DNA of 64,000 nt from Neobacillus driksii (GTDB lineage Bacteria > Bacillota > Bacilli > Bacillales > Cytobacillaceae): the NCBI RefSeq assembly GCF_013409995.1, contig NZ_JACCBX010000007.1, positions 1 to 64,000 on the forward strand, given 5' to 3'. Both the position numbers and the translations under genes were made by a program. The notes below the pieces were generated by a model. That model searched no databases. It was not told the DNA's origin and saw nothing but the letters and a program-made list of their open reading frames with translations. Shown here piece by piece: positions 1 to 64,000 of this stretch; positions within the stretch are counted from its first letter, which is position 1, and the number at the start of each line of letters is the position of its first letter.

Positions 1-470
1 CCTCAAGCCCCCTTATTAAGGACAAACCCTTCCGGCAGGGCGTACGATTTGTCCTCAAGCCCCCTTATTAAGGACAAATCCTTCCGGCAGGGCGTGCGAT
101 TTGTCCTCAAGCCCCCTTATTAAGGACAAATCCTTCCGGCAGGGCGTACGATTTGTCCACAAGCCCCCTTATTAAGGACAAATCCTTCCGGCAGGGCGTG
201 CGATTTGTCCTCAAGCCCCCTTATTAAGGACAAATCCTTCCGGCAGGGCGTACGATTTGTCCTCAAGCCCCCTTATTAAGGACAAATCCTTCCGGCAGGG
301 CGTGCGATTTGTCCTCAAGCCCCCTTATTAAGGACAAATCCTTCCGGCAGGGCGTACGATTTGTCCTCAAGCCCCCTTATTAAGGACAAATCCTTCCGGC
401 AGGGCGTACGATTTGTCCTCAAGACACCCTATTAAGGATGAATCCTCCTGGCGGCGTGTGTGCATCAGCC
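1..470. repeat. Tandem array of 52-bp hairpin units (8 full copies plus one degenerate)
   Basis: Units begin at 1, 53, 105, 157, 209, 261, 313 and 365, exactly 52 bp apart; a diverged ninth copy covers about 417-470. Each unit contains an inverted repeat, GGACAAAT / ATTTGTCC, around a GC-rich loop containing CCGG. Units differ mainly at one base (cgtAcg or cgtGcg), and this base alternates A,G,A,G,A,G,A,A, which suggests growth by copying 104-bp dimers. The array probably continues past the left edge. There are no unique spacers, so it is not a CRISPR. Function unknown. Confidence 0.95.
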
Positions 471-555
471 CTAAAAAAGAATTTACAATATATAAAGGAA
501 AACGGTTGTTCCTACAAAAAAATTGCCGAGAAAGACCCCCTTCCTCGACAATCTG

Positions 556-582
556 AATCCACCATTTAATGGTGGATTTTTT
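556..582 (+). terminator. Rho-independent terminator
   Basis: A perfect 10-bp stem (556-565 with 569-578) with a 3-base loop runs into a T-tract. A weaker hairpin precedes it at about 522-550 (TTGCCGAG / CTCGACAA). It would end transcription arriving from the left-hand array before the esterase gene. Confidence 0.8.
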
Positions 583-653
583 ATTAATTATACAAATTTA
601 CAATGAATTCAGATAAAATGAATTATATCATTCTAAGAAAAAGGTGAGATAAT

Positions 654-1469
654 ATGCTTCATGAAAAAATAGAGATAAAATATGAACAGGATACCGCAAC
701 TTTGTACACATACATACTAGATAATTCTCCAGAAATTGATCCGAATCGAAAGAGACCAATGATTGTCATATGTCCAGGAGGAGGGTATCAACATACATCT
801 GAACGAGAGGCCGAACCAGTGGCGATTCGCTTAAACGGTATGGGTTTTCATACATGTGTCTTAAAATACAGTGTTAAACCTGCAGTATTCCCAACCGCAC
901 TATGTCAATTGGCGAAAACAGTCGGTAAAGTGCGAGACCATGCAAACGAGTGGAATGTAGATACCAATAAAATAATTGTTCTCGGCTTTTCAGCTGGAGG
1001 TCATTTGGCAGCAAGTCTTGGTGTATTCTGGGACAAGGAATTTTTATCCGAAGACCTTGAATACTCGAAAGAACACATTACTCCAAACGGTTTAGTCCTA
1101 TGTTATCCAGTCATTACATCAGGACAAAATGCACATCGTGGCAGTTTTGAAGCATTATTAGGAGATAAGTGCCTAGATGATGAAAGTTTAGACTTGGTAT
1201 CATTAGAGAAACAGGTTACGACTAATACTCCGCCAACTTTCTTATGGCATACGTTTGAGGATATAGCCGTTCCTGTTGAAAATAGCTTTATGTTTGCAGA
1301 AGCGCTTTTAAACAATAAAGTACCTTTGGAAATGCATATTTACCCTAAAGGGGTCCATGGATTGTCCTTGGGAACCGATGAAACGAAACGAGTGGATAAT
1401 GAACTTCACCTACAGCCTGAAGTAACGAATTGGATTGATATGGCAGGACGCTGGATAAAAGGACTATAA
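654..1469 (+). CDS. alpha/beta-hydrolase, acetyl-xylan-esterase/BD-FAE-like
   Basis: A 271-residue soluble hydrolase of the Aes/BD-FAE type, which removes acyl groups from small esters or acetylated sugars. The oxyanion motif PGGGY lies at 41-45. The nucleophile elbow GFSAGG gives Ser113, with Asp203 (FED) and His235 (GVHG) completing the triad. There is no signal peptide, so it is probably cytoplasmic. The start is supported by AAGGTGAG at 641-648. It follows a strong terminator and so has its own transcription unit. Its stop overlaps the convergent small membrane gene by 6 bp. The substrate cannot be deduced from sequence. Confidence 0.85.
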   Translation: MLHEKIEIKYEQDTATLYTYILDNSPEIDPNRKRPMIVICPGGGYQHTSEREAEPVAIRLNGMGFHTCVLKYSVKPAVFPTALCQLAKTVGKVRDHANEWNVDTNKIIVLGFSAGGHLAASLGVFWDKEFLSEDLEYSKEHITPNGLVLCYPVITSGQNAHRGSFEALLGDKCLDDESLDLVSLEKQVTTNTPPTFLWHTFEDIAVPVENSFMFAEALLNNKVPLEMHIYPKGVHGLSLGTDETKRVDNELHLQPEVTNWIDMAGRWIKGL

Positions 1470-1760
1470 TTTTTTGCTTAATAGAAAAATACTTACAGCC
1501 AATGTAATGACAGAAATTAACTTACTTACAAGAATCAGATAACTAATTGTTTGAGACGCCAAATGAATATGAGGAAGTTTTATTAATGTGTAAACAATAA
1601 GAATTCCAAACAATAGTATGATATATGCATGTTTATATGAAGTGTTAATGATTATGCAGCCACGCTTAACTTCTTTTGTATTGATAAGAAAAATGATCTG
1701 ATAGGACATGACCAATAATAAAAGATAGGTTAACAGAATGATAGCCAACTCAATAGTCAA
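1464..1760 (-). CDS. small hypothetical membrane protein
   Basis: A 98-residue protein with about three hydrophobic segments (roughly 3-25, 43-62, 70-93) and a short basic C-terminus. I do not recognise the family. Translation starts at a TTG preceded by a near-perfect AAGGAGGA, which is the main reason to accept it as a real gene. It is convergent with the esterase and overlaps its stop codon. Confidence 0.6.
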   Translation of the reverse strand: MTIELAIILLTYLLLLVMSYQIIFLINTKEVKRGCIIINTSYKHAYIILLFGILIVYTLIKLPHIHLASQTISYLILVSKLISVITLAVSIFLLSKKL

Positions 1761-1806
1761 TGGAAATCCTCCTTAACTCTTGTTTTGGTTGAAATAAAAT
1801 ATACTT

Positions 1807-1853
1807 GAAAAAGCTAACAAAATGAAGATTTAGTCCATTTCGTTAGCTTTTTC
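1807..1853 (-). terminator. Terminator of khtU
   Basis: Twelve-bp perfect inverted repeat (1807-1818 with 1842-1853) whose ends form T-runs in both directions. It lies just after the khtU stop codon on the minus strand. Confidence 0.75.
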
Positions 1854-1859
1854 ACATGT

Positions 1860-3134
1860 TTAAAGACCAGGACTTTTCTTTTTTTCATGTTGATGTGCAG
1901 GAATCGCGATTTTCTTTTTTGTTGATTTACCTTTTTCCCATTTGAAAATATTATTAAAAAATAGAAAGATATTTTTTGATTCTTTTGTTAAAAGCGGCCC
2001 AATAATAGCTAATATCAATACATAAACAGCCGTAAAAGATTTGAGAATAGGAAGTAATCCTCCGGCAAGTCCTAAGTTAGCAACAATGATCGAAAATTCA
2101 CCTCTAGAAACGATTGTTAATCCGATATTGGAGGAAGCTTTATAAGACAATCCAGCTTTTCTCCCGGAAATCATTCCAGCTACAAAGTTACTAATAATTG
2201 TTAATATGACTGCACCGACTGCAAGCCAAACAGCTCCACCTAAACTGAAGGGGTCAATGCTTAATCCAAAGCTAAAGAAAAACATCGCTCCAAAGAAATC
2301 TCTAAAAGGAATGACTAAATGTTCTATGCGCTCGCGGTGTTCCGTTTCAGAGAAAACTAAACCTAATAATAATGCACCAATAGCCTCGGCAACATGTAGT
2401 TTTTCTGAAAATCCTGCGATAAAAAACAGTGAAGCAAAAATAACCAGGATAAATATTTCATTAGATTTAATGTTTAATAGTTTATTGAGAATAGGTGCCC
2501 CTTTTCGAGCAATAACAAAAAAGAGAAGCATATATCCAAGTGAAATGAGGACGGAAAGGATTGTTCCACCAAGAGTCGTCGATCCGCCTAGCAATAGACC
2601 AGACATGATGGAGAGAAATAGAGCTAGGAAAATATCATCAAATAGGATAATTCCTAAGATTAATTCTGTTTCAGAATTGGCCGTTCTTTTTAAATCGACG
2701 AGAACTTTTGCGACAATGGCACTAGAAGAAACACTTAGGAGACCTGCAATGATTAAGGTTTCCATAATAGGAAAGCCAGTAGCGAAGCCGTAAGCTAAAC
2801 CTAAAGTGAAATTTAGTGCTACATAAATGGAACCGCCTATTACAATCGAACGTCCCGAACGGACCAATTTTCCAACTGAGAATTCAAGACCTAAATAAAA
2901 TAGTAAAAATAATACGCCAATCCGGCCGAAAAACTCAATGATTTCTGAGCTTTCAATGAAGGTAAGATCAATAATACCGATTTGAGGGGCATGCGGACCA
3001 ACTGCCATCCCTAAGAGGATAAGAAACGGGATGATTGAAAACTTCAACTTTCCTGCTAATACTGCTGTAAGAGCAACTAAGACTAATGCGGTACCGACTT
3101 CAAAAACTAAATGATTCGTCATCGTATCACCCAT
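1860..3134 (-). CDS. khtU: K+/H+ antiporter subunit KhtU (CPA2 family)
   Basis: A 424-residue integral membrane protein with about 12 transmembrane segments and the CPA2/KefB Na+/H+ exchanger fold. It has no TrkA-N domain; that regulatory role is played in trans by KhtT, encoded immediately upstream with an 8-bp overlap. In B. subtilis the KhtTU complex expels K+ (in exchange for H+), for example during alkaline or methylglyoxal stress. The C-terminus is a basic tail. The start could be the ATG at 3134 or the in-frame ATG at 3122; homologues start near the second. The small khtS gene of B. subtilis is missing here. Confidence 0.9.
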   Translation of the reverse strand: MGDTMTNHLVFEVGTALVLVALTAVLAGKLKFSIIPFLILLGMAVGPHAPQIGIIDLTFIESSEIIEFFGRIGVLFLLFYLGLEFSVGKLVRSGRSIVIGGSIYVALNFTLGLAYGFATGFPIMETLIIAGLLSVSSSAIVAKVLVDLKRTANSETELILGIILFDDIFLALFLSIMSGLLLGGSTTLGGTILSVLISLGYMLLFFVIARKGAPILNKLLNIKSNEIFILVIFASLFFIAGFSEKLHVAEAIGALLLGLVFSETEHRERIEHLVIPFRDFFGAMFFFSFGLSIDPFSLGGAVWLAVGAVILTIISNFVAGMISGRKAGLSYKASSNIGLTIVSRGEFSIIVANLGLAGGLLPILKSFTAVYVLILAIIGPLLTKESKNIFLFFNNIFKWEKGKSTKKKIAIPAHQHEKKKSPGL

Positions 3135-3627
3135 CCCTTCTTGAGAGTACTTCTTTAACGATCCTTTTTACTTGGTTGCGCTCCCCAGACACGATCACTG
3201 TATCGCCTTCTTCTAGAAGAGTTTCCGGACCTGGAGTATGAATTTTTTTATGATTTTGACGTTTAATAATCGCAATAATGTTTACCTCATACGATTGACG
3301 GATATTTAACTGTCCAATGGTTTGATTAACAGCTGCTGCATTAGGTTCGACATTAAACCATTCAATCACTAAATCATCAAATGCCATTTCTATCGTTTCT
3401 AATGCTTTGGGTGCGTAGGTCATTCCACCAATTATTGCTGCAAATTGTCTTGCTTCCTGATCATTAAAGGTAGTGCTTGCAATTGCTTCCTCATAATCCT
3501 CCTGATCGAAATGATAAATGTCTCTTCTTCCATCATCATGAATGATAATAACCAACTTATCCTTGTTATTTGTGATGGCCTCAAATTTCTTCCCAATACC
3601 TGGGAGTTCGATTTCGCGAATATTCAT
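3127..3627 (-). CDS. khtT: K+/H+ antiporter regulatory subunit KhtT
   Basis: A 166-residue cytoplasmic protein whose N-terminus (MNIRE-ELPGIGKKFE) and C-terminal TrkA-C/RCK-C domain (about 80-166) match KhtT. The family binds the membrane partner KhtU and gates K+ efflux in response to nucleotide or cation signals. A GAGGAGG ribosome site precedes the ATG. It is translationally coupled to khtU, and lies 49 bp downstream of the recombinase-like gene on the same strand, so all three may share the promoter at 4271-4299. Confidence 0.9.
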   Translation of the reverse strand: MNIREIELPGIGKKFEAITNNKDKLVIIIHDDGRRDIYHFDQEDYEEAIASTTFNDQEARQFAAIIGGMTYAPKALETIEMAFDDLVIEWFNVEPNAAAVNQTIGQLNIRQSYEVNIIAIIKRQNHKKIHTPGPETLLEEGDTVIVSGERNQVKRIVKEVLSRRDG

Positions 3628-3676
3628 TTTTTTATTTCCTCCTCAAATAATTTGCACATGGATAAGGTTTGTCTCT

Positions 3677-4237
3677 CTATAGATTGACATCAATTTCTGT
3701 TTTAATCTTTTCCTCTTTTGAAATTCCAAGATACTTAAGCGTTTCGGATGGGGTTGAATGGTTGAAATGCTTTTGCAGAATAGAAATGGCGATTCCACGT
3801 TTATAGGCATGATAGCCGAAGGTTTTACGCATGGAATTCGTCCCGATTTTACCCTCGATTCCAATGGCTTCTGCGGCTTGATGGATGATCCGATAGGCTT
3901 GCTGGCGAGTGATGGGTTTGTCAGTTTTAGCAGACTTGAACAAATAATTGTCGAACGTTAATTGTTCATTTTGGATGTAGTGGAGGATAGCTTGCTTTAC
4001 TTTAGAATTCAGATATATTTCCTTCATCGTTTCATGATGTGGATAGGTATAAAAATTTTTTACATTATCTTCCTTCTCCATTACGTCGCCAACCTTGATA
4101 TCAAGCATTTCGGTAATTTTCAATCCTGTGTTAATTCCAAAAACAAAAAGAAGATAATCACGTTCAGAATGTTTTTTTAAAACCTTTTTAATTGAATTAA
4201 TCTGTTTGATGTCCCTTAGAGCTTCAACATACTCCAT
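3677..4237 (-). CDS. stand-alone tyrosine-recombinase-like protein with altered catalytic residues
   Basis: A 186-residue protein made only of the phage-integrase/Xer catalytic domain; the N-terminal core-binding domain is absent. Family members use R...H-x-x-R...H/W...Y. Here the second Arg (Arg137, in NSMRKTFGYH), His160 (NHS) and the nucleophile Tyr169 (TLKYLGI) are present, but the first Arg is Lys40 (NTGLKITE) and the His of HxxR is Asn134. Strand transfer is therefore doubtful and the protein may act mainly by binding DNA. The start is supported by AAGGAG. A 12-bp inverted repeat straddles its promoter. No phage genes or attachment repeats were seen nearby. Confidence 0.8.
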   Translation of the reverse strand: MEYVEALRDIKQINSIKKVLKKHSERDYLLFVFGINTGLKITEMLDIKVGDVMEKEDNVKNFYTYPHHETMKEIYLNSKVKQAILHYIQNEQLTFDNYLFKSAKTDKPITRQQAYRIIHQAAEAIGIEGKIGTNSMRKTFGYHAYKRGIAISILQKHFNHSTPSETLKYLGISKEEKIKTEIDVNL

Positions 4238-4255
4238 AAATGATCTCCTTCATCC

Positions 4256-4299
4256 ATGTTACATAATATTATTATAACATGGTATTATGTAACATTCAA
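4256..4299 (-). promoter_or_regulatory. Promoter and inverted-repeat operator of the recombinase-like gene
   Basis: Read on the minus strand: -35 TTGAAT (4294-4299), 17-bp spacer, -10 TATAAT (4271-4276). Perfect 12-bp arms ATGTTACATAAT (4256-4267) and ATTATGTAACAT (4284-4295) lie on both sides of the -10. This is typical of a repressor or autoregulator site. The spacing between arms (16 bp) is longer than usual for a Xer-type crossover site. Confidence 0.7.
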
Positions 4300-4434
4300 A
4301 TTTTCTGTATAACTATACAATTATTCCTTTTAAATCAGTGTTAAAATGGTGAATATATTTCATTATTTGTTTTTCACAAGGTTTTATTACTTTATAATTA
4401 ATGATGATATACAAACGAAATGGGGATTTTAATC

Positions 4435-5394
4435 ATGAAGCCAAAAGTAATTGTTTATAAAAAAGTAGATAAAAAAGTATTGGAACTAATTGCAGAAACC
4501 TGTGAGGTTATTTATTTTGAGAACTTGGATTCAGAAACCTATCCTGTCTTTCTTAACGAGCTCGAGGGGGCACAAGGTCTTTTAGGTTCGGGACTAAAAG
4601 TAGACAAAGAGTTATTAGATCAAGCACCACAATTGAATATAGTCTGTAATATATCTGTAGGTTACGATAATCTTGATTTGACCGCTTTGGCCGAGAGGGG
4701 GATTATTGCCACCAATACCCCCGATGTTCTTAACGACACGGTAGCTGATACGATTATGGGATTGATTCTTTCTTCTGCTAGAAGAATTCCAGAATTAGAT
4801 CAATGGGTTAAAACGGGACAGTGGGAATCTGGTCTTGCAGAAAAGTGGTTTGGCGTCGATGTCCATCATAAAGTGTTTGGGATTATTGGAATGGGCGGCA
4901 TTGGATCCGCTGTGGCTAAAAGAGCACATTTTGGATTTGATATGGAGATTATCTATCATAATCGTTCGCGGAACGAAGAGGCGGAAGACAAATACGGGGC
5001 TGTATACTGTTCAATGGAAGATTTGTTAAAGAAATCAGATTTTGTCTGCTTAATGACACCTTTGACTCCAGATACCGTAAATTTGATAGGTAAAAGAGAA
5101 TTCGAACTTATGAAAGAGTCAGCCATCTTTATTAATGCTTCAAGAGGGAAAACTGTCGATGAAGAAGCATTAATTGAAGCACTTCAAAAAGGACAAATAT
5201 ATGGTGCAGGATTAGATGTATTTGTTCAAGAGCCAGTTGAAAAAAATAATCCGCTTCTTTCCATGAAGAATGTAGTTACGCTGCCTCATATTGGTTCGGC
5301 CACCTACGAAACTCGTTTCAAGATGGCCATGACAGCAGCAGCTAATTTAATAAAAGGGTTACAAGGAGAAACACCGCCAAACTTAATAAAATAA
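4435..5394 (+). CDS. D-isomer-specific 2-hydroxyacid dehydrogenase (glyoxylate/2-ketogluconate reductase type)
   Basis: A 319-residue NAD(P)H-dependent oxidoreductase that reduces 2-keto acids such as glyoxylate, hydroxypyruvate or 2-ketogluconate. The Rossmann motif GMGGIG is at 152-157; the catalytic set is Arg237 (ASRGK), Glu266 (QEP) and His285 (PHIG). I chose the ATG at 4435 because GGGGAT precedes it; the upstream in-frame ATG at 4420 has no ribosome site. It is a monocistronic gene followed by a bidirectional terminator. Substrate choice within the family is not clear from sequence. Confidence 0.88.
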   Translation: MKPKVIVYKKVDKKVLELIAETCEVIYFENLDSETYPVFLNELEGAQGLLGSGLKVDKELLDQAPQLNIVCNISVGYDNLDLTALAERGIIATNTPDVLNDTVADTIMGLILSSARRIPELDQWVKTGQWESGLAEKWFGVDVHHKVFGIIGMGGIGSAVAKRAHFGFDMEIIYHNRSRNEEAEDKYGAVYCSMEDLLKKSDFVCLMTPLTPDTVNLIGKREFELMKESAIFINASRGKTVDEEALIEALQKGQIYGAGLDVFVQEPVEKNNPLLSMKNVVTLPHIGSATYETRFKMAMTAAANLIKGLQGETPPNLIK

Positions 5395-5405
5395 TAGCAA
5401 AGTTA

Positions 5406-5438
5406 AACCTCGCCTAGTTTACTGGCGAGGTTGTTATA
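5406..5438. terminator. Bidirectional terminator
   Basis: Nine-bp perfect stem AACCTCGCC / GGCGAGGTT (5406-5414 with 5424-5432) between two convergent genes. Confidence 0.75.
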
Positions 5439-5440
5439 TT

Positions 5441-6208
5441 TCATATCGTTTTAAAAACATTACTTACAAGCTTATTAATAAATAAACTGCAGTGTTCAGC
5501 GATTAACTCTTTATCATTGTCCATGCTGGCCACGTGATAAGAATTATATAACGGAACAACTTCTTTTATTTCTGATTGAATAGCCGACAAAAAATAAGTA
5601 GTGTTTTCAGGTGGAACCACGTGGTCTTCTTCTGAACGAAATGCCAGAATAGGACAAACAACACGAGATAGCTTATCCCTTGTTTCATCCATTAGAGAAA
5701 ATAGTTGATGCATAGATCGTAATGGTACTTTTGAATACGTAATTTCATGAACATTTTTTGCTTTGATATCTGGTTCTCCTTCATGAACATAACGGGGAGT
5801 TTCTTTATTTTTATACATTTCCATCGGAGGAATGGAGTTGATTGCTGCATTAATTAACATGATTCCCTTAATATTTTTATACTTTTGAGCTAGATTTAAT
5901 GTTAAAGTCCCACCCATTGATTGGCCAATGACAAAGATGTCAGAGCAATGTTGTTGTAGAAATTGGAACCCATCTTCTATACTTTTTATCCAATCTTGGT
6001 AACTGCACCTTTCCATATCCTCATAATGTGTCCCATGTCCTTTTAATCTAACTCCATAGACTGTGAAACCTTCAGATGCAAGGTATTCACCTAAATAACT
6101 GACACTCTGTGGTGTTCCAACAAAACCATGAGAAATTAAAATCCCAATTTCATTTCCTTTAAAGAAAAAAGATTCAGCTCCACGTAACACGGGATATTGT
6201 TCAATCAT
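5441..6208 (-). CDS. carboxylesterase, alpha/beta-hydrolase (Est30/YvaK-like)
   Basis: A 255-residue serine hydrolase of the Est30 monoacylglycerol-lipase/carboxylesterase type. HGFVGTP (27-33) is the oxyanion region. GQSMGG gives Ser97, with Asp195 (EED) and His225 (SYHV) as the rest of the triad. No signal peptide. In B. subtilis the YvaK homologue sits near the rnr/smpB locus; that context is absent here. The start has a strong AAGGAAGGAG. Upstream is a consensus promoter followed by an early terminator (6250-6281), so expression may be attenuated. Confidence 0.88.
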   Translation of the reverse strand: MIEQYPVLRGAESFFFKGNEIGILISHGFVGTPQSVSYLGEYLASEGFTVYGVRLKGHGTHYEDMERCSYQDWIKSIEDGFQFLQQHCSDIFVIGQSMGGTLTLNLAQKYKNIKGIMLINAAINSIPPMEMYKNKETPRYVHEGEPDIKAKNVHEITYSKVPLRSMHQLFSLMDETRDKLSRVVCPILAFRSEEDHVVPPENTTYFLSAIQSEIKEVVPLYNSYHVASMDNDKELIAEHCSLFINKLVSNVFKTI

Positions 6209-6249
6209 TTGTAAAGCTCCTTCCTTTTATATGTAATAGAAGTAAGTAT

Positions 6250-6281
6250 TAAAAAAACACCTCCTTTTAAAACAAGAGGTG
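6250..6281 (-). terminator. Early terminator in the esterase leader, or end of a small RNA
   Basis: On the minus strand a CACCTC / GAGGTG stem (6258-6266 with 6274-6281) is followed by seven T residues (6250-6257). It lies about 35-40 nt after the expected transcription start of the promoter at 6323-6351 and before the esterase ribosome site. No competing antiterminator is evident. Confidence 0.65.
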
Positions 6282-6322
6282 CCTTTTGCTGTCAAATCGG
6301 CGAATTAATAGTAAGTATCTTT

Positions 6323-6351
6323 ACAATATACCTATAATTCCGATGTGTCAA
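6323..6351 (-). promoter_or_regulatory. Sigma-A promoter upstream of the esterase
   Basis: Minus strand: perfect -35 TTGACA (6346-6351), 17-bp spacer, -10 TATTGT (6323-6328). A second TTGACA lies at 6290-6295. The transcript would meet the 6250-6281 terminator within about 65 nt. Confidence 0.6.
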
Positions 6352-6489
6352 GTTGGTATTAACTGAAACTTCCAGAAGATTTATTCGATTGTTAAAAAAA
6401 GATGTGCTGCCTCTTTTTTGGAATCCTAATCCACTGTTAAGTAAACACTAAAATTTAAATATATTAAGTGAATTTTTGGAGGTATAGGT

Positions 6490-7701
6490 ATGAGTCGACT
6501 AGACAGGCTCAAAATGGGGAAAGTGGAAACAAAGCACTTCCAACAGTTTAATGAGTTATTGAGGTATGTGTTTCAAGTCACCAAGAAAGATTTACAAATG
6601 GTGGGCTGGGAGGAACGAGAGATTGCCTTAGCAAAAAAACCAGTTTTGGATCAGGCGGATGTGATTGGCTGGTTTGATGGAGAGAAACTTGTCTCACAGC
6701 TGGCGGTCTACCCTTTTCAAGTAAATATTTTTGGACGAACATTTGAAATGGGCGGTTTGACCGGAGTCGGAACCTATCCGGAATACGCTAACATGGGACT
6801 AATGTATAAATTATTGCGACAGGGACTTTCGGATATGCAGGCAAGAAAACAATCAATTTCTTATTTATTTCCTTATTCTATTCCATATTATCGCCGAAGA
6901 GGATGGGAAATCATATCGGATAAAATGACCTTTGAAGTGAGAGACGTCCAATTACCAAAGATAAGGAAAGTTCCTGGTTATGTAGAAAGATTAAATATCG
7001 AGCATTCTGATGTCAGAACTGTTTATAAACTTTTTTCTAGTAAAATGCATGCAGCGATGATACGCAATGAGTTAGCCTGGGATGAATATTGGAGATGGGA
7101 TGTAGATGAGCTAACGGCAGCTGTTTATTATGATCACACACACAAGCCACATGGGTACTTGCTGTACTGGATCTCTGAGGATGTTCTCCATATTAAAGAA
7201 ATAGTCTATATGGATGAAGAGGCACGAATTGGCCTTTGGAATTTCATTGGGGCTCATTTTTCTATGGTTTCAAAGGTGGTTGGCAATATTTTTATGAATG
7301 AGCCATTAGCCTTTTGGTTGGAAGACGGAGATATCAAAGAAACTATTTCCCCTTATTTTATGGCCCGTATTGTTGATGCGAAACAATTTATTGAACAGTA
7401 TCCTTTTAGAGCTACAGGAACCGAAAGGAAAGTAACACTTTTGCTGGAAGATCCCATGCTGGAATGGAACCAAGGGATATTCACACTTCTTGTTTCAGGT
7501 AATGGCCAAGGAAAATTCATACAAAGCGAGGATAACCCTGCTGTTTCACTAGATATTCAGACACTAACAACGATGCTGCTTAGTTATAAAAGACCATCAT
7601 ACTTGGCTGCTATCTCTCGGTTGAAGGGTGACGAAGCTGCTGTAGACATTTTGGAGAATATCATCGAAAGGCAGACCCCTTATTTTTCAGATTACTATTA
7701 A
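6490..7701 (+). CDS. Eis-family GNAT N-acetyltransferase
   Basis: A 403-residue protein of the Eis/COG4552 group: an N-terminal GNAT acetyltransferase fold with the acetyl-CoA loop region near TGVGTYPEYANMGLM, a second GNAT-like half, and a C-terminal SCP2-like lid domain. Family members acetylate amines, including aminoglycosides in the mycobacterial enzyme; the natural substrate here is unknown. It is cytoplasmic. The ribosome site GGAGG precedes the ATG. It lies 27 bp upstream of a PLP enzyme and may be cotranscribed with it. Confidence 0.85.
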   Translation: MSRLDRLKMGKVETKHFQQFNELLRYVFQVTKKDLQMVGWEEREIALAKKPVLDQADVIGWFDGEKLVSQLAVYPFQVNIFGRTFEMGGLTGVGTYPEYANMGLMYKLLRQGLSDMQARKQSISYLFPYSIPYYRRRGWEIISDKMTFEVRDVQLPKIRKVPGYVERLNIEHSDVRTVYKLFSSKMHAAMIRNELAWDEYWRWDVDELTAAVYYDHTHKPHGYLLYWISEDVLHIKEIVYMDEEARIGLWNFIGAHFSMVSKVVGNIFMNEPLAFWLEDGDIKETISPYFMARIVDAKQFIEQYPFRATGTERKVTLLLEDPMLEWNQGIFTLLVSGNGQGKFIQSEDNPAVSLDIQTLTTMLLSYKRPSYLAAISRLKGDEAAVDILENIIERQTPYFSDYY

Positions 7702-7728
7702 TCTTATTGAGCTGTGAGGAGAAAAACA

Positions 7729-8904
7729 ATGGAAAACCTTGATTCTTTCGAGAAAGATAAAAAGATATGCATGCATTATGAGGATGACAGGGACCGTTTT
7801 GAGGGTGCAGTTGTTCCGCCCATTTTCCAAAATACGTTAATCACCTACCAGACATTTGAAATGATTACGGACGCTCTCCAAAGTGAACATTCCTATTATG
7901 TTTATGGGAGGGGAACAAATCCTACAGTTGAAATTGTAGAAAAGAAGCTTGCCGCATTAGAAAGAGGCGATGTATGTAAACTTTTTTCTACTGGAATGGC
8001 TGCCATAAGTGCTGCGGTAATCAATAGTGTAAAAAGCGGCGATCATGTTCTATGTGTCAGAAATCTTTATTATTCAACCATGGAACTTTTGAAATATCTT
8101 GGGAAATTTAATATCAGCCATTCCGTTATTTATTCGACAAAAACCGATGATATTAAGGCCGCCTTACAATCGAACACTAGGGTGATTTTTTTAGAAAGTC
8201 CAACGGATATGACATTCAGATTGGTTAATCTAGATGAAATTGCAGACCTTGCAAGGAAAAACGGAATTCGCACCATCATTGATAACACATGGGCAACCCC
8301 GCTTTTCCAAAAACCCCTTACAAAGGGGATAGATGTCGTCGTTCATTCTGCCTCAAAGTATCTTGGGGGGCATAGTGATGTCTTAGGTGGTGCAGTCGTT
8401 ACAAGTAAAGAAATCATGAAAACCATTTTTAGGAAGGAATATTTGCTTATGGGTGCAGCTATGCCTCACAATGAAGCATCTCTGTTGCTCCGCGGACTTA
8501 GAACATTACCATTTCGAATGCAAGGACACCAAGAAAATGCTTTAAAAGTGTCTAAATTTTCACATAATCATCCTGCTGTTCAAAAGGTGAACTTTCCCGG
8601 TCTTGAAACACACCCAGATTATCATTTGGGGACAAACCAATTATCAGGGTACAGCGGATTAATGAGTATCGAGCTAAAACAGGCTGATTTTAATCACGTA
8701 AAAACAGTAATAAACAAGATGAGGATATTTAAAATAGGTGTCTCGTGGGGGTCTTTTGAAAGTCTAATAATCTCGCCTAACCTTGGGAATAATGAAGGGA
8801 AATTAGTAAAAGAACATATTAGCCCAGGTACGATCCGCCTTGCAGTAGGGCTAGAAAATGCTAATTCATTAATAGATGACTTAGAGCAAGCATTAAGTGA
8901 ATAA
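7729..8904 (+). CDS. Cys/Met-metabolism PLP-dependent enzyme (cystathionine gamma-synthase/lyase family)
   Basis: A 391-residue fold-type I PLP enzyme. Motifs: YGRGTNP (59-65), where Arg/Tyr bind the phosphate; Asp185 (IIDNTWA), which contacts the PLP nitrogen; and Lys210 in SASKYLGG, the Schiff-base lysine. The family includes cystathionine gamma-synthase, cystathionine beta- and gamma-lyase and methionine gamma-lyase; sequence alone does not choose between them. I chose the ATG at 7729, which follows GAGGAG, over the GTG at 7714. It is probably in an operon with the upstream acetyltransferase and the short gene downstream. Confidence 0.85.
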   Translation: MENLDSFEKDKKICMHYEDDRDRFEGAVVPPIFQNTLITYQTFEMITDALQSEHSYYVYGRGTNPTVEIVEKKLAALERGDVCKLFSTGMAAISAAVINSVKSGDHVLCVRNLYYSTMELLKYLGKFNISHSVIYSTKTDDIKAALQSNTRVIFLESPTDMTFRLVNLDEIADLARKNGIRTIIDNTWATPLFQKPLTKGIDVVVHSASKYLGGHSDVLGGAVVTSKEIMKTIFRKEYLLMGAAMPHNEASLLLRGLRTLPFRMQGHQENALKVSKFSHNHPAVQKVNFPGLETHPDYHLGTNQLSGYSGLMSIELKQADFNHVKTVINKMRIFKIGVSWGSFESLIISPNLGNNEGKLVKEHISPGTIRLAVGLENANSLIDDLEQALSE

Positions 8905-8920
8905 AGAAAAAGGTGATTAT

Positions 8921-9100
8921 ATGAAGGACCATGATAGAGAACCGCAATTTCAAAGTGGTGAGAATGTTAACAAGTCTTTTAAAGGATTGTATGGATTAGA
9001 TCCAGAAATGAGTTTACTATCAGTCAGTTTTGCTACCACTGAAAATCCCTATTTAAATGAACATTATCAAGAGGATCCTAAAGAAGACGAGTTCGAATAG
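8921..9100 (+). CDS. short hypothetical protein
   Basis: A 59-residue, hydrophilic, acidic protein with no recognisable domain. The ATG at 8921 follows AAAGGTGAT, better than the upstream GTG at 8897 that overlaps the previous gene. It sits between the PLP enzyme (16 bp) and the manganese catalase (58 bp), on the same strand, so it may be cotranscribed with either. Function unknown. Confidence 0.6.
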   Translation: MKDHDREPQFQSGENVNKSFKGLYGLDPEMSLLSVSFATTENPYLNEHYQEDPKEDEFE

Positions 9101-9158
9101 TAGGATGTCATTCTGGTAAAGCTAACTTGGTACTATTTCAATCCTAGGAGGTAATATT

Positions 9159-10016
9159 TTGTATTTCTATAGAGAAGACCTAATCAATATGATTGTTCCA
9201 GACAAACCTGATCCGGCTGCAGCAAAAGTTCTTCAGGAAACATTGGGCGGCAGATTTGGTGAAATGCGTACCATGATGCAGTTTTTCTTTCAAAGCTCAA
9301 ATTTTAGAGGTAACCAAAAGCAATACCGTGATTTAATAAGAGGGGTTTTCCTAGAGGAAATCAGCCATGTTGAACTTGTTCAAACGACTATCAATCAGCT
9401 CCTGAATGGATCGGGAGAAGAGGCAGTTGGAGCAGGTGGAACGATGGGTGCTCCTCTAGAAGAAGCCGTTAAAGAACACGCCAACCCTCATCACTATATT
9501 ATGGGGGCGCAAAGTTCACTTCCAGTAGACGCTGCAGGAAATCCTTGGAATGGTAACTATGTTTATAGCCACGGTAATTTAATCAGCGATTTATTGGATA
9601 ATGTGGTATTAGAATCGACAGGTGTCCTGCAAAAGACACGGATTTATGAAATGAGCACAAATAAAGCCTTTAGAGAAACGTTAGCCTTCTTAATTGTCCG
9701 TGATAATGCACACCAAAATGCATTTGCTAAAGCGCTAGAAACGTTGGGTGTGGATTGGGGTAAAATTTTCCCAGTACCAAACTATGACATAAATAAGTAT
9801 CCGGAATGCCGTAAATATGTAGAAATGGGCTTCCATAATGCTCAATTTAATTTTAGATTAGATGAAACACTGATCGGAACAATATTCCAAGGTGAATCAC
9901 CAAGCAGGGATTCTGGAACATTACAAGTGGTACCACCACCACAAGGTTATCCTGTTCCAGTAATGCCTGAAATGCCGAATGAGCATAGTCCTGGTATTAG
10001 TGATTTAAATCGATAA
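9159..10016 (+). CDS. manganese (di-Mn) catalase, YdbD/CotJC type
   Basis: A 285-residue ferritin-like four-helix-bundle catalase that splits hydrogen peroxide using two Mn ions. Expected ligands are visible: Glu35 (GRFGEM), Glu66 and His70 (EEISHVE), Glu152 (VLEST) and His185 (DNAHQ). The C-terminus is Pro-rich. In Bacillus this family includes YdbD and the spore-coat protein CotJC; the length and the absence of cotJA/cotJB neighbours favour YdbD. The start is a TTG seven bases after a perfect AGGAGG (9146-9151). Confidence 0.9.
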   Translation: MYFYREDLINMIVPDKPDPAAAKVLQETLGGRFGEMRTMMQFFFQSSNFRGNQKQYRDLIRGVFLEEISHVELVQTTINQLLNGSGEEAVGAGGTMGAPLEEAVKEHANPHHYIMGAQSSLPVDAAGNPWNGNYVYSHGNLISDLLDNVVLESTGVLQKTRIYEMSTNKAFRETLAFLIVRDNAHQNAFAKALETLGVDWGKIFPVPNYDINKYPECRKYVEMGFHNAQFNFRLDETLIGTIFQGESPSRDSGTLQVVPPPQGYPVPVMPEMPNEHSPGISDLNR

Positions 10017-10020
10017 TGTA

Positions 10021-10056
10021 AAAAGGATGAGACACAATTTGTGTTCATCCTTTTTT
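10021..10056. terminator. Terminator after the catalase
   Basis: Stem AAAAGGATGA / TCATCCTTTT (10021-10030 with 10045-10054) with inner ACAC/GTGT pairing and a run of T. It is also placed to serve the convergent DUF3231 gene. Confidence 0.85.
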
Positions 10057-10083
10057 CTTTTCGTGTTTTATCTTGAAGAGCCC

Positions 10084-10596
10084 TTAACAATCGCCATGCT
10101 TATTAAGATGTAATGGAGGAGGAATTAGCCATCCTTTTTCCTTGTTTAAACGGAGTACTTTTCCCCCGAGCACGACCTTTTGAGCATGGAATTGTGCATA
10201 CATCATAGCTACGTCTTCCCTGATAGATTTACCGATAACTTGACTGCATAAAACGAGACCAGCAGCAATATCTGCAGAAAGACCAGCAGCTATAGCAGGG
10301 TCAAGGATACGAGCACCTACAGGAATATCCTCTAAACAAGCTTCAGGGGGTTCCGGTGATGCAGGCGGTAAGCCAATGCCGTTTTCTTTTAATAGTTCTT
10401 CTACTTGCTTTTTTTCCTGTTGGCTATTTTCAATTGCTTCTACTAATAATTTCTTTAAATCATCATCACCAGCATGGTTTAAAGCGGTTTGATATCCAGC
10501 AATTTTTGCATTCCCTGCCAAAAGAGAAGACCATAAATCAAATACCTCGCCATAGTGTAAAGGTTCTTCTTTAGGGTTGCCACTTAAAATTCCCAT
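10084..10596 (-). CDS. DUF3231 family protein
   Basis: A 170-residue, ferritin-like helical protein of the DUF3231 family, common in spore-formers and of unknown function. I chose the ATG at 10596 (MGILSGNPKEEP) because AAGGAGGG precedes it. An ATG at 10632 with AAAGGTGG is a second possible start, and the frame stays open to a TTG at 10743. It is a single-domain form; many relatives carry two tandem domains. It is divergent from the amino-acid permease. Confidence 0.8.
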   Translation of the reverse strand: MGILSGNPKEEPLHYGEVFDLWSSLLAGNAKIAGYQTALNHAGDDDLKKLLVEAIENSQQEKKQVEELLKENGIGLPPASPEPPEACLEDIPVGARILDPAIAAGLSADIAAGLVLCSQVIGKSIREDVAMMYAQFHAQKVVLGGKVLRLNKEKGWLIPPPLHLNKHGDC

Positions 10597-10801
10597 CGTT
10601 GCCCTCCTTAGTGTGTATGAAAATTTATTCATTGCAGTGCCACCTTTCTTACAAGCACATCCATAGGGTTTCCAATTCGAGACCCTCTCATTAATTTTTT
10701 TCATTTCTTCGGATTTAATGCGCCTATACTTTATTTCTTTCAATTAAATTGCACATGATTATCTTATATTTCGCGATACTAACAGTAGTAGGATGGTGAA
10801 C

Positions 10802-12211
10802 ATGGATTATTTCACTTGTACTTCAGGTTTTGGCGATCAATCATCAAAAGGGGATAGTAAGGGACAGTTATTATGGTGGCAGTTATCACTGATTGGAATT
10901 GGCTGTACAATCGGAACAGGGTATTTCCTTGGATCAGGAATAGGAATTAAGATCACAGGGCCGTCGATGGTCTTTTCGTTTATATTAGCCGCATTAGGGA
11001 CCTATATTGTGTTTCATTTTCTAGCAAAGATGACCTCAGAGGACCCGCAAGAAGGCTCATTTTGTTATTGCGCTGGAAAAGCGTATGGCCGATGGGCAGG
11101 ATTTAGCTGCGGCTGGAATTATTGGAGTTCTAAAATTCTGATTATGGGAAGCCAATTAACTGCTTTATCGATTCTTTCCCGTTTTTGGTTCCCTAATGTT
11201 CCCTTATGGATATTTGCTTCTGGCTATGTTGTTTTAGCTATAATTGTCGTTTTATTAGGCAGTCAAGGATTTAACAAGGTGGAAAATATCCTGGCAATTA
11301 CCAAAACTGCAGAAATCCTCATGTTTATTATTCTTGCCTGTGCCGCGTTGATTGGATTCATCCATGGTAAAACGGCGGGTCAACCTGGAATACCAACAAC
11401 GATTGATACCATTTTTCCTGAAGGGTACCAAGCGTTTTGGTCTTCTCTTATATATGCGTTTTATGCATATGGTGGAATTGAGACCATCGGACTCTTATCT
11501 ATGCAGCTAAAGAAAAAAGAAGACGCACCTAAATCAGGAAAGGTAATGCTGATTGTTCTAACGATTATTTATGTTATTTCGATAATCCTGGCGATTAGCA
11601 TGGTTTCGTATCAATCGATTAATCAAAAGGAAAGCCCATTTGTTACAGCGATGTCGTCATATAACCTTGCATTTTTTCCACATGTATTTAATGGGGAGAT
11701 TATTATTGCCGGGTTTTCCACGATGACGGCTTCACTATTTGCAGTTACAAATTTACTTGTAACATTAGCTAAAGACGGAGATGCCCCGAAGATTTTTGGG
11801 AAAGAACTTAAAAAACTAAAGAACCTTCCCTTGCCATCTTTAGCGCTTGCGACCCTAGGTTTATTGGGATCCATTATTACTGCACTGCTGCTCCCGGGGG
11901 AAATTTATGGATATATAACCACAGCAGCTGGAATTTTGCAGATGTATAATTGGGCATTTATTATTATTATTTCTGCCCTTAAAATACTGGAAATAAGACG
12001 AGGTGATAAAGTATTATCCTCTATTGGTTTACTCCTATTATTATCAGCCATCACTGGGACTATATTTGAAGAGACCATTCGATTTGGCTTTTTTGTAAGT
12101 GTAATCCTTGTGGCGATTATTGGAATTGTCACGATGATCATGAATAAAAAATGGAAGAAATCCGAAAAGAAAAAGGGGAAGGTAACCGGTTTAAAAGGGA
12201 TATTGGAGTAG
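10802..12211 (+). CDS. amino acid permease (APC superfamily)
   Basis: About 469 residues with about 12 transmembrane segments. The first segment carries the APC motif GIGCTIGTGYFLGSG, which wraps the substrate carboxyl and amino groups in this family. It imports amino acids across the cytoplasmic membrane, probably by H+ symport; closest in feel to B. subtilis YbxG/YvbW permeases, but specificity cannot be read from sequence. The C-terminus is lysine-rich. The ATG at 10802 is better spaced from AGGATGG than the ATG at 10793. Confidence 0.85.
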   Translation: MDYFTCTSGFGDQSSKGDSKGQLLWWQLSLIGIGCTIGTGYFLGSGIGIKITGPSMVFSFILAALGTYIVFHFLAKMTSEDPQEGSFCYCAGKAYGRWAGFSCGWNYWSSKILIMGSQLTALSILSRFWFPNVPLWIFASGYVVLAIIVVLLGSQGFNKVENILAITKTAEILMFIILACAALIGFIHGKTAGQPGIPTTIDTIFPEGYQAFWSSLIYAFYAYGGIETIGLLSMQLKKKEDAPKSGKVMLIVLTIIYVISIILAISMVSYQSINQKESPFVTAMSSYNLAFFPHVFNGEIIIAGFSTMTASLFAVTNLLVTLAKDGDAPKIFGKELKKLKNLPLPSLALATLGLLGSIITALLLPGEIYGYITTAAGILQMYNWAFIIIISALKILEIRRGDKVLSSIGLLLLLSAITGTIFEETIRFGFFVSVILVAIIGIVTMIMNKKWKKSEKKKGKVTGLKGILE

Positions 12212-12247
12212 AATAACCCTTGGATTGCTGGAAGGGAAATGAAAAAT

Positions 12248-12270
12248 GCCGATTCTGGTGATCGGCTTTC
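12248..12270. terminator. Bidirectional terminator
   Basis: Stem GCCGAT / ATCGGC (12248-12253 with 12261-12266); T-rich on the plus strand and followed by ATTTTTC on the minus strand. It serves the permease and the convergent asnA copy. Confidence 0.65.
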
Positions 12271-12291
12271 TTCCATTCAATAACGAGGAGA

Positions 12292-13305
12292 CTACAAAAG
12301 AGTGATATTCCCTTTTCTACATTCTTTAATAATATGGTCATTCCATACAGAAACTTGGACCTCACCAATATGTGCTTTCTTAAGTAAAAACATGCACAAT
12401 CGGGACTGACCAATTCCCCCGCCTATCGTCAACGGAAGTTCCTTATTAAGGACAGATTGATGAAAATCCAGTGCCATTCGATGTTCAGCATTTGCTAGTT
12501 TTAATAGTTTTAGCAACGATTTTTCATCGAATCGTATCCCCATTGAGGATATTTCTACGGCTCTTTCTAATATAGGATACCATAAAAGAATATCACCATT
12601 TAGGAACCAATCATCATAATCAGGCGAACGCCCGTCATGTTTTTCACCAGAATCTAAACTCCCGCCAATTTGCATAATAAAAACAGCTCCAAATTCTTTT
12701 GCAATCCTATCTTCGCGCTGTTTCGGTGTTAATTCCGGAAACCGGTTCTCAAGCTCTTGAGTAGTGATAAAATAAATCTCTTCGGGAAGGATTGGCACGA
12801 GTGAAGGAAATAACTTGTATAAATAATTTTCTGAATTCTTCAGGGCCCGATAAATCTTGTGGACTTCTTTCTTTAATGTTCTGACATTCCGTTGTTTCAT
12901 TGTGATAACCTTCTCCTAATCCCACTGGTCAACGTAAATAGAATGCAAGTTGTCTAACTCTTCATCCCTGCGTATAGCATTCATATCTGTATAAATTCCT
13001 TCACCAATCGTGAATCCATACCTTGCTAAGGCAACCCTTTTCCACTTTGCCAAAGATTGTACAATTTCAATAGGTGAGTTACTGATATCTATTGCATCAA
13101 ATGTAACCATTCTTTCTACACCATTAAGATCATCATTGATTCCTTGCCCAGCTCTTAACATAAGTGGGGCCGATATGCGCGTTAAGTTTAAAGCATCGGC
13201 TAATCCTCTTTCAAAATGGTCTTTAATCTTTTTAATCGCTTGCTCAGTTTCGATAACATCTAGGATTGATTTGTATACTTTTGGGATAAAAATCGGTTTT
13301 CCCAT
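12292..13305 (-). pseudogene. asnA: aspartate-ammonia ligase AsnA, interrupted by an in-frame amber codon
   Basis: Two adjacent reading frames (12916-13305 and 12292-12900) together give 337 codons, exactly the length of the intact AsnA at 26561-27574, in the same frame and with strong identity throughout. They are split by TAG at 12916-12918, where the intact copy has Trp130 (DQWDWEK). No indel is present. The enzyme makes asparagine from aspartate, ammonia and ATP; the AMP-binding class-II-synthetase-like core (GGGIGQSR) is preserved in the second half. The second half could restart at ATG 12900, which is preceded by GGAGAAGG, so a two-chain enzyme cannot be excluded. The original start has GGAGGT. 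Confidence 0.88.
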
Positions 13306-13527
13306 AGTTGAAATACCTCCAGAATAAGAATTCGTCTATTTTCTTGATTTATTACTTGTTAGGTAATGAACTATTTTTACAGTATGATTTATTTCTCCGT
13401 TTGCCATCAGCTAATGCCTAATGAGTCAAAAAGGACTTCCTAAAACATTTAGAAATTTTTGGACATGTGTCTGGAAAATTTACATAAAATGTACAAGTTG
13501 GAAAAAGGCGGAGTGGAGTGGTTTTTT

Positions 13528-14154
13528 TTGAGTATCAGCATTTTAATGAGTTACATCATTTTGGGTTTTACGTTGGCAGCTCCAATAGGTCCAGTAAATT
13601 CTGCACGATTAGATAAGGGGATAAAAAATGGTTTTTGGCATGCGTGGGTGGTTGGTGCTGGCTCAATGGTGGCAGATGGATTCTTTATGCTGCTTGTTTA
13701 TTTAGGGATGGTTCAATTTTTGGGGATTCCAATTATTCAAATATTTCTTTGGCTTTTTGGCGGATTTATATTGATATATTCAGGAGTCGATAGTATTAAA
13801 AATGCAAATACCATTACCTTAACGTATGGCAGAGAGAAAGAATCATTAATGAAGTGTTTCTTTACAGGGTTTATTATGTCGATAACAAGTCCATTATCGG
13901 TTTTATTTTGGTTGGGAATATATGGATCAGTCTTAGCGAAAACCGCCCAAACAACTGGTACAGAATCTCTTTTAATTTATAGCAGTATGATTTTTCTTGG
14001 ATTGACTATATGGGATGTGTTCGTAGCAGCACTCACTACTGGATTTCGAAAACTACTGACTGTAAAAAGTTTAATAGCGATCTCAATCATTTCAGGTGCT
14101 TCCCTCATAGTGTTTGGTCTTTATTTTGGATATCAAGGGATTAATGCGCTCTAG
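13528..14154 (+). CDS. LysE family amino acid exporter
   Basis: About 208 residues with six hydrophobic segments and the LysE/RhtB N-terminal motif APIGPVNSARLDKGIKNG. The family exports amino acids or related metabolites. I chose the TTG at 13528 (SISILMSYI), preceded by GGAG at 13515; the frame is open to 13459 but the extra residues are not membrane-like. This length matches B. subtilis YrhP. The gene diverges from the broken asnA. Confidence 0.82.
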   Translation: MSISILMSYIILGFTLAAPIGPVNSARLDKGIKNGFWHAWVVGAGSMVADGFFMLLVYLGMVQFLGIPIIQIFLWLFGGFILIYSGVDSIKNANTITLTYGREKESLMKCFFTGFIMSITSPLSVLFWLGIYGSVLAKTAQTTGTESLLIYSSMIFLGLTIWDVFVAALTTGFRKLLTVKSLIAISIISGASLIVFGLYFGYQGINAL

Positions 14155-14176
14155 AAATAATGATACCTTTCTTATC

Positions 14177-14206
14177 AAAGACATGTGGGACCACTTGTCT
14201 TTTCTG
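14177..14206 (+). terminator. Terminator after lysE-type gene
   Basis: AAAGACATGTGG / CCACTTGTCTTT (14177-14188 with 14191-14202), one T-T mismatch, short T-run. Confidence 0.65.
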
Positions 14207-14221
14207 CAATTGAAGGCTAAC

Positions 14222-14249
14222 TTGACTTTTATTAAAAAATGCGTATAAT
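14222..14249 (+). promoter_or_regulatory. Sigma-A promoter of ltaS
   Basis: -35 TTGACT (14222-14227), 16-bp spacer, -10 TATAAT (14244-14249). It leaves a leader of about 125 nt before ltaS. Confidence 0.65.
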
Positions 14250-14379
14250 ACTCATTTGTGTTGATTATTTTATATTCTTGTTCATATATTGTTCATATTT
14301 AACTGCTATTATAAATGATAGATTAATGGATTCTATAGAAACGCAAATGATATTTTTGTTAAAAGGTAGGTGCAACAAA

Positions 14380-16326
14380 ATGAATAACTTAGCTCATAAA
14401 GGTCAGGGTATTTTTAATAAATATATTGGCTTTTTCTTTTTGGCTGTTTTCTTTCTTTGGATGAAAACATACTTAGCTCAATTAACTCAATTTGATTTAG
14501 GAATCGAGAATACATTACAAAAAATGTTGCTATTTGTTAATCCGCTAGGATCATCTTTACTATTTCTAGGGTTAGCTTCACTATTCAAAGGACGAAAGAA
14601 ATACATTGCATTACTTGTAATTGATTTCTTTTTATCTTTTCTTTTATTCGCAAATGTGGTCTATTACAGATTTTTTAATGACTTTATTACATTACCAACT
14701 TTAACTCAGACCCAAAACTTTGGGGATGTAAGCGGAAGTGTGGTTACACTTTTACGACCTTATGATTTCTTATTCTTTACAGACATCATTCTTTTAGTCG
14801 TTTTACTTGCTTTTAGAATTGTGAAGATTGAGCTTAGAGATATGAATCGCAGAAAAGTTGCTGCTGTATTTTCATTAGCATTGGCGATTTCATGTGGAAA
14901 TCTTGGACTAGCTGAAAGTGATCGTCCTCAGCTGTTAACAAGAGGATTTGACCGTAATTATATCGTCAAATATTTAGGTATGTACAACTACACGATTTAT
15001 GATGCAGTTAAAAGTACAAAAGCTTCAGCACAGAGAGTTATGGCAAACAGTGACGATATGACCGAAGTCATTAACTATACAAAATCTAACTATGCTGAGC
15101 CAAATCCTGCATACTTTGGTGCCGGAAAAGGTATGAACGTGATTTATTTACACCTTGAATCGATGCAAAACTTCCTTATTAATTACAAATTGAATGGGGA
15201 GGAAGTAACACCATTTTTAAATTCCTTAACAAAGGATCAAAACACACTTTATTTTGATAATTTCTTCCATCAAACAGCTCAAGGTAAAACGTCTGATGCG
15301 GAATTTATCCTAGAAAATTCATTATATGGTTTACCACAAGGTTCAGCTTTTACAACAAAAGGTTTAAATACGTTCCAAGCTGCACCTGCAATTTTAGGTC
15401 AGCAAGGCTATTCTTCTGCAGTATTCCACGGGAATTCTGGAAGCTTTTGGAATCGTGATGAAATTTATAAGTCTTTTGGATATCAAAACTTTTTTGATGA
15501 AAAATACTACAGTATGAATCCAGAAGACCTAGCAGAGTATGGTCTTATGGATAAACCATTCTTTGAGGAATCTATTCCAATGTTGGAATCATTACCACAG
15601 CCTTTTTATACAAAGTTTATTACTGTATCTAATCACTATCCTTATCCGCTTGCTGAAGAAGAAGCAACGATTGCACCACATACTACGGGTGATAAATCGG
15701 TAGATACCTACTTCCAAACAGCTCGCTATGCGGATGAGGCATTAAAGCAATTCTTCGATTATTTAAAGGCATCTGGTCTTTATGATCACTCAATAATTGT
15801 TATGTATGGTGACCATTATGGTATTTCTGAAAATCATAATAAGGCCATGGAAAAAGTTCTAGGCAAAGAAATTACCGACTTTGATAGTGCAGGATTACAA
15901 CGTGTACCTTTCTTTATCCGTGTACCTGGAATGGAGGGTGGAGTTAGCCACGAATACGGTGGACAAATTGACATCCTACCTACACTTCTTCACTTGTTAG
16001 GAATTGATTCAAAAGATTATGTTCAGTTCGGTACGGACCTATTATCCGAACAGCATGATGATCTTGTACCTTTCCGTGATGGCAGCTTTATGAGTCCGAC
16101 TATTTCATCAGTAGGTGGTAAGTTCTATGATTCCACTACTGGATTGGAAATTGATGAAACAAGGATGGAAGAGGCAGTGAACCTTCAGAATATCGTGGAA
16201 AATAAGCTTGCTCTTTCTGATAAAGTCGTAAATGGAGATTTATTACGTTTCTATACTCCTGATACCTTTACACCCATTGACCGAACACAATACAATTATA
16301 ATAAAACTGAAGATAGTGAAGAATAA
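14380..16326 (+). CDS. ltaS: lipoteichoic acid synthase (LtaS family)
   Basis: A 648-residue membrane enzyme that polymerises glycerol phosphate from phosphatidylglycerol into lipoteichoic acid outside the membrane. About five N-terminal transmembrane segments (to about 175) are followed by an extracellular sulfatase-like domain. Glu260 (HLES) and Thr304 (GKTSD) are the Mn-binding and nucleophile residues; the GDHYG motif supplies further metal ligands. An Ala-Ser-Ala sequence at 215-217 fits the signal-peptidase site seen in other LtaS proteins. The start is the ATG after AGGTAGGTG; the frame is open upstream but without a ribosome site. Bacillus has several paralogues (LtaS, YfnI, YqgS), so paralogue identity is less certain than family. 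Confidence 0.9.
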   Translation: MNNLAHKGQGIFNKYIGFFFLAVFFLWMKTYLAQLTQFDLGIENTLQKMLLFVNPLGSSLLFLGLASLFKGRKKYIALLVIDFFLSFLLFANVVYYRFFNDFITLPTLTQTQNFGDVSGSVVTLLRPYDFLFFTDIILLVVLLAFRIVKIELRDMNRRKVAAVFSLALAISCGNLGLAESDRPQLLTRGFDRNYIVKYLGMYNYTIYDAVKSTKASAQRVMANSDDMTEVINYTKSNYAEPNPAYFGAGKGMNVIYLHLESMQNFLINYKLNGEEVTPFLNSLTKDQNTLYFDNFFHQTAQGKTSDAEFILENSLYGLPQGSAFTTKGLNTFQAAPAILGQQGYSSAVFHGNSGSFWNRDEIYKSFGYQNFFDEKYYSMNPEDLAEYGLMDKPFFEESIPMLESLPQPFYTKFITVSNHYPYPLAEEEATIAPHTTGDKSVDTYFQTARYADEALKQFFDYLKASGLYDHSIIVMYGDHYGISENHNKAMEKVLGKEITDFDSAGLQRVPFFIRVPGMEGGVSHEYGGQIDILPTLLHLLGIDSKDYVQFGTDLLSEQHDDLVPFRDGSFMSPTISSVGGKFYDSTTGLEIDETRMEEAVNLQNIVENKLALSDKVVNGDLLRFYTPDTFTPIDRTQYNYNKTEDSEE

Positions 16327-16339
16327 GCTTTAACCTTCA

Positions 16340-16374
16340 GGGCTGTTTAGGTGATTCCTAAACAGCCCTTTTTT
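16340..16374 (+). terminator. Terminator of ltaS
   Basis: Perfect 12-bp stem GGGCTGTTTAGG / CCTAAACAGCCC with 5-nt loop and six T. Confidence 0.95.
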
Positions 16375-16512
16375 AGCCTTTTTTTAATTTATGTCCAAAA
16401 TATGAATTTTTTTAATACAAGAAATATAGAAGGAAACGCTCCTTTGAATGTCGAATGAAAATGAGGGACAGTTTCATAAATTGGAAAATTAGGGATGAAT
16501 AAGATAAAGTAG

Positions 16513-16535
16513 AAAGCACCTAACAAGGTGCTTTT
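16513..16535 (+). terminator. Terminator-like hairpin in the pepF leader
   Basis: Nine-bp perfect stem AAAGCACCT / AGGTGCTTT (16513-16521 with 16526-16534) and a short T-run, about 90 nt before the pepF start. It could end readthrough or an upstream small transcript, or attenuate pepF. The rest of 16375-16625 is AT-rich with no gene seen. Confidence 0.5.
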
Positions 16536-16625
16536 ACCATTAGTAAGTTGTTTGATTTGAAAGGTCTAGAACTAGAGGTATCTGAATATTTACTAATAAA
16601 AGCTAGCCAATATAGGAGGACGATT

Positions 16626-18413
16626 ATGACTACATATACTTCCCGACAAGATGTACCTAGTAATGAAAAATGGAACCTTGAGGACATCTATTCTGATTTA
16701 GCCAAATGGGAAAACGATCTTCAGCTCGTTGAAAACATGGCGGAAAAGCTTAGGCAATTTGATGGAGCAATAACCGACGGTAAAAGTCTATATCAATACT
16801 TAAAACAAAGAGAAGAATTATCCTATACTTTTAATCATGTATATGCCTACAGCATGCTAAGAGTAGATGAGGATACAAGAGATGCAAGTTCACAATCACT
16901 ATTGGATCGTGCAAAAGGATTAAGTGTGAAGGTAAGTGCTTCAACCTCTTTTTTTATGCCTTACTTACTAGGGTTAGACAAAGAAACATTAAGCAGATAT
17001 ATTGCAGAAGAAGAGGGTCTTAAGTACTTTGAGGAGGATTTATATGAATCCTTTCGCTACAAAACGCATGTCCTTAGTAAAGACCAGGAAGAAGTATTAT
17101 CTCAGTTAGGGGAAGCTCTGTCAGCTCCAAGTACAACCTTTGGAATGATTAATAATGCAGATATTAAGTTCGGTGATGTTACCGATCATAACGGTGAAAA
17201 GGTTCAGCTGACAAGAGGAATGTACTCGAAATTAATCGAGGATGAAGACCGTGATAAGCGAAGAGAGGCTTATAAAGCCTATTATAAACCATATGTTGAA
17301 TTGAAAAATTCGATTGCGAGTACACTGTCTGCAGCAATAAAAAATAACGTAACGATGGCAAGAATCAGAAAATACCCTTCGGCATTAGAAAAAGGATTAT
17401 TCGGCGATATGGTGCCTAAAGAAGTTTATGAGAACCTTATTAAAGCGACCAAAGAAAATATCGCACCTCTTCATAGGTACTCTGAAATTCGGAAGGCAAA
17501 ACTGCAGCTAAATGAACTGCGCCAGTATGATATGTCTGTTCCTTTAGTACAGGGTGTGAAACAGGTAATACCGTATGAGGAAGCATATAAAACCATGATA
17601 AAGGCATTAGCTCCACTTGGGGAGGAATATGTATCAATTCTAAAAGAATTCAAGGACGCGCGTTATATCGATGTCCGAGAGACTCCTGGCAAACGGTCTG
17701 GCGCCTATAACTTGGGGATTTATGGTGTTCACCCATTTATATTACTAAATCATCAAGACGATCTAGACAGTTTGTTTACCCTCGCACACGAGTGTGGGCA
17801 TGGAGTCCATAGTAAATTGAGCTCGCAGCATCAACCCCAAATTACAGCTCGTTACAGTATCTTTGTTGCTGAAGTAGCTTCTACAGTCAATGAAGTTTTA
17901 TTGATTAATTATTTGTTAAATACGGAAAAAAAACTTGAGATAAGAAAACATTTATTGAATCATTTCATTGACCAATTTAAGGGTACTTTCTTTACACAGG
18001 TAATGTTTGCGGAATTTGAGAAAATCACTCACGAACTCGCAGAGAAGGGTACACCATTAAATGTTGAGGTATTTAATCAAACCTATGAAGCATTGTTCAG
18101 GGAATACAATGGGGATACAGTAGTGTTTGATGAAGAAGTTAAATTTGGCTGGTCAAGAATTCCTCATTTCTATCGTCCATTTTACGTCTATAAGTACGCA
18201 ACAGGTTTCGCCTCAGCCATACATCTTGCCACAAGAATACTGGATGGTGATTCAGAAACATTACAATCCTATCTAACCTTCTTAAGGAGCGGAAGCAGCG
18301 ATTATCCTCTTGAGCTGTTAAAGAAAACAGGAGTCGATTTAACCACACCAGAGCCAATCGAAAACGCCATGAAAAAGTTTAGTGAACTGGTAGAAGAATT
18401 TTCAGTTCTATAA
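16626..18413 (+). CDS. pepF: oligoendopeptidase F (M3B metallopeptidase)
   Basis: A 595-residue cytoplasmic zinc peptidase that cuts peptides of about 7-17 residues. The HExxH zinc motif is His388-Glu-Cys-Gly-His392, with the downstream Glu ligand expected in the helix around VAEVAS. The N-terminal PepF domain and C-terminal M3 domain are both present at normal length. The ATG at 16626 follows a perfect AGGAGG; the frame extends upstream to 16548 but without support. The gene is followed by repeat element A. Confidence 0.92.
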   Translation: MTTYTSRQDVPSNEKWNLEDIYSDLAKWENDLQLVENMAEKLRQFDGAITDGKSLYQYLKQREELSYTFNHVYAYSMLRVDEDTRDASSQSLLDRAKGLSVKVSASTSFFMPYLLGLDKETLSRYIAEEEGLKYFEEDLYESFRYKTHVLSKDQEEVLSQLGEALSAPSTTFGMINNADIKFGDVTDHNGEKVQLTRGMYSKLIEDEDRDKRREAYKAYYKPYVELKNSIASTLSAAIKNNVTMARIRKYPSALEKGLFGDMVPKEVYENLIKATKENIAPLHRYSEIRKAKLQLNELRQYDMSVPLVQGVKQVIPYEEAYKTMIKALAPLGEEYVSILKEFKDARYIDVRETPGKRSGAYNLGIYGVHPFILLNHQDDLDSLFTLAHECGHGVHSKLSSQHQPQITARYSIFVAEVASTVNEVLLINYLLNTEKKLEIRKHLLNHFIDQFKGTFFTQVMFAEFEKITHELAEKGTPLNVEVFNQTYEALFREYNGDTVVFDEEVKFGWSRIPHFYRPFYVYKYATGFASAIHLATRILDGDSETLQSYLTFLRSGSSDYPLELLKKTGVDLTTPEPIENAMKKFSELVEEFSVL

Positions 18414-18417
18414 TAAT

Positions 18418-18712
18418 GGCTGTGTTAATAGAACCTGTGATTTTAGAACCTGTTGATTGGCGCGGAAGGCGCTCGATCCTCGAAAATGCTATCGCATTTC
18501 CTTCGTGCGGTGATTATTCGATGAAGTAAATTCAAAGTCCTGCGGGATGCACGAGCTGAGTGAGACCCCGCAGGTCGGAACGACCGAGGAGGCTCATGGG
18601 CGAGCCCGCGGAAAGCGTAGCGCCTCGGACAGGCAAAGACCGCCTGTCCCTGCGGTGATTATTCCAAGCAGCATTCCTTAATGGAGCGCTAATCAACAGT
18701 CTAGTCACAGCC
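18418..18712. repeat. MITE-like intergenic repeat, long variant (copy A)
   Basis: A GC-rich block ending in GGCTGTG / CACAGCC, with an inner pair TGTTGATTGGCGC / GCGCTAATCAACA and a central CCTGCGGG / CCCGCAGG hairpin. The core (about 18540-18615) closely matches copy B at 46464-46644; copy A carries extra sequence on both sides of the core. No transposase or long reading frame is inside. It resembles the palindromic intergenic repeats dispersed in Bacillaceae genomes. Confidence 0.85.
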
Positions 18713-18721
18713 GTGAATCAT

Positions 18722-18758
18722 AAAAAAGATGTCGCAGATATTTGTGGCATCTTTTTTT
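18722..18758 (+). terminator. Terminator after pepF and repeat A
   Basis: AAAAAAGATG / CATCTTTTTTT (18722-18731 with 18749-18758), inner pairing partly imperfect. Confidence 0.75.
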
Positions 18759-18836
18759 ATCACCCATTATTTTTGCATGGTATGATAGGTATAGGAATAT
18801 ATTTACTCATACGAGATTACCTAAAAAAGAAAATAG

Positions 18837-19496
18837 GTGATTAATATTTGGAGAAAAATCATTTCCTTTATTGGGATAATATTGATCATTTTTTTAGTCA
18901 TTCATAATTCCGAAACCTTCAGGCTGCTTAGAATCGGGGACTTGGATTCAATCATCATGTCATTAAAAGATACCACGTTTTCGAAATTCTTCTTTACTTT
19001 CATCATTATGGTGATCCAAAATTCATTTACGATTATTCCTCTCATCATCATCATCACAATAAACTACGCGTTGTTCGGGTTTTTTAATGGTCTCCTCTGG
19101 AGTTGGTTAACAAGTATTATAGCTGCTGGAATTTGGTTTTTTGGAAGCCGATATTTTTTTAATGATTGGGTACAGAAAAAGACAAATCAGGAACTTTTAT
19201 CAAAAATGGAGCAAAATGGGCTGCTCTTTGTTTTCCAAGCCCGAATTATTCCATTCGTACCAACAAGCTTAATTAATATTCTCAGTGGCCTAAGTTCCAT
19301 TAAGTTTAAGCATTTCTTGGTTGGGACCATGTTTGGAAATCTCATATTTTTCTTTGTGTTATCATTGATCCCTGCTGGATTAATGGAAGGGAATATGGAA
19401 CAAAATATCCTCCTCGGGATTGCACTAGTCCTGGTAGGATTGGTTGTCTTTTATCGTATTAGGAAAAAACAGAAAACTAGGAAACAAGTAAATTAA
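18837..19496 (+). CDS. TVP38/TMEM64 (DedA-like, SNARE-associated) membrane protein
   Basis: A 219-residue integral membrane protein with about five or six hydrophobic segments and the family signature region around QARIIPFVPTSLINILSGL. Members of this family are thought to act in lipid scrambling or transport in the cytoplasmic membrane; the exact substrate here is unknown. The C-terminus is basic. The start is uncertain: the GTG at 18837 has only weak upstream pairing, and AGGTGAT (18835-18841) would fit a start slightly downstream where only ATT is available. Confidence 0.78.
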   Translation: MINIWRKIISFIGIILIIFLVIHNSETFRLLRIGDLDSIIMSLKDTTFSKFFFTFIIMVIQNSFTIIPLIIIITINYALFGFFNGLLWSWLTSIIAAGIWFFGSRYFFNDWVQKKTNQELLSKMEQNGLLFVFQARIIPFVPTSLINILSGLSSIKFKHFLVGTMFGNLIFFFVLSLIPAGLMEGNMEQNILLGIALVLVGLVVFYRIRKKQKTRKQVN

Positions 19497-19513
19497 CTCT
19501 GCAATCAATGTCG

Positions 19514-19542
19514 CTCTGGTCTTTTGATGACCAGAGTTTTTT
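19514..19542 (+). terminator. Terminator
   Basis: CTCTGGTC / GACCAGAG (19514-19521 with 19529-19536) followed by six T. Confidence 0.92.
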
Positions 19543-19613
19543 ATTGCTTTATTCGAATACATTCAATAAAGTAGATAGTAATTTAACCGATAGTTCGAAA
19601 ATAGGTGATGAAA

Positions 19614-20348
19614 TTGAGTATCGAAATTGTACCATTAGGTGATTCAGCAATCAGTATTTCATTTGATAATGAAATTAATGAGAGTACTCATCACCAAATC
19701 AATCACTTTTCACAAAATCTTAGACGTCTAAAAATTGATGGGGTTATCGAGTGTGTTCCAACTTATACTTCTATTACTATTTTTTATGACCCAATAAAAA
19801 TAAGGTACAGCCAATTAGAAAAAATGGTTTATTCCTTGATGGAATTAGCCGTGAACTCGATACCGCTAAACCCTATCGTTTACAGGATACCGGTTTATTA
19901 TGGGGGAAAGACTGGACCTGATTTACCAATTGTTGCAGCGTACCATAACATTAGTGAACAAGAAGTTATTAGCATACATTCGAACAAAGAATATTTAGTA
20001 CATATGATTGGTTTTGTACCGGGTTTTCCGTACCTCGGCGGTTTAAATAAAATAATTTCAACTCCTCGTTTAGAAAAACCCAGAGCGAAGATAGCGGCAG
20101 GTTCGGTGGGAATTGGCGGCGACCAAACAGGAATTTATCCTGCTGAGGTTCCTTCGGGATGGAGAATAATTGGGATCACCCCATTAACACTATTTGACAT
20201 CGAGAATGTCAAACCCTCGCTATTGTCCGCAGGAAATTATGTAACCTTTTTTCCTGTCGGATATGAAGAGTTTCTTGCTATTAAAGAACGGTCTGAATTA
20301 AAAAAGTATGAAGTTATGACTTACAAGAAGGGAGAGCAAATAACGTGA
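19614..20348 (+). CDS. pxpB: 5-oxoprolinase subunit B
   Basis: About 244 residues, CT_C_D (KipI-like) domain. With PxpA and PxpC it forms the ATP-dependent enzyme that opens 5-oxoproline (pyroglutamate) to glutamate, a damage-repair reaction. Motifs GFVPGFPYLGG and the Gly/Pro-rich GIYPAEVPSGWR are typical. In B. subtilis the homologue KipI also inhibits the sporulation kinase KinA. AGGTG (19603-19607) best fits the TTG at 19614; ATG 19608 or GTG 19605 are alternatives. The end overlaps pxpA by 4 bp. Confidence 0.9.
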   Translation: MSIEIVPLGDSAISISFDNEINESTHHQINHFSQNLRRLKIDGVIECVPTYTSITIFYDPIKIRYSQLEKMVYSLMELAVNSIPLNPIVYRIPVYYGGKTGPDLPIVAAYHNISEQEVISIHSNKEYLVHMIGFVPGFPYLGGLNKIISTPRLEKPRAKIAAGSVGIGGDQTGIYPAEVPSGWRIIGITPLTLFDIENVKPSLLSAGNYVTFFPVGYEEFLAIKERSELKKYEVMTYKKGEQIT

Positions 20349-21112
20349 ATTACATTGACCTTAATTGTGATCTTGGAGAAAGTTATGGGGTATTTAAAAT
20401 TGGTAATGATAAAGAGATCTTGAAGCATATTTCATCAGCAAATATTGCCTGTGGGTACCATGCGGGGGATCATAATGTAATGATGGAAACCATACAAATG
20501 GCCAAGAAACATCAAGTTAATATTGGTGCACATCCAGGATTACCAGATATATTGGGGTTTGGGCGGAGGGGAATGAACGTAGCCCCTAGAGAAATTTACA
20601 ATCTCACACTTTATCAAATCGGCGCATTGAATGCATTTACGGTGGCTGAAGGAGTAAAACTCGTCCATGTTAAACCCCATGGAGCTATGTATAATATGGC
20701 TGCTAAATCACGACTGATTGCAGACGCTTTTGCACAGGCAGTTGCAGATTTTGATTCTAGCTTAATCCTATTTGGACTGGCGGGAAGTGAATTAATTCAT
20801 GCAGGAAAAGAAAAGGGTTTAGTAACGGTTCAGGAAGTATTTGCCGACCGGACCTATCAGCCAGATGGAACGTTAACTTCAAGGAATGAAAATAACAGCA
20901 TCATTCATGATCTGAAATTCGCTGCAGAGCGAGTCATCCGAATGATAAAAGAAAAAAAAGTTACTGCGACAGATGGAACTGAAGTGGCTATAACGGCAGA
21001 TACAGTGTGTATCCATGGTGATGAACCTGCTGCATTAGACTTTATTTTAGAATTAAAACATGCTTTAGCGAATGAAAATATAACAATAAGAAAGAGCTGG
21101 TCTGAAAGATGA
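20345..21112 (+). CDS. pxpA: 5-oxoprolinase subunit A (LamB/YcsF family)
   Basis: A 255-residue protein with the family N-terminus DLNCDLGESYG and the conserved NIACGYHAGD and HVKPHGAMYN motifs. It is the subunit that binds 5-oxoproline in the PxpABC complex. The GTG start overlaps the pxpB stop (GTGA), so the genes are translationally coupled. Its last codons overlap the pxpC start by 4 bp. Confidence 0.92.
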   Translation: MNYIDLNCDLGESYGVFKIGNDKEILKHISSANIACGYHAGDHNVMMETIQMAKKHQVNIGAHPGLPDILGFGRRGMNVAPREIYNLTLYQIGALNAFTVAEGVKLVHVKPHGAMYNMAAKSRLIADAFAQAVADFDSSLILFGLAGSELIHAGKEKGLVTVQEVFADRTYQPDGTLTSRNENNSIIHDLKFAAERVIRMIKEKKVTATDGTEVAITADTVCIHGDEPAALDFILELKHALANENITIRKSWSER

Positions 21113-22050
21113 GGACCCCAATCTTTAAGGTGATGAAATCCGGATTACAAACAACTGTACAAGACCTTGGAAGGTATGGATTCCGTGAATTTGGGGTCAG
21201 CCCTTCAGGGGCCATGGATTCGTATTCTTTGCAGATGGGGAATTTATTAGTTGGTAACGATTTAGGGGAGGCTGCACTTGAAGCGCCGTTTATTGGACCA
21301 GTTTTAATGGCTTTACATGATGTCTCTATTGCGATTTGCGGCGGGAATCTAACACCCAAAATAAATGGGCAGGAGGTTCCGCTTTGGAAAAGCATTGTGA
21401 TCAAAAAAGGGCAAATCCTTTCGTTTGGAGAGCTAAAAGAGGGCGTAAGAACGTATATAAGCATTGCAGGTGGTATTGATGTTCCATTTGTACTTAACAG
21501 TAAATCAACGTATATAACGGGAAAATTCGGAGGTTTTGAAGGGAGAGCTTTAAAAGAAGGGGATATTCTTTTTGGAAATCCCTTTACTAGAAGAAATAGA
21601 TTTTTGCAAACCCAGCTAATTCCAAAGTATACGAACAAACTAACAGTAAGAGTGATCGTTGGCCCGCATACTAGAAAATTTACTACTGCAGGACTGAAAA
21701 CATTTCTAAATGAAGAATATTCCATTACTTCTCAATCCAATCGAATGGGACATCAATTAACGGGTCCCAAAATTGAACATAGCAGTACGGCAGATATTAT
21801 ATCTGACGCCATTCCTTTAGGTGGAATTCAAGTCCCTGCAAGCGGGCAGCCTATCATACTTATGGCTGAACACCAAACAACGGGAGGTTATTCAAGAATA
21901 GGGACTGTGATTTCTGTAGATATTCCTCTTCTTGCTCAAGCACAGCCGGGAACCAAGGTAAGATTCAAGGAGATTTCCCTGCAAAATGCCCAAGACCTTC
22001 TAATTGATAGTAGAAACAGGCTGAAATCTTTATACAGATTAACACGGTGA
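21109..22050 (+). CDS. pxpC: 5-oxoprolinase subunit C (biotin-dependent carboxyltransferase-like)
   Basis: A 313-residue CT_A_B domain protein (KipA-like), third member of the 5-oxoprolinase complex. Motifs VQDLGRYGFREFGVSPSGAMD and QTTGGYSRIGTV are characteristic of the carboxyltransferase fold. The ATG overlaps the pxpA stop (ATGA). Gene order B-A-C with 4-bp overlaps indicates one operon; no kipR-type regulator follows, unlike B. subtilis. Confidence 0.92.
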   Translation: MRTPIFKVMKSGLQTTVQDLGRYGFREFGVSPSGAMDSYSLQMGNLLVGNDLGEAALEAPFIGPVLMALHDVSIAICGGNLTPKINGQEVPLWKSIVIKKGQILSFGELKEGVRTYISIAGGIDVPFVLNSKSTYITGKFGGFEGRALKEGDILFGNPFTRRNRFLQTQLIPKYTNKLTVRVIVGPHTRKFTTAGLKTFLNEEYSITSQSNRMGHQLTGPKIEHSSTADIISDAIPLGGIQVPASGQPIILMAEHQTTGGYSRIGTVISVDIPLLAQAQPGTKVRFKEISLQNAQDLLIDSRNRLKSLYRLTR

Positions 22051-22091
22051 TATCTAGTAATATGAACTTGAATTCATTTTTTAATAGATTT

Positions 22092-22101
22092 ATGGTATAA
22101 T
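22092..22101 (+). promoter_or_regulatory. Probable extended -10 promoter of yitT-type gene
   Basis: TGGTATAAT (TG-N-TATAAT; the -10 hexamer is 22096-22101) with a poor -35. It leaves a leader of about 120 nt that can form a GAGAAT / ATTCTC hairpin at about 22157-22183. Confidence 0.4.
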
Positions 22102-22228
22102 CATAGTAATTATATTTGATTCATGAAGGCTACATAAGTTGGTAATAATAACCTAGTCAGAGAATTAGAAGTGAAGTTCATTCTCCAATTCGGTTTTTAT
22201 TAATAAATTTTTTATAAGGTGTGATTTT

Positions 22229-23113
22229 GTGACAGAACAAGTAAACGGAATAGTACAACATCGAAAACTCCCTCTTAGTAAAAAAATCTTTCGAGCGATA
22301 GCCATTACGCTTGGAGCAATTTTAATGGCTACCGGTCTAGAGATCTTTTTAGTTCCTAACAAAGTAATTGATGGCGGGGTAACAGGTATATCGATTATGT
22401 TATCTCATCTAACCGGCCTCGAACTCGGTATCTTTCTATTCCTCTTAAACCTGCCATTTGTTTATTTAGGATACAAGCAGATGGGTAAAACCTTCGCTAT
22501 TTCTACTGTCTATGGGATTATCGTTTTATCTGTGTTTACAACATTATTTCACCCAGTACCTGCCTTTACCGATGATATTCTTCTCGCAACCATTTTTGGA
22601 GGTATGATATTAGGAATTGGTGTTGGAATTGTTATTCGCTTTGGCGGTGCTTTAGATGGGACAGAAATTCTATCACTCGTCATAACCAAAAAGGTTCCAT
22701 TTTCCGTTGGTCAAATTATTATGTTTATCAACCTCTTTATTTTAGGTGCAGCAGGGTTTGTGTTTAGTTTTGATCGTGCGATGTACTCCTTATTAGCATA
22801 CGTAATTGCTGCAAAAGCCATTGATACAGTGGTTGAAGGTTTGGAAGAGTCCAAATCAGTTTGGATTATCAGCGATTTAGCTGAAGAAATTGGAAATGCC
22901 GTAAATGCTCGTTTAGGCCGTGGTGTAACATACCTTAAGGGCGAGGGAGCCTATACGGGTGACCATAAGAAGGTCATTTTCAGTATCATCACTCGACTAG
23001 AAGAATCGAAACTGACAACGATTGTTGAGGAAATTGATCCAAATGCCTTCTTGGCAATAGCAGACATATCCGAAGTTCGTGGCGGGCGTTTTAAGAAGAG
23101 GGATATCCATTAG
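22229..23113 (+). CDS. YitT family membrane protein (DUF161 + DUF2179)
   Basis: A 294-residue protein: about five or six transmembrane segments (roughly 25-200) form the YitT/DUF161 domain, followed by a cytoplasmic DUF2179 domain (about 210-290) of unknown function. Bacillus carries several paralogues, so I assign no symbol. The GTG start follows AAGGTGTGAT. It is its own transcription unit, ended by a strong terminator. Confidence 0.85.
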   Translation: MTEQVNGIVQHRKLPLSKKIFRAIAITLGAILMATGLEIFLVPNKVIDGGVTGISIMLSHLTGLELGIFLFLLNLPFVYLGYKQMGKTFAISTVYGIIVLSVFTTLFHPVPAFTDDILLATIFGGMILGIGVGIVIRFGGALDGTEILSLVITKKVPFSVGQIIMFINLFILGAAGFVFSFDRAMYSLLAYVIAAKAIDTVVEGLEESKSVWIISDLAEEIGNAVNARLGRGVTYLKGEGAYTGDHKKVIFSIITRLEESKLTTIVEEIDPNAFLAIADISEVRGGRFKKRDIH

Positions 23114-23130
23114 TTTCATACGATTTAGAA

Positions 23131-23161
23131 AATCTCAGGGCGGAGTTCCTGAGATTTTTTT
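23131..23161 (+). terminator. Terminator
   Basis: AATCTCAGG / CCTGAGATT (23131-23139 with 23148-23156) and seven T. Confidence 0.92.
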
Positions 23162-23232
23162 GTCCTCTTCCAATAGTTTTTATGTTACAGTTGATATGTA
23201 ACCGATAGTTTACGAGAAAAGGATGAATTGGG

Positions 23233-24657
23233 ATGTCAACAAACAAGACAAGAATCGAGAAGGATTTCCTAGGACAAAAAGAAATACCGGTCGATGCGTA
23301 TTATGGGATACAAACGATTAGGGCGGTAGAGAATTTCCCTATCACCGGATATCGCATTCATGAGTCTCTGATTAAAGCGCTTGCAATGGTAAAAAAGGCA
23401 GCAGCCATCGCTAATATGAACACAACAAGGTTGTACAAAGACCTGGCAATTGTTATCATCAAGGCAGCGGATGAAATTATTGCAGGAAAGTGGAATGATC
23501 AATTTATCGTGGATCCGATTCAAGGCGGGGCGGGTACATCGATGAACATGAATATGAATGAAGTCATTGCTAACCGAGGACTTGAATTACTTGGTCACGC
23601 AAAAGGTGATTATTTTCATTTGAGTCCAAACACACATGTAAATATGTCACAATCTACTAATGATGTATTCCCAACTGCAATACATATTTCTACACTAACG
23701 TTATTAGAAAACTTACTGATTACAATGGATAATATGCAAAAAGTCTTTAAACAAAAAGCAGTCCAGTTTGAGAAGGTCATTAAGATGGGACGTACTCATC
23801 TTCAAGATGCAGTTCCAATCCGTCTTGGACAAGAATTTGAAGCATACTCTCGGGTGCTGACTCGTGATATTAATCGGATTAAGCATACACGGGAGCATTT
23901 ATTGGAAGTGAATATGGGAGCTACTGCAGTAGGAACAGGATTAAATGCAGACCCTAAATATATTAAAGATGTGGTTAAACAGCTTGCTGAAATTAGCGGT
24001 TTCCCACTTGTAAATGCGGAGCATCTCGTGGATGCCACTCAAAATACAGACGCCTATACAGAAGTTTCAGCTGCACTTAAAGTTTGCATGATGAATATGT
24101 CAAAAATAGCAAATGACCTTCGTTTAATGGCATCAGGCCCACGCGCAGGTCTCGGAGAAATTCGTTTGCCTGCTCGTCAGCCAGGTTCGTCGATTATGCC
24201 TGGAAAAGTAAATCCAGTTATGCCTGAATTAATCAATCAGATTGCCTTTCAGGTAATTGGGAATGACCACACCATTTGTCTTGCTTCCGAGGCTGGTCAA
24301 TTAGAGCTAAATGTAATGGAGCCTGTTTTAGTTTTTAACCTGCTTCAATCAATTAGTATTATGAACAATGGATTCCGTGTCTTTACTGATCATTGCTTAG
24401 TCGGCATTGAAGCAAATGAAGAGCGTTTAAAGGAATATGTGGACAAGAGTGTAGGGATTATTACTGCAGTGAATCCACACCTTGGTTATGAGGTGGCAGC
24501 ACGAATTGCACGTGAAGCTGTCATTACCGGGAAATCTGTACGTGAATTATGTTTGCAATATGATGTCTTAACAGAAGAGGAATTAGATATTATTTTAAAT
24601 GTCTATGAAATGACTGAGCCAGGGATTGCTGGCGAAGAACTACTAGATAGGGATTAA
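23233..24657 (+). CDS. aspA: aspartate ammonia-lyase (aspartase)
   Basis: A 474-residue enzyme of the aspartase/fumarase class II superfamily that releases ammonia from L-aspartate to give fumarate. The superfamily signature GSSIMPGKVNP is present with catalytic Ser319, and the TSMNMNMNEVIANR substrate-binding segment (about 100-115) fits aspartase rather than fumarase. Length equals that of B. subtilis AnsB. It lacks the asparaginase gene that precedes ansB in B. subtilis. It is flanked by two asnA copies, which run the opposite way in aspartate/asparagine metabolism. Confidence 0.9.
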   Translation: MSTNKTRIEKDFLGQKEIPVDAYYGIQTIRAVENFPITGYRIHESLIKALAMVKKAAAIANMNTTRLYKDLAIVIIKAADEIIAGKWNDQFIVDPIQGGAGTSMNMNMNEVIANRGLELLGHAKGDYFHLSPNTHVNMSQSTNDVFPTAIHISTLTLLENLLITMDNMQKVFKQKAVQFEKVIKMGRTHLQDAVPIRLGQEFEAYSRVLTRDINRIKHTREHLLEVNMGATAVGTGLNADPKYIKDVVKQLAEISGFPLVNAEHLVDATQNTDAYTEVSAALKVCMMNMSKIANDLRLMASGPRAGLGEIRLPARQPGSSIMPGKVNPVMPELINQIAFQVIGNDHTICLASEAGQLELNVMEPVLVFNLLQSISIMNNGFRVFTDHCLVGIEANEERLKEYVDKSVGIITAVNPHLGYEVAARIAREAVITGKSVRELCLQYDVLTEEELDIILNVYEMTEPGIAGEELLDRD

Positions 24658-24688
24658 GAGTTATATGAGATAAAGAATAAACGTGAGA

Positions 24689-24726
24689 AAGGGTACCCAT
24701 TGCGTTGGGGTACCCTTATTTTTTTT
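24689..24726. terminator. Bidirectional terminator
   Basis: AAGGGTACCC / GGGTACCCTT (24689-24698 with 24708-24717) and eight T; shared with the convergent deacetylase pseudogene. Confidence 0.92.
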
Positions 24727-25912
24727 ATAAGTCCAGTAATTCTGTTAAGGTAACCAAGTTATAACCCATTGATTTTAAAATCGGTATGACCTATCAACGG
24801 CCTCAGGAGTATTAATTCCGCCAATATGCATAAGAATGATGTCTCCGTTACTAGCTCCTGTTTGAATTCTCGAAACAATCACCTCAACAGCAGGCTGCTG
24901 CCAATCAATTGTATCAATGGTCCATTGGATGCTGTATGGATATCCCGCACCCCCAACAGCTTTTAGTGCATCTGCATTGTAGGAACCAAAAGGAAAGCGG
25001 AAATAAGGCTTTGGCGTCACCCCTGTAGCCCTTTTAATCGCTTCCTCTGCTTTGATGATATCCTGTACAAACACATTAGAATTCGTTTTTACTGCGTCGG
25101 GGTGGGAGTACGTATGGTTTCCAATATCATGTCCTTCATCTGCTATATCTTTTTGCATAACTTGGAAATTTATCTGCCCAGCTGCCAGTGAGGAAAAAAG
25201 TTGCTTTAACATTATGTTTTTTCAGTACATCCAAGATTCCGATTCCAATCGCGTCACTTCCAGCGTCAAAGGTCAGGGCAATTTCTTTTTGCTGAAGGCT
25301 GCCATTTGAGACGATAACAGATGGTGCTGTACTTTGAGGCGTTTCTTCCTTTGGCGGGTCAGCAGGTGGAGGAGGTTCCACATTTTTACCATATAACTTC
25401 AAGATTTGGCCGACAATAATTTTGTCACTTGTTAACGTATTCCATTGTTTGATTTTTTCAACCGTCAAATTCGCACGCTGTGCAATCGAGAATAAGGTGT
25501 CACCTTTTACTACCTTATATTCTACCGTACCATTGTCAGGGACAATGATTTTTTCTGGTTCTGCAGGCGGTTGATCAATTGGATTCTCGACATTTGGCTC
25601 GTCAGCATCGGGGTCTTCACTAGCAGGTTCTTCAACCTTAGGATCTTCATCTGATGGAGGATTTTCTTTATCAGGACTTCCACCATCATTTTTTACGGGA
25701 GTCTCAGTTTGGGGTGAATTGGGATTTTTATTCCCTGGCTCCGATATGTTCCAATCAAGAAAAAAGAGCATAAAAACCAATGGAAAAAAAGTTATTGCTG
25801 ATAATGTAAGGTATATCCACTTCCCGCGAGACTTTTGGAAATGCGAAACGATTCCTAATCCAAAAAATAATGAAAATAACAAAACAGTTAAAATCATTAG
25901 TATTCCAGTCAT
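24725..25912 (-). pseudogene. LysM-polysaccharide deacetylase with two frameshifts
   Basis: The 5' part encodes a membrane anchor, an acidic Pro-rich linker, one LysM domain (KVVKGDTLFSIAQ...) and the start of a NodB-type deacetylase (TFDAGSD, a variant of TFDDG). It is knocked out of frame at an A5 run (25150-25154) and meets TGA; removing one A restores YAKDIADEGHDIGNHTYSH, with the HxxxH metal motif. The second part runs to GINTPEAVDR and shifts again near 24790, where adding one base restores the family ending VIPILKSMGYN...LTELLDL and a stop at 24725. Intact, it would be a surface peptidoglycan or polysaccharide deacetylase. Confidence 0.88.
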
Positions 25913-26088
25913 TAAAATTCCCCCTTTTTAACCTAATTAGGGAGCTGAATTCAAGTGTAGAATCATTAGTGAAGGCAGCTTCAAATGGATTAGAATAGGG
26001 GGAATAAAGTAATAGGTATTTATATCTGCTTTAACTATAACATATGAAAAAAGTTAGGCAGATGACACGGGATAATAAAAAATAAAAT

Positions 26089-26117
26089 AACCGCACAGTG
26101 ATTTTCACCATGCGGTT
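26089..26117 (-). terminator. Terminator of the dimeric-barrel gene
   Basis: AACCGCA / TGCGGTT (26089-26095 with 26111-26117) with inner pairing; T-rich on the minus strand. Confidence 0.75.
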
Positions 26118-26124
26118 ATATATG

Positions 26125-26478
26125 TTATTTCTCGCTTTTCTTTTTATCGTCCTGTTTGTCACTCTTTTTATCACTTAATCCTCGGTATATCTGCGTATAC
26201 ATGCTTCCTTCTTTGATGTTTTCAAGGAAAAATGGACCAATAAGTTCTAAATATTCTTCATCATCAAATAGCCTTTTATTTTCTAATTCCATTTCACCTA
26301 ATCCATCATAGGTAGATAGTAGTGCGTACGTATGATCTTCACCAGAAATCGGTGTAAGAATTTCAACATGATGGTTATAATTTTCATTTCTGAATTTTTT
26401 TATCTCTCTTAAATTTTCTATCGCTTCTTTAAACTTTTCTTGCTTAATAATAAACGTCTGATAAACAAAAACAGACAT
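26125..26478 (-). CDS. hypothetical protein, possible dimeric alpha/beta-barrel
   Basis: A 117-residue protein. The pattern (MSVFVYQTFIIKQEKFKEAIENL, then a beta-rich middle and LIGPFFLENI) resembles NIPSNAP/ABM-like dimeric alpha/beta barrels, but I cannot name the family firmly. The C-terminus is a Lys/Asp-rich tail. The ATG at 26478 follows GGGGGTG; the upstream ATG adds ten residues without a ribosome site. Single gene with its own terminator. Confidence 0.6.
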   Translation of the reverse strand: MSVFVYQTFIIKQEKFKEAIENLREIKKFRNENYNHHVEILTPISGEDHTYALLSTYDGLGEMELENKRLFDDEEYLELIGPFFLENIKEGSMYTQIYRGLSDKKSDKQDDKKKSEK

Positions 26479-26560
26479 TAAAGCACCCCCAGAGAAATAT
26501 ACAAGCATACTATCTTTATAAATCTCCAGAAGGTCTGTTTATTATTCGAGATAAGCAAAT

Positions 26561-27574
26561 TTACAATAAAGTAATGTTCGCTTTTGAACAATCCTCCAAA
26601 ATTTGATCATTCCATACAGAAACCTGAACCTCGCCGATATGAACCTTTTTCAGGAAAAACATACATATTCTTGATTGTCCAATTCCTCCGCCAATGGTAT
26701 AAGGCAGCTCACGGTTTAAAACAGCTTGATGGTATTCTAAGGACATTCTGTCTTCATTGTTAGAGATCTTTAATTGCTTTTTCAGCGCATCTTCATCTAC
26801 ACGGATCCCCATCGAAGAAACTTCGATTGCTTGTTCTAATTCAGGATACCAGAAAATAATATCACCGTTTAGGGACCAATCATCATAATCTGGAGAACGT
26901 CCATCATGTTTTTCCCCAGACAGTAACTGACCGCCAATCTGCATGATAAACACGGCACCAAATTCTTTGGCAATCCTGTCTTCTCGTTCTTTTGGTGTAA
27001 GCTCAGAGTACATGGTTTCCAGTTCCTGTGTGGTAATAAAATGAATCTCTTCAGGCAGGACAGGCGTAAGGACAGGATAAAGCTCGTGTAAGTGTTTTTC
27101 TGTGTTTTTAAAAACTTGATATATTTTTTGAACTTCTGATTTTAACGTCTCAATGTTGCGTTGTTCTTTTGAAATGATTTTCTCCCAATCCCATTGATCG
27201 ACATAAATGGAATGCAAGTGATCTAAAACTTCATCTCTTCTAATGGCATTCATATCGGTATAAAGGCCAGCACCTAAGGCAAAGCCATACCGTGCTAAAG
27301 CCATCCTTTTCCATTTTGCTAATGATTGAACGATTTCTATATTAGCATTCTTAATATCAATAGCTTCAAAAGAAACCATTCTTTCCACACCATTTAAATC
27401 ATCATTTAAACCTTTTCCAGATTTTAAAAGGATAGGGGCAGATACTCTTGTTAAATTTAACGCACCTGCTAAGGAACTTTCAAAGAAATCTTTCGTTTGT
27501 TTTATGGCTACTTCCGTTTGTAATAAATCTAATTTTGACGAGTAACCTTGTTTTGTAGAAAGTGAATTCGACAT
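26561..27574 (-). CDS. asnA: aspartate-ammonia ligase (asparagine synthetase A)
   Basis: A 337-residue enzyme, close to the usual 330. It makes asparagine from aspartate using ammonia, with ATP cleaved to AMP. It shows the class-II aminoacyl-tRNA-synthetase-like core: VERMVSFEA, the EKHDGRSPDYDDW segment and GGGIGQSRICMF near the end. Trp130 is intact, unlike the paralogue at 12292-13305. The ATG follows GGAGG. Most Bacillus species use AsnB/AsnO/AsnH-type glutamine-dependent enzymes, so two AsnA copies 13 kb apart are unusual. Confidence 0.93.
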   Translation of the reverse strand: MSNSLSTKQGYSSKLDLLQTEVAIKQTKDFFESSLAGALNLTRVSAPILLKSGKGLNDDLNGVERMVSFEAIDIKNANIEIVQSLAKWKRMALARYGFALGAGLYTDMNAIRRDEVLDHLHSIYVDQWDWEKIISKEQRNIETLKSEVQKIYQVFKNTEKHLHELYPVLTPVLPEEIHFITTQELETMYSELTPKEREDRIAKEFGAVFIMQIGGQLLSGEKHDGRSPDYDDWSLNGDIIFWYPELEQAIEVSSMGIRVDEDALKKQLKISNNEDRMSLEYHQAVLNRELPYTIGGGIGQSRICMFFLKKVHIGEVQVSVWNDQILEDCSKANITLL

Positions 27575-27647
27575 ATTATAAAAAACCTCCAGTAAAAAAA
27601 CTTAAAATGAACGATGATTATTTATACAATCAACGACATACGAAATG

Positions 27648-27662
27648 AATATTCTGAAATTA
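27648..27662 (-). promoter_or_regulatory. Possible weak CodY box upstream of asnA
   Basis: Twelve of 15 bases match the CodY consensus, just upstream of a TTCATT-17-TATAAA promoter-like pair on the minus strand. Weak on its own. Confidence 0.3.
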
Positions 27663-27703
27663 TAGCAAAGTTACGATTGCCTTACCATAAGTTTAGAAAA
27701 AAA

Positions 27704-27736
27704 AATCCCTCCACCATTTACCTCGGTGAAGAGATT
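27704..27736 (-). terminator. Terminator of small zinc-finger gene
   Basis: Minus-strand stem AATCTCTTCACC / GGTGGAGGGATT with two mismatches, followed by nine T. Confidence 0.7.
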
Positions 27737-27742
27737 TTATCG

Positions 27743-27949
27743 CTACCTTAATTGATCCCAATCTGGGTAAGCTCCACTGCCTTGGCAGCCCGGGCATTCC
27801 ACAGAGTTATAATAAGCAAATTCATTATATGGATAAACAGTAAAGCCTCTCCCATAACAATCAGGGCATTTGTCCTGATCTTTCATATGAGAAACATGAT
27901 TTTGATATCTTGTTTCCCTCCACTGGTTAAAGGAGTTAATTAAACCCAT
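27743..27949 (-). CDS. small DnaJ-type zinc-finger protein
   Basis: A 68-residue protein with two CxxCxGxG motifs (CPDCYGRG at 28-35 and CPGCQGSG at 52-59), half of the four found in DnaJ, enough to hold one zinc. Relatives occur across Bacillus and are often mislabelled methionine aminopeptidase. Role unknown. The ATG at 27949 follows GCGAGGTGA; the frame extends upstream to 28033 but those residues are not supported. Confidence 0.7.
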   Translation of the reverse strand: MGLINSFNQWRETRYQNHVSHMKDQDKCPDCYGRGFTVYPYNEFAYYNSVECPGCQGSGAYPDWDQLR

Positions 27950-28060
27950 TTCGTTCACCTCGCTGTTTTTAATTAGTATGTCGAAAAATGGAATATTTAT
28001 GCAGGCGCAGACTCGTATGTTTTTTGCCATCAATCAAAAAATATATGTGAGGTGATAAAA

Positions 28061-28228
28061 ATGAGTGATTGGAATGAACAAGCAGCGCCTAATAATAATA
28101 TCCCTGCAAGGATTGTTAGACCTTTTGAGCGCCGTGATCAAAGTGTTAATCATGAGTTTTCAGAGGAGTTATCCGATGGCGGTGAACGTGACGAGTTTAT
28201 CCAAAAACAAAAAAAGATAAAGAAATAG
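28061..28228 (+). CDS. small hydrophilic hypothetical protein (55 aa)
   Basis: ATG at 28061 follows GAGGTGAT, and the frame runs 55 codons to TAG at 28226-28228. The product is highly charged, begins MSDWNEQAAP and ends in a lysine-rich QKQKKIKK. A terminator follows directly. I do not recognise the family; the good ribosome site and terminator are the evidence for a real gene. Confidence 0.6.
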   Translation: MSDWNEQAAPNNNIPARIVRPFERRDQSVNHEFSEELSDGGERDEFIQKQKKIKK

Positions 28229-28235
28229 CGATAAT

Positions 28236-28267
28236 AGTGGCGATAATAAAATCGTCACTTTTTTTTA
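28236..28267 (+). terminator. Terminator of the 55-aa gene
   Basis: AGTGGCGA / TCGTCACT (28236-28243 with 28252-28259) and nine T. Confidence 0.85.
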
Positions 28268-28291
28268 TTTTACAAATTTATTTTGATAGTG

Positions 28292-28323
28292 TAGAATTTC
28301 TATGTACCTAATAATTCTAGGTA
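28292..28323 (+). promoter_or_regulatory. Probable PadR operator at padR
   Basis: A 19-base block at 28292-28310 starts TAGAATTTCTATGTAC and recurs, inverted, at 29333-29351 before the DUF4173 gene (17/19 identical). A second inverted repeat TACCTA / TAGGTA (28305-28310 with 28318-28323) overlaps the padR ribosome site. Confidence 0.6.
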
Positions 28324-28332
28324 GGTGAAAAC

Positions 28333-28680
28333 ATGTTTAATCGTGAATTGGTAAAAGGTAGTACATCCTTAATCTTGCTTCAATTACTAAATGAAAGAGA
28401 TATGTACGGTTATGAATTGGTAAAGGAATTAGAACAACGAAGTGATAATGACCTAAGTGTTAAAGAGGGTACATTATATCCGGCACTGCACAAGCTTGAA
28501 AAACAAGAGTATATTGAATGCTATTGGGTTGAGCAGGAGAAGGGTCCTGCACGTAAATATTACACGATTACGGATGCGGGAAAAGAAGTCTTAAATGAAA
28601 AAACCCGTGAATGGCAGGATTTTGTGAAGGTAATGAACAAGGTAATAGGGAGACCAAAGCATGGAACGGCCGAAGAATAA
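28333..28680 (+). CDS. PadR family transcriptional regulator
   Basis: A 115-residue winged-helix protein (PadR N-terminal domain, about 10-85, motifs YGYELVKEL and [13 protein letters not shown]). The family are dimeric repressors that usually control their own operon and adjacent membrane or efflux genes. ATG follows AGGTAGGTG. Its 3' end overlaps the HAAS-domain gene by 20 bp, the standard PadR-HAAS pairing in Firmicutes. Confidence 0.9.
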
Positions 28681-29299
28681 GTTTTTAGAAGAACTGGATC
28701 ACAGGCTTGGTAATCATGAAGATAAAAAGGGTATTCTCTTGGAATATGAAACACATATTGAAGAAATTCTTCTTGAATCCTATGGCTGTAGTAATGAAAA
28801 TGAGTTAATGGAACGAATTATTTCGAGATTAGGCAGCCCTGAGGAAATAGCGTCTCTGTGGAAACAGGAACTTTCTGTTACTCCGAGTAATATGAAATGG
28901 CTTTTTATCTTAATGAATATTTTCTTTTTTGGCGGTGGGAGCCTATTGACGCTTTTTCATAATTTATTTCAGTGGAATTGGCTTTCTATGGTTTGGAGGC
29001 ATTTAACGGCAATCCCATCAATAATCGCTTTCATCTACATGTTTTTTTGGGCGCTGCTCGGCTACGAAATAGGGAAAGGCTTTGGCCACGGAGGAAGAAC
29101 ACTGCTAAAGAAGACTTTTTTACTGTCACTTATTCCAAATCTGATGTTAATGGTCTTAACTGTATTTGAAATCATTCCCCACTCTTGGTTCGAACCGCTT
29201 TTAACGAAAACATTTATTATTGCTTGTATCATTTTGACCATCCTCTTATATCCAATTAGTTGGCTTGGATATCGGTGGGGGAGAAAGGCATCGATATAA
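28661..29299 (+). CDS. HAAS/DUF1700 domain membrane protein
   Basis: A 212-residue protein with an N-terminal cytoplasmic HAAS domain (about 1-70: FLEELDHRL ... [11 protein letters not shown]) and four or so transmembrane segments. HAAS proteins are encoded beside PadR regulators and are thought to sense or transmit envelope signals; the mechanism is not known. The start overlaps padR, indicating coupled translation. Confidence 0.85.
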
Positions 29300-29314
29300 G
29301 CAGCTTTTTTTTAC

Positions 29315-29351
29315 CTATATACATAGTAAAACTATGTATATAGAAATTCTA
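29315..29351. promoter_or_regulatory. Palindromic operator upstream of DUF4173 gene
   Basis: Perfect 12-bp arms CTATATACATAG (29315-29326) and CTATGTATATAG (29332-29343) with a 5-bp centre, followed by the smaller palindrome ATAGAAATTCTAT (29340-29352). It shares the motif seen at padR, so PadR likely controls both units. Confidence 0.65.
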
Positions 29352-29370
29352 TGAGGAGGTATGATGGTTT

Positions 29371-30831
29371 ATGGAATTAAAATTCGGCAAAAATGATTGG
29401 TTGTTTTTATTCATGTGTATTGTTGTAGGAATTATCGCGGAGGAAGCGTTTTTTCGAGCCGAGATTGGGATATCCTACCTGGTTTTTTTAACCGCTTTTT
29501 ACGCGTTGTTTTTTTACCGTTTCCGAGGATTTTCTTACTCTCACCAGCGGTTCGGATATCTCGTCCTGATCTGTATCTGGCTTTTGGCAGCAGGCTATTT
29601 TATTAATGATAATCTTTTCTTTTATGCTTTGAATATCTTTGGGATTCCAGCTCTTGTAATATTTCATCTGGTCGTGATTACAGGCAAAAAAAATATTCGT
29701 TGGAACAAACTAGCCTTTATTTCTTACTTGTTTTCAAAATTCGTGGCTTCTTTAAAATATAATTTCGTTTTTGCATCATATATTGGAAAGTTTTTTAAAC
29801 AAGGAATAGAGGAAAGTAGGTTTCAAGTGTGGAAAAAAGTAGGGATTGGCATTTTGATTTCCCTCCCAGTTTTGTTTGTCGTTTTAATGTTACTGATGTC
29901 AGCAGATACAGAATTTGAAAGACTAATGGGGGATATTCCACAGTGGTTTGACATGCTTGACGGTGAAATAGTAGCTAGAATACTTGTTGTATTGTTCTTT
30001 ACCTTTGCATTCTTTAGTTTCTTGCAGACTCTTATCCAAAAACAAATCAATGCCGTTATTCATAATTCTGATAAACAATGGTTCAGAATGGACGCCATCA
30101 TCACGATTACTGTCCTTGTTTTAATAAACGCCGTATATGTTCTCTTTACGGTTGTCCAATTTAAATACTTTTTTAGCGGAACATTGCAGGGCGATTTCAC
30201 CTATGCAGAATATGCAAGAAAAGGATTCTTTGAATTATTATTTGTCACACTCATCAACCTTACCATTACGATTCTCGTTTTAACCTTTGTTGATCGGGCG
30301 GCAGGCTTAATTAAAAGATTTATGCAAGTCATGCTCACGGCACTTGTCTTGGCCAGTGCAGTGTTATTAAGTTCAGCTTTCTTGCGGTTAAGCATGTATG
30401 AAGAAGCCTATGGGTTTACTTTTATCCGGGTAATGGCGCACTCGTTTATGATTTTTCTTGTGGTCATTTTCATGTATACATTGATAAAAATTTGGATTGA
30501 AAAACTTTCATTATTCCACTTTTATTTTATTAGTGCCTTGCTTTATTACACTCTGATGAACGTCATTAATGTTGAGCAGATTATTGTAACAAAGAACATT
30601 GAACGCTATGAACAAAGCGGGAAAATTGATGTTCATTATTTAAATAGTTTATCTTACACAGGTATCTTGGGGTTAAACGAGTTATATGAAAAAAATCCTC
30701 AGCTTCCGGACTTAAGAAATATTTTACTAGAGAGACAGAACGAAGCAAATCTGAACACGACCCCATGGCAATCCTATAACCTAAAAAGAATTCAAGCAAA
30801 TGAGGAACTAAAAAAACTACATTTGGAATAA
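29371..30831 (+). CDS. DUF4173 family membrane protein
   Basis: A 486-residue integral membrane protein with about 11-12 hydrophobic segments and a hydrophilic C-terminal tail of about 80 residues containing NTTPWQSYNLKR, typical of DUF4173. Function unknown. ATG lies after GAGGAGG (with a short spacer sequence). Its promoter region carries the PadR-like palindrome, tying it to the padR-HAAS pair as one module. Confidence 0.82.
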   Translation: MELKFGKNDWLFLFMCIVVGIIAEEAFFRAEIGISYLVFLTAFYALFFYRFRGFSYSHQRFGYLVLICIWLLAAGYFINDNLFFYALNIFGIPALVIFHLVVITGKKNIRWNKLAFISYLFSKFVASLKYNFVFASYIGKFFKQGIEESRFQVWKKVGIGILISLPVLFVVLMLLMSADTEFERLMGDIPQWFDMLDGEIVARILVVLFFTFAFFSFLQTLIQKQINAVIHNSDKQWFRMDAIITITVLVLINAVYVLFTVVQFKYFFSGTLQGDFTYAEYARKGFFELLFVTLINLTITILVLTFVDRAAGLIKRFMQVMLTALVLASAVLLSSAFLRLSMYEEAYGFTFIRVMAHSFMIFLVVIFMYTLIKIWIEKLSLFHFYFISALLYYTLMNVINVEQIIVTKNIERYEQSGKIDVHYLNSLSYTGILGLNELYEKNPQLPDLRNILLERQNEANLNTTPWQSYNLKRIQANEELKKLHLE

Positions 30832-30889
30832 AGGTTATTGACAGATTTGGTCGAAATAAAAGGTATAAAAAATTATTGAGGAGAAATGC

Positions 30890-31381
30890 ATGATGAATCG
30901 CAAAGATGTATTACTCGAACAATTCCTTTGTTGTCATAAAAAGAGCCATTGGTTTGTATCGTTTGAAAAAGCAGTGGCCGGATTAACGCCTGAGCAGGCC
31001 TTATGGAAAAAATCTGATTGTGAGAATTCTATTTGGGAAATTATTAGTCATTTGGTTTTTTGGAATCAACGGTTCTTGAACCGTTTTAAAAACGGTGAAA
31101 ACCCTAAATTGGAAGGTAATAATGATAGCACTTTTACCTATTTAAAAGAGTATGAATGGGAGCAGGTTTTACAAAAATTTAATCAGGTAATGACAGATTG
31201 GATAGAAACGGTTCTGAAAAGTGAAGATTCGAAGTTTGATGAATATATTAGCGAGCAATCGAAGGAAACATGGTTAGAATCATTATCTAGTATCACCCTT
31301 CATAACGCTTATCATATCGGGCAAATTGTTACGATTCGAAAAATGCAAGGTTCTTGGAGCAAGGAACAAGGAGTAAGTTAA
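30890..31381 (+). CDS. DinB family protein
   Basis: A 163-residue four-helix-bundle protein of the DinB/YfiT superfamily. Metal-binding His positions are visible in EIISHLVFWNQ and LHNAYHIGQI. Family members include metal-dependent thiol transferases (for bacillithiol) as well as proteins of unknown role. It is cytoplasmic. ATG at 30890 follows GAGGAG. Single gene with its own terminator. Confidence 0.82.
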   Translation: MMNRKDVLLEQFLCCHKKSHWFVSFEKAVAGLTPEQALWKKSDCENSIWEIISHLVFWNQRFLNRFKNGENPKLEGNNDSTFTYLKEYEWEQVLQKFNQVMTDWIETVLKSEDSKFDEYISEQSKETWLESLSSITLHNAYHIGQIVTIRKMQGSWSKEQGVS

Positions 31382-31384
31382 TTT

Positions 31385-31412
31385 AGTGCAGCCAAACCGG
31401 CTGTACTTTTTT
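31385..31412 (+). terminator. Terminator of dinB-type gene
   Basis: AGTGCAGCC / GGCTGTACT (31385-31393 with 31399-31407, one G-T pair) and six T. Confidence 0.85.
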
Positions 31413-31606
31413 ATTGTTAAGTTTTTGCAAAATAGTTCTTTGTATCTCCAAAGTATATGGCTATTTCCTTTTTCAGGTAATATTCTAGTGATTTATGACC
31501 TGTCTATTTTTCGAATATTTTGTTAATATTTTTGATTAGAGAGACAAAATAATAATTTCAACTAGCAAGCTGCTAGAAAATCTATTAAGAGAGAGGAATT
31601 GTTACG

Positions 31607-33157
31607 TTGAAAGTATCAAATCCCATACAATGTCAAAGTGAAAAGCATCTAACGCAACTGGCATCAGTTGGTCAAATTGCCGCAGGTATTGCTCATGAAG
31701 TTCGTAATCCATTAACGGCTGTTAAAGGGTTTTTGCAATTGCTTGAGCATGATAGTAATCCTGAGTATATTAATATTGCTCAATTAGAATTGGAGAATGC
31801 ATTAACAACATTGAATGATCTTCTTCAGGTTTCTAAACCCGATCAAGAGAATGAGGAACCCCAAACGTTTCTTATAGCAGTCGAGCTAGAATCAATCTTG
31901 AATTTATTTCAAGATAAAATATATGATATTCAAATAAATACAAGTCACTATGATACAAATACACCGATATATGGTAAAAAAAATCAGTTTAAAAAGGCAT
32001 TTTTTAATCTAATTAAAAATGCATTGGAGTCAATGAATGAATCTGGTTCATTAACGATCAGGCATTTTGCTGAAGGAAATGAAGTAGTGGTATGTATTGA
32101 AGATACGGGAGTCGGAATTCCTAATGAAAAATTATCATTACTGGGTACACCGTTTTTTTCAACTAAGGACCTCGGTACGGGGATGGGATTAACCCAAGTG
32201 TTTTCTACCGTTTATCAGCATGGCGGCAGAATAAATGTCGAGAGTGAAGTGAATAAAGGAACAAAATTTACCTTAAGAATACCTGTTCGTAATGACTCGA
32301 AAAATAGAGGTGTAAAACAGTTGAATTTGACCTATGAAGAAACGTTATCCATCAAGGAATATTTCTTAGCAAATAAGGATATTTTTGAGAATAGACTACT
32401 TGAAGAAGCCATAAATGTGAAAAATAAGATTGATGAGATACATAGAATTGGAAATATTAATCTATTAAGTAACGCACATAGACTCGTGTTATTGATCGTA
32501 GAGGAACGTGAACATGAATTAATTTCTTTTGCAAAACAGGAAGGGATAGCTTGGGCAAAATACTCATTAACCATTGCATTTAAATTGGAATGGATACAAG
32601 CGATCAGAAGAACTGTGTGGGATTTTCTCTATAATTTTGATATCAATAAAAATAATGATCATTCTTCAGAGTTTTATTTTACATTGGAAAAAAACATCAA
32701 TCGTCAATTTGACCAATTTTTGAATTCATTTTTTATCCAATATAGCCGGTACAAAGATGAATTGTTGGATGCACAGAGAAAACTTTTGGAGAATTTGTCT
32801 GTACCCATTATTCCCATCTCACGTGATATCAGTATCCTGCCGTTGATTGGGGCAATTGATAGTTTTAGAGCAAGTACCATTGAAGATAAATTGATCACGG
32901 AAATTGGTAACTCACATATTCATACGTTAATATTAGATCTTTCCGGTGCAGCAGTGATGGAGATTGAAGTCATTCAGCATCTTATCCGGATTATTAATGG
33001 TGTCTCGATGATGGGGTGTAAGACGGTTATAACTGGACTTCGGCCAGAAATTGTTAAGCTTGTTATTAACTCGGGGGTTACTTTTGAGCACGTCGCCGAG
33101 TTAAAGGGGACCTTACAGGTGGCGCTATCTGATTACCTAGGGGAACATAGGCTCTAA
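31607..33157 (+). CDS. histidine kinase fused to an RsbR-type STAS co-antagonist
   Basis: A 516-residue cytoplasmic protein joining two systems. Residues about 15-232 are a HisKA-HATPase kinase: His30 in IAHEVRNPL, N-box NLIKNALESM, G1 EDTGVGIP, G2 GTGMGL, closest to KinA/KinB-type sporulation kinases. Residues about 250-395 resemble the RsbRD N-terminal domain of stressosome RsbR paralogues. Residues about 400-512 are a STAS domain. There, the usual ...MDTEV phospho-threonine position reads MEIEV (Thr replaced by Ile), while the second Thr (VITGLRPE) remains. No sensor or transmembrane domain. TTG start after GAGAGG; no response regulator nearby. Confidence 0.85.
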   Translation: MKVSNPIQCQSEKHLTQLASVGQIAAGIAHEVRNPLTAVKGFLQLLEHDSNPEYINIAQLELENALTTLNDLLQVSKPDQENEEPQTFLIAVELESILNLFQDKIYDIQINTSHYDTNTPIYGKKNQFKKAFFNLIKNALESMNESGSLTIRHFAEGNEVVVCIEDTGVGIPNEKLSLLGTPFFSTKDLGTGMGLTQVFSTVYQHGGRINVESEVNKGTKFTLRIPVRNDSKNRGVKQLNLTYEETLSIKEYFLANKDIFENRLLEEAINVKNKIDEIHRIGNINLLSNAHRLVLLIVEEREHELISFAKQEGIAWAKYSLTIAFKLEWIQAIRRTVWDFLYNFDINKNNDHSSEFYFTLEKNINRQFDQFLNSFFIQYSRYKDELLDAQRKLLENLSVPIIPISRDISILPLIGAIDSFRASTIEDKLITEIGNSHIHTLILDLSGAAVMEIEVIQHLIRIINGVSMMGCKTVITGLRPEIVKLVINSGVTFEHVAELKGTLQVALSDYLGEHRL

Positions 33158-33161
33158 AATA

Positions 33162-33189
33162 AAAAGGGCAGAATGGATTCTGCCCTTTT
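33162..33189. terminator. Bidirectional terminator
   Basis: Perfect 12-bp stem AAAAGGGCAGAA / TTCTGCCCTTTT with TGGA loop between convergent genes. Confidence 0.95.
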
Positions 33190-33202
33190 CCGGTAACCAA
33201 TG

Positions 33203-33994
33203 TTAATCGCCATTGAACATATCAAAAATTCCTCTTGCGATGCTGCCTTCATCTTTTCCTCCGCCGCGGTGAGGTGCAGCTGCAAAGACGCGGCTGGCAA
33301 GTCGACTAAATGGCAGGGACTGAATCCAAACCGAACCAGGACCTCTTAGTGTCGCAAAAAATAAACCCTCGCCGCCGAAAAGCGCTGTTTTTACTCCCTT
33401 AACCATTTCGATATTATATTCGACTCCACTTGTCATAGCTACTAAACATCCGGTATCCACTCTTAAGGTCTGACCTGGAAGTAGTTCCTTTTTTGTAATG
33501 GTCCCACCTGCATGAACAAAAGCAAGTCCATCTCCTTCAAGCTTTTGCATGATGAAGCCTTCGCCTCCGAAGAATCCAGCACCAATTTTTCGCTGAAATT
33601 CAATTCCAACAGAAACTCCTTTGGCTGCCGCAAGGAAAGCGTCCTTTTGGCAGATAATTTTTCCTCCGAGTTCACTTAAGTCCATTGGGATGATTTTACC
33701 AGGATAAGGTGATGCAAAGGAAACATGTTTCTTGCCATGACCTTGATTTGTAAAGGCAGTCATGAATAAGCTTTCTCCGGTAATAACCCGTTTACCGGCA
33801 CTAAAGAATTTCCCCATCAGGCCGCCGCCAGAAGTACCAGGCCCATCCCCAAATATCGTTTCCATATGTATTTCATCTTCCATCATCATAAAGCTTCCTG
33901 CTTCAGCAATAACTGTTTCTTGCGGATCAAGTTCCACTTCAACAAATTGCATATCATCCCCATAAATTTTGTAATCAATTTCATGGTTATTCAT
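33203..33994 (-). CDS. AIM24/TIGR00266 family protein
   Basis: A 263-residue beta-rich protein of the AIM24 family (TIGR00266), related by fold to tryptophan-RNA-binding TRAP-like sheets. Gly-rich stretches such as GDGPGTSGGGLMGKFF and GAGFFGGEGFIMQKLEGDG are characteristic. Its bacterial function is not established. ATG after AGGAGGG. Its upstream region is the 34.1-34.5 kb tandem array. Confidence 0.85.
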   Translation of the reverse strand: MNNHEIDYKIYGDDMQFVEVELDPQETVIAEAGSFMMMEDEIHMETIFGDGPGTSGGGLMGKFFSAGKRVITGESLFMTAFTNQGHGKKHVSFASPYPGKIIPMDLSELGGKIICQKDAFLAAAKGVSVGIEFQRKIGAGFFGGEGFIMQKLEGDGLAFVHAGGTITKKELLPGQTLRVDTGCLVAMTSGVEYNIEMVKGVKTALFGGEGLFFATLRGPGSVWIQSLPFSRLASRVFAAAPHRGGGKDEGSIARGIFDMFNGD

Positions 33995-34102
33995 GATAAT
34001 ATCCCTCCTAATCCTTTATAAATCTATTTTAATAGAAATAGGAAAAAAGTGCCAATTTTGGTAGGGCCCATCACATAACTTTATGTATACAATAACTCGT
34101 CT

Positions 34103-34441
34103 GGTCACTTAGAAGGGAATGAGAGCCCGATATCAGGTTAAAAATAAAAAAGAGGTCACTTATAAAGGCGATGAGAGCCCGAAATCTTGTTAGATATGAA
34201 AAAACGGTCACTCATGAAGACGATGAGAGCCCGAAATCTTGTTAGATATGAAAAAACGGTCACACATGAAGGCGATGAGAGCCCCTAAATCTTGTTAGAT
34301 ATGAAAAAACGGTCACTCATGAAGGCGATGAGAGCCCGAAATCTTGTTAGATATGAAAAAACGGTCACTCATGAAGACGATGAGAGCCCGAAATCTTATT
34401 AGAAATAAAAAAACGGTCACTCATGAAGATCATGAGTGACC
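34103..34441. repeat. Second 52-bp tandem array, terminator-like units
   Basis: Seven copies begin at 34103, 34154, 34206, 34258, 34311, 34363 and 34415 (periods 51, 52, 52, 53, 52, 52). Each carries CTCAT / ATGAG arms; on the minus strand this is followed by a run of six T. The last copy is a perfect 12-bp hairpin (34415-34426 with 34430-34441). The sequence is unrelated to the 1-470 array. It fills the divergent gap between AIM24 and sulP. 33995-34102 holds nothing recognisable. Confidence 0.92.
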
Positions 34442-34462
34442 GAATAACAATCCTATACATAA

Positions 34463-34496
34463 AAAAAGACGTCTGCATATAGCAAGACGTCTTTTT
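34463..34496. terminator. Bidirectional terminator
   Basis: AAAAAGACGTCT / AGACGTCTTTTT (34463-34474 with 34485-34496), next to the array. Confidence 0.85.
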
Positions 34497-34641
34497 GCGT
34501 ATTGAGGCGAAAAACCACACTCCACATAGTGCGCTCCATAAAGGAATGTTTCTCGACTTACACAACTCAGCTCATCGCTCAATTAATATAACACAGGAAG
34601 GGTCGATAACACAACTGGAAATTTTTTTTTTAACAAATGTC

Positions 34642-34680
34642 TTGATTATTAATCTGTATTACACTATATTCAAATAATCA
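34642..34680 (+). promoter_or_regulatory. sulP promoter with inverted repeat
   Basis: -35 TTGATT (34642-34647), 17-bp spacer, -10 TATATT (34665-34670). Arms TGATTATT (34643-34650) and AATAATCA (34673-34680) flank the core promoter, a plausible site for the downstream ArsR-type regulator. Confidence 0.6.
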
Positions 34681-34717
34681 GATATACAAATTTATAAGAT
34701 AAGAAGGGTTCGTTCAT

Positions 34718-36466
34718 ATGTTTAGTGACAAGAGATTCCAACAATATTCCTTACGTAATGTACCAAAAGATGTCCTTTCAGGACTAATTGTCGGTGTTAT
34801 TGCCATACCACTTGGAATGGCCTTCGCAATTGCTTCAGGGGTGAAGCCGGAATATGGAATCTACACAACAATTGTTGCCGGGATTCTCATTTCTCTTTTA
34901 GGAGGATCGAAGTATCAAATTGGCGGTCCAACAGGTGCGTTCATTCCGATTCTATTTGGAATCGTTATGACATACGGGTATGAAAATCTGTTGATTGCAG
35001 GCTTTTTAGCTGGAATCATGCTGCTCTTAATGGGAATCTTTAAACTTGGATCATTGATTAAATTCATTCCAAGGCCAGTAACGATTGGATTTACAACAGG
35101 GATAGCGATCACTATTTTTACCGGACAGATTGCTAGTTTCCTAGGGTTGACGGGTATTAAGAAACATGAGGAATTTATTAATAATGTAAAAGAAATTGTT
35201 ATCAACATGAATAGTATTAACTTTTACAGCATTTTAATTGCAGTTATTTGCTTAGCTGTGATTCTTTTGACTCCTAAAATCGCTCCAAAGGTTCCTGGAC
35301 CATTAATTGGGTTAATGGTTTCAACTATAATTGCAACCTTGTTCTTTCCCAATCAGGTTGCAACAATCGGCACAGCTTATGGGGAGATTCCTAGTACATT
35401 GCCAAAGCTGCAAATACCTGATTTAAACTTTGAGATGATTATAACTCTCTTAAAACCATCGTTTGTTATTGCGATGCTCGGCGGGATTGAATCATTGCTC
35501 TCAGCGGTGGTTGCTGATGGCATGACCAATAGCAAGCATAATAGCAACAAGGAACTTATAGGGCAGGGGATTGCTAATATGATTACTCCGCTTTTTGGAG
35601 GTATTCCTGCGACAGGAGCCATTGCCAGAACAGCGACGAATATAAAAAATGGTGCCGTTTCACCGTTATCTGGTATTATACACGGGGTTGTAGTTTTACT
35701 TGTGTTACTATTTTTTGCTCCGTTTGCATCTTATATTCCGCTTGCCAGCATGGCACCAATCTTAATGGTTGTGGCATGGAATATGAGTGAACGGAAGGTA
35801 TTTGCACATATATTAAAAACAAAATCTACAGATTCGCTTGTTTTAGTGGTGACCTTTTTATTAACGGTTTTTGTGAATTTAACAACGGCAGTCGAAGTTG
35901 GTTTGATTATGGCGGCGGTATTATTCACGAAGAGAATGAGTGATTTGATGATTACCGCAAAGGCTTTACCAAACCCTATGCATAAACATGCAAAGGTCGT
36001 GTCGGAAATGGTATCAGAGTCACACGATTGTCCTCAAATCAGTATCTATAATGTAGAAGGTCCATTATTCTTTGGCGCAGCACAGACGTTTGAAACATCG
36101 ATTATGAATACGATTAACTATCGACCAAAGATTTTGTTATTACGGATGAGCAGGGTACCATTTATGGATACGACGGGTGAGGCAAATTTGGCTAGTATTG
36201 TGTCCCATTTTTCAAAAAATGGTATAGTTATTATATCGGGAATAAACGAACAGCCTAAAAATGTTTTGGTAAGTACCGGCTTATATGAAGTGATTGGTCA
36301 GGAACATTTCTTTGAACATACTGGTGACGCCATTCAATTTGCGTTATCGCAGTTAGAGCAAAATAAATGTCTCGGCTGTAAACACTTCGTATTTAAAGAA
36401 TGTAAGAGGCTTTCAGCTTCCGAAGTTTTGGATAGCAGCAAACAGAAGCTCTCGGCTACTTACTAG
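34718..36466 (+). CDS. SulP family anion transporter with STAS domain
   Basis: A 582-residue protein: SulP/SLC26 membrane domain (about 10-400, up to 14 segments) followed by a cytoplasmic STAS domain (about 430-545). The family moves sulfate, bicarbonate or dicarboxylates. After the STAS domain is a Cys-containing tail (CLGCKHFVFKEC), which could bind metal or sense redox state and is not standard for the family. ATG after AAGAAGGG. Fourteen bp separate it from the ArsR-type gene, so the two form an operon. Confidence 0.87.
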   Translation: MFSDKRFQQYSLRNVPKDVLSGLIVGVIAIPLGMAFAIASGVKPEYGIYTTIVAGILISLLGGSKYQIGGPTGAFIPILFGIVMTYGYENLLIAGFLAGIMLLLMGIFKLGSLIKFIPRPVTIGFTTGIAITIFTGQIASFLGLTGIKKHEEFINNVKEIVINMNSINFYSILIAVICLAVILLTPKIAPKVPGPLIGLMVSTIIATLFFPNQVATIGTAYGEIPSTLPKLQIPDLNFEMIITLLKPSFVIAMLGGIESLLSAVVADGMTNSKHNSNKELIGQGIANMITPLFGGIPATGAIARTATNIKNGAVSPLSGIIHGVVVLLVLLFFAPFASYIPLASMAPILMVVAWNMSERKVFAHILKTKSTDSLVLVVTFLLTVFVNLTTAVEVGLIMAAVLFTKRMSDLMITAKALPNPMHKHAKVVSEMVSESHDCPQISIYNVEGPLFFGAAQTFETSIMNTINYRPKILLLRMSRVPFMDTTGEANLASIVSHFSKNGIVIISGINEQPKNVLVSTGLYEVIGQEHFFEHTGDAIQFALSQLEQNKCLGCKHFVFKECKRLSASEVLDSSKQKLSATY

Positions 36467-36488
36467 ATAAATTAAGGAAGTGGATGGA

Positions 36489-36845
36489 TTGAATCTTGAA
36501 ATGCAGCAATTTAAAGCGGAATTCTTCAAAGCACTTGCACATCCCTTGAGGATCCGCATATTAGAGCTGTTAGCAGAAGGGGACAAAAATGTAAACGAAA
36601 TTCAAACCCTGGTTGGCAGTGAAGGTTCTGCTGTTTCACAGCAGTTAACTATACTAAGAGCAAAGAATATTGTCTCTGGTACAAAGGAAGGAAACAAAGT
36701 CATATATACGCTTAAAGACCCCATGATAGTCGAACTTTTAGCAGTAGCTCGTCAGATTTTTAATAATCATTTAGTTGACACGATTACTATATTAGATAAG
36801 TTTAGAGACGAGGATGAAGAAGTCATGACCACGCCGAAGAAATAA
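36489..36845 (+). CDS. ArsR family transcriptional regulator
   Basis: About 118 residues, winged helix with the ArsR signature FFKALAHPLRIRILELLAEG and recognition-helix region SAVSQQLTILRAKNIV. No obvious ELCV(C) metal site: cysteines are absent, so it is probably not a classic arsenic or cadmium sensor. I chose the TTG at 36489, nine bases after AAGGA. It is cotranscribed with the SulP transporter and likely regulates it. Confidence 0.85.
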   Translation: MNLEMQQFKAEFFKALAHPLRIRILELLAEGDKNVNEIQTLVGSEGSAVSQQLTILRAKNIVSGTKEGNKVIYTLKDPMIVELLAVARQIFNNHLVDTITILDKFRDEDEEVMTTPKK

Positions 36846-36861
36846 CATTCTCGGCGTTTTT
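36832..36861 (+). terminator. Terminator of sulP-arsR
   Basis: CGCCGA / TCGGCG (36832-36837 with 36851-36856) and five T; the arsR stop codon lies inside the loop. Confidence 0.8.
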
Positions 36862-37054
36862 ATGTTAATTTTAAGGTTTAGAATTACTCATTAAAGATGT
36901 CTTCAAAGATATTAAATGTAAAATTGGCAAGATTGATAGAAACCAGGTTTTGGTTACGAATCCGAACAGAAATCATCATGAAAAGTAAGGTGAAAATATA
37001 GTGAGATTGCCTTGTAAACCTCGAATTTTGTAGGCTTTTGTCTATAGTACTTTA

Positions 37055-37083
37055 TTGACGTTCACCTGAAAAAATGTTAAATT
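37055..37083 (+). promoter_or_regulatory. Cold-shock gene promoter
   Basis: -35 TTGACG (37055-37060), 17-bp spacer, -10 TAAATT (37078-37083). It gives a leader of about 150 nt, typical of cspA-type mRNAs. A hairpin TGGCTTA / TAAGCCA (37203-37219) sits just before the ribosome site. The stretch 36862-37054 holds no gene that I can see. Confidence 0.6.
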
Positions 37084-37237
37084 TTAGACAGCCGTTGCAC
37101 GAGATTAGATTTATGTAACAAAGCTTGTTCAAGTTTTAACTGAAGTTTGGATAAGAAAGTGGAAGTAAAGCTATCACGTTGTAATTTGGTGAATTTTACA
37201 CATGGCTTAATCTAAGCCAATAGGAGGATTTTTTTAC

Positions 37238-37438
37238 ATGAAAAACGGTAAAGTAAAATGGTTCAACTCTGAAAAAGGTTTCGGATTTATCGAAGCTGAA
37301 GACGGAAACGACGTATTCGTTCACTATTCCGCTATCCAAACAGAAGGTTTCAAAACTTTAGAAGAAGGTCAAGAAGTATCTTTCGAAGTTGTTGAAGGTG
37401 CTCGTGGACCACAAGCTGCTAACGTAACTAAAAAGTAA
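37238..37438 (+). CDS. CspA/CspB family cold-shock protein
   Basis: A 66-residue single-stranded nucleic-acid-binding beta-barrel (OB fold) that acts as an RNA chaperone. RNP1 (KGFGFI, 16-21) and RNP2 (VFVHY) are present. It ranks between B. subtilis CspB and CspD, so I give no symbol. Strong AGGAGG precedes the ATG. Codons are highly biased, as expected for an abundant protein. The long leader suggests temperature-dependent translation. Confidence 0.95.
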
Positions 37439-37457
37439 TTTATGAAGCCAATGATTT

Positions 37458-37489
37458 AACAGCCCGACCAAAGCGTCGGGCTGTTTTTT
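37458..37489 (+). terminator. Terminator of csp gene
   Basis: AACAGCCCGAC / GTCGGGCTGTT (37458-37468 with 37475-37485) and six T. Confidence 0.95.
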
Positions 37490-37565
37490 GCGTTTAAACC
37501 AAAAAAACTCCGCCCAGTATTACCTGTTATTTCTATGATTTCCAACCTCGCAAAAGATGGTATTT

Positions 37566-37574
37566 TGCTATAAT
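37566..37574 (+). promoter_or_regulatory. Extended -10 promoter of sbcDC
   Basis: TTGCTATAAT (TG-N-TATAAT, hexamer 37569-37574) about 80 nt before sbcD; no good -35. Confidence 0.5.
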
Positions 37575-37653
37575 AGTAGTATTGAGAAAAAAGATTCGTG
37601 AAGAGAAACAATTCTGCCAATAAAACTATTAAACAAAAAAGGGGACAAGTCTA

Positions 37654-38862
37654 ATGAAGTTTTTCCATACTGCTGACTGGCACTTAGGTAAGTTGGTTCA
37701 AAATGTGTATATGACGGAAGATCAGCGCCATGTTCTTCAGGAATTCGTCAAAGCTATTGAAGAAGAAAAGCCAGATGCAGTGATTATTGCTGGTGATTTG
37801 TATGATCGCGGGGTACCCCCAACAGAGGCTGTGAATTTATTAGACGAAGTTCTTGAGACGATTGTATTGAAACTGAACACACCTGTATTGGCTATTGCAG
37901 GGAATCATGATAGTCCAAGCCGTCTTCATTTTGGCAGCAAGATGATGAAGTCGAACGGATATCATATGGTAGGTCAGATATCCAAGGACCTAGACCCGGT
38001 TGTGCTTAGGGATGAGTATGGAGAGGTACATTTTCATTTAATACCCTATGCAGACCCAAGTGTAATTCGATACGTGTTTGAAGATGAGGAAATTAAGACT
38101 CATAATGATGCGATGAAAAAAATTACAGATGAGATTGCAGCGAAAATGGATCCCAATGTCCGACACGTTTTTGTGGGACATGCGTTTGTAACCCCAACGG
38201 GAGAAAAAGAGGACAATACTAGCCAATCGGAACGTCCACTCTCGATTGGCGGGGCGGAGCATGTTAGTGCAGCACATTTTGAAAAATTTCACTATACGGC
38301 ATTAGGTCATCTGCACCAAGCCCATTTTGTTTTGAATGAAACAATCAATTATGCAGGTTCACCACTTAAATATTCCATTTCAGAGGAAAAGCATAAGAAA
38401 GGATTCTTTGTCGTGGAAATGGATGGTACTGGTAAGGTTACACTTGAAAAACGTTTACTAAAACCCGCTCGTGATATGAGAACGGTTGAAGCGAAAATGG
38501 AAGAGCTGTTAAAGCAACCTACGAATGAAGATTATGTATTTGTTCGGTTATTAGATGAAACCCCAATACTTATGCCGATGGAGAAAGTTCGTTCCGTTTA
38601 TCCAAATGCGATGCATGTCGAACGTGTAATCAAAACTCCTATCGAAACTGATGGTGCAAGTACGAAAAAAGTAGCTAGAACAAAAATGGACGATCTATCC
38701 CTATTTAAAGCTTTTTACCAGGAAGTAAAAGGAACAGCTTTAAATGAGGAAGCAGAAACGATTTTCTTAGGAGTCCTTCAGGAGCTTCTACTAAAGGATA
38801 GTGAACAGCCTGTTAAACCTTCGAAAGAAATGGTTACAGTCGCAACCAATCAGAAAGAGTAG
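37654..38862 (+). CDS. sbcD: exonuclease SbcD (Mre11 homologue)
   Basis: A 402-residue metallophosphoesterase nuclease subunit. Metal motifs in order: DWHLGK (8-13), GDLYDRG, GNHDS, GHAF and GHLHQ. With SbcC it forms the SbcCD complex, which cuts DNA hairpins and processes double-strand ends. ATG after AAGGGGA. Twelve bp before sbcC: one operon. Confidence 0.95.
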   Translation: MKFFHTADWHLGKLVQNVYMTEDQRHVLQEFVKAIEEEKPDAVIIAGDLYDRGVPPTEAVNLLDEVLETIVLKLNTPVLAIAGNHDSPSRLHFGSKMMKSNGYHMVGQISKDLDPVVLRDEYGEVHFHLIPYADPSVIRYVFEDEEIKTHNDAMKKITDEIAAKMDPNVRHVFVGHAFVTPTGEKEDNTSQSERPLSIGGAEHVSAAHFEKFHYTALGHLHQAHFVLNETINYAGSPLKYSISEEKHKKGFFVVEMDGTGKVTLEKRLLKPARDMRTVEAKMEELLKQPTNEDYVFVRLLDETPILMPMEKVRSVYPNAMHVERVIKTPIETDGASTKKVARTKMDDLSLFKAFYQEVKGTALNEEAETIFLGVLQELLLKDSEQPVKPSKEMVTVATNQKE

Positions 38863-38874
38863 GGAGAGTAAACG

Positions 38875-41800
38875 ATGAGACCGCTAAAAATAACAATTAC
38901 CGCTTTTGGACCATATAGGGACCGTGAAGTCATTGATTTTACAGAACTAAAAGATAACCGATTATTTGTTGTTTCAGGTAATACAGGTGCAGGTAAGACA
39001 ACAATTTTTGATGCGATTTGTTTTGCTCTTTATGGATCAGCTAGTGGGGAGGACCGCAGTGATTCGAAGATGATGCGGAGTGATTTCGCCTCGGATGATG
39101 TTCATACTTCAGTAGAGCTAGAGTTTGAGCTTCACAACAAGCAGTATAGGATTAAAAGACAACTGCCCCATGTTAAAAAAGGCAACAAGGGTGCCACAGG
39201 GGAGCAATATGAGTTTTTTGAAAAAACGGGAGACGGTGAAATCCCATGCGTGGATCGACAAATCGTATCGGAGATTAATAAGAAGGTAGAAGAGATTGTT
39301 GGGCTAACACAGGATCAGTTTAGTCAAATTGTCATGCTTCCGCAAGGAGAGTTCCGAAAGTTATTAACTTCACAAACAGAAAACAAAGAAGAAATTCTTA
39401 GGAAAATCTTTAAAACTGAGCCTTATAAGTGGATTAGTGAACGCCTGCGCGAACAAAAAAAGGCTGCCGAGGATGAGTATAAAAGAGAAGCTTCAATGAT
39501 TGAGCGCTATATAAAAGATATCCAAGCTGCAATACCGATACGCGAGCAGTCAAAGCTTGCTGAAGTGTTTTCTCAGTCCCAATATAATACACATCAAATT
39601 GTCGAAGGCTTAGATGTTGAAACGGACTACTATTTAATGGAAATGACGATAAATAAGAAACGTTCTGAGAAAGCAGAAGAAGAATATAACCAAAAACTTG
39701 AGGACTATCATCATTCAAAATCGTTAAATGAGCGGTTCTTAGAGCTCGATGAAAAAGAAGCAAAGCTTGAAAAATCCTCTCTACTGATTCCAAGCTTTAA
39801 GGAAAAGGAAATTCAATTTGAAAAAGCAGAACGAGCTAGTAAAATAGTAGCCTATGAAAACCAGGTTAACGAATGGCGTACGGATGAAAGGGCAAAAAAA
39901 CAGGCTCTGCAAGAGGCTGAAATTGCATTAGAAAAAGCAAGAGTAAATCGTGAGAAGGCACAAACCGTTTACGATATAGAAGAGCAGCGGAAAGGGGAGC
40001 GGGAGGAAAGTGTCCGCACTGTTGATCGCTTGTATGAATACTTACCAATTGTGCAAGAGATTGATACTAAAAACTCGGAGCTATTAAGAATAGATTCTCA
40101 GGTGCAAAAGTTAGCTGAAGACCTTGAGGTTAATAAACTTTATATAAGTGCCAAAAATATAGAAAAAGAAAAGATTTCTACTGATATTAAAAAGATAGAG
40201 AAGCTAATTGATGAATTACCAACGAAACAGGTAACCTTACTTGAATTGAGAGAACAAGTAGGAGTCATCAAAGATTATTTAAAGTACTTCCAAGATCAAA
40301 TAAAACTACAACATGATTACACTGTAAAGCGCGAGGGTTATTTAGCAATTAAAGAACAATACGAAAAACTTGAAGAATCATGGATTAGCGGGCAAGCAAG
40401 TATTCTTGCCATGCACTTGCATGATGGGAAGCCATGCCCTGTTTGCGGCAGCCCAGAGCATCCTCACAAAGCTGATGGACAGGACGCGGTTCCTACTAAG
40501 GAAGCACTAGATGCAGTGAAGAAGGATTTAGACCATTCGAATAATTTGTATCGCGACGCAGCTGCCAGATTCAACACCAATAAAGAACAGCTTGAAGGCA
40601 AAGCCAAAGAAGTTGGTACCATCGGGTATCAGGTTGAGGATGCCGATAATATATATAATCGTATCGTTAAAGAGGGACAAGAACTTAGGAAAGAAGTAGA
40701 TGGTTTACTAAAGGAAAAGGAAAAGCTAACAACTTTGAAGAAGTCCCTTGAGACCACGGAGAATGTGCTAAAACAAATGGAGGGCACAAGAGAAAAACTC
40801 TCTTTAGCTCATCAAGAAAAGGTAACGTTATTTGTTAGGGAAAAAGCTATATATGACGAAAAGGTTGGCCGAATTCCAGATGAAATACGAAATCTAGCTA
40901 CGTTACAAAAGCAAATCATTGAAGCACAAAATCGAAAAGAAAAGCTTGAGAGAGATTGGAATTCTGCCCAAAGGCAGTTACAAGATTCAAAAGAAGCAGA
41001 GACTCAAGCATTTACCTATTATGCTAGTGCCCTTGCGCAGCTACAAGAAAGTAAAGAGAAAAAGGAACGCTCAGAAACCCAATTCATCTCCGAATGGCAA
41101 AAGGCTCAATTTGTCTCGGAGGAAGATTATTTAAGTGCAAAATTGCCGGATTCAGCTCGAAAGCAATTAAAAGATTCTATTGACGATTTTAATAAAAATA
41201 TTGAAACACTAAAAGCCCAAATCTGCGAGCTTAAAGAGGAATTGAAGGATAAGACAAAGGCAGATTTGGACCTGTTAACGAACGAATTAACCAGTAAGAA
41301 AACTGAACGCGACATAGCCCTTAAAGCATTAAGTGATTCTGAAGGCTATCAAAATAAGGTATTAGACTTAAGGAGAAAGATACTAAATACGGAAGTAACG
41401 GTAGCGGCCTTAGAAAAGAAAATGAATATGATAACAGATTTATTTGATGTAGTTAGAGGACAAAATGGCAGTAAAATATCATTTGAACGGTACTTGCAAA
41501 TTGAATATCTGGAGCAAATTATTATAGCAGCCAACGAGCGGCTAAAGCGGCTGTCAAACGGTCAATTTATTTTGGAACGCAGTGAACGTCAAGAAGCTCG
41601 CGGGAGACAAAGTGGACTTGGTCTTGACGTGTTTGACGCGTACACAGGTCAAACGCGAGATGTAAAAACCTTGTCAGGGGGAGAGAAGTTTAATGCTTCA
41701 TTATGCCTTGCCCTTGGAATGGCCGATGTAATTCAAAGCTTCCAGGGTGGAGTTTCGATTGATACGATGTTTATCGATGAAGGATTTGGTTCATTAGATG

Positions 41801-41967
41801 AAGAATCACTGAATAAAGCAATCGACACATTAATTGACCTGCAGCAATCTGGGCGTATGATTGGAGTTATCTCCCACGTCCAAGAATTGAAAAATGCAAT
41901 ACCAGCTATACTAGAAGTAAAAAAGACTAGGGAAGGCTATAGCCGGACAGAGTTTGTTATCGATTAG
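38875..41967 (+). CDS. sbcC: exonuclease SbcC (Rad50 homologue)
   Basis: A 1030-residue SMC-like ATPase. N-terminal Walker A GNTGAGKTT, two long coiled-coil arms, zinc hook CPVCGSPEHP in the middle (about 524-530), and C-terminal signature LSGGEKFNASL and Walker B MFIDEGFG. The hook joins two SbcC chains; ATP state opens the SbcD nuclease. Slightly shorter than the B. subtilis protein, with the difference in the coiled coil. GGGAGAG precedes the ATG. Confidence 0.95.
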   Translation: MRPLKITITAFGPYRDREVIDFTELKDNRLFVVSGNTGAGKTTIFDAICFALYGSASGEDRSDSKMMRSDFASDDVHTSVELEFELHNKQYRIKRQLPHVKKGNKGATGEQYEFFEKTGDGEIPCVDRQIVSEINKKVEEIVGLTQDQFSQIVMLPQGEFRKLLTSQTENKEEILRKIFKTEPYKWISERLREQKKAAEDEYKREASMIERYIKDIQAAIPIREQSKLAEVFSQSQYNTHQIVEGLDVETDYYLMEMTINKKRSEKAEEEYNQKLEDYHHSKSLNERFLELDEKEAKLEKSSLLIPSFKEKEIQFEKAERASKIVAYENQVNEWRTDERAKKQALQEAEIALEKARVNREKAQTVYDIEEQRKGEREESVRTVDRLYEYLPIVQEIDTKNSELLRIDSQVQKLAEDLEVNKLYISAKNIEKEKISTDIKKIEKLIDELPTKQVTLLELREQVGVIKDYLKYFQDQIKLQHDYTVKREGYLAIKEQYEKLEESWISGQASILAMHLHDGKPCPVCGSPEHPHKADGQDAVPTKEALDAVKKDLDHSNNLYRDAAARFNTNKEQLEGKAKEVGTIGYQVEDADNIYNRIVKEGQELRKEVDGLLKEKEKLTTLKKSLETTENVLKQMEGTREKLSLAHQEKVTLFVREKAIYDEKVGRIPDEIRNLATLQKQIIEAQNRKEKLERDWNSAQRQLQDSKEAETQAFTYYASALAQLQESKEKKERSETQFISEWQKAQFVSEEDYLSAKLPDSARKQLKDSIDDFNKNIETLKAQICELKEELKDKTKADLDLLTNELTSKKTERDIALKALSDSEGYQNKVLDLRRKILNTEVTVAALEKKMNMITDLFDVVRGQNGSKISFERYLQIEYLEQIIIAANERLKRLSNGQFILERSERQEARGRQSGLGLDVFDAYTGQTRDVKTLSGGEKFNASLCLALGMADVIQSFQGGVSIDTMFIDEGFGSLDEESLNKAIDTLIDLQQSGRMIGVISHVQELKNAIPAILEVKKTREGYSRTEFVID

Positions 41968-41976
41968 CTTCTTACT

Positions 41977-42030
41977 AAAAAAATGAGTGCCCTTTCCTTA
42001 TACCAAAAGGAGATGGGCACTCATTTTTTT
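41977..42030. terminator. Bidirectional terminator
   Basis: AAAAAAATGAGTGCCC / GGGCACTCATTTTTTT (41977-41992 with 42015-42030) with an inner stem, between convergent genes. Confidence 0.9.
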
Positions 42031-42034
42031 GAAC

Positions 42035-42352
42035 CTAAATAGCTTTGAAGTTTGGAAAAGGATATTGTGCTTCTGCAAGGGTAGATAGATTTGTAAGTTC
42101 AGCGACAGCACCAATTTGGTTCCATATCGCCATTACTTTATTTGATTGATGTGCTTGATCAATTGCCTCACTAGACTTCCATTCTGCAATTTCAATAATT
42201 GTTCCGTCCTCAGCTTGCAGCGTTAGTAATTCACGTTCGGTTATCAAGCCCTCCTCACGAAGGACCGGGATATGTATTTTAAGGATTTCTTTTAATTCAT
42301 TCTCTTTTCCGGGTTTCGGACGATACAAAGCCATAAAAACTAACGCAGACAT
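42035..42352 (-). CDS. antibiotic-biosynthesis-monooxygenase-like (ABM) protein
   Basis: A 105-residue dimeric alpha/beta-barrel domain (FMALYRPKPGKENELKEIL, then EIAEWKSSEAIDQAH). ABM proteins include quinone-forming monooxygenases and haem-degrading enzymes, but many have no known activity. ATG after AGGAGG. Single gene. Confidence 0.75.
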   Translation of the reverse strand: MSALVFMALYRPKPGKENELKEILKIHIPVLREEGLITERELLTLQAEDGTIIEIAEWKSSEAIDQAHQSNKVMAIWNQIGAVAELTNLSTLAEAQYPFPNFKAI

Positions 42353-42533
42353 GATATAGCCTCCTAAATTTGATAGTCATTATGATGATAACCGTAAATA
42401 AGTATTGTCGTCAATATATCCTAAATATTACTAAAAAGATTAATTTATGGAGGTGTATGAATGATTTAGCTTATTAGGTTAAAGCTAATTATATAGATAA
42501 AAGAGGCTATGGTAAATTAGGAGAGATATACCC

Positions 42534-43022
42534 ATGATTGTAACCTTTTATTTTTTCATTAGCTGGGTCCTTATTGGGCTGTTTTTATTTAACAGAATTC
42601 ACCGGCATGCCTCTGTTAAAGAGGTCACACTTCTTTTTTTACTATGCTGTCTTATTAATACTAATACCTATATTGGATTGTTCGATACGTTTAAGTGGAT
42701 GAAAACCACAACGGATACAGATTTATATATTGCCACTCTTATTTTTAAGAATGTATTTGTTCCATTATTAATGTGTTGCTTCACCTTACTAATTTATCGA
42801 AGCCCTTGGAATAAAAAAATACAATTCTTTTCACTATTTAGCTTTATTACAGTATCGAGTGATTTAATAAACGAATACAAAGGTATGTACACCTTTAAAC
42901 AATGGAATATTTTTTATACTTTTTTATACTTTTCAATATTTTTGTTGGTTCTATTATTAACCTTGAAATGGTATAGAGGTCTCGATCCATGTTCAAGGGG
43001 TGAAAAAAATGTCGTGGACTGA
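42534..43022 (+). CDS. CBO0543-like membrane protein
   Basis: A 162-residue protein with four or five transmembrane segments and the FKQWN motif of the CBO0543 family, known from Bacilli and Clostridia and of unknown function. Its last 14 bases overlap the start of a second, similar gene. ATG after AGGAGA. Confidence 0.7.
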   Translation: MIVTFYFFISWVLIGLFLFNRIHRHASVKEVTLLFLLCCLINTNTYIGLFDTFKWMKTTTDTDLYIATLIFKNVFVPLLMCCFTLLIYRSPWNKKIQFFSLFSFITVSSDLINEYKGMYTFKQWNIFYTFLYFSIFLLVLLLTLKWYRGLDPCSRGEKNVVD

Positions 43023-43494
43023 GTCTGGATTTGGTTTTAATGATTATTGTCTACTCGGTTTTATTATCATCGCTTGGGGTGTTTTTTTCTTTCTTCCAAA
43101 AGTATTTTCTAAACAATTTACAGTACTAATCTTTCTGTATAGTTTAATTGTTCCTAGTATTATTGATAACTCGTTCGGAATTGCCCCATTTGATTATTAT
43201 GATATTATGGATGGTCCACAATATACAGGTATGGATCTAGTTTTATATCTCCTTTATCCACCATATGGCTATATTTTTCTTTATTTTTATAAAAAGCTCT
43301 GTAAAAGCGATAAATATATTGTCCTTTTTATATCCGTTGCAACACTCGTTTCCTTTTGCTTTGAATGGCTAAATCATAAGATTGGGATATTCCATTATAA
43401 GCATGGATATCAAATCATTTACTCAATTTGTTTTTATCTTATCACTCAAACCATTCTGATTGTGTATTATCGAATAGTTGAATTAAAGCATTAA
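43009..43494 (+). CDS. CBO0543-like membrane protein (second copy)
   Basis: About 161 residues, five hydrophobic segments, with DYYDIMDGPQYT and FEWLNHKIGIFHYKHGY. It belongs to the same loose family as the upstream gene but is diverged, so this is an old tandem duplication. I chose ATG 43009 after AAGGGGTG. Coupled to the upstream gene; a terminator follows. Confidence 0.7.
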   Translation: MSWTESGFGFNDYCLLGFIIIAWGVFFFLPKVFSKQFTVLIFLYSLIVPSIIDNSFGIAPFDYYDIMDGPQYTGMDLVLYLLYPPYGYIFLYFYKKLCKSDKYIVLFISVATLVSFCFEWLNHKIGIFHYKHGYQIIYSICFYLITQTILIVYYRIVELKH

Positions 43495-43521
43495 AAAACC
43501 AGAAAAAAATTCTGGTTTTTT
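43493..43521 (+). terminator. Terminator
   Basis: AAAAAACCAGAA / TTCTGGTTTTTT (43493-43504 with 43510-43521). Confidence 0.9.
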
Positions 43522-43653
43522 ATTTTGAACCATAGCACATTACTAGCCTCATGGAGCGAAATGAATGTTGAGGATTGGTGAAATGAAAAGCAGGAAATTG
43601 CGGATGATTGTCAAATATGTAAGTAAACTAGTCGTTTTAAAGGAGTGGGAAGG

Positions 43654-44460
43654 ATGCTGCGGAACACTGCAGGAATTGATGCTGGCGGTTCATTGATCAA
43701 AATGGTTTATCAGGAAAATGGAAGAATGCACTTTAAAAAATTCCCCATAAACGAGCATGATTCAGCGATTTCATGGCTAAAATTGTCTGTTCCATCCTTA
43801 ACAGTTTCATTAACTGGTGGAAAATCGAGTATCATACAAAAAAAGTATTTTCCCGAGAGTGTGATCATACCTGAGTTCCAAGCAACCTGTGAGGGTACAC
43901 GTTTTTTATTAGAGGCTGAAAATAAGAGTATTGGAGATAACTATTTAATCGTAAACATTGGAACCGGAACCTCTTGGCATGTAGTGAAAGGTGACAAGGT
44001 AGAGCGGATTCTTGGCAGTGGAATTGGCGGGGGGACGTTTACGGGTCTTGGATCACTATTAACAAAAGTACGGGGCTATCGTCAACTCACATGCCTCTCG
44101 GAAGAAGGAAATAAAAATAATGTAGATTTAATGGTAAAAGACATATATGAATCAGCTGAAAGTCCCGTTAACGGTGAATTAACAGCAGCAAATTTTGCAA
44201 AGGGTATTCGAATGAATCCTTCAGAAGCAGACCGAATGGCTTCGCTCTCCAATATGATAGCAGAAACCATCGTGTTGTTAACTTCGCAGGCAGCAACTAT
44301 TCATCAGATTAAAAGCGCTGTCATCATTGGAAGTGCCACTGCTGGTAATAAACCATTAAGACATGCTCTTGAGTCTTATTTGGGTATGGTAAGAGTAACA
44401 CCGGTGTTTTTAGAAAAAGGAGAATACTGCGGTGCAATTGGCGCTCATCTATCTGTCTAA
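43654..44460 (+). CDS. coaW: type II pantothenate kinase
   Basis: A 268-residue ASKHA-fold kinase catalysing the first step of coenzyme A synthesis (pantothenate to 4'-phosphopantothenate). N-terminal phosphate loop GIDAGGSLIK; second motif NIGTGTSWHVV; GSGIGGGTFTGLG. Length equals that of staphylococcal CoaW, a form that escapes CoA feedback. ATG 43654 follows AAAGGAG; the frame is open three codons further. Selenocysteine factor selB follows 72 bp downstream on the same strand. Confidence 0.9.
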   Translation: MLRNTAGIDAGGSLIKMVYQENGRMHFKKFPINEHDSAISWLKLSVPSLTVSLTGGKSSIIQKKYFPESVIIPEFQATCEGTRFLLEAENKSIGDNYLIVNIGTGTSWHVVKGDKVERILGSGIGGGTFTGLGSLLTKVRGYRQLTCLSEEGNKNNVDLMVKDIYESAESPVNGELTAANFAKGIRMNPSEADRMASLSNMIAETIVLLTSQAATIHQIKSAVIIGSATAGNKPLRHALESYLGMVRVTPVFLEKGEYCGAIGAHLSV

Positions 44461-44532
44461 AAATGTTCTCTTGAACTATTAGTTCGTTAAAGATAAAGTA
44501 AAAAGGAAGACCTAAAAAAGCAGGTGGCAACT

Positions 44533-46416
44533 TTGGAAAAACGATATTTTACAATTGGCATGGCAGGACATATAGATCATGGTAAAACTTCATTGACAAA
44601 AGCCTTGACCAATGTGGATACGGACCGATTAAAAGAAGAAAAAGAACGACAAATCTCGATTGAACTCGGATTTGCACCATTATATGAGGATCAGGAAATT
44701 CAAATTTCGGTGATTGACGTTCCAGGACATGAGCGCTTTATTCGGCAAATGATCGCAGGGGTTGCAGGAATTGACCTAGTTGTATTGGTAGTAGCAGCAG
44801 ACGAAGGTGTAATGCCGCAAACACGTGAACATTTGGATATTTTGAAATTCTTAGGCGTGAAAAATGGACTGGTTGCGATCTCAAAAATTGACCGGGTTGA
44901 TGAAGAATTTATTGAGCTTGTGAAAGATGACATTTTAGAAGAACTAAAAGGGAGCGTCTTTGAGGGTGCCCCATTTGTGTTAGTAGACAGCCTATCGAAA
45001 AAGGGTATTGAGGAATTAAAAGATTTAATCATTACAACGCTTAAAAAGCAACAAATGAGAGATGCAAAAGGGGCATTTCGCCTGCCGATTGACCAGGTGT
45101 TTACGGTAAAGGGCCAGGGGACTGTTGTTCGTGGAACGGTCTATGAAGGAAGTGTAGAAGAGGGACAAACGCTTAAAATCATGCCAGAAGGTCTGGAAGT
45201 AAAAGCAAGGCAGATTCAGGTCCATCATAAGCAAGCACAAAAGGCATATGCCGGGCAGCGCACGGCTATCAATCTTTCAGGGGTTTCAAAAGAGGATTTA
45301 GAACGTGGTGATGTTTTGGTTTCGTCAGAGCATTTTATCGTTACAAAGACAGTCGATGTAGCGATACGTGTGGTTGAGGACCTTGAACATATGGTGAAAC
45401 AGAGAATGCCAATCAAGCTCCATATCGGCACGACAGAGGCAATGGGACGTATTGTCTTTTTTGACAGGAATGAGCTTAAACAAGAAAATGGTGAAATATT
45501 ATGTCAGCTTCGTTTGGAGGAGGAAATTCTTACGAAGCGTGGTGACCGCTTTATTTTACGACGTCCAAGTCCGCAAGAAACGATTGGCGGCGGCTGGGTG
45601 ATTGATCCAAGAGGAAATAAATACAGATTCGGAAATCAAACGATTGAAGAGTTGGAGAAGAAAAAAGTAGGATCTCCAAAGGAACGGATTACGGCTGCCA
45701 TATTTGAAGCAAAAAGCTTAACTCTAGGGGAATTAATAAAGCGTACCGCGCTGGATGAAGAAACAATGAATGAGTTTCTAGAAGATGATGATTTTGTTTT
45801 ATACAACGGTAAAGAGTATACACTCAAGATGTTAATCAATTCGATTGAGGAAGACATCTATGACACCCTGCAAGAATTCCATCAAACGCATTCGATGAAA
45901 CTTGGTTTGAATAAGGCTGAGCTTCTGCAGTCCATGCAAAAACGATTCCCAAAATCGCTGCTTGATTTTGTGATTGAAAACGGGATTGCAAATGGCACAT
46001 TTAATCGAAAAGGACAGTTTGTTTCGTTAACAGACTTTGTACCGCATGTACCAAAAAGCTGGCAAAGGCGTACTGAAAACATGCTGAATGAGATTAAGAA
46101 GGATGGGCTAAAAGTTCGTTATTATAAGGATTATTTTTCAGATTCTGGAATACCTGACTCTCTAGAGGCAGATTTAAGACGTTTTCTGGAAGAACAGGAG
46201 TTAGTGGTTCATTTGGACGAGCAATTTGCTTATCACGGGGACGTCTTTACAGAAGCAGTCGAAAAACTTCGAAGTGGTACAGGTGACGAGTTTGAAGTGG
46301 GCAATGCGAAAGAAATCCTAGACCTTTCACGCAAGTATATGATTCCATTTTTAGAAAGATTGGATTCAAAGGGTCTGACAAAACGAGTAGAAAACAAACG
46401 AGTCTGGCAAGAATAA
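44533..46416 (+). CDS. selB: selenocysteine-specific elongation factor SelB
   Basis: A 627-residue translation GTPase that brings selenocysteyl-tRNA to UGA codons marked by a SECIS hairpin. EF-Tu-like part: G1 GHIDHGKT, G3 DVPGHE, G4 SKID. C-terminal part (about 380-627) carries the winged-helix domains that bind SECIS RNA; it is full length. I chose TTG 44533 after AGGTGG over GTG 44524. No selA, selD or tRNA-Sec gene lies in the window, and no gene here appears to use UGA as selenocysteine. Confidence 0.9.
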
Positions 46417-46422
46417 ATTTGA

Positions 46423-46456
46423 AAAACCTCAATCCGAATTCGCGGATTGAGGTTTT
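46423..46456 (+). terminator. Terminator of selB
   Basis: CCTCAATCCG / CGGATTGAGG (46427-46436 with 46443-46452) flanked by A4 and T4. Confidence 0.9.
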
Positions 46457-46463
46457 ACTTTTT

Positions 46464-46644
46464 GGCTGTGTTAAAGAAAACTATTGATTTTAGAACCTGT
46501 TGATTGGAGCGGAGGGCGCTCGACTCCTGCGGGTGTACGAGCTGAGTGAGACCCCGCATGTCGGGACGACCGAGGAGGCTCACGGGCGAGCCCGCGAACC
46601 GCTCGCGCCTGGAGCGTAAATCAACAGCCTATTTTAACACAGCC
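46464..46644. repeat. MITE-like intergenic repeat, short form (copy B)
   Basis: A 181-bp element with perfect 12-bp terminal inverted repeats GGCTGTGTTAAA / TTTAACACAGCC (46464-46475 with 46633-46644) and inner TGTTGATT / AATCAACA arms. Its GC-rich core matches copy A at 18418-18712. No coding capacity. It ends 5 bp before the terD-type gene stop codon, so it forms that gene's 3' end. Confidence 0.88.
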
Positions 46645-46649
46645 CAATA

Positions 46650-48119
46650 TTATGAAAGAAACTCACCAGGATTTAATCCGAGTTCGCGGCAAATATCGCT
46701 GACCATTTGCATTTCATTGTGGTCAAAATTGCCGTCTGCATAGCCAATTGCAATACAGTAACGAGCCACTAAACGGGCAATTTCAGGCTTCGATCTTATT
46801 TTACCAAGAGCACGAAAAGCTTCCGCTCTTCCAATCATACGATCGGCTTCTATCCGGGATACAAAGTAATTAAATCTCTGAAGGACTTTATTGCTGTCAA
46901 AAACTCGTAATTCTTCGCTAGAATGAATAAATTCAACCATTTTTTGTCGTTCTGTTGCGTCCAAGTAACCGTCTGCCATGGAAACCAATGCACAAGCCGC
47001 AACGACTGCTTCTAATACATCCTGACTTTTGTAACGATTAAATAATTCCTGCGCTTTTCTTTTTGATTGATTTGCCCATTCTGCATAGTCCGTTTGATTC
47101 GGTGACCATGAGTTGCCGCAACTATTACAAGTAAATTTCAACTGATTCTTTCCAATAAATCCACCAAGTAATCCAACAGGTCCGAGAATTAAACCGCCAA
47201 TCGCTGCTTTGCCCAAACCAAATCCCTTTTGTCCAGTACGAACATTAGTTGAACTACAGCGTGGACAATGAATATCGTCTCCATATGTACGATGGGTGCT
47301 ACCGTGTGAGGTTTGGGTTGGATATCCAAAAGCCGGCTGTTGTGAATAGGATGATTCCGGCTGTAAATGGATTCGCTCGTGCTGTTGGTTTTGCTGATAT
47401 GGGTTAGAACCGTATGAGTTTTGATTGTTAAATTGATTTTGATTGTATGAATTTTGGTTATTGTATTGGTTCTGATTATTATATTGATTTTGATTGTTGT
47501 TAAATAAATTTTGTTGATCGGGCGGTGTGTTTGCTGGTGTAGGGTCATCCACACTTACCCCGAAATTGCGGCATAAGGCAGCTAGTCCACCTTGAAAACC
47601 GCTCGCAATCGCATTAAATTTCCATTCTCCGTTATGGCGGTATAGTTCCGCAGCAACAATTGCCGTTTCTACAGTAAAATCTCTGCCAAGGTTAAAACGA
47701 AGTAGTTCCTCATTTGTTTGTTCATTGAAAATACGTACGTATGAATTAGAGATTTGTCCAAAATCCTGCTGCTTCATTTGAGCGTCATGAATCGTAATGG
47801 TAAATGCAATTCGATGGATATGGCTTGGCACTCTTTGTAAATCAATTCTGATTTGTTCGTCATCCCGTTCGCCAGCGCCACTTCGGTTATCACCGCTGTA
47901 ATTAATCGAGCCATTACCGCCAGATGGATTATTATAAAAAATAAAATCCTGGTCGCTTTGAACCTTTCCAGAAGCTCCTAATAAAAAGGTGGAGGCATCT
48001 AAATCAAAGTTAGAACCATTATGTGCAATATCCCAACCTAAACCCACGACCACATTTTGCAGACCAGGATGTGACTTTGTTAAATCAACTTTTTGACCTT
48101 TACTAAGCGTAACTCCCAA
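46650..48119 (-). CDS. TerD / zinc-ribbon / TerB fusion protein
   Basis: A 489-residue multidomain protein. Residues 1-190 are a TerD domain (VVVGLGWD, NFDLDAS, FTVETAIVAAELYR). Residues about 200-250 are an Asn/Gln-rich low-complexity stretch with repeated NQNQYNNQ units. Then two CxxC pairs (CPRC, CNSC) form a zinc ribbon around a Gly-rich hydrophobic hairpin. Residues about 350-489 are a TerB-like helical domain (VSMADGYLDATERQ, IGYADGNFDHNE). Ter domains bind Ca2+/metals and appear in tellurite and phage-resistance contexts. TTG start after AAGGAGTGG. No other ter genes nearby. Confidence 0.85.
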   Translation of the reverse strand: MGVTLSKGQKVDLTKSHPGLQNVVVGLGWDIAHNGSNFDLDASTFLLGASGKVQSDQDFIFYNNPSGGNGSINYSGDNRSGAGERDDEQIRIDLQRVPSHIHRIAFTITIHDAQMKQQDFGQISNSYVRIFNEQTNEELLRFNLGRDFTVETAIVAAELYRHNGEWKFNAIASGFQGGLAALCRNFGVSVDDPTPANTPPDQQNLFNNNQNQYNNQNQYNNQNSYNQNQFNNQNSYGSNPYQQNQQHERIHLQPESSYSQQPAFGYPTQTSHGSTHRTYGDDIHCPRCSSTNVRTGQKGFGLGKAAIGGLILGPVGLLGGFIGKNQLKFTCNSCGNSWSPNQTDYAEWANQSKRKAQELFNRYKSQDVLEAVVAACALVSMADGYLDATERQKMVEFIHSSEELRVFDSNKVLQRFNYFVSRIEADRMIGRAEAFRALGKIRSKPEIARLVARYCIAIGYADGNFDHNEMQMVSDICRELGLNPGEFLS

Positions 48120-48353
48120 ATCGTTCCACTCCTTATCAAGTTTAGTATCCTATATTCATTTATAAATCTAATTATGTAGAAAAGTGAACTTACTTTCAAT
48201 TCTATCACTTACTATAACACTACGAGGTAAGGGGAGATAAAGTTTCAAATTTATCATTTTTCCTTTATTTATATTTCAAGTCCTAAAAAGAGCACCAAGA
48301 ATTGAACGTTATCTTCGGCAAGAACGATTTTGAAATAATATTTTATAAAAAAT

Positions 48354-48394
48354 TTGAAAAAAATAGAATAATAATTTATAATTTTAAGAAAATT
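48354..48394 (+). promoter_or_regulatory. dppA promoter overlapped by a CodY box
   Basis: -35 TTGAAA (48354-48359), 17-bp spacer, -10 TATAAT (48377-48382). The 15-base AATTTTAAGAAAATT at 48380-48394 matches the CodY consensus AATTTTCWGAAAATT at 14 of 15 positions and overlaps the -10. In B. subtilis dpp is a known CodY target. The rest of 48120-48353 is AT-rich, with no gene seen. Confidence 0.8.
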
Positions 48395-48419
48395 AAGTAT
48401 TTTAAATAGGAGGTCTAAG

Positions 48420-49244
48420 ATGAAGTTATATGTATCCGTAGATATGGAAGGAATAACAGGTCTTGTTGACCATACCCATGTTGATTCCAACAAGCATAAT
48501 TATGAACGGAGCCGAATCATCATGACTGATGAGGCTAACCATGTGGTAACGACAGCTTTTGAGCAAAAGTGGAAGGAGGTAGTTGTGAACGACAGCCACT
48601 CAAAAATGAATAACCTGTTAATTGAAAGGCTGCATCCTGAAACACAACTTATTACTGGTGACGTGAAGCCCTTTTCGATGGTTCAAGGCTTGGATGATAC
48701 GTATGATGGGGCAATCTTTGTAGGTTACCATGCCCGTGCTTCTTTAAAAGGAGTCATGTCTCATTCAATGATTTTTGGAGTACGGAATATGTACATTAAT
48801 GATGTCACTGTTGGAGAATTAGGGTTTAATGCCTATGTTGCTGGATATTTTGATGTACCGGTGTTAATGGTAGCTGGTGATGATGGCGCGGCAATTGAGG
48901 CAGAGAAGCTTATTCCAAATGTTACAACCGCTATCGTAAAAGAGACGATTTCACGGTCCGCTGCAAAATCTTTAACACCTGTAAAGGCAGGACAACTTCT
49001 CCGCGAAAAAACAGCTTTTGCATTGAAAAATAAAGAAACTGTAAAACCACTTACGCCTCCTGACCGTCCAATGCTTGGAATTGAATTTGCTAACTATGGC
49101 CAAGCAGAGTGGGCAAATTTAATGCCAGGAACAGAAATCGTACCTGGAACAACGATTGTACGTTTTCAGGCAAAAAATATATTGGAAGCGTATCAAGCAA
49201 TGCTTGTCATGACTGAATTAGCGATGAGAACTACATTCTGTTAA
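48420..49244 (+). CDS. dppA: D-aminopeptidase DppA (M55)
   Basis: A 274-residue zinc peptidase that releases N-terminal D-amino acids (D-Ala-D-Ala, D-Ala-Gly-Gly). All catalytic and zinc residues of the B. subtilis enzyme are at the same numbers: Asp8, Glu10, His60, His104, His115 and Glu133. Same length. Cytoplasmic decamer in the family. AGGAGG precedes the ATG. First gene of the dpp operon. Confidence 0.96.
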   Translation: MKLYVSVDMEGITGLVDHTHVDSNKHNYERSRIIMTDEANHVVTTAFEQKWKEVVVNDSHSKMNNLLIERLHPETQLITGDVKPFSMVQGLDDTYDGAIFVGYHARASLKGVMSHSMIFGVRNMYINDVTVGELGFNAYVAGYFDVPVLMVAGDDGAAIEAEKLIPNVTTAIVKETISRSAAKSLTPVKAGQLLREKTAFALKNKETVKPLTPPDRPMLGIEFANYGQAEWANLMPGTEIVPGTTIVRFQAKNILEAYQAMLVMTELAMRTTFC

Positions 49245-49257
49245 GAGAGGACAAAGC

Positions 49258-50190
49258 ATGAATACATACTTTATCAAACGATTTATCGCCATGATTATTA
49301 CTCTTTGGCTCATTATTAGCGGGACATTCTTCTTAATGCACTCGGTGCCGGGATCACCATTTAATGAAGAAAGAACAACGAATGAAGCCATTCAAAAAAA
49401 CCTCGAAGCTTATTATCATCTAGACGAACCTCTCTTAGTCCAATATGGAAACTACTTATCAGCTCTACTACACCTAGACCTTGGTCCATCAATCAAAAAA
49501 TCATCACAGACTGTTAATGAAATGCTGGGAAGGGGATTTCCGGTTAGTTTTGAACTAGGATTTTATACTCTTATCCTCGCGGTCATTTCTGGCCTTACAC
49601 TCGGTATTATTGCCGCACTTCGACATAATAGAATAATTGATTATCTTTCGATGAGTATTGCTGTCCTAGGGATATCGATTCCAAACTTTGTAATGGCAAC
49701 ATTTTTGATTGAACAATTAGCTGTTAATTTTCCACTATTTCCGGTTGCAACCTGGACAAGCCCAAAACATATGGTATTGCCAATTTTAGCTTTGGCCACA
49801 GGTCCAATGGCGATTATAGCGAGGTTAACACGTTCAAGTATGCTTGAAGTTTTAACACAGGATTATATAAGGACTGCAAAATCTAAAGGGTTATCACCAG
49901 TTAAAATTGTTTTTAAACATGCTTTAAGAAATGCTCTTCTCCCTGTAGTGACTGTCTTAGGTTCATTGGCAGCAAGTATTTTAACGGGGACGTTTGTCAT
50001 TGAGAAAATTTTTGCAATTCCAGGGATGGGCAAATATTTTGTTGATAGTATCAATAACCGTGATTTTCCGGTCATAATGGGTACCACCGTTTTTTATAGT
50101 GCTATCTTGATTCTGATGCTTTTTTTGGTTGATTCTGCATACGGAGTATTAGACCCTAGGATCAAGCTCCACAAAAAGGAGGCGAAGTAA
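49258..50190 (+). CDS. dppB: dipeptide ABC transporter permease DppB
   Basis: A 310-residue membrane permease with six transmembrane segments and the EAA loop (about 200-225, RTAKSKGLSPVKIVFKHALRNA) that contacts the ATPases. It pairs with DppC to form the channel. AGAGAGG precedes the ATG; 13 bp from dppA. Confidence 0.94.
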   Translation: MNTYFIKRFIAMIITLWLIISGTFFLMHSVPGSPFNEERTTNEAIQKNLEAYYHLDEPLLVQYGNYLSALLHLDLGPSIKKSSQTVNEMLGRGFPVSFELGFYTLILAVISGLTLGIIAALRHNRIIDYLSMSIAVLGISIPNFVMATFLIEQLAVNFPLFPVATWTSPKHMVLPILALATGPMAIIARLTRSSMLEVLTQDYIRTAKSKGLSPVKIVFKHALRNALLPVVTVLGSLAASILTGTFVIEKIFAIPGMGKYFVDSINNRDFPVIMGTTVFYSAILILMLFLVDSAYGVLDPRIKLHKKEAK

Positions 50191-51144
50191 ATGGAACTGC
50201 GTAAACAGGAAGAACAGAATATTTCGCCTGGTATTCCTGATGAATGGTTTGTCCCCAAGGTACAAAATCAATCAGAAGCAGAAGCTGTCGTAAGACCAAG
50301 CTTGTCGTATTGGAAAGATTCGTGGTACCGGCTATTAAAAAATAAACTTGCCATAGCAGGGATGGCGTTTTTGATATTGTTAGCACTATTCGCCATTTTT
50401 GGTCCAATTATTTCACCTCACTCGGTAGAAACACAAAAGTTAACCTCTCAAAATTTGCCGCCATCGGGTGAATATTGGTTTGGAACAGATGATTTAGGAA
50501 GAGATGTATTTACACGAACAGCATATGGTGCCCGTATCTCTCTATTTGTTGGTTTAGTTGCCGCGCTAATTGACTTTATTATTGGTGTTGTTTATGGAGG
50601 GTTTGCTGGTTACAAAGGTGGAAAAACCGATAATCTGATGATGAGGTTCGTGGAGATTTTGTATGGTCTCCCTTATTTACTGGTTGTTATTTTAGTCATG
50701 GTAGTGATTGGTCCAGGGCTAACAACGATCATCCTAGCTCTGTCGATAACCGGATGGGTTGGTATGGCGAGAATTGTCCGCGGACAAGTCTTACAAATTA
50801 AAAACTATGAATTTGTATTGGCATCCAAAACGTTTGGAACGAAAACAGGAAGGATTATTCGCAAGAATCTTTTACCAAATACAATGGGACCCATCATTGT
50901 CCAAATGACACTTACGATTCCATCAGCTATATTTGCAGAAGCGTTTTTAAGTTTTATCGGCCTTGGTATTCAAGCACCGCATGCAAGCTGGGGAGTCATG
51001 GCCAATGATGGTTTGTCTACCATTCTATCAGGATACTGGTGGCGATTGTTTTTTCCAACCCTTTTTATTTCTTTAACAATGTTTGCATTTAATGTTTTGG
51101 GTGATGGGCTGCAGGATGCTCTTGATCCGAAGCTAAGGAGGTAA
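50191..51144 (+). CDS. dppC: dipeptide ABC transporter permease DppC
   Basis: A 317-residue permease, second half of the channel. N-terminal cytoplasmic extension, OppC-type N-domain (WYRLLKNKLAIAGMAFL), GTDDLGRDVFTR, and an EAA motif (ASKTFGTKTGRIIRKNLLPN). The ATG follows the dppB stop codon directly, with AGGAGG inside dppB: tightly coupled. Confidence 0.94.
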   Translation: MELRKQEEQNISPGIPDEWFVPKVQNQSEAEAVVRPSLSYWKDSWYRLLKNKLAIAGMAFLILLALFAIFGPIISPHSVETQKLTSQNLPPSGEYWFGTDDLGRDVFTRTAYGARISLFVGLVAALIDFIIGVVYGGFAGYKGGKTDNLMMRFVEILYGLPYLLVVILVMVVIGPGLTTIILALSITGWVGMARIVRGQVLQIKNYEFVLASKTFGTKTGRIIRKNLLPNTMGPIIVQMTLTIPSAIFAEAFLSFIGLGIQAPHASWGVMANDGLSTILSGYWWRLFFPTLFISLTMFAFNVLGDGLQDALDPKLRR

Positions 51145-51148
51145 CATC

Positions 51149-52153
51149 ATGGAAAAAATTCTTCAGGTTAAAGACCTTCAAGTGGCCTTTTCCACGTACG
51201 GCGGTGAGGTCCAAGCCGTTCGCGGGGTCAGCTTTGATCTACATAAAGGGGAGACGCTGGCCATTGTCGGTGAATCCGGCTGTGGGAAAAGTGTAACCTC
51301 CCAAAGTATCATGAGATTGATTCCTGAACCGCCAGGAAGAATTGTAGGTGGAGAAATTCTTTTTAATAATATGGATTTAATTAAGTTAAAAGAGCCTGAA
51401 CTGCGGAAAATTCGTGGTGCAAATATATCCATGATTTTTCAGGACCCCATGACTGCTTTAAATCCAACCCTTACCATTGGTGAGCAAATTATGGAAGGAA
51501 TTATGGAACATGAAAAGATATCAAGGGCCGAGGCCAAAATGGCCGCGGTTGAAATGCTCCAGCTCGTTGGTATTCCAAGCCCTGAAGCACGTTTAAAACA
51601 GTACCCTCATCAGTTTAGCGGCGGGATGCGCCAGCGGATTGTGATTGCGATGGCGCTTGTGTGCAGTCCTGACGTGTTAATTGCAGATGAACCAACGACT
51701 GCTCTAGATGTAACGATACAGGCACAAATATTGGAATTGTTCCGTGATATACAGAAAAAAACAGGTGTCTCCATTATTTTAATCACGCATGATTTAGGAG
51801 TAGTGGCCCAAGTTGCCGATCGAGTGGCAGTTATGTATGCAGGTAAGATTGTGGAAATAGGAAGCCGGAGGGAAATCTTCTATCGCCCTCAGCATCCTTA
51901 CACGATTGGACTGCTTCAATCTGTACCACGATTGGATATTGAAAAGGCTGAGCTGGTCCCAATATCAGGAACACCACCTGACTTATTTTCACCACCGGTA
52001 GGCTGTGCGTTTGCTGCACGCTGTAAGTATTCAATGGAAGTGTGTGAACGAGTGTATCCGGTTCAATCCTCACTAAGCAATATCCACCATGTGGATTGCT
52101 GGCTGCAGGACGAACGCGCAAAAAAATTGGTTTCAACGTTTGTAAAAATATAA
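51149..52153 (+). CDS. dppD: dipeptide ABC transporter ATPase DppD
   Basis: A 334-residue ABC ATPase. Walker A GESGCGKS, signature FSGGMRQR, Walker B VLIADEPTT, and the C-terminal oligopeptide domain with the Cys-rich FeS-type motif (CAFAARCKYSMEVC ... C). It powers import through DppBC, probably as a pair with the YkfD ATPase encoded later. Four bp from dppC. Confidence 0.94.
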   Translation: MEKILQVKDLQVAFSTYGGEVQAVRGVSFDLHKGETLAIVGESGCGKSVTSQSIMRLIPEPPGRIVGGEILFNNMDLIKLKEPELRKIRGANISMIFQDPMTALNPTLTIGEQIMEGIMEHEKISRAEAKMAAVEMLQLVGIPSPEARLKQYPHQFSGGMRQRIVIAMALVCSPDVLIADEPTTALDVTIQAQILELFRDIQKKTGVSIILITHDLGVVAQVADRVAVMYAGKIVEIGSRREIFYRPQHPYTIGLLQSVPRLDIEKAELVPISGTPPDLFSPPVGCAFAARCKYSMEVCERVYPVQSSLSNIHHVDCWLQDERAKKLVSTFVKI

Positions 52154-52176
52154 AACACTTATTTAGGGGGAAGAAG

Positions 52177-53808
52177 ATGAAGAAATTTATTACGATGTTG
52201 GTCTCTTTCATGTTGTTATTTGCTTTAGCAGCATGTACAGCAAATAGCGATGCTGGTAGCGAACCAAAGGATGATGGAAATGGTGATTCGAAGGAAAAGA
52301 CCGAAAAAGTCCTCTATCTTAATAACGGACAAGAACCTACCTCCTTTGACCCGCCAATCGGTTTTGATGCAGTATCATGGAATGCTTTAAACAATATCAT
52401 GGAAGGATTAACCCGTTTAGACGAAAATCACCAGCCAAAAGCTGCTACAGCCGAAAAATGGGATGTATCAGAGGATGGCAAAACCTATACCTTCCACATC
52501 CGTGAAGATGCAAAGTGGTCTAATGGTGATGATTTAACAGCAGATGACTTTGTATTTGCCTGGAAACGGCTATTGGATCCAAAAACAGGTTCTGGCGCAG
52601 CTTTTTTAGGCTATTTTATTGAAGGCGGAGAAGCCTTTAATACAGAAAAAGGAACAGCAGACGATGTGAAAGTAAAGGCAGTAGATAAGAAGACATTTGA
52701 AGTCACACTTACTAGTCCTCAGGCTTATTTCTTAAGCGTTATTGCAAACCCAGCGTTTTTTCCAATCAACGAAAAAGTAGCAACTGAGAATCCAGAATGG
52801 TTTTCTGAAGCAGATTCTTTCGTTGGTAATGGTCCATTTACCTTATCAGAATGGAACCATGACAGTGATTTCACAATGGTGAAGAATGACAAATACTGGG
52901 ATGCCAAAAATGTAAAATTGGATAAAATCCATTGGGCTATGGTTGATGATACCAATACGGAATATCAAATGTTCAAGACTGGTGAGCTTGATAGCTCTGA
53001 TGTTCCTGCGGATTTAGCAGAATCATTGTTTAAAGAAGGCGACGTGAAAGTAGAGGACCAAGCAGGTGAATATTTCTATCGTTTTAATGTAACGATGGAA
53101 CCTTTCCAAAATGTTAATATCCGTAAAGCATTTGCGATGGCGGTTGACCAAAAGCAAATTGTAGAACTTGTTACCAAAAATAAAGAAAAGCCTGCTTATG
53201 GTTTTGTTTCATATGGCTTTAAGGATGCAGCCGGTAAGGACTTCCGTGAAGCGAATGGTGATTTGCTTAAAACGAATGTAGCAGAAGCGAAAGAGCTGTT
53301 AAAAAAGGGAATGGAAGAAGAGGGATACTCAACACTTCCTGAAGTTACTCTGACGTATAATACATTAGATTCACACAAGAAAATTGCTGAAGCCCTGCAG
53401 CAAATGTTTAAAGAAAATTTAGGTGTTGACGTAAAACTTGCGAATATGGAATCGAATGTATTTGCAACAGATCAAAAAGCATTAAAATTCCAGCTGTCCC
53501 GCAGCTCATTCCTTGCAGACTATGCAGATCCAATCAACTTTGTGGAAAACTTCCAAACTGGACATTCGATGAATCGTACCGGCTGGAGCAATGCTGAATT
53601 TGATCAATTGGTGAAGAATGCAAAAAATGAATCAGATGAAAAGAAACGTTTTGACTTGATGTACAAAGCCGAAAAGATTCTCTTTGAAGAGGCACCGATC
53701 ATTCCAATCCACTTCTATAACCAAGTCTATTTACAGAATGAAAGTGTAACAGGCATTGTCCGTCATCCAGTAGGATATTTAGAATTAAAGTCCGCTGATA
53801 AAAAGTAA
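52177..53808 (+). CDS. dppE: dipeptide-binding lipoprotein DppE
   Basis: A 543-residue extracellular solute-binding protein (SBP family 5). Lipoprotein signal with LAAC lipobox, lipid-modified Cys20, followed by a short Asp/Ser/Gly/Lys-rich linker. It captures dipeptides and murein peptides such as L-Ala-D-Glu-mDap. I chose ATG 52177 after AGGGGG; the frame is open to 52096 but without a signal sequence. A hairpin follows. Confidence 0.94.
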   Translation: MKKFITMLVSFMLLFALAACTANSDAGSEPKDDGNGDSKEKTEKVLYLNNGQEPTSFDPPIGFDAVSWNALNNIMEGLTRLDENHQPKAATAEKWDVSEDGKTYTFHIREDAKWSNGDDLTADDFVFAWKRLLDPKTGSGAAFLGYFIEGGEAFNTEKGTADDVKVKAVDKKTFEVTLTSPQAYFLSVIANPAFFPINEKVATENPEWFSEADSFVGNGPFTLSEWNHDSDFTMVKNDKYWDAKNVKLDKIHWAMVDDTNTEYQMFKTGELDSSDVPADLAESLFKEGDVKVEDQAGEYFYRFNVTMEPFQNVNIRKAFAMAVDQKQIVELVTKNKEKPAYGFVSYGFKDAAGKDFREANGDLLKTNVAEAKELLKKGMEEEGYSTLPEVTLTYNTLDSHKKIAEALQQMFKENLGVDVKLANMESNVFATDQKALKFQLSRSSFLADYADPINFVENFQTGHSMNRTGWSNAEFDQLVKNAKNESDEKKRFDLMYKAEKILFEEAPIIPIHFYNQVYLQNESVTGIVRHPVGYLELKSADKK

Positions 53809-53814
53809 ATTAGG

Positions 53815-53842
53815 AAAGGGATGTTCGCTGAACATCCCTTTT
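53815..53842 (+). terminator. Internal terminator between dppE and ykfA
   Basis: Perfect 12-bp stem AAAGGGATGTTC / GAACATCCCTTT with GCT loop but only four T. It marks the dpp/ykf operon boundary known in B. subtilis and may let part of the transcription through. Confidence 0.75.
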
Positions 53843-53885
53843 GTCCTAAAATACTAGACTGATAGGTGTGAGAAAGGGTGTTCTA

Positions 53886-54809
53886 ATGAGTTTACTAAAA
53901 CCAAACCGTTTGCACATAGGGGATACAGTTGGCGTAATCGCTCCCGCTAGCCCGCCAAATCAAAAAATTCTCAGAAAAGGAATAGAGTTTTTGAAGGGAT
54001 TAGGATTGCGGGTAAAGGTTGGCAGGAGTGTTGATAAAATATATGGCTATCTAGCAGGATCCGATGAAGAAAGGTTAGAGGATTTACATGCTATGTTTCT
54101 CGACTCTAAAGTAAAGGCTATTTTTTGTGCATGTGGAGGCTATGGAACCGCGAGACTGGCAGCAAATATAGATTACGAAATAATAAAAGCAAACCCGAAA
54201 ATACTCTGGGGCTATAGTGATATCACTTTTTTACATACTGCAATCAGGCAAGAAACAGGTCTGATTACCTTTCATGGACCCATGCTTGGTTCGGATGTCG
54301 GAAAGGAGGATACGCATACATTATCAAAACAAGGTTTTCAGCAATTATTTGAGCCAACGGAAGTAAGTTATACAGAGCGTTTTTCTCCTTTGGAGACACT
54401 GGTTGAGGGTGTTGCGAGTGGTGAACTGGTTGGCGGAAATTTATCCCTCATAGTCAGCACCCTGGGCACACCATTTGAAATCGATACGATCGACAAAATA
54501 CTATTTGTTGAAGATGTAAATGAAGAACCAAGATCAGTCGATCGGATGCTGAATCAACTTAAAATGGCCGGGAAACTAAATGATGTAAATGGCATCGTTA
54601 TTGGAGATTTTTGTGATTGTACACCAAACAGGGAACTGACTTTAACACTTGAAGAAGTTATTAACCATTATGTTTTGTGGGCCAATAAACCGGCCATAAG
54701 AGGATTCATGATGGGACATTGTAACCCGCATATTTCCATGCCCTTGGGAGCACAAGCTGTCTTAAATACAAATAATAAAAGTCTAATAGTTGAAAGTGGT
54801 ATCGTGTAA
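53886..54809 (+). CDS. ykfA: LD-carboxypeptidase YkfA (S66)
   Basis: A 307-residue serine peptidase of the LdcA family that trims murein tri/tetrapeptides. Motifs VGVIAPASPP at the N-terminus, CGGYGTARL, the nucleophile region WGYSDITFLH and a C-terminal PHISMPLGA supply the Ser-Glu-His triad. ATG 53886 follows AAAGGGTG. Cytoplasmic, fed by the Dpp transporter. Confidence 0.9.
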   Translation: MSLLKPNRLHIGDTVGVIAPASPPNQKILRKGIEFLKGLGLRVKVGRSVDKIYGYLAGSDEERLEDLHAMFLDSKVKAIFCACGGYGTARLAANIDYEIIKANPKILWGYSDITFLHTAIRQETGLITFHGPMLGSDVGKEDTHTLSKQGFQQLFEPTEVSYTERFSPLETLVEGVASGELVGGNLSLIVSTLGTPFEIDTIDKILFVEDVNEEPRSVDRMLNQLKMAGKLNDVNGIVIGDFCDCTPNRELTLTLEEVINHYVLWANKPAIRGFMMGHCNPHISMPLGAQAVLNTNNKSLIVESGIV

Positions 54810-54822
54810 AGGGGGGAGAAAC

Positions 54823-55923
54823 TTGATAATTAAGGACATTGAAACATTTCGTGCAGCAGTTCCGCTCATCAAACCTTTTAAAACGGCATTAAGAACCGTA
54901 ACAACAGCAGAAGCTATTTTTGTGAAAGTAACGTGTGACAATGGAATTACTGGCTTGGGAGAAGCACCTCCAACTGTTGTTATTACCGGTGATAGTTTGT
55001 TGGGCATTGAATCAGCGATTCTCCACGTCATTAAACCTTTTTTAATAAACAAAAGTCTTCTAAACTATGAATTAATTTTTCAAGGGTTAAAAACGAGTTT
55101 GATAGGAAATACAAGTGCAAAAGCCGCAATTGATATGGCCTTATATGATTGTTTATCCCAATTTTGCGGACTTCCGCTTTACCAGTTCCTTGGCGGTTAT
55201 AAAAAAGAGCTCGAGACGGATTTTACCGTTAGTGTGAATAGTCCTGAGGAAATGGGTGACGATGCGGTATCTTATATACAGAAAGGCTTCAATGTCTTAA
55301 AGGTTAAGGTAGGGAAAGATGATATCTCCAAGGACTTAGAGCGAATTAAAGAGATAAGAAAAAGAGTAGGCAATACTATAAAAATCAGATTGGATGCCAA
55401 TCAAGGCTGGACCGCAAAAGATGCGATTAAAACCATTCGTAAAATGGAGGATAGTGATTTACGAATCGAATTAGTGGAACAGCCAGTGAAAGCAGATGAT
55501 CTAGAGGGCCTTAAACAGGTTACAGATTCTGTTGAAACCCTTATTATGGCTGATGAAAGTGTTTTCACACCTAAGCAGGCATTCCAAGTTTTAAAGACCA
55601 GAAGCGCTGATTTAATTAATATTAAGCTGATGAAAGCGGGCGGAATCTATCAAGCTCAAATTATTAATCAGCTCGCTGAAACGTGCGGAGTAGAGTGCAT
55701 GGTTGGAAGCATGATAGAAACACGACTGGGGATAACGGCTGCGGCTCATTTTGCGGCAAGCAAAGCAAATATTACTCGATTCGACTTTGATGCACCACTT
55801 ATGCTGGCGAGGGATATTGTTGCTGGAGGTATTCAATATAATAATAGATTCATTACATTTCCAGATTGTCCTGGCCTCGGAATTAAGAATGTAACAATAG
55901 AAGGAGGGGTTACGGTTGGATAA
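54823..55923 (+). CDS. ykfB: L-Ala-D/L-Glu epimerase YkfB
   Basis: A 366-residue enolase-superfamily enzyme that converts L-Ala-D-Glu from murein into L-Ala-L-Glu. Length and every key residue fall at the B. subtilis numbers: Lys162 (KVKVG), Asp191, Glu219, Asp244 and Lys268. The TTG start follows GGGGGGAG; this is preferred over an upstream GTG inside ykfA. Overlaps ykfC by 8 bp. Confidence 0.95.
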   Translation: MIIKDIETFRAAVPLIKPFKTALRTVTTAEAIFVKVTCDNGITGLGEAPPTVVITGDSLLGIESAILHVIKPFLINKSLLNYELIFQGLKTSLIGNTSAKAAIDMALYDCLSQFCGLPLYQFLGGYKKELETDFTVSVNSPEEMGDDAVSYIQKGFNVLKVKVGKDDISKDLERIKEIRKRVGNTIKIRLDANQGWTAKDAIKTIRKMEDSDLRIELVEQPVKADDLEGLKQVTDSVETLIMADESVFTPKQAFQVLKTRSADLINIKLMKAGGIYQAQIINQLAETCGVECMVGSMIETRLGITAAAHFAASKANITRFDFDAPLMLARDIVAGGIQYNNRFITFPDCPGLGIKNVTIEGGVTVG

Positions 55924-56827
55924 ACGACTTGTAAACGTCCCGGTAGCTACAGTCTGGACGTCCTATAACTCTGCAAGAGATTTGGATGTTGCAGCAATAA
56001 GCAACCCGGTGGATATCAATACATGGTTAGAAGGGTTAACGTTTGAAACACGACTTGGATTGTGTGAACAAAATCTTGTGCAAACTCAGCTTCTATATGG
56101 TGAAGAAGTCATTGTAATCGAAGAGAAAGATAATTGGGTTCATGTAATCATCCCGGACCAACCGACATCAAAAAATAAAAACGGCTACCCTGGCTGGGTT
56201 CCGTCATCTCAACTGGCAGAATGTCCATTAGACTGGAATAGTAAAGAAGGTCAAGTTGTTGTTGTCAAAAAACCTAAAACATTGTTAATTGATTCAAACA
56301 TAGAACTCTCTTATCAAACCATCCTGCCTCTAATTAAAGAAGGTGAAGGGAAGGTACTAGTAAAAACTCCTAATGGAACAGGTTTGCTGAAATCAGACGA
56401 TGTTACGATTTTTGAATCTCTAGCAAATCGCTATAAGGGAAATGGAAACGATATTGTTGCTGACGGAGAAATATTTCTTAATCTTCCCTATTTATGGGGT
56501 GGAATGAGCAGTTACGGATATGACTGCTCAGGTTTCAGCTATTCCATGTGTAAAGCTAATGGGTATATTATTCCCCGCGATGCACATGACCAGGCAAATG
56601 AAGGGGTTGAGATCAGTCTAGAGGATATAAAACCAGGTGATTTGCTCTTTTTTGCCTACGAAGAAGGAAAGGGCAGAATTCATCATGTTGGAATTTGTTA
56701 TGGTGACGGAAAATTACTCCATTCTCCCAATACAGGAAAAACCGTTGAAATTATTCCATTAGCAGGAACAATCTATGAACGAGAACTTTGTGCAGCAAGG
56801 CGATATTGGGTTGAGTCGGAGGCATAG
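55916..56827 (+). CDS. ykfC: gamma-D-glutamyl-L-diamino acid endopeptidase YkfC (NlpC/P60)
   Basis: A 303-residue cysteine peptidase that cuts the gamma-D-Glu-diamino acid bond of murein peptides with a free L-Ala. Two SH3b-like domains (about 1-165) precede the NlpC/P60 domain with Cys204 (YDCSGF), His257 (HHVGI) and a polar third residue. No signal peptide, so it works on imported peptides. TTG start after AAGGAGGGG. Confidence 0.92.
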
Positions 56828-56828
56828 A

Positions 56829-57833
56829 ATGGGGAAATTATTACAAGTAAACAATTTAAAGAAACATTTTCATTTAGGTAAAAATGAAATCTTAAAAGCG
56901 GTGGACGGTGTTTCCTTCCATATTAACAAAGGGGAGACCTTTGGGATTGTCGGTGAATCAGGTTGTGGGAAATCTACAGCTGGAAGAACGATAATCGGGC
57001 TCTATGACCAAACCGATGGAGAAGTTATTTTTAATGGTAAAAACATTCATACATTAAATTCCAAGGAAAGACATACATTTCACCGGCAAATGCAAATGAT
57101 CTTTCAAGATCCATATGCTTCATTAAATCCAAGATCCACAGTAGCTGAAATAATATCCGAGCCCATGGAAGTCCATGGCTTGTACGCAAATAAACAAGAG
57201 CGGCTTAATCGGGTCTATCAATTATTAGAGGATGTTGGGTTAAATAGAAGTCATGCCAATCGCTATCCGCATGAATTCAGCGGCGGGCAGCGTCAAAGGA
57301 TTGGCATCGCCCGCGCGCTAGCATTAGATCCGGAGTTTATTATCGCCGACGAACCCATTTCTGCTCTTGATGTGTCGGTCCAGGCTCAAGTGGTAAATCT
57401 GTTAAAACGACTTCAGAAAGAAAAAGGGTTAACATACTTATTTATCGCACATGACCTCTCGATGGTGAAACAAATTAGTGACCGAATTGGGGTTATGTAT
57501 TTAGGGCAATTAGTTGAATTAACAGAAAGCAGTGAGTTATATAAAAAACCGCTGCATCCATACACCCAGGCGCTGCTATCTGCGATACCCATTCCAGATC
57601 CAGACATTGAGGATCAGCGTGAACGGATTATTTTAAAAGGAGAGTTGCCAAGCCCAATAAATCCACCAAGCGGCTGCGTATTCAGAACTCGCTGCCCGGT
57701 TGCGATGGAAGTTTGCTCCTCTGAAAAACCGAGCTGGCAGGAAGTGGAGAATGGTCATTTCATCGCGTGTCATTTATATGATAAAAACAAAACAGGAGAC
57801 CATGATTATTCACAGGTTGCGGTTACTAGGTAG
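56829..57833 (+). CDS. ykfD: oligopeptide ABC transporter ATPase YkfD (DppF-like)
   Basis: A 334-residue ABC ATPase. Walker A GESGCGKS, signature FSGGQRQR, Walker [11 protein letters not shown]-terminal oligopeptide motif with [14 protein letters not shown]. Probably the partner of DppD, since the dpp operon itself has only one ATPase. I chose ATG 56829 after GGAGG; the frame is open upstream inside ykfC. Confidence 0.92.
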
Positions 57834-57835
57834 AT

Positions 57836-58636
57836 ATGGAGATATTAAAAGAGAAGATTCAAGAAGAACTGTACGGTTTTCATGGACGCGTCGGATTAGC
57901 GATAGAATTGGAAGACACCAAACCTTGCTACCTAAATAGCCAGGAAGTCTTTCAATCCGCAAGCCTAATTAAGATTCCCATTTTACTATCCGTCCTGCTT
58001 GCACATAATAAAGATGAAATTAATATCCAGCATCCGGTAACGATCTCAAACGAAAATATAGTAGGAGGGTCTGGGGTTTTACAAGCGCTGTCAAATGGAT
58101 TGACACTATCCGTTAAAGATTTAATGACCTTGATGATCATCGTATCAGATAATACTGCTACCAATATTCTAATTGATTTATTGGGAATTGAGAGGATTAA
58201 CACCAAATTTCAAGAATTAGGTCTTAAACATACGAAGCTTAATAGGAAGATGATGGACTTTGCCGCAATGAAGCAAGGGAAGGACAACCAGACAACTCCG
58301 GAAGAAATCGTTCATTGCCTCAAATTAGTGAATGATTTTAATGAGTTATTTGAAATCGATGGCCAAAATATCGCCAAGGAAATGTTGAATCATCAGCAAA
58401 TTAGAGATAAGCTCCCGGCACTTGTTGACGAAAATCAGATCACCGTTTTTAACAAAACCGGGGAATTATCAAATGTTGAACACGATTGTGCAATATTCGA
58501 ATGTCAGGGAAGAAAAGGTTATATTGCTGTTTTAACCGACCGTCTTAATGACCAAGAAAATGCAAAACAAACCATCAGGAAAATAGGGAAACATATTTCT
58601 GACTTTTTCATTAGAACTCAGACTGACTTGGGGTAA
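57836..58636 (+). CDS. class-A beta-lactamase-like serine hydrolase
   Basis: A 266-residue cytoplasmic protein with the penicillin-recognising motifs SxxK (Ser43-Lys46, SLIK), SDN (104-106) and KTG (207-209). The omega-loop Glu of true class-A beta-lactamases (ExxLN) is not visible, and there is no signal peptide. It is therefore more likely an amidase or peptidase acting on imported D-amino-acid peptides than a resistance enzyme. It starts two bp after ykfD and ends the cluster. Confidence 0.82.
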   Translation: MEILKEKIQEELYGFHGRVGLAIELEDTKPCYLNSQEVFQSASLIKIPILLSVLLAHNKDEINIQHPVTISNENIVGGSGVLQALSNGLTLSVKDLMTLMIIVSDNTATNILIDLLGIERINTKFQELGLKHTKLNRKMMDFAAMKQGKDNQTTPEEIVHCLKLVNDFNELFEIDGQNIAKEMLNHQQIRDKLPALVDENQITVFNKTGELSNVEHDCAIFECQGRKGYIAVLTDRLNDQENAKQTIRKIGKHISDFFIRTQTDLG

Positions 58637-58652
58637 TCCTTAGTCAGTTTTT
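58622..58652 (+). terminator. Terminator of the dpp-ykf cluster
   Basis: ACTGACT / AGTCAGT (58622-58628 with 58642-58648) with inner pairing and five T; the stop codon of the last gene lies in the loop. Confidence 0.75.
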
Positions 58653-58743
58653 GTATATGATAATAAAAATAAATTTTTACCCCGTATCTTTTTATCATCC
58701 TTGAAACGTTTAGTAGGTAGAGAGTGTTAAAGGAGTGAACCAA

Positions 58744-59460
58744 ATGACTAACAAGCTGAGCTTGCACAACACAGAAGTCTTACAGGAGGAAACTAGGACT
58801 GAGGAGGCTTTATGGCGGGAGTATTATCCAAAACTTCATCAATATTGTCACTTTCTTACCCAAAATAAATGGGATGCTGATGATATTGCACAAGAGGTTT
58901 ATCTGAAAACAATGAAATATTATACGAATCAGCAATCATTTACCTCAGCCTTATTAAATAAAATTGCTTATCATCATTGGATTGATCAGGTTCGAAAAAG
59001 GAAAAAGGAGACCATCGAATTAGCTGATGAAATAGGAAATCTGAAGGAAGAAAATCAAGCTATTGATTTAATGTATTCTGTAGAATTGCTAATAAAGCAT
59101 TTTACACCAAAGCAAGCAATCATCTTTATGTTGAAAGAGGCCTTTCAATATCAATCAAAAGAAATAGCGGCAATTCTTAGGACGACAGAAGAAGCCGTAA
59201 AGTCGAATTTATATCGCGCAAAGAAAAGACTTGAGAAAATAAGTGAAGATGAGAAGACCTTTCCTATGGAATTATACTGGGACGAAGAAGAACGAGAATT
59301 AGTAGCAGACCTTTTTTATCAAGCCCTAAAGATTCAAGATCCCTCAATCCTAATTCAATCGATACCACTTATAAAAAGTGTCGATGACACTCCACAAATG
59401 GTTACAAGGAAAATACGTCCATTTAACACTCCTTCAAGCACTCTCTGTATGGCTGCGTAG
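58744..59460 (+). CDS. ECF-type RNA polymerase sigma factor
   Basis: A 238-residue sigma-70 family protein. Region 2 (WREYYPKLHQYCHFL ... DADDIAQEVYLKTM), region 4 (FTPKQAIIFMLKEAFQYQSKEIAAILRTTEEAVKS) and an extra C-terminal extension of about 60 residues. No adjacent anti-sigma gene. ATG 58744 after AAAGGAG. Thirty bp downstream lies a clpP paralogue on the same strand, with no terminator between. Confidence 0.85.
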   Translation: MTNKLSLHNTEVLQEETRTEEALWREYYPKLHQYCHFLTQNKWDADDIAQEVYLKTMKYYTNQQSFTSALLNKIAYHHWIDQVRKRKKETIELADEIGNLKEENQAIDLMYSVELLIKHFTPKQAIIFMLKEAFQYQSKEIAAILRTTEEAVKSNLYRAKKRLEKISEDEKTFPMELYWDEEERELVADLFYQALKIQDPSILIQSIPLIKSVDDTPQMVTRKIRPFNTPSSTLCMAA

Positions 59461-59490
59461 CCAATATCTGCTTTCAAGGAGGAAAAATCA

Positions 59491-60075
59491 ATGAGTACCA
59501 TTCCTTATGTTATAGAACAATCCAATCGTGGTGAACGTTCCTACGATATCTATTCAAGACTGTTAAAAGATCGCATTATCATAATCGGTGATGAAATTAA
59601 TGATCATGTGGCGAATAGTGTGGTAGCGCAATTATTATTTTTAGCAGCAGACGCCCCTGATAAAGAAATCTCTCTCTATATAAATAGTCCCGGAGGTTCG
59701 ACCTCAGCAGGGTTTGCCATCTTTGATACAATGCAATACATTAAGCCTGATGTCCGGACGATCTGTACTGGGATGGCTGCCTCATTTGGGGCGATGCTGC
59801 TGCTTGCAGGAACAAAAGGGAAACGGTATGCGCTCCCAAATAGTGAAATCATGATCCATCAGCCACTTGGAGGCGTCAGGGGGCAGGCAACAGAAATAGA
59901 AATCTCTGCAAGGCGCATCCTTAAATTAAGAGAACACATAAATCAAATTATTGCTGAACGAACAGGGCAAACTGTTGAAAAAGTCGCCAAAGATACCGAT
60001 CGCGACTATTTTATGAGTGCAGAAGAAGCTAAGGAATATGGAATTATCGATGAGATACTTTATCCAAAAGTATGA
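59491..60075 (+). CDS. clpP: ATP-dependent Clp protease proteolytic subunit (ClpP paralogue)
   Basis: A 194-residue serine peptidase that forms the tetradecameric barrel fed by ClpX/ClpC-type unfoldases. Triad Ser98 (MAASFG), His123 (MIHQP) and Asp172 (DRDYF) is intact. The gene follows an ECF sigma factor by 30 bp; in B. subtilis the main clpP is monocistronic, so this is probably a second copy. AAGGAGG precedes the ATG. Confidence 0.92.
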
Positions 60076-60123
60076 ATAAGTAAGAAAATAAAACGCAAAA
60101 TAACAAGTAAAGGTTAGCGGAAA

Positions 60124-60170
60124 TTGTAAGAATATCCCTTTTGAGTACCTCAAAAAGGATATTCTTACAA
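60124..60170. other. Long near-perfect inverted repeat after clpP
   Basis: Outer 14-bp perfect arms (60124-60137 with 60157-60170: TTGTAAGAATATCC and its complement) enclose a further CTTTTGAG / CTCAAAAAG pairing with one bulged A and a 3-nt loop, about 22 bp of stem. There is no T-tract straight after it; a T-run appears only at 60186. It is more like an RNA-stabilising or protein-binding element than a simple terminator. Confidence 0.8.
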
Positions 60171-60194
60171 AAAACATTGCTGGCCTTTTTTTTA

Positions 60195-60256
60195 TTGACA
60201 CCTTTTGTAACGTGTCATATAGTTAAATAGGTGAATAGTTTAACAGTTTAACTATT
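60195..60256 (+). promoter_or_regulatory. marR promoter and operator
   Basis: Perfect -35 TTGACA (60195-60200), 17-bp spacer, -10 TATAGT (60218-60223). A 23-bp palindrome, AATAGTT...AACTATT (60234-60256, 20 of 23 positions symmetric), covers the start of transcription: a likely MarR site. Confidence 0.75.
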
Positions 60257-60291
60257 ATTTTAATAAATAGAAGCGAGGTGAGAAATGGGCG

Positions 60292-60753
60292 ATGGATAAA
60301 AAAGTGATTCAGGAATTAATCGACCGCTATGTGTCCGTTTCTTTTGAGGTCAATAAGAAAGCAGAGGCTTTAATCAAAAGCCAGATAGAAGAAGATCTAA
60401 CGATTGATCAGCACTACATTATCGGATACATACAGAAGTCTGAAGAGTGCACGTCATCGGAACTGGCAGAGGCCTTTGAGGTCAATAAAAGTGCAATTAC
60501 CGCAATCATCAATCGATTAGCGGACAGAGGTCTAATTGAAAGAACCCGTGATGAAAACGATCGAAGAGTTGTTTATCTTACCTTAAGTGAAAAAGGAAAA
60601 GAGCTGATCCAAAAAACGCAAGAAAAGGTGCACCTTTTAGTGGAGTCTTTTATCACCCAATTTGATGAGGCCGAGATCACCAATTTTATTAATACGTTTG
60701 AAAAATTGGCCCTAATATTAACCAACATGAAAAAGGAAGAAGTGGGGGAGTAG
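60292..60753 (+). CDS. MarR family transcriptional regulator
   Basis: A 153-residue winged-helix dimeric regulator. Recognition helix region SSELAEAFEVNKSAITAIINRL and wing RTRDENDRRVVYL. Such regulators repress adjacent efflux genes until a ligand binds. ATG 60292 has GAGGTGAG; a nearer ATG at 60284 gives only four codons. Three bp before the MMPL gene. Confidence 0.92.
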   Translation: MDKKVIQELIDRYVSVSFEVNKKAEALIKSQIEEDLTIDQHYIIGYIQKSEECTSSELAEAFEVNKSAITAIINRLADRGLIERTRDENDRRVVYLTLSEKGKELIQKTQEKVHLLVESFITQFDEAEITNFINTFEKLALILTNMKKEEVGE

Positions 60754-60756
60754 AGC

Positions 60757-63700
60757 GTGAGAGCTATAATAAAAGGAAAATGGTTTGTCCTTTTGTCTTG
60801 GATCGCAGTCATTGCTGTTCTTTTTATGTCTGCGCCAAATATGGAACAACTTGTCCGTGATAAAGGGCAAATTAGCGTTCCCGAAGGCTATTCTTCTACA
60901 TTAGCGGAGGAGATTTTAAACGACGTTCAGTCTAATGAAAATAGCGGGAATGAATTACAAACAGCATTAGTATTCCATAGTGATAAAAAGTTAACAGAAG
61001 AAGACTTTTCAAAGGCAGAAAAAGCGATTCAACAGCTAGAAAAAAACAAGAGTAAATTAGGGATAACTTCGATTCTAACTCATTTCAATCAAGAAGAATT
61101 GAAGGAACAGCTTGTATCAGCGGACGGAAAAACGATCCTTGTTTCATTGAACGTAACAGCAAATGACCGTGAAGCAAAGGAAATTACAAAAGCGCTATAT
61201 AATGCTCTGGAAAATGTGGAATTAGACCATTATTATACAGGCAACTGGTTAATATCTGAGGATCTTGTAACAAATTCGCAAGAAGGTCTAAAGAAGACCG
61301 AAGGAATTACCGTTGTATTTATTTTAATTGTGCTATTGCTTGTGTTCAGATCAGCAATTGCTCCAATTATACCTTTAGTAACCGTCGGATTCAGCTATTT
61401 AGCCGCTCAATCGATCGTTGCTATTTTAGTAGATAAAGTGGATTTCCCATTATCCACCTTTACGCAGATATTCTTGGTAGCTGTATTGTTTGGTATTGGG
61501 ACTGATTATTGTATTTTGCTGCTTAGTCGTTTTAAAGAAGAAATGTCTAAGAATGATAGTGTTGTAGAAGCAATTGTTATTACGTATCGTAATGCCGGAA
61601 AAACGGTATTCTTTAGTGGTTTAGCCGTGATGATTGGTTTTGCATCGATTGGTTTTTCAACCTTTGTACTTTATCAGTCAGCAGCTGCTGTAGCAATCGG
61701 TGTTGCATTATTGCTAGTAGCTCTGTTTACCATTGTTCCGTTTTTTATGGCTGTGTTAGGTAAGAAATTATTCTGGCCATCTAAGGGTAAGCTTGAACAT
61801 GGTGAAAGTAAATTTTGGGGCTTTGTTGGTAGCTTTGCTTTAGCACGTCCTTTAATTGCGCTCCTCATTGTAGCGGCCATTTCAGTTCCGGCGTTATTCA
61901 CATATGATGGAGATTTGTCGTTTAACTCATTAGAAGAAATTGGTGATGAGTTCAATTCTATACAGGGATTTAATATTATTTCTGATGGATTCGGTCCTGG
62001 TGAATCCATGCCGACACAAATTGTCATTAAAAATGATGACGAGCTGAATTCGTCTGAATACATTGCTCTGACGGAAAAGATCAGCCAAGAGCTCAATAAA
62101 ATCAGTGGAGTTGACACAGTCCGTTCGGTAACACGACCTACTGGTGAAACGATTGATGATTTATATATTTCGGAGCAAGTAAAAAGCCTGGAGGACGGTT
62201 TGGGTCAAGGGAATGAAGGACTTGAACAGATTAGCAGCGGTCTTGCCGATGCAGGCAGTCAGCTCGCAGCCAACCAGCCGAAAATGGAAGAGGCTGCTGA
62301 TGGAATCAATCAATTGATTTCCGGCACAACCCAGCTGCAAACAGGCATGGGAACCATTCAGGAAAACCTTGCAAAAATAGAAGATGGATTAAATAAAGGT
62401 GCTGCTGGAACCACTCAGGTAAAAGAAGGTCTAGCGGTGATCAAGACAAAATCTGCCGAAGTTTTGGCGGGCAGTAAACAGCTGCAAGAGGGATATAAGC
62501 AGGCAGCAGAGGGATTAACTACACTCGAAGGAAACTATGAAAAGGCTGCGAAGGGCGTAAGTGATTTAAATACGTCCCTAATGGCAGCGAATCAATATTT
62601 TACTAATTTAGAAAATCAATATAGTGGTATTGAGGAAAATGATAATTATAAAGCCATTAAAATGACCATTCAGGGATCTCAAGTGGCAACAGCAGAATTA
62701 GCAGGAAGCTTAAATCAATTGAACGCGGGATTAAAAGGTGCTCAGGAAGGAATTAGCTTTGCGAATGGTAAATTCTCAGAAGCCATTGCAGGTCAGGAAG
62801 CACTTGTAAAAGGAATGGAAGATCTCATAAAAGGTCTGACAGAGATTGAATCTGGACTTTACACCATGGGAAATGGCCAAGGACAAATAGTTGACAGCCT
62901 GCCTCAATTTTCAAATGGCCTGAATGGATTGAATAGCGGCCAGCAACAGATTTTAACAGGCTTTAAGGATATGAGCGGTCAAATTACTCAGCTTTCAGAT
63001 GGGTTAACAGAAAGCGCAGATGGCTTAAATCAGGTCTCGGATGGGTTGGAGTCTGCACAGGAGTATCTAGCTGGGGTGTCGGAACAAGAGCAAAATGGTT
63101 TCTTTATTCCACAAGAAGTACTCGATGGCAAAGACTTTAAGCAGGTATTAGACACCTATATGTCAAAGGACCGGAAAGTTATGACAATTGATGTAGTCTT
63201 TAACAAGAACCCTTACTCTAATGCAGCTCTTAATACAGTTCCTGAAATTAAGCAAACAGTGGAACGGGTTGTAAAGGATACGAAGCTTGAAAATGCAGAA
63301 ATAGCGGTAGGCGGTGTATCAAGTATGCACCATGACCTCGATAATATTTCACAGGCTGACTATTCTCGAACAGTAGTACTTATGCTAATTGGGATTACCA
63401 TCATTCTAATCATCCTATTCCGTTCGATCATTATGCCTTTATACTTGATTGGCTCATTAATCTTAACGTATTTTACTTCTATGGCACTTGCTGAAGTATT
63501 ATTTGTAAATATTTTAGGCTATTCAGGTATTAGCTGGGCCGTTCCGTTCTTTGCATTTGTAATTTTAATCGCACTAGGAATTGACTACAGTATTTTCTTA
63601 ATGGACCGATTTAATGAGTTTAAACATCTGCCAGTAGAACAAGCAATTCTCATTTCAATGAAGAAAATGGGAACGGTTATTATCTCAGCGGCAGTCATTT

Positions 63701-63909
63701 TGGGCGGTACCTTCGCGGCAATGATGCCGGCTGGTGTTTTATCATTACTTCAAATTGCGGCCATTCTATTAATCGGACTATCACTCTATGCTTTAGTGAT
63801 TTTACCATTGTTTGTTCCAGTCATGGTTAAAACCTTTGGCGAGGCAAACTATTGGCCGTTTAAAAAGAATACCGATACTGTTGTTCATGATCATTCCACA
63901 CATATGTAA
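60757..63909 (+). CDS. MMPL/RND family transporter with YhgE-like central region
   Basis: A 1050-residue membrane protein with 12 transmembrane segments in two sets (about 10-30 plus 180-390; 875-1030), both MMPL domains, with conserved GTDYCILLL and GIDYSIFLMDR. Between them is a long extracellular helical region (about 470-790) of repeated G-L-x-x-(I/L/A)-x-x-G-(L/x) heptads, as in YhgE/Pip-type proteins. The family exports lipids or drugs, powered by protons. GTG start after GGGGGAG; cotranscribed with marR. Confidence 0.9.
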   Translation: MRAIIKGKWFVLLSWIAVIAVLFMSAPNMEQLVRDKGQISVPEGYSSTLAEEILNDVQSNENSGNELQTALVFHSDKKLTEEDFSKAEKAIQQLEKNKSKLGITSILTHFNQEELKEQLVSADGKTILVSLNVTANDREAKEITKALYNALENVELDHYYTGNWLISEDLVTNSQEGLKKTEGITVVFILIVLLLVFRSAIAPIIPLVTVGFSYLAAQSIVAILVDKVDFPLSTFTQIFLVAVLFGIGTDYCILLLSRFKEEMSKNDSVVEAIVITYRNAGKTVFFSGLAVMIGFASIGFSTFVLYQSAAAVAIGVALLLVALFTIVPFFMAVLGKKLFWPSKGKLEHGESKFWGFVGSFALARPLIALLIVAAISVPALFTYDGDLSFNSLEEIGDEFNSIQGFNIISDGFGPGESMPTQIVIKNDDELNSSEYIALTEKISQELNKISGVDTVRSVTRPTGETIDDLYISEQVKSLEDGLGQGNEGLEQISSGLADAGSQLAANQPKMEEAADGINQLISGTTQLQTGMGTIQENLAKIEDGLNKGAAGTTQVKEGLAVIKTKSAEVLAGSKQLQEGYKQAAEGLTTLEGNYEKAAKGVSDLNTSLMAANQYFTNLENQYSGIEENDNYKAIKMTIQGSQVATAELAGSLNQLNAGLKGAQEGISFANGKFSEAIAGQEALVKGMEDLIKGLTEIESGLYTMGNGQGQIVDSLPQFSNGLNGLNSGQQQILTGFKDMSGQITQLSDGLTESADGLNQVSDGLESAQEYLAGVSEQEQNGFFIPQEVLDGKDFKQVLDTYMSKDRKVMTIDVVFNKNPYSNAALNTVPEIKQTVERVVKDTKLENAEIAVGGVSSMHHDLDNISQADYSRTVVLMLIGITIILIILFRSIIMPLYLIGSLILTYFTSMALAEVLFVNILGYSGISWAVPFFAFVILIALGIDYSIFLMDRFNEFKHLPVEQAILISMKKMGTVIISAAVILGGTFAAMMPAGVLSLLQIAAILLIGLSLYALVILPLFVPVMVKTFGEANYWPFKKNTDTVVHDHSTHM

Positions 63910-63915
63910 CAAAAG

Positions 63916-63946
63916 AGCACGCTGAAGAATCTCAGCGTGCTTTCTT
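63916..63946. terminator. Bidirectional terminator
   Basis: AGCACGCTGA / TCAGCGTGCT (63916-63925 with 63932-63941) between convergent genes. Confidence 0.85.
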
Positions 63947-63947
63947 T

Positions 63948-64000
63948 CTACTCAACAATGACAGTTCCTTTATACATATTCATCCCACACGTAAAGGTAT
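63948..64000 (-). CDS. C-terminal end of a cupredoxin-like protein (partial)
   Basis: Reading leftwards on the minus strand, the frame ends TFTCGMNMYKGTVIVE then TAG (63948-63950). The Cys and Met spacing (CGMNM) matches the type-1 copper site at the end of small cupredoxin domains. Only 16 residues are visible and the rest lies past the window edge. Confidence 0.6.
   Translation of the reverse strand, partial: TFTCGMNMYKGTVIVE

Follow-up and report, generated by a model that had tools for sequence, protein, structure and literature searches.

What is the function of a gene that joins a histidine kinase to an RsbR-like protein of the stressosome within one open reading frame? Such a gene lies on the forward strand of a 64,000 nt stretch of the genome of Neobacillus driksii (NZ_JACCBX010000007.1, positions 1 to 64,000), which is called the window below. 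The source organism is a soil relative of Bacillus. We propose, with a probability of about 0.6 and on the basis of sequence comparisons, that the gene encodes an orphan cytoplasmic kinase of the Kin type that is directed at Spo0F, that its RsbR-like module follows the catalytic core, and that a nested, free version of this module tunes the kinase. The parts are known singly, and the combination was not found in the literature covered. Judged by titles and abstract openings, with few subscription papers included, no publication describes an HK-RsbR fusion, and the passages located in PMC12826061 and PMC8256260 do not mention one. The conserved internal start and the RsbT-linked sister branch described below are new here.

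The fusion gene is a single open reading frame (31607-33157, + strand) that begins with a TTG codon and encodes 516 aa. It is preceded by a Shine-Dalgarno (SD)-like site, AGAGAGGA (31590..31597, +), with a calculated duplex energy of -10.5 kcal/mol with the 16S rRNA 3′ end. Pfam searches identified, all on the + strand, a HisKA domain (residues 22-80, 31670..31846, E 7e-14), a HATPase_c domain with intact N and G boxes (residues 125-228, 31979..32290, E 2e-21), and a STAS domain that also has sequence matches to RsbR (residues 402-494, 32810..33088, E 4e-11). The middle part has no Pfam match above the cut-off; in an AlphaFold2 model, residues 244-400 (32336..32806, +) form a helical, non-heme-globin-like domain and a long linker helix. 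No PAS domain was matched by Pfam, and nothing lies N-terminal of HisKA. In the PDB, the nearest relative of residues 18-231 is KinB (E 2.5e-35), and that of residues 360-497 is Listeria RsbR (E about 2e-20). An earlier note on this DNA had recognised a histidine kinase core of the sporulation type in one chain with RsbR-like domains, and the Pfam and PDB results bear this out, with the exception that the domain search recovered HisKA, HATPase_c and STAS and not the RsbRD-N domain named there. Among the best 25 of 83 NCBIfam matches, no equivalog cut-off was reached; the highest score was that of AtoS, followed by KinD.

To survey the occurrence of the fusion, we examined 61 genomes of the genus and also scanned named genomes, where 412 relatives were found and the best 80 kept; the two sets overlap. 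In the genus, the C-terminal part was matched in 37 of the 61 genomes, and one intact fused ORF of 513-542 aa is present in 24. The remaining fused copies are one that is cut by a contig end, one in which a TAG in the linker separates two adjacent ORFs (genome G052), and one that is broken (G017). Among the best 80 of the 412 named loci, a kinase was matched within the same ORF in 53, although the kinase part is short or broken in four of these (L070, L082, L097, L138); the other 27 have no such match. Two-gene versions occur at loci L028 and L123; in Bacillus sp. JCM 19034, one of the 27 without a kinase match in the ORF, the two parts are separate genes, the kinase gene lying immediately upstream. 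The closest relatives among the best 80 of 412 loci are those of Neobacillus niacini and of a Bacillus MAG. The fused rows of the tree, in which one frame-broken row meets other long branches, belong to Bacillaceae, Paenibacillaceae and, each represented by a single row, Sporolactobacillaceae and Thermoactinomycetaceae. Besides the window protein, 56 of the 80 named loci entered alignment A3 and 36 entered alignment A4. The gene neighbourhood offered no useful conservation: with members of the family set aside, each neighbour cluster occurred at eight of the 80 loci at most.

The kinase half looks active, as its catalytic motifs are intact. In the 37 proteins of alignment A4, the histidine (His30, codon 31694-31696, +) as well as N134, N138, D166, G168, G170, G190, G192 and G194 are invariant. 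The same holds for T37, G41, F42 and Q44, and A38 and L45 are at least 90% conserved. These six positions, which were matched by their distance from the histidine, read TAGFQL, identical to the specificity residues given for B. subtilis KinA and KinE in Table 1 of PMC6136694, and therefore Spo0F is the likely target of the kinase. The host contains a Spo0F-like protein (C5:346825) with 85% identity to B. subtilis Spo0F. The fusion kinase is an orphan, because receiver matches on its contig (C7) lie at 127-157 kb, with the nearest Spo0F-type match more than 90 kb away from the fusion gene. A passage of PMC6136694 states that the verified sporulation kinases are all orphans and that PAS domains are more common in them than in other kinases. 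The fusion thus resembles the Bacillus kinases KinA-KinE in its HisKA-HATPase core, its orphan gene and its specificity residues. In contrast to them, it has no PAS domain that was found and nothing before HisKA, carries an RsbR-like sensory module at its C-terminus, and is predicted to come with a nested second product.

For the RsbR-like half, an AlphaFold2 model of residues 233-516 was used (mean pLDDT 88, pTM 0.63); the model of the full-length protein (pTM 0.43) is weak around the DHp helices and was left aside for the domain arrangement. The top Foldseek match is full-length Listeria RsbR (7b0u; E 1.8e-9, TM 0.53, 283 columns, rmsd 6.7), and VIA-align superimposed 260 residues on the same structure with a Z score of 17.6 and an rmsd of 5.8. 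In the model, the helical N-domain, the linker helix and the STAS domain thus have the order and the fold of RsbR. For the middle domain alone, VIA-align yielded Z scores of 14.1 with 3pmd and 13.4 with 3pmc, values that are near the level reached by helical bundles without kinship. The titles of these two structures name the sporulation inhibitors pXO1-118 and pXO2-61 of B. anthracis. Among the best 50 VIA-align matches, no other solved family besides RsbR and 3pmd/3pmc was found for the middle domain, a result that excludes nothing. At the sequence level, neither PF14361 nor PF08678 matched the fusion protein or any of 19 members of A1 at E values up to 1, an hhalign profile comparison with three RsbRA-type N-domains gave a probability of 0.2%, and no PDB sequence was found below E 1 (one chain had an E value of 1.1). 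An identity with RsbRD-N was therefore rejected at the sequence level, while the structural likeness remains, and the middle domain is linked to RsbR by its predicted fold only. Of the RsbRD-N and STAS domains that had been assigned to this half, the STAS domain with its RsbR matches thus stands, and RsbRD-N is reduced to a predicted RsbR/non-heme-globin-like fold.

The phosphosites of RsbRA are given as Thr171 and Thr205 in a passage of PMC3944199. Their equivalents in the fusion are Ser419 (codon 32861..32863, +) and Ile453 (32963..32965, +), so that Thr is present at neither site, and the statement that the first equivalent is Ile and that the second phospho-Thr is kept was wrong. The distance of 34 residues is also found in RsbRA-like proteins, where the pair is located at 172-173 and 206-207 in two of them. 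Both positions are variable in the fused branch: Thr occurs at each of them in two of 37 proteins, and the number of residue types is 14 at the first and 13 at the second. The nearby residues D418, D444 and S446 are invariant in the 37 proteins. For comparison, both sites are without Thr in the stand-alone paralogues, in 20 of 20 named rows (A3) as well as in 10 of 10 genus rows. Missing Thr residues decide little on their own, because stand-alone paralogues that coexist with RsbS and RsbT lack them too, and the idea that their loss sets the fusion apart from stressosome proteins was dropped.

We then asked whether the partners of a stressosome are present in the host. Its genome (31 contigs, completeness 100%) encodes five STAS proteins above the Pfam cut-off, i.e. 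the fusion, two that were interpreted as transporters of the SulP type, and two small proteins encoded next to genes for sigma factors. A search for RsbS matched only the STAS domain of the fusion protein itself, and a search for RsbT had no match at E 0.001. Within the genus, 15 of 61 genomes have a match to an RsbS-type protein, and exactly these also have one to RsbT (both with E below 1e-50); the host is not among them. The host SigB locus comprises rsbV, rsbW, sigB, a REC-PP2C gene, a Dps-like gene, a CHASE3-HAMP-GAF hybrid kinase gene and cheR (rsbV, rsbW and the Dps-like gene were assigned by eye). It has the RsbK/RsbY/RsbM arrangement described in passages of PMC7522486 and PMC4574943. 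The host thus resembles Bacillus cereus in the make-up of this locus, and a histidine kinase with a stress-sensing task is likewise described for RsbK in a part of PMC7522486. However, the RsbK-like protein of the host is a CHASE3-HAMP-GAF-HK-REC hybrid without a STAS match, and its locus is separate from the fusion. Because no RsbS or RsbT was found and the SigB locus is of the RsbK/RsbY type, the coupling of the sporulation phosphorelay to the stressosome and SigB that the earlier note had suggested is not supported for the window protein, and stressosome membership was rejected for this host. Compared with RsbR (Listeria 7b0u, B. subtilis RsbRA-RD), the fusion is alike in domain order, in the full-length fold match and in the STAS sequence, but it is joined to a kinase, its N-domain is unrecognisable by sequence, Thr is missing at the two phosphosites, and no RsbS/RsbT was found beside it.

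The analysis was extended to 193 genomes of the family, for which the classes were assigned by hand from match tables (the match in genome G139 was counted without its open frame). RsbS is present in 116 of the 193 genomes. Among the matches listed, a stand-alone paralogue was found in 105 genomes, 103 of which have RsbS; the 105 leave out stand-alone ORFs with weaker matches, e.g. those behind RsbT pairs. The fused gene (intact, cut or split) was found among the matches listed in 29 genomes, only six of which have RsbS. Again among the matches listed, and with shared ancestry ignored, RsbS is thus rarer in genomes with the fusion (6/29) than in those without it (110/164). Within the genus, the fractions are 5/26 with and 10/35 without the fusion (Fisher p 0.55, shared ancestry ignored). 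As the fusion is not rarer with RsbS inside the genus, the claim is limited to independence: the fused gene is independent of RsbS there. At loci L045, L046, L048 and L049, rsbS-rsbT-rsbU-rsbX-like genes precede the stand-alone paralogue. Together with the RsbS fractions of 103/105 versus 6/29, this indicates that the stand-alone form behaves like a part of the stressosome and that the fused form needs none. The absence of RsbS from 23 of the 29 genomes with the joined form, compared with its presence in 103 of 105 with the stand-alone form, suggests that, when fused to a kinase of the sporulation type, an RsbR-like module can function independently of the stressosome.

Within the fusion gene, the linker between the kinase and the RsbR-like half contains an SD-like site, AGAGGTG (32306..32312, +), followed at the usual spacing by the TTG codon of Leu239 (32321..32323, +). 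In the window gene, the duplex energy of the internal site is -9.7 kcal/mol, close to the -10.5 kcal/mol of the gene's own start, and it is the strongest site among those of the 31 in-frame NTG codons scored. The codon was compared in the window gene and 48 of the 53 fused named loci. Residue 239 is Leu in 40 of these 49 proteins, and TTG is used in 39 of the 40. For comparison, among 57 well-filled Leu columns the runner-up has a TTG share of 46%, and the median share is 16%. In the 39 TTG genes, the mean duplex energy is -10.24 kcal/mol, compared with -8.71 +/- 0.40 kcal/mol after synonymous shuffling, and none of 200 shuffles reached so low a value. The shuffled mean also shows that the amino acids of the linker alone already yield a fair SD-like site. 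No other in-frame NTG has as strong a site in 26 of the 39 genes, and in the other 13 some other site is at least as strong. Judged from codon usage and duplex energies, the start codon and the ribosome-binding site are kept beyond coding need.

In the remaining nine of the 49 sequences codon 239 is GTT (six), ATA, CCT or GTG (one each). The GTT sequences belong to five Paenibacillus and one Brevibacillus MAG and have a AAAGAGGTG-like run, with CTG, TTG or GTG standing two codons further downstream, so that the case for a nested start is weak in these six. The same column was inspected in 30 rows of stand-alone paralogues, which have Met in 21, a gap in one and, in eight, Leu or Val, residues that TTG or GTG start codons could account for; the mechanical ORF starts exactly there in 11 of the 30. 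The two-gene versions L028 and L123 break at this point. The RNA structure around the internal site of the window gene is not special (z +0.9, not strongly folded). The TTG codon in 39 of 40 cases, behind an SD-like site, suggests that the same gene also makes a second, free protein, for which a nested ORF of 278 aa (residues 239-516; 32321..33157 including the stop codon, +) is predicted. CheA has a short form that is an N-terminally truncated product of an in-frame internal start, and the fusion gene would be similar in that a truncated second product starts inside a histidine kinase gene. The difference is that its free product would be the sensory/STAS module and not a kinase.

In genomes G020 and G030, an RsbT-like gene is immediately followed by a second fusion. 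A search based on RsbT led to 20 further regions, which were picked from RsbT-like and C-terminal matches expected of this sister branch (type II) and not at random, and the pair of RsbT and HK-RsbR genes was found in 20 of 20, resulting in a total of 22 loci. One HK-RsbR ORF is present in 19 of the fetched regions, and the kinase part is broken in L165; at L171 the mechanical ORFs of the pair are 276 bases apart. Many of the sister-branch proteins have about 100 extra N-terminal residues, and in the one type-II protein examined (L178) this part has no Pfam match. The specificity positions are T, A/T/S, G, F, Q (H in two) and L. Thr occupies the first phosphosite in 21 of 21 proteins and the second in 20, the remaining protein having Ser there, so that 20 of 21 have Thr at both sites, versus two of 37 per site in the branch of the window protein. 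The RsbT-like gene upstream at 22 loci and the Thr pair in 20 of 21 proteins suggest that a Ser/Thr switch kinase may act on a histidine kinase in this branch. The kept Thr pair may partly reflect shared ancestry, as stand-alone paralogues without it occur together with RsbS. The stressosome-coupling idea fits the sister branch better than the window protein; however, the sister branch is not a classical stressosome either, because RsbS is absent from 18 of its 22 genomes. The nested start is found here as well: in 17 of the 19 newly fetched proteins it is an ATG behind an SD-like site (GGAGG or near), and in two it is a TTG. The energy in the 17 is -10.94 kcal/mol, compared with -8.54 +/- 0.49 kcal/mol for shuffled sequences, none of 300 being as low.

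Several other explanations have to be weighed against these results. That two genes were joined by assembly or annotation has practically no weight, in spite of the two-gene versions at L028 and L123: the single ORF recurs in the genus genomes and the kinase match in 53 of 80 loci of the overlapping named set, and because the ORF is intact in 24 of 61 genus genomes we rejected an assembly artefact, which had been raised as a possible refutation. The RsbR part could also join an RsbS/RsbT shell and thereby link SigB control to Spo0F in one chain. Its modelled RsbR-like fold would allow this, RsbS and RsbT are also present in five of the 26 fusion-bearing genus genomes (cut and split copies counted), the sister branch has kept the Thr pair and an upstream RsbT gene, and the stand-alone paralogues indicate that a missing Thr pair does not exclude a stressosome role. 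However, neither partner was found in the host with its RsbK/RsbY-type SigB locus, and 23 of the 29 fusion-bearing family genomes lack RsbS, so that such a coupler is very unlikely.

The kinase could serve another response regulator, e.g. of the NtrC/AtoC type or a single-domain one. This is compatible with AtoS as the top match among the best 25 of 83 in NCBIfam, with 67 receiver-type matches to Spo0F in the host genome (E up to 0.001), and with the specificity residues being called degenerate in a passage of PMC6136694. The agreement of these residues with KinA and KinE, each conserved to 90% or more across the 37 proteins, and the orphan position of the gene make it unlikely. For the internal SD/TTG, an alternative function would be that of a ribosome pause site between the domains, or it could be a remnant of an earlier state with two separate genes. 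Ribosomes can be slowed by SD-like sequences, and two-gene versions exist at L028 and L123. Against these readings, the TTG codon is held against synonymous change at start-like spacing, the codon behind the site in the sister branch is ATG in 17 of 19 proteins and TTG in two, and the site in the window is not strongly folded. A relic would be expected to have eroded among sequences that have diverged to as little as 55% identity. We therefore regard both versions as improbable, more so than a different response regulator.

In the preferred reading of an orphan Spo0F-directed kinase with a nested free module, an RsbR-like sensory and assembly module would be placed after the catalytic core and not before it, and a kinase dimer would carry two such C-terminal modules. 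The module would sense a ligand or stress and, via contacts in the dimer, set the balance of autokinase and phosphatase activities toward Spo0F. The gene would yield the full kinase and the 278-aa module, which would co-assemble, and the free module would mix with the fused copies and tune the kinase by diluting the signal or competing for it. This tuning is proposed by analogy with free sensor domains and the BA2291 kinase, the sensor of which is N-terminal. The predicted fold of the middle domain is similar to that of the free relatives of BA2291, pXO1-118 and SkiA/pXO2-61, which is suggestive but no proof. A passage of PMC5862856 proposes that a free BA2291-related sensor domain titrates the signal and turns the kinase into a phosphatase, and the fusion thus shares with this system the notion that a free sensor domain may tune a Spo0F-directed kinase. 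In contrast to that system, no sequence similarity was detected, a STAS domain comes next in the fusion, and the free copy would come from the same gene.

For the RsbT branch, phosphorylation of the STAS Thr residues by the RsbT-like kinase encoded upstream would probably be a second input, while the window protein would lack an RsbT-like input. A wider reading, to which we give slightly less than even odds, is that the Bacillales have a module that combines a stressosome sensor in a Spo0F-type kinase with a free in-frame copy, and that one branch of it is controlled by RsbT via the STAS Thr residues, mostly without RsbS. As part of this tentative reading, the window gene would belong to the branch that has no RsbT input and has kept the nested free module. 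If true, this would be a direct junction of partner switching and a two-component phosphorelay. The nested start makes the tuning of sporulation kinases by free sensors testable, and the RsbT-linked branch does the same for the action of a Ser/Thr partner switch on histidine kinases. At three of the sister-branch loci (L172, L173 and L183), a further stand-alone RsbR-like ORF follows the HK-RsbR gene.

In a sister branch of the window's fusion, the histidine kinase-RsbR fusion (HK-RsbR) lies downstream of an RsbT-like kinase gene, as at L042:1765-3757 and at the further relatives' loci L043 and L165-L184. The STAS positions equivalent to Thr171 and Thr205 of RsbRA are both Thr in 20 of the 21 HK-RsbR proteins of these RsbT-linked loci, and RsbS is absent from 18 of the 22 genomes bearing the pair. 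An additional stand-alone RsbR-like ORF immediately follows the pair on its 3′ side at three loci (L172:3102-3947, L173:3156-4007, and L183:2844-3902).

Damaged copies were also observed. In Neobacillus sp. PS3-12, the pair (L075:4894-7170) immediately adjoins a window-type fusion, and a frame change disrupts the STAS end of its HK-RsbR. At L165:1117-2656 (genome G065), the kinase half is split over two ORFs, and the RsbR-like half is a single ORF.

The stand-alone paralogues (L045-L054, the rows of unfused proteins in the alignment of fused and stand-alone RsbR-like proteins) have no Thr at either RsbT site, although their genomes carry RsbS/RsbT; in most rows of the stand-alone paralogues of the genus, the second site is Glu. 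Stand-alone RsbR-like STAS proteins are also plasmid-borne, e.g. two adjacent ones with a fatty acid desaturase gene nearby on the Priestia megaterium plasmid NZ_CP085430.1 (L185:5025-6905). Among the 20 plasmid records listed best for a match of this kind, 18 are from Priestia.

The SigB locus of the window's own host genome (L063:1913-9413) is of the RsbK/RsbY/RsbM kind. Window positions 34718-36845 hold what we take to be a SulP-type transporter followed by a small ArsR-like regulator; Pfam gives a STAS match at the C-terminal end of the transporter.
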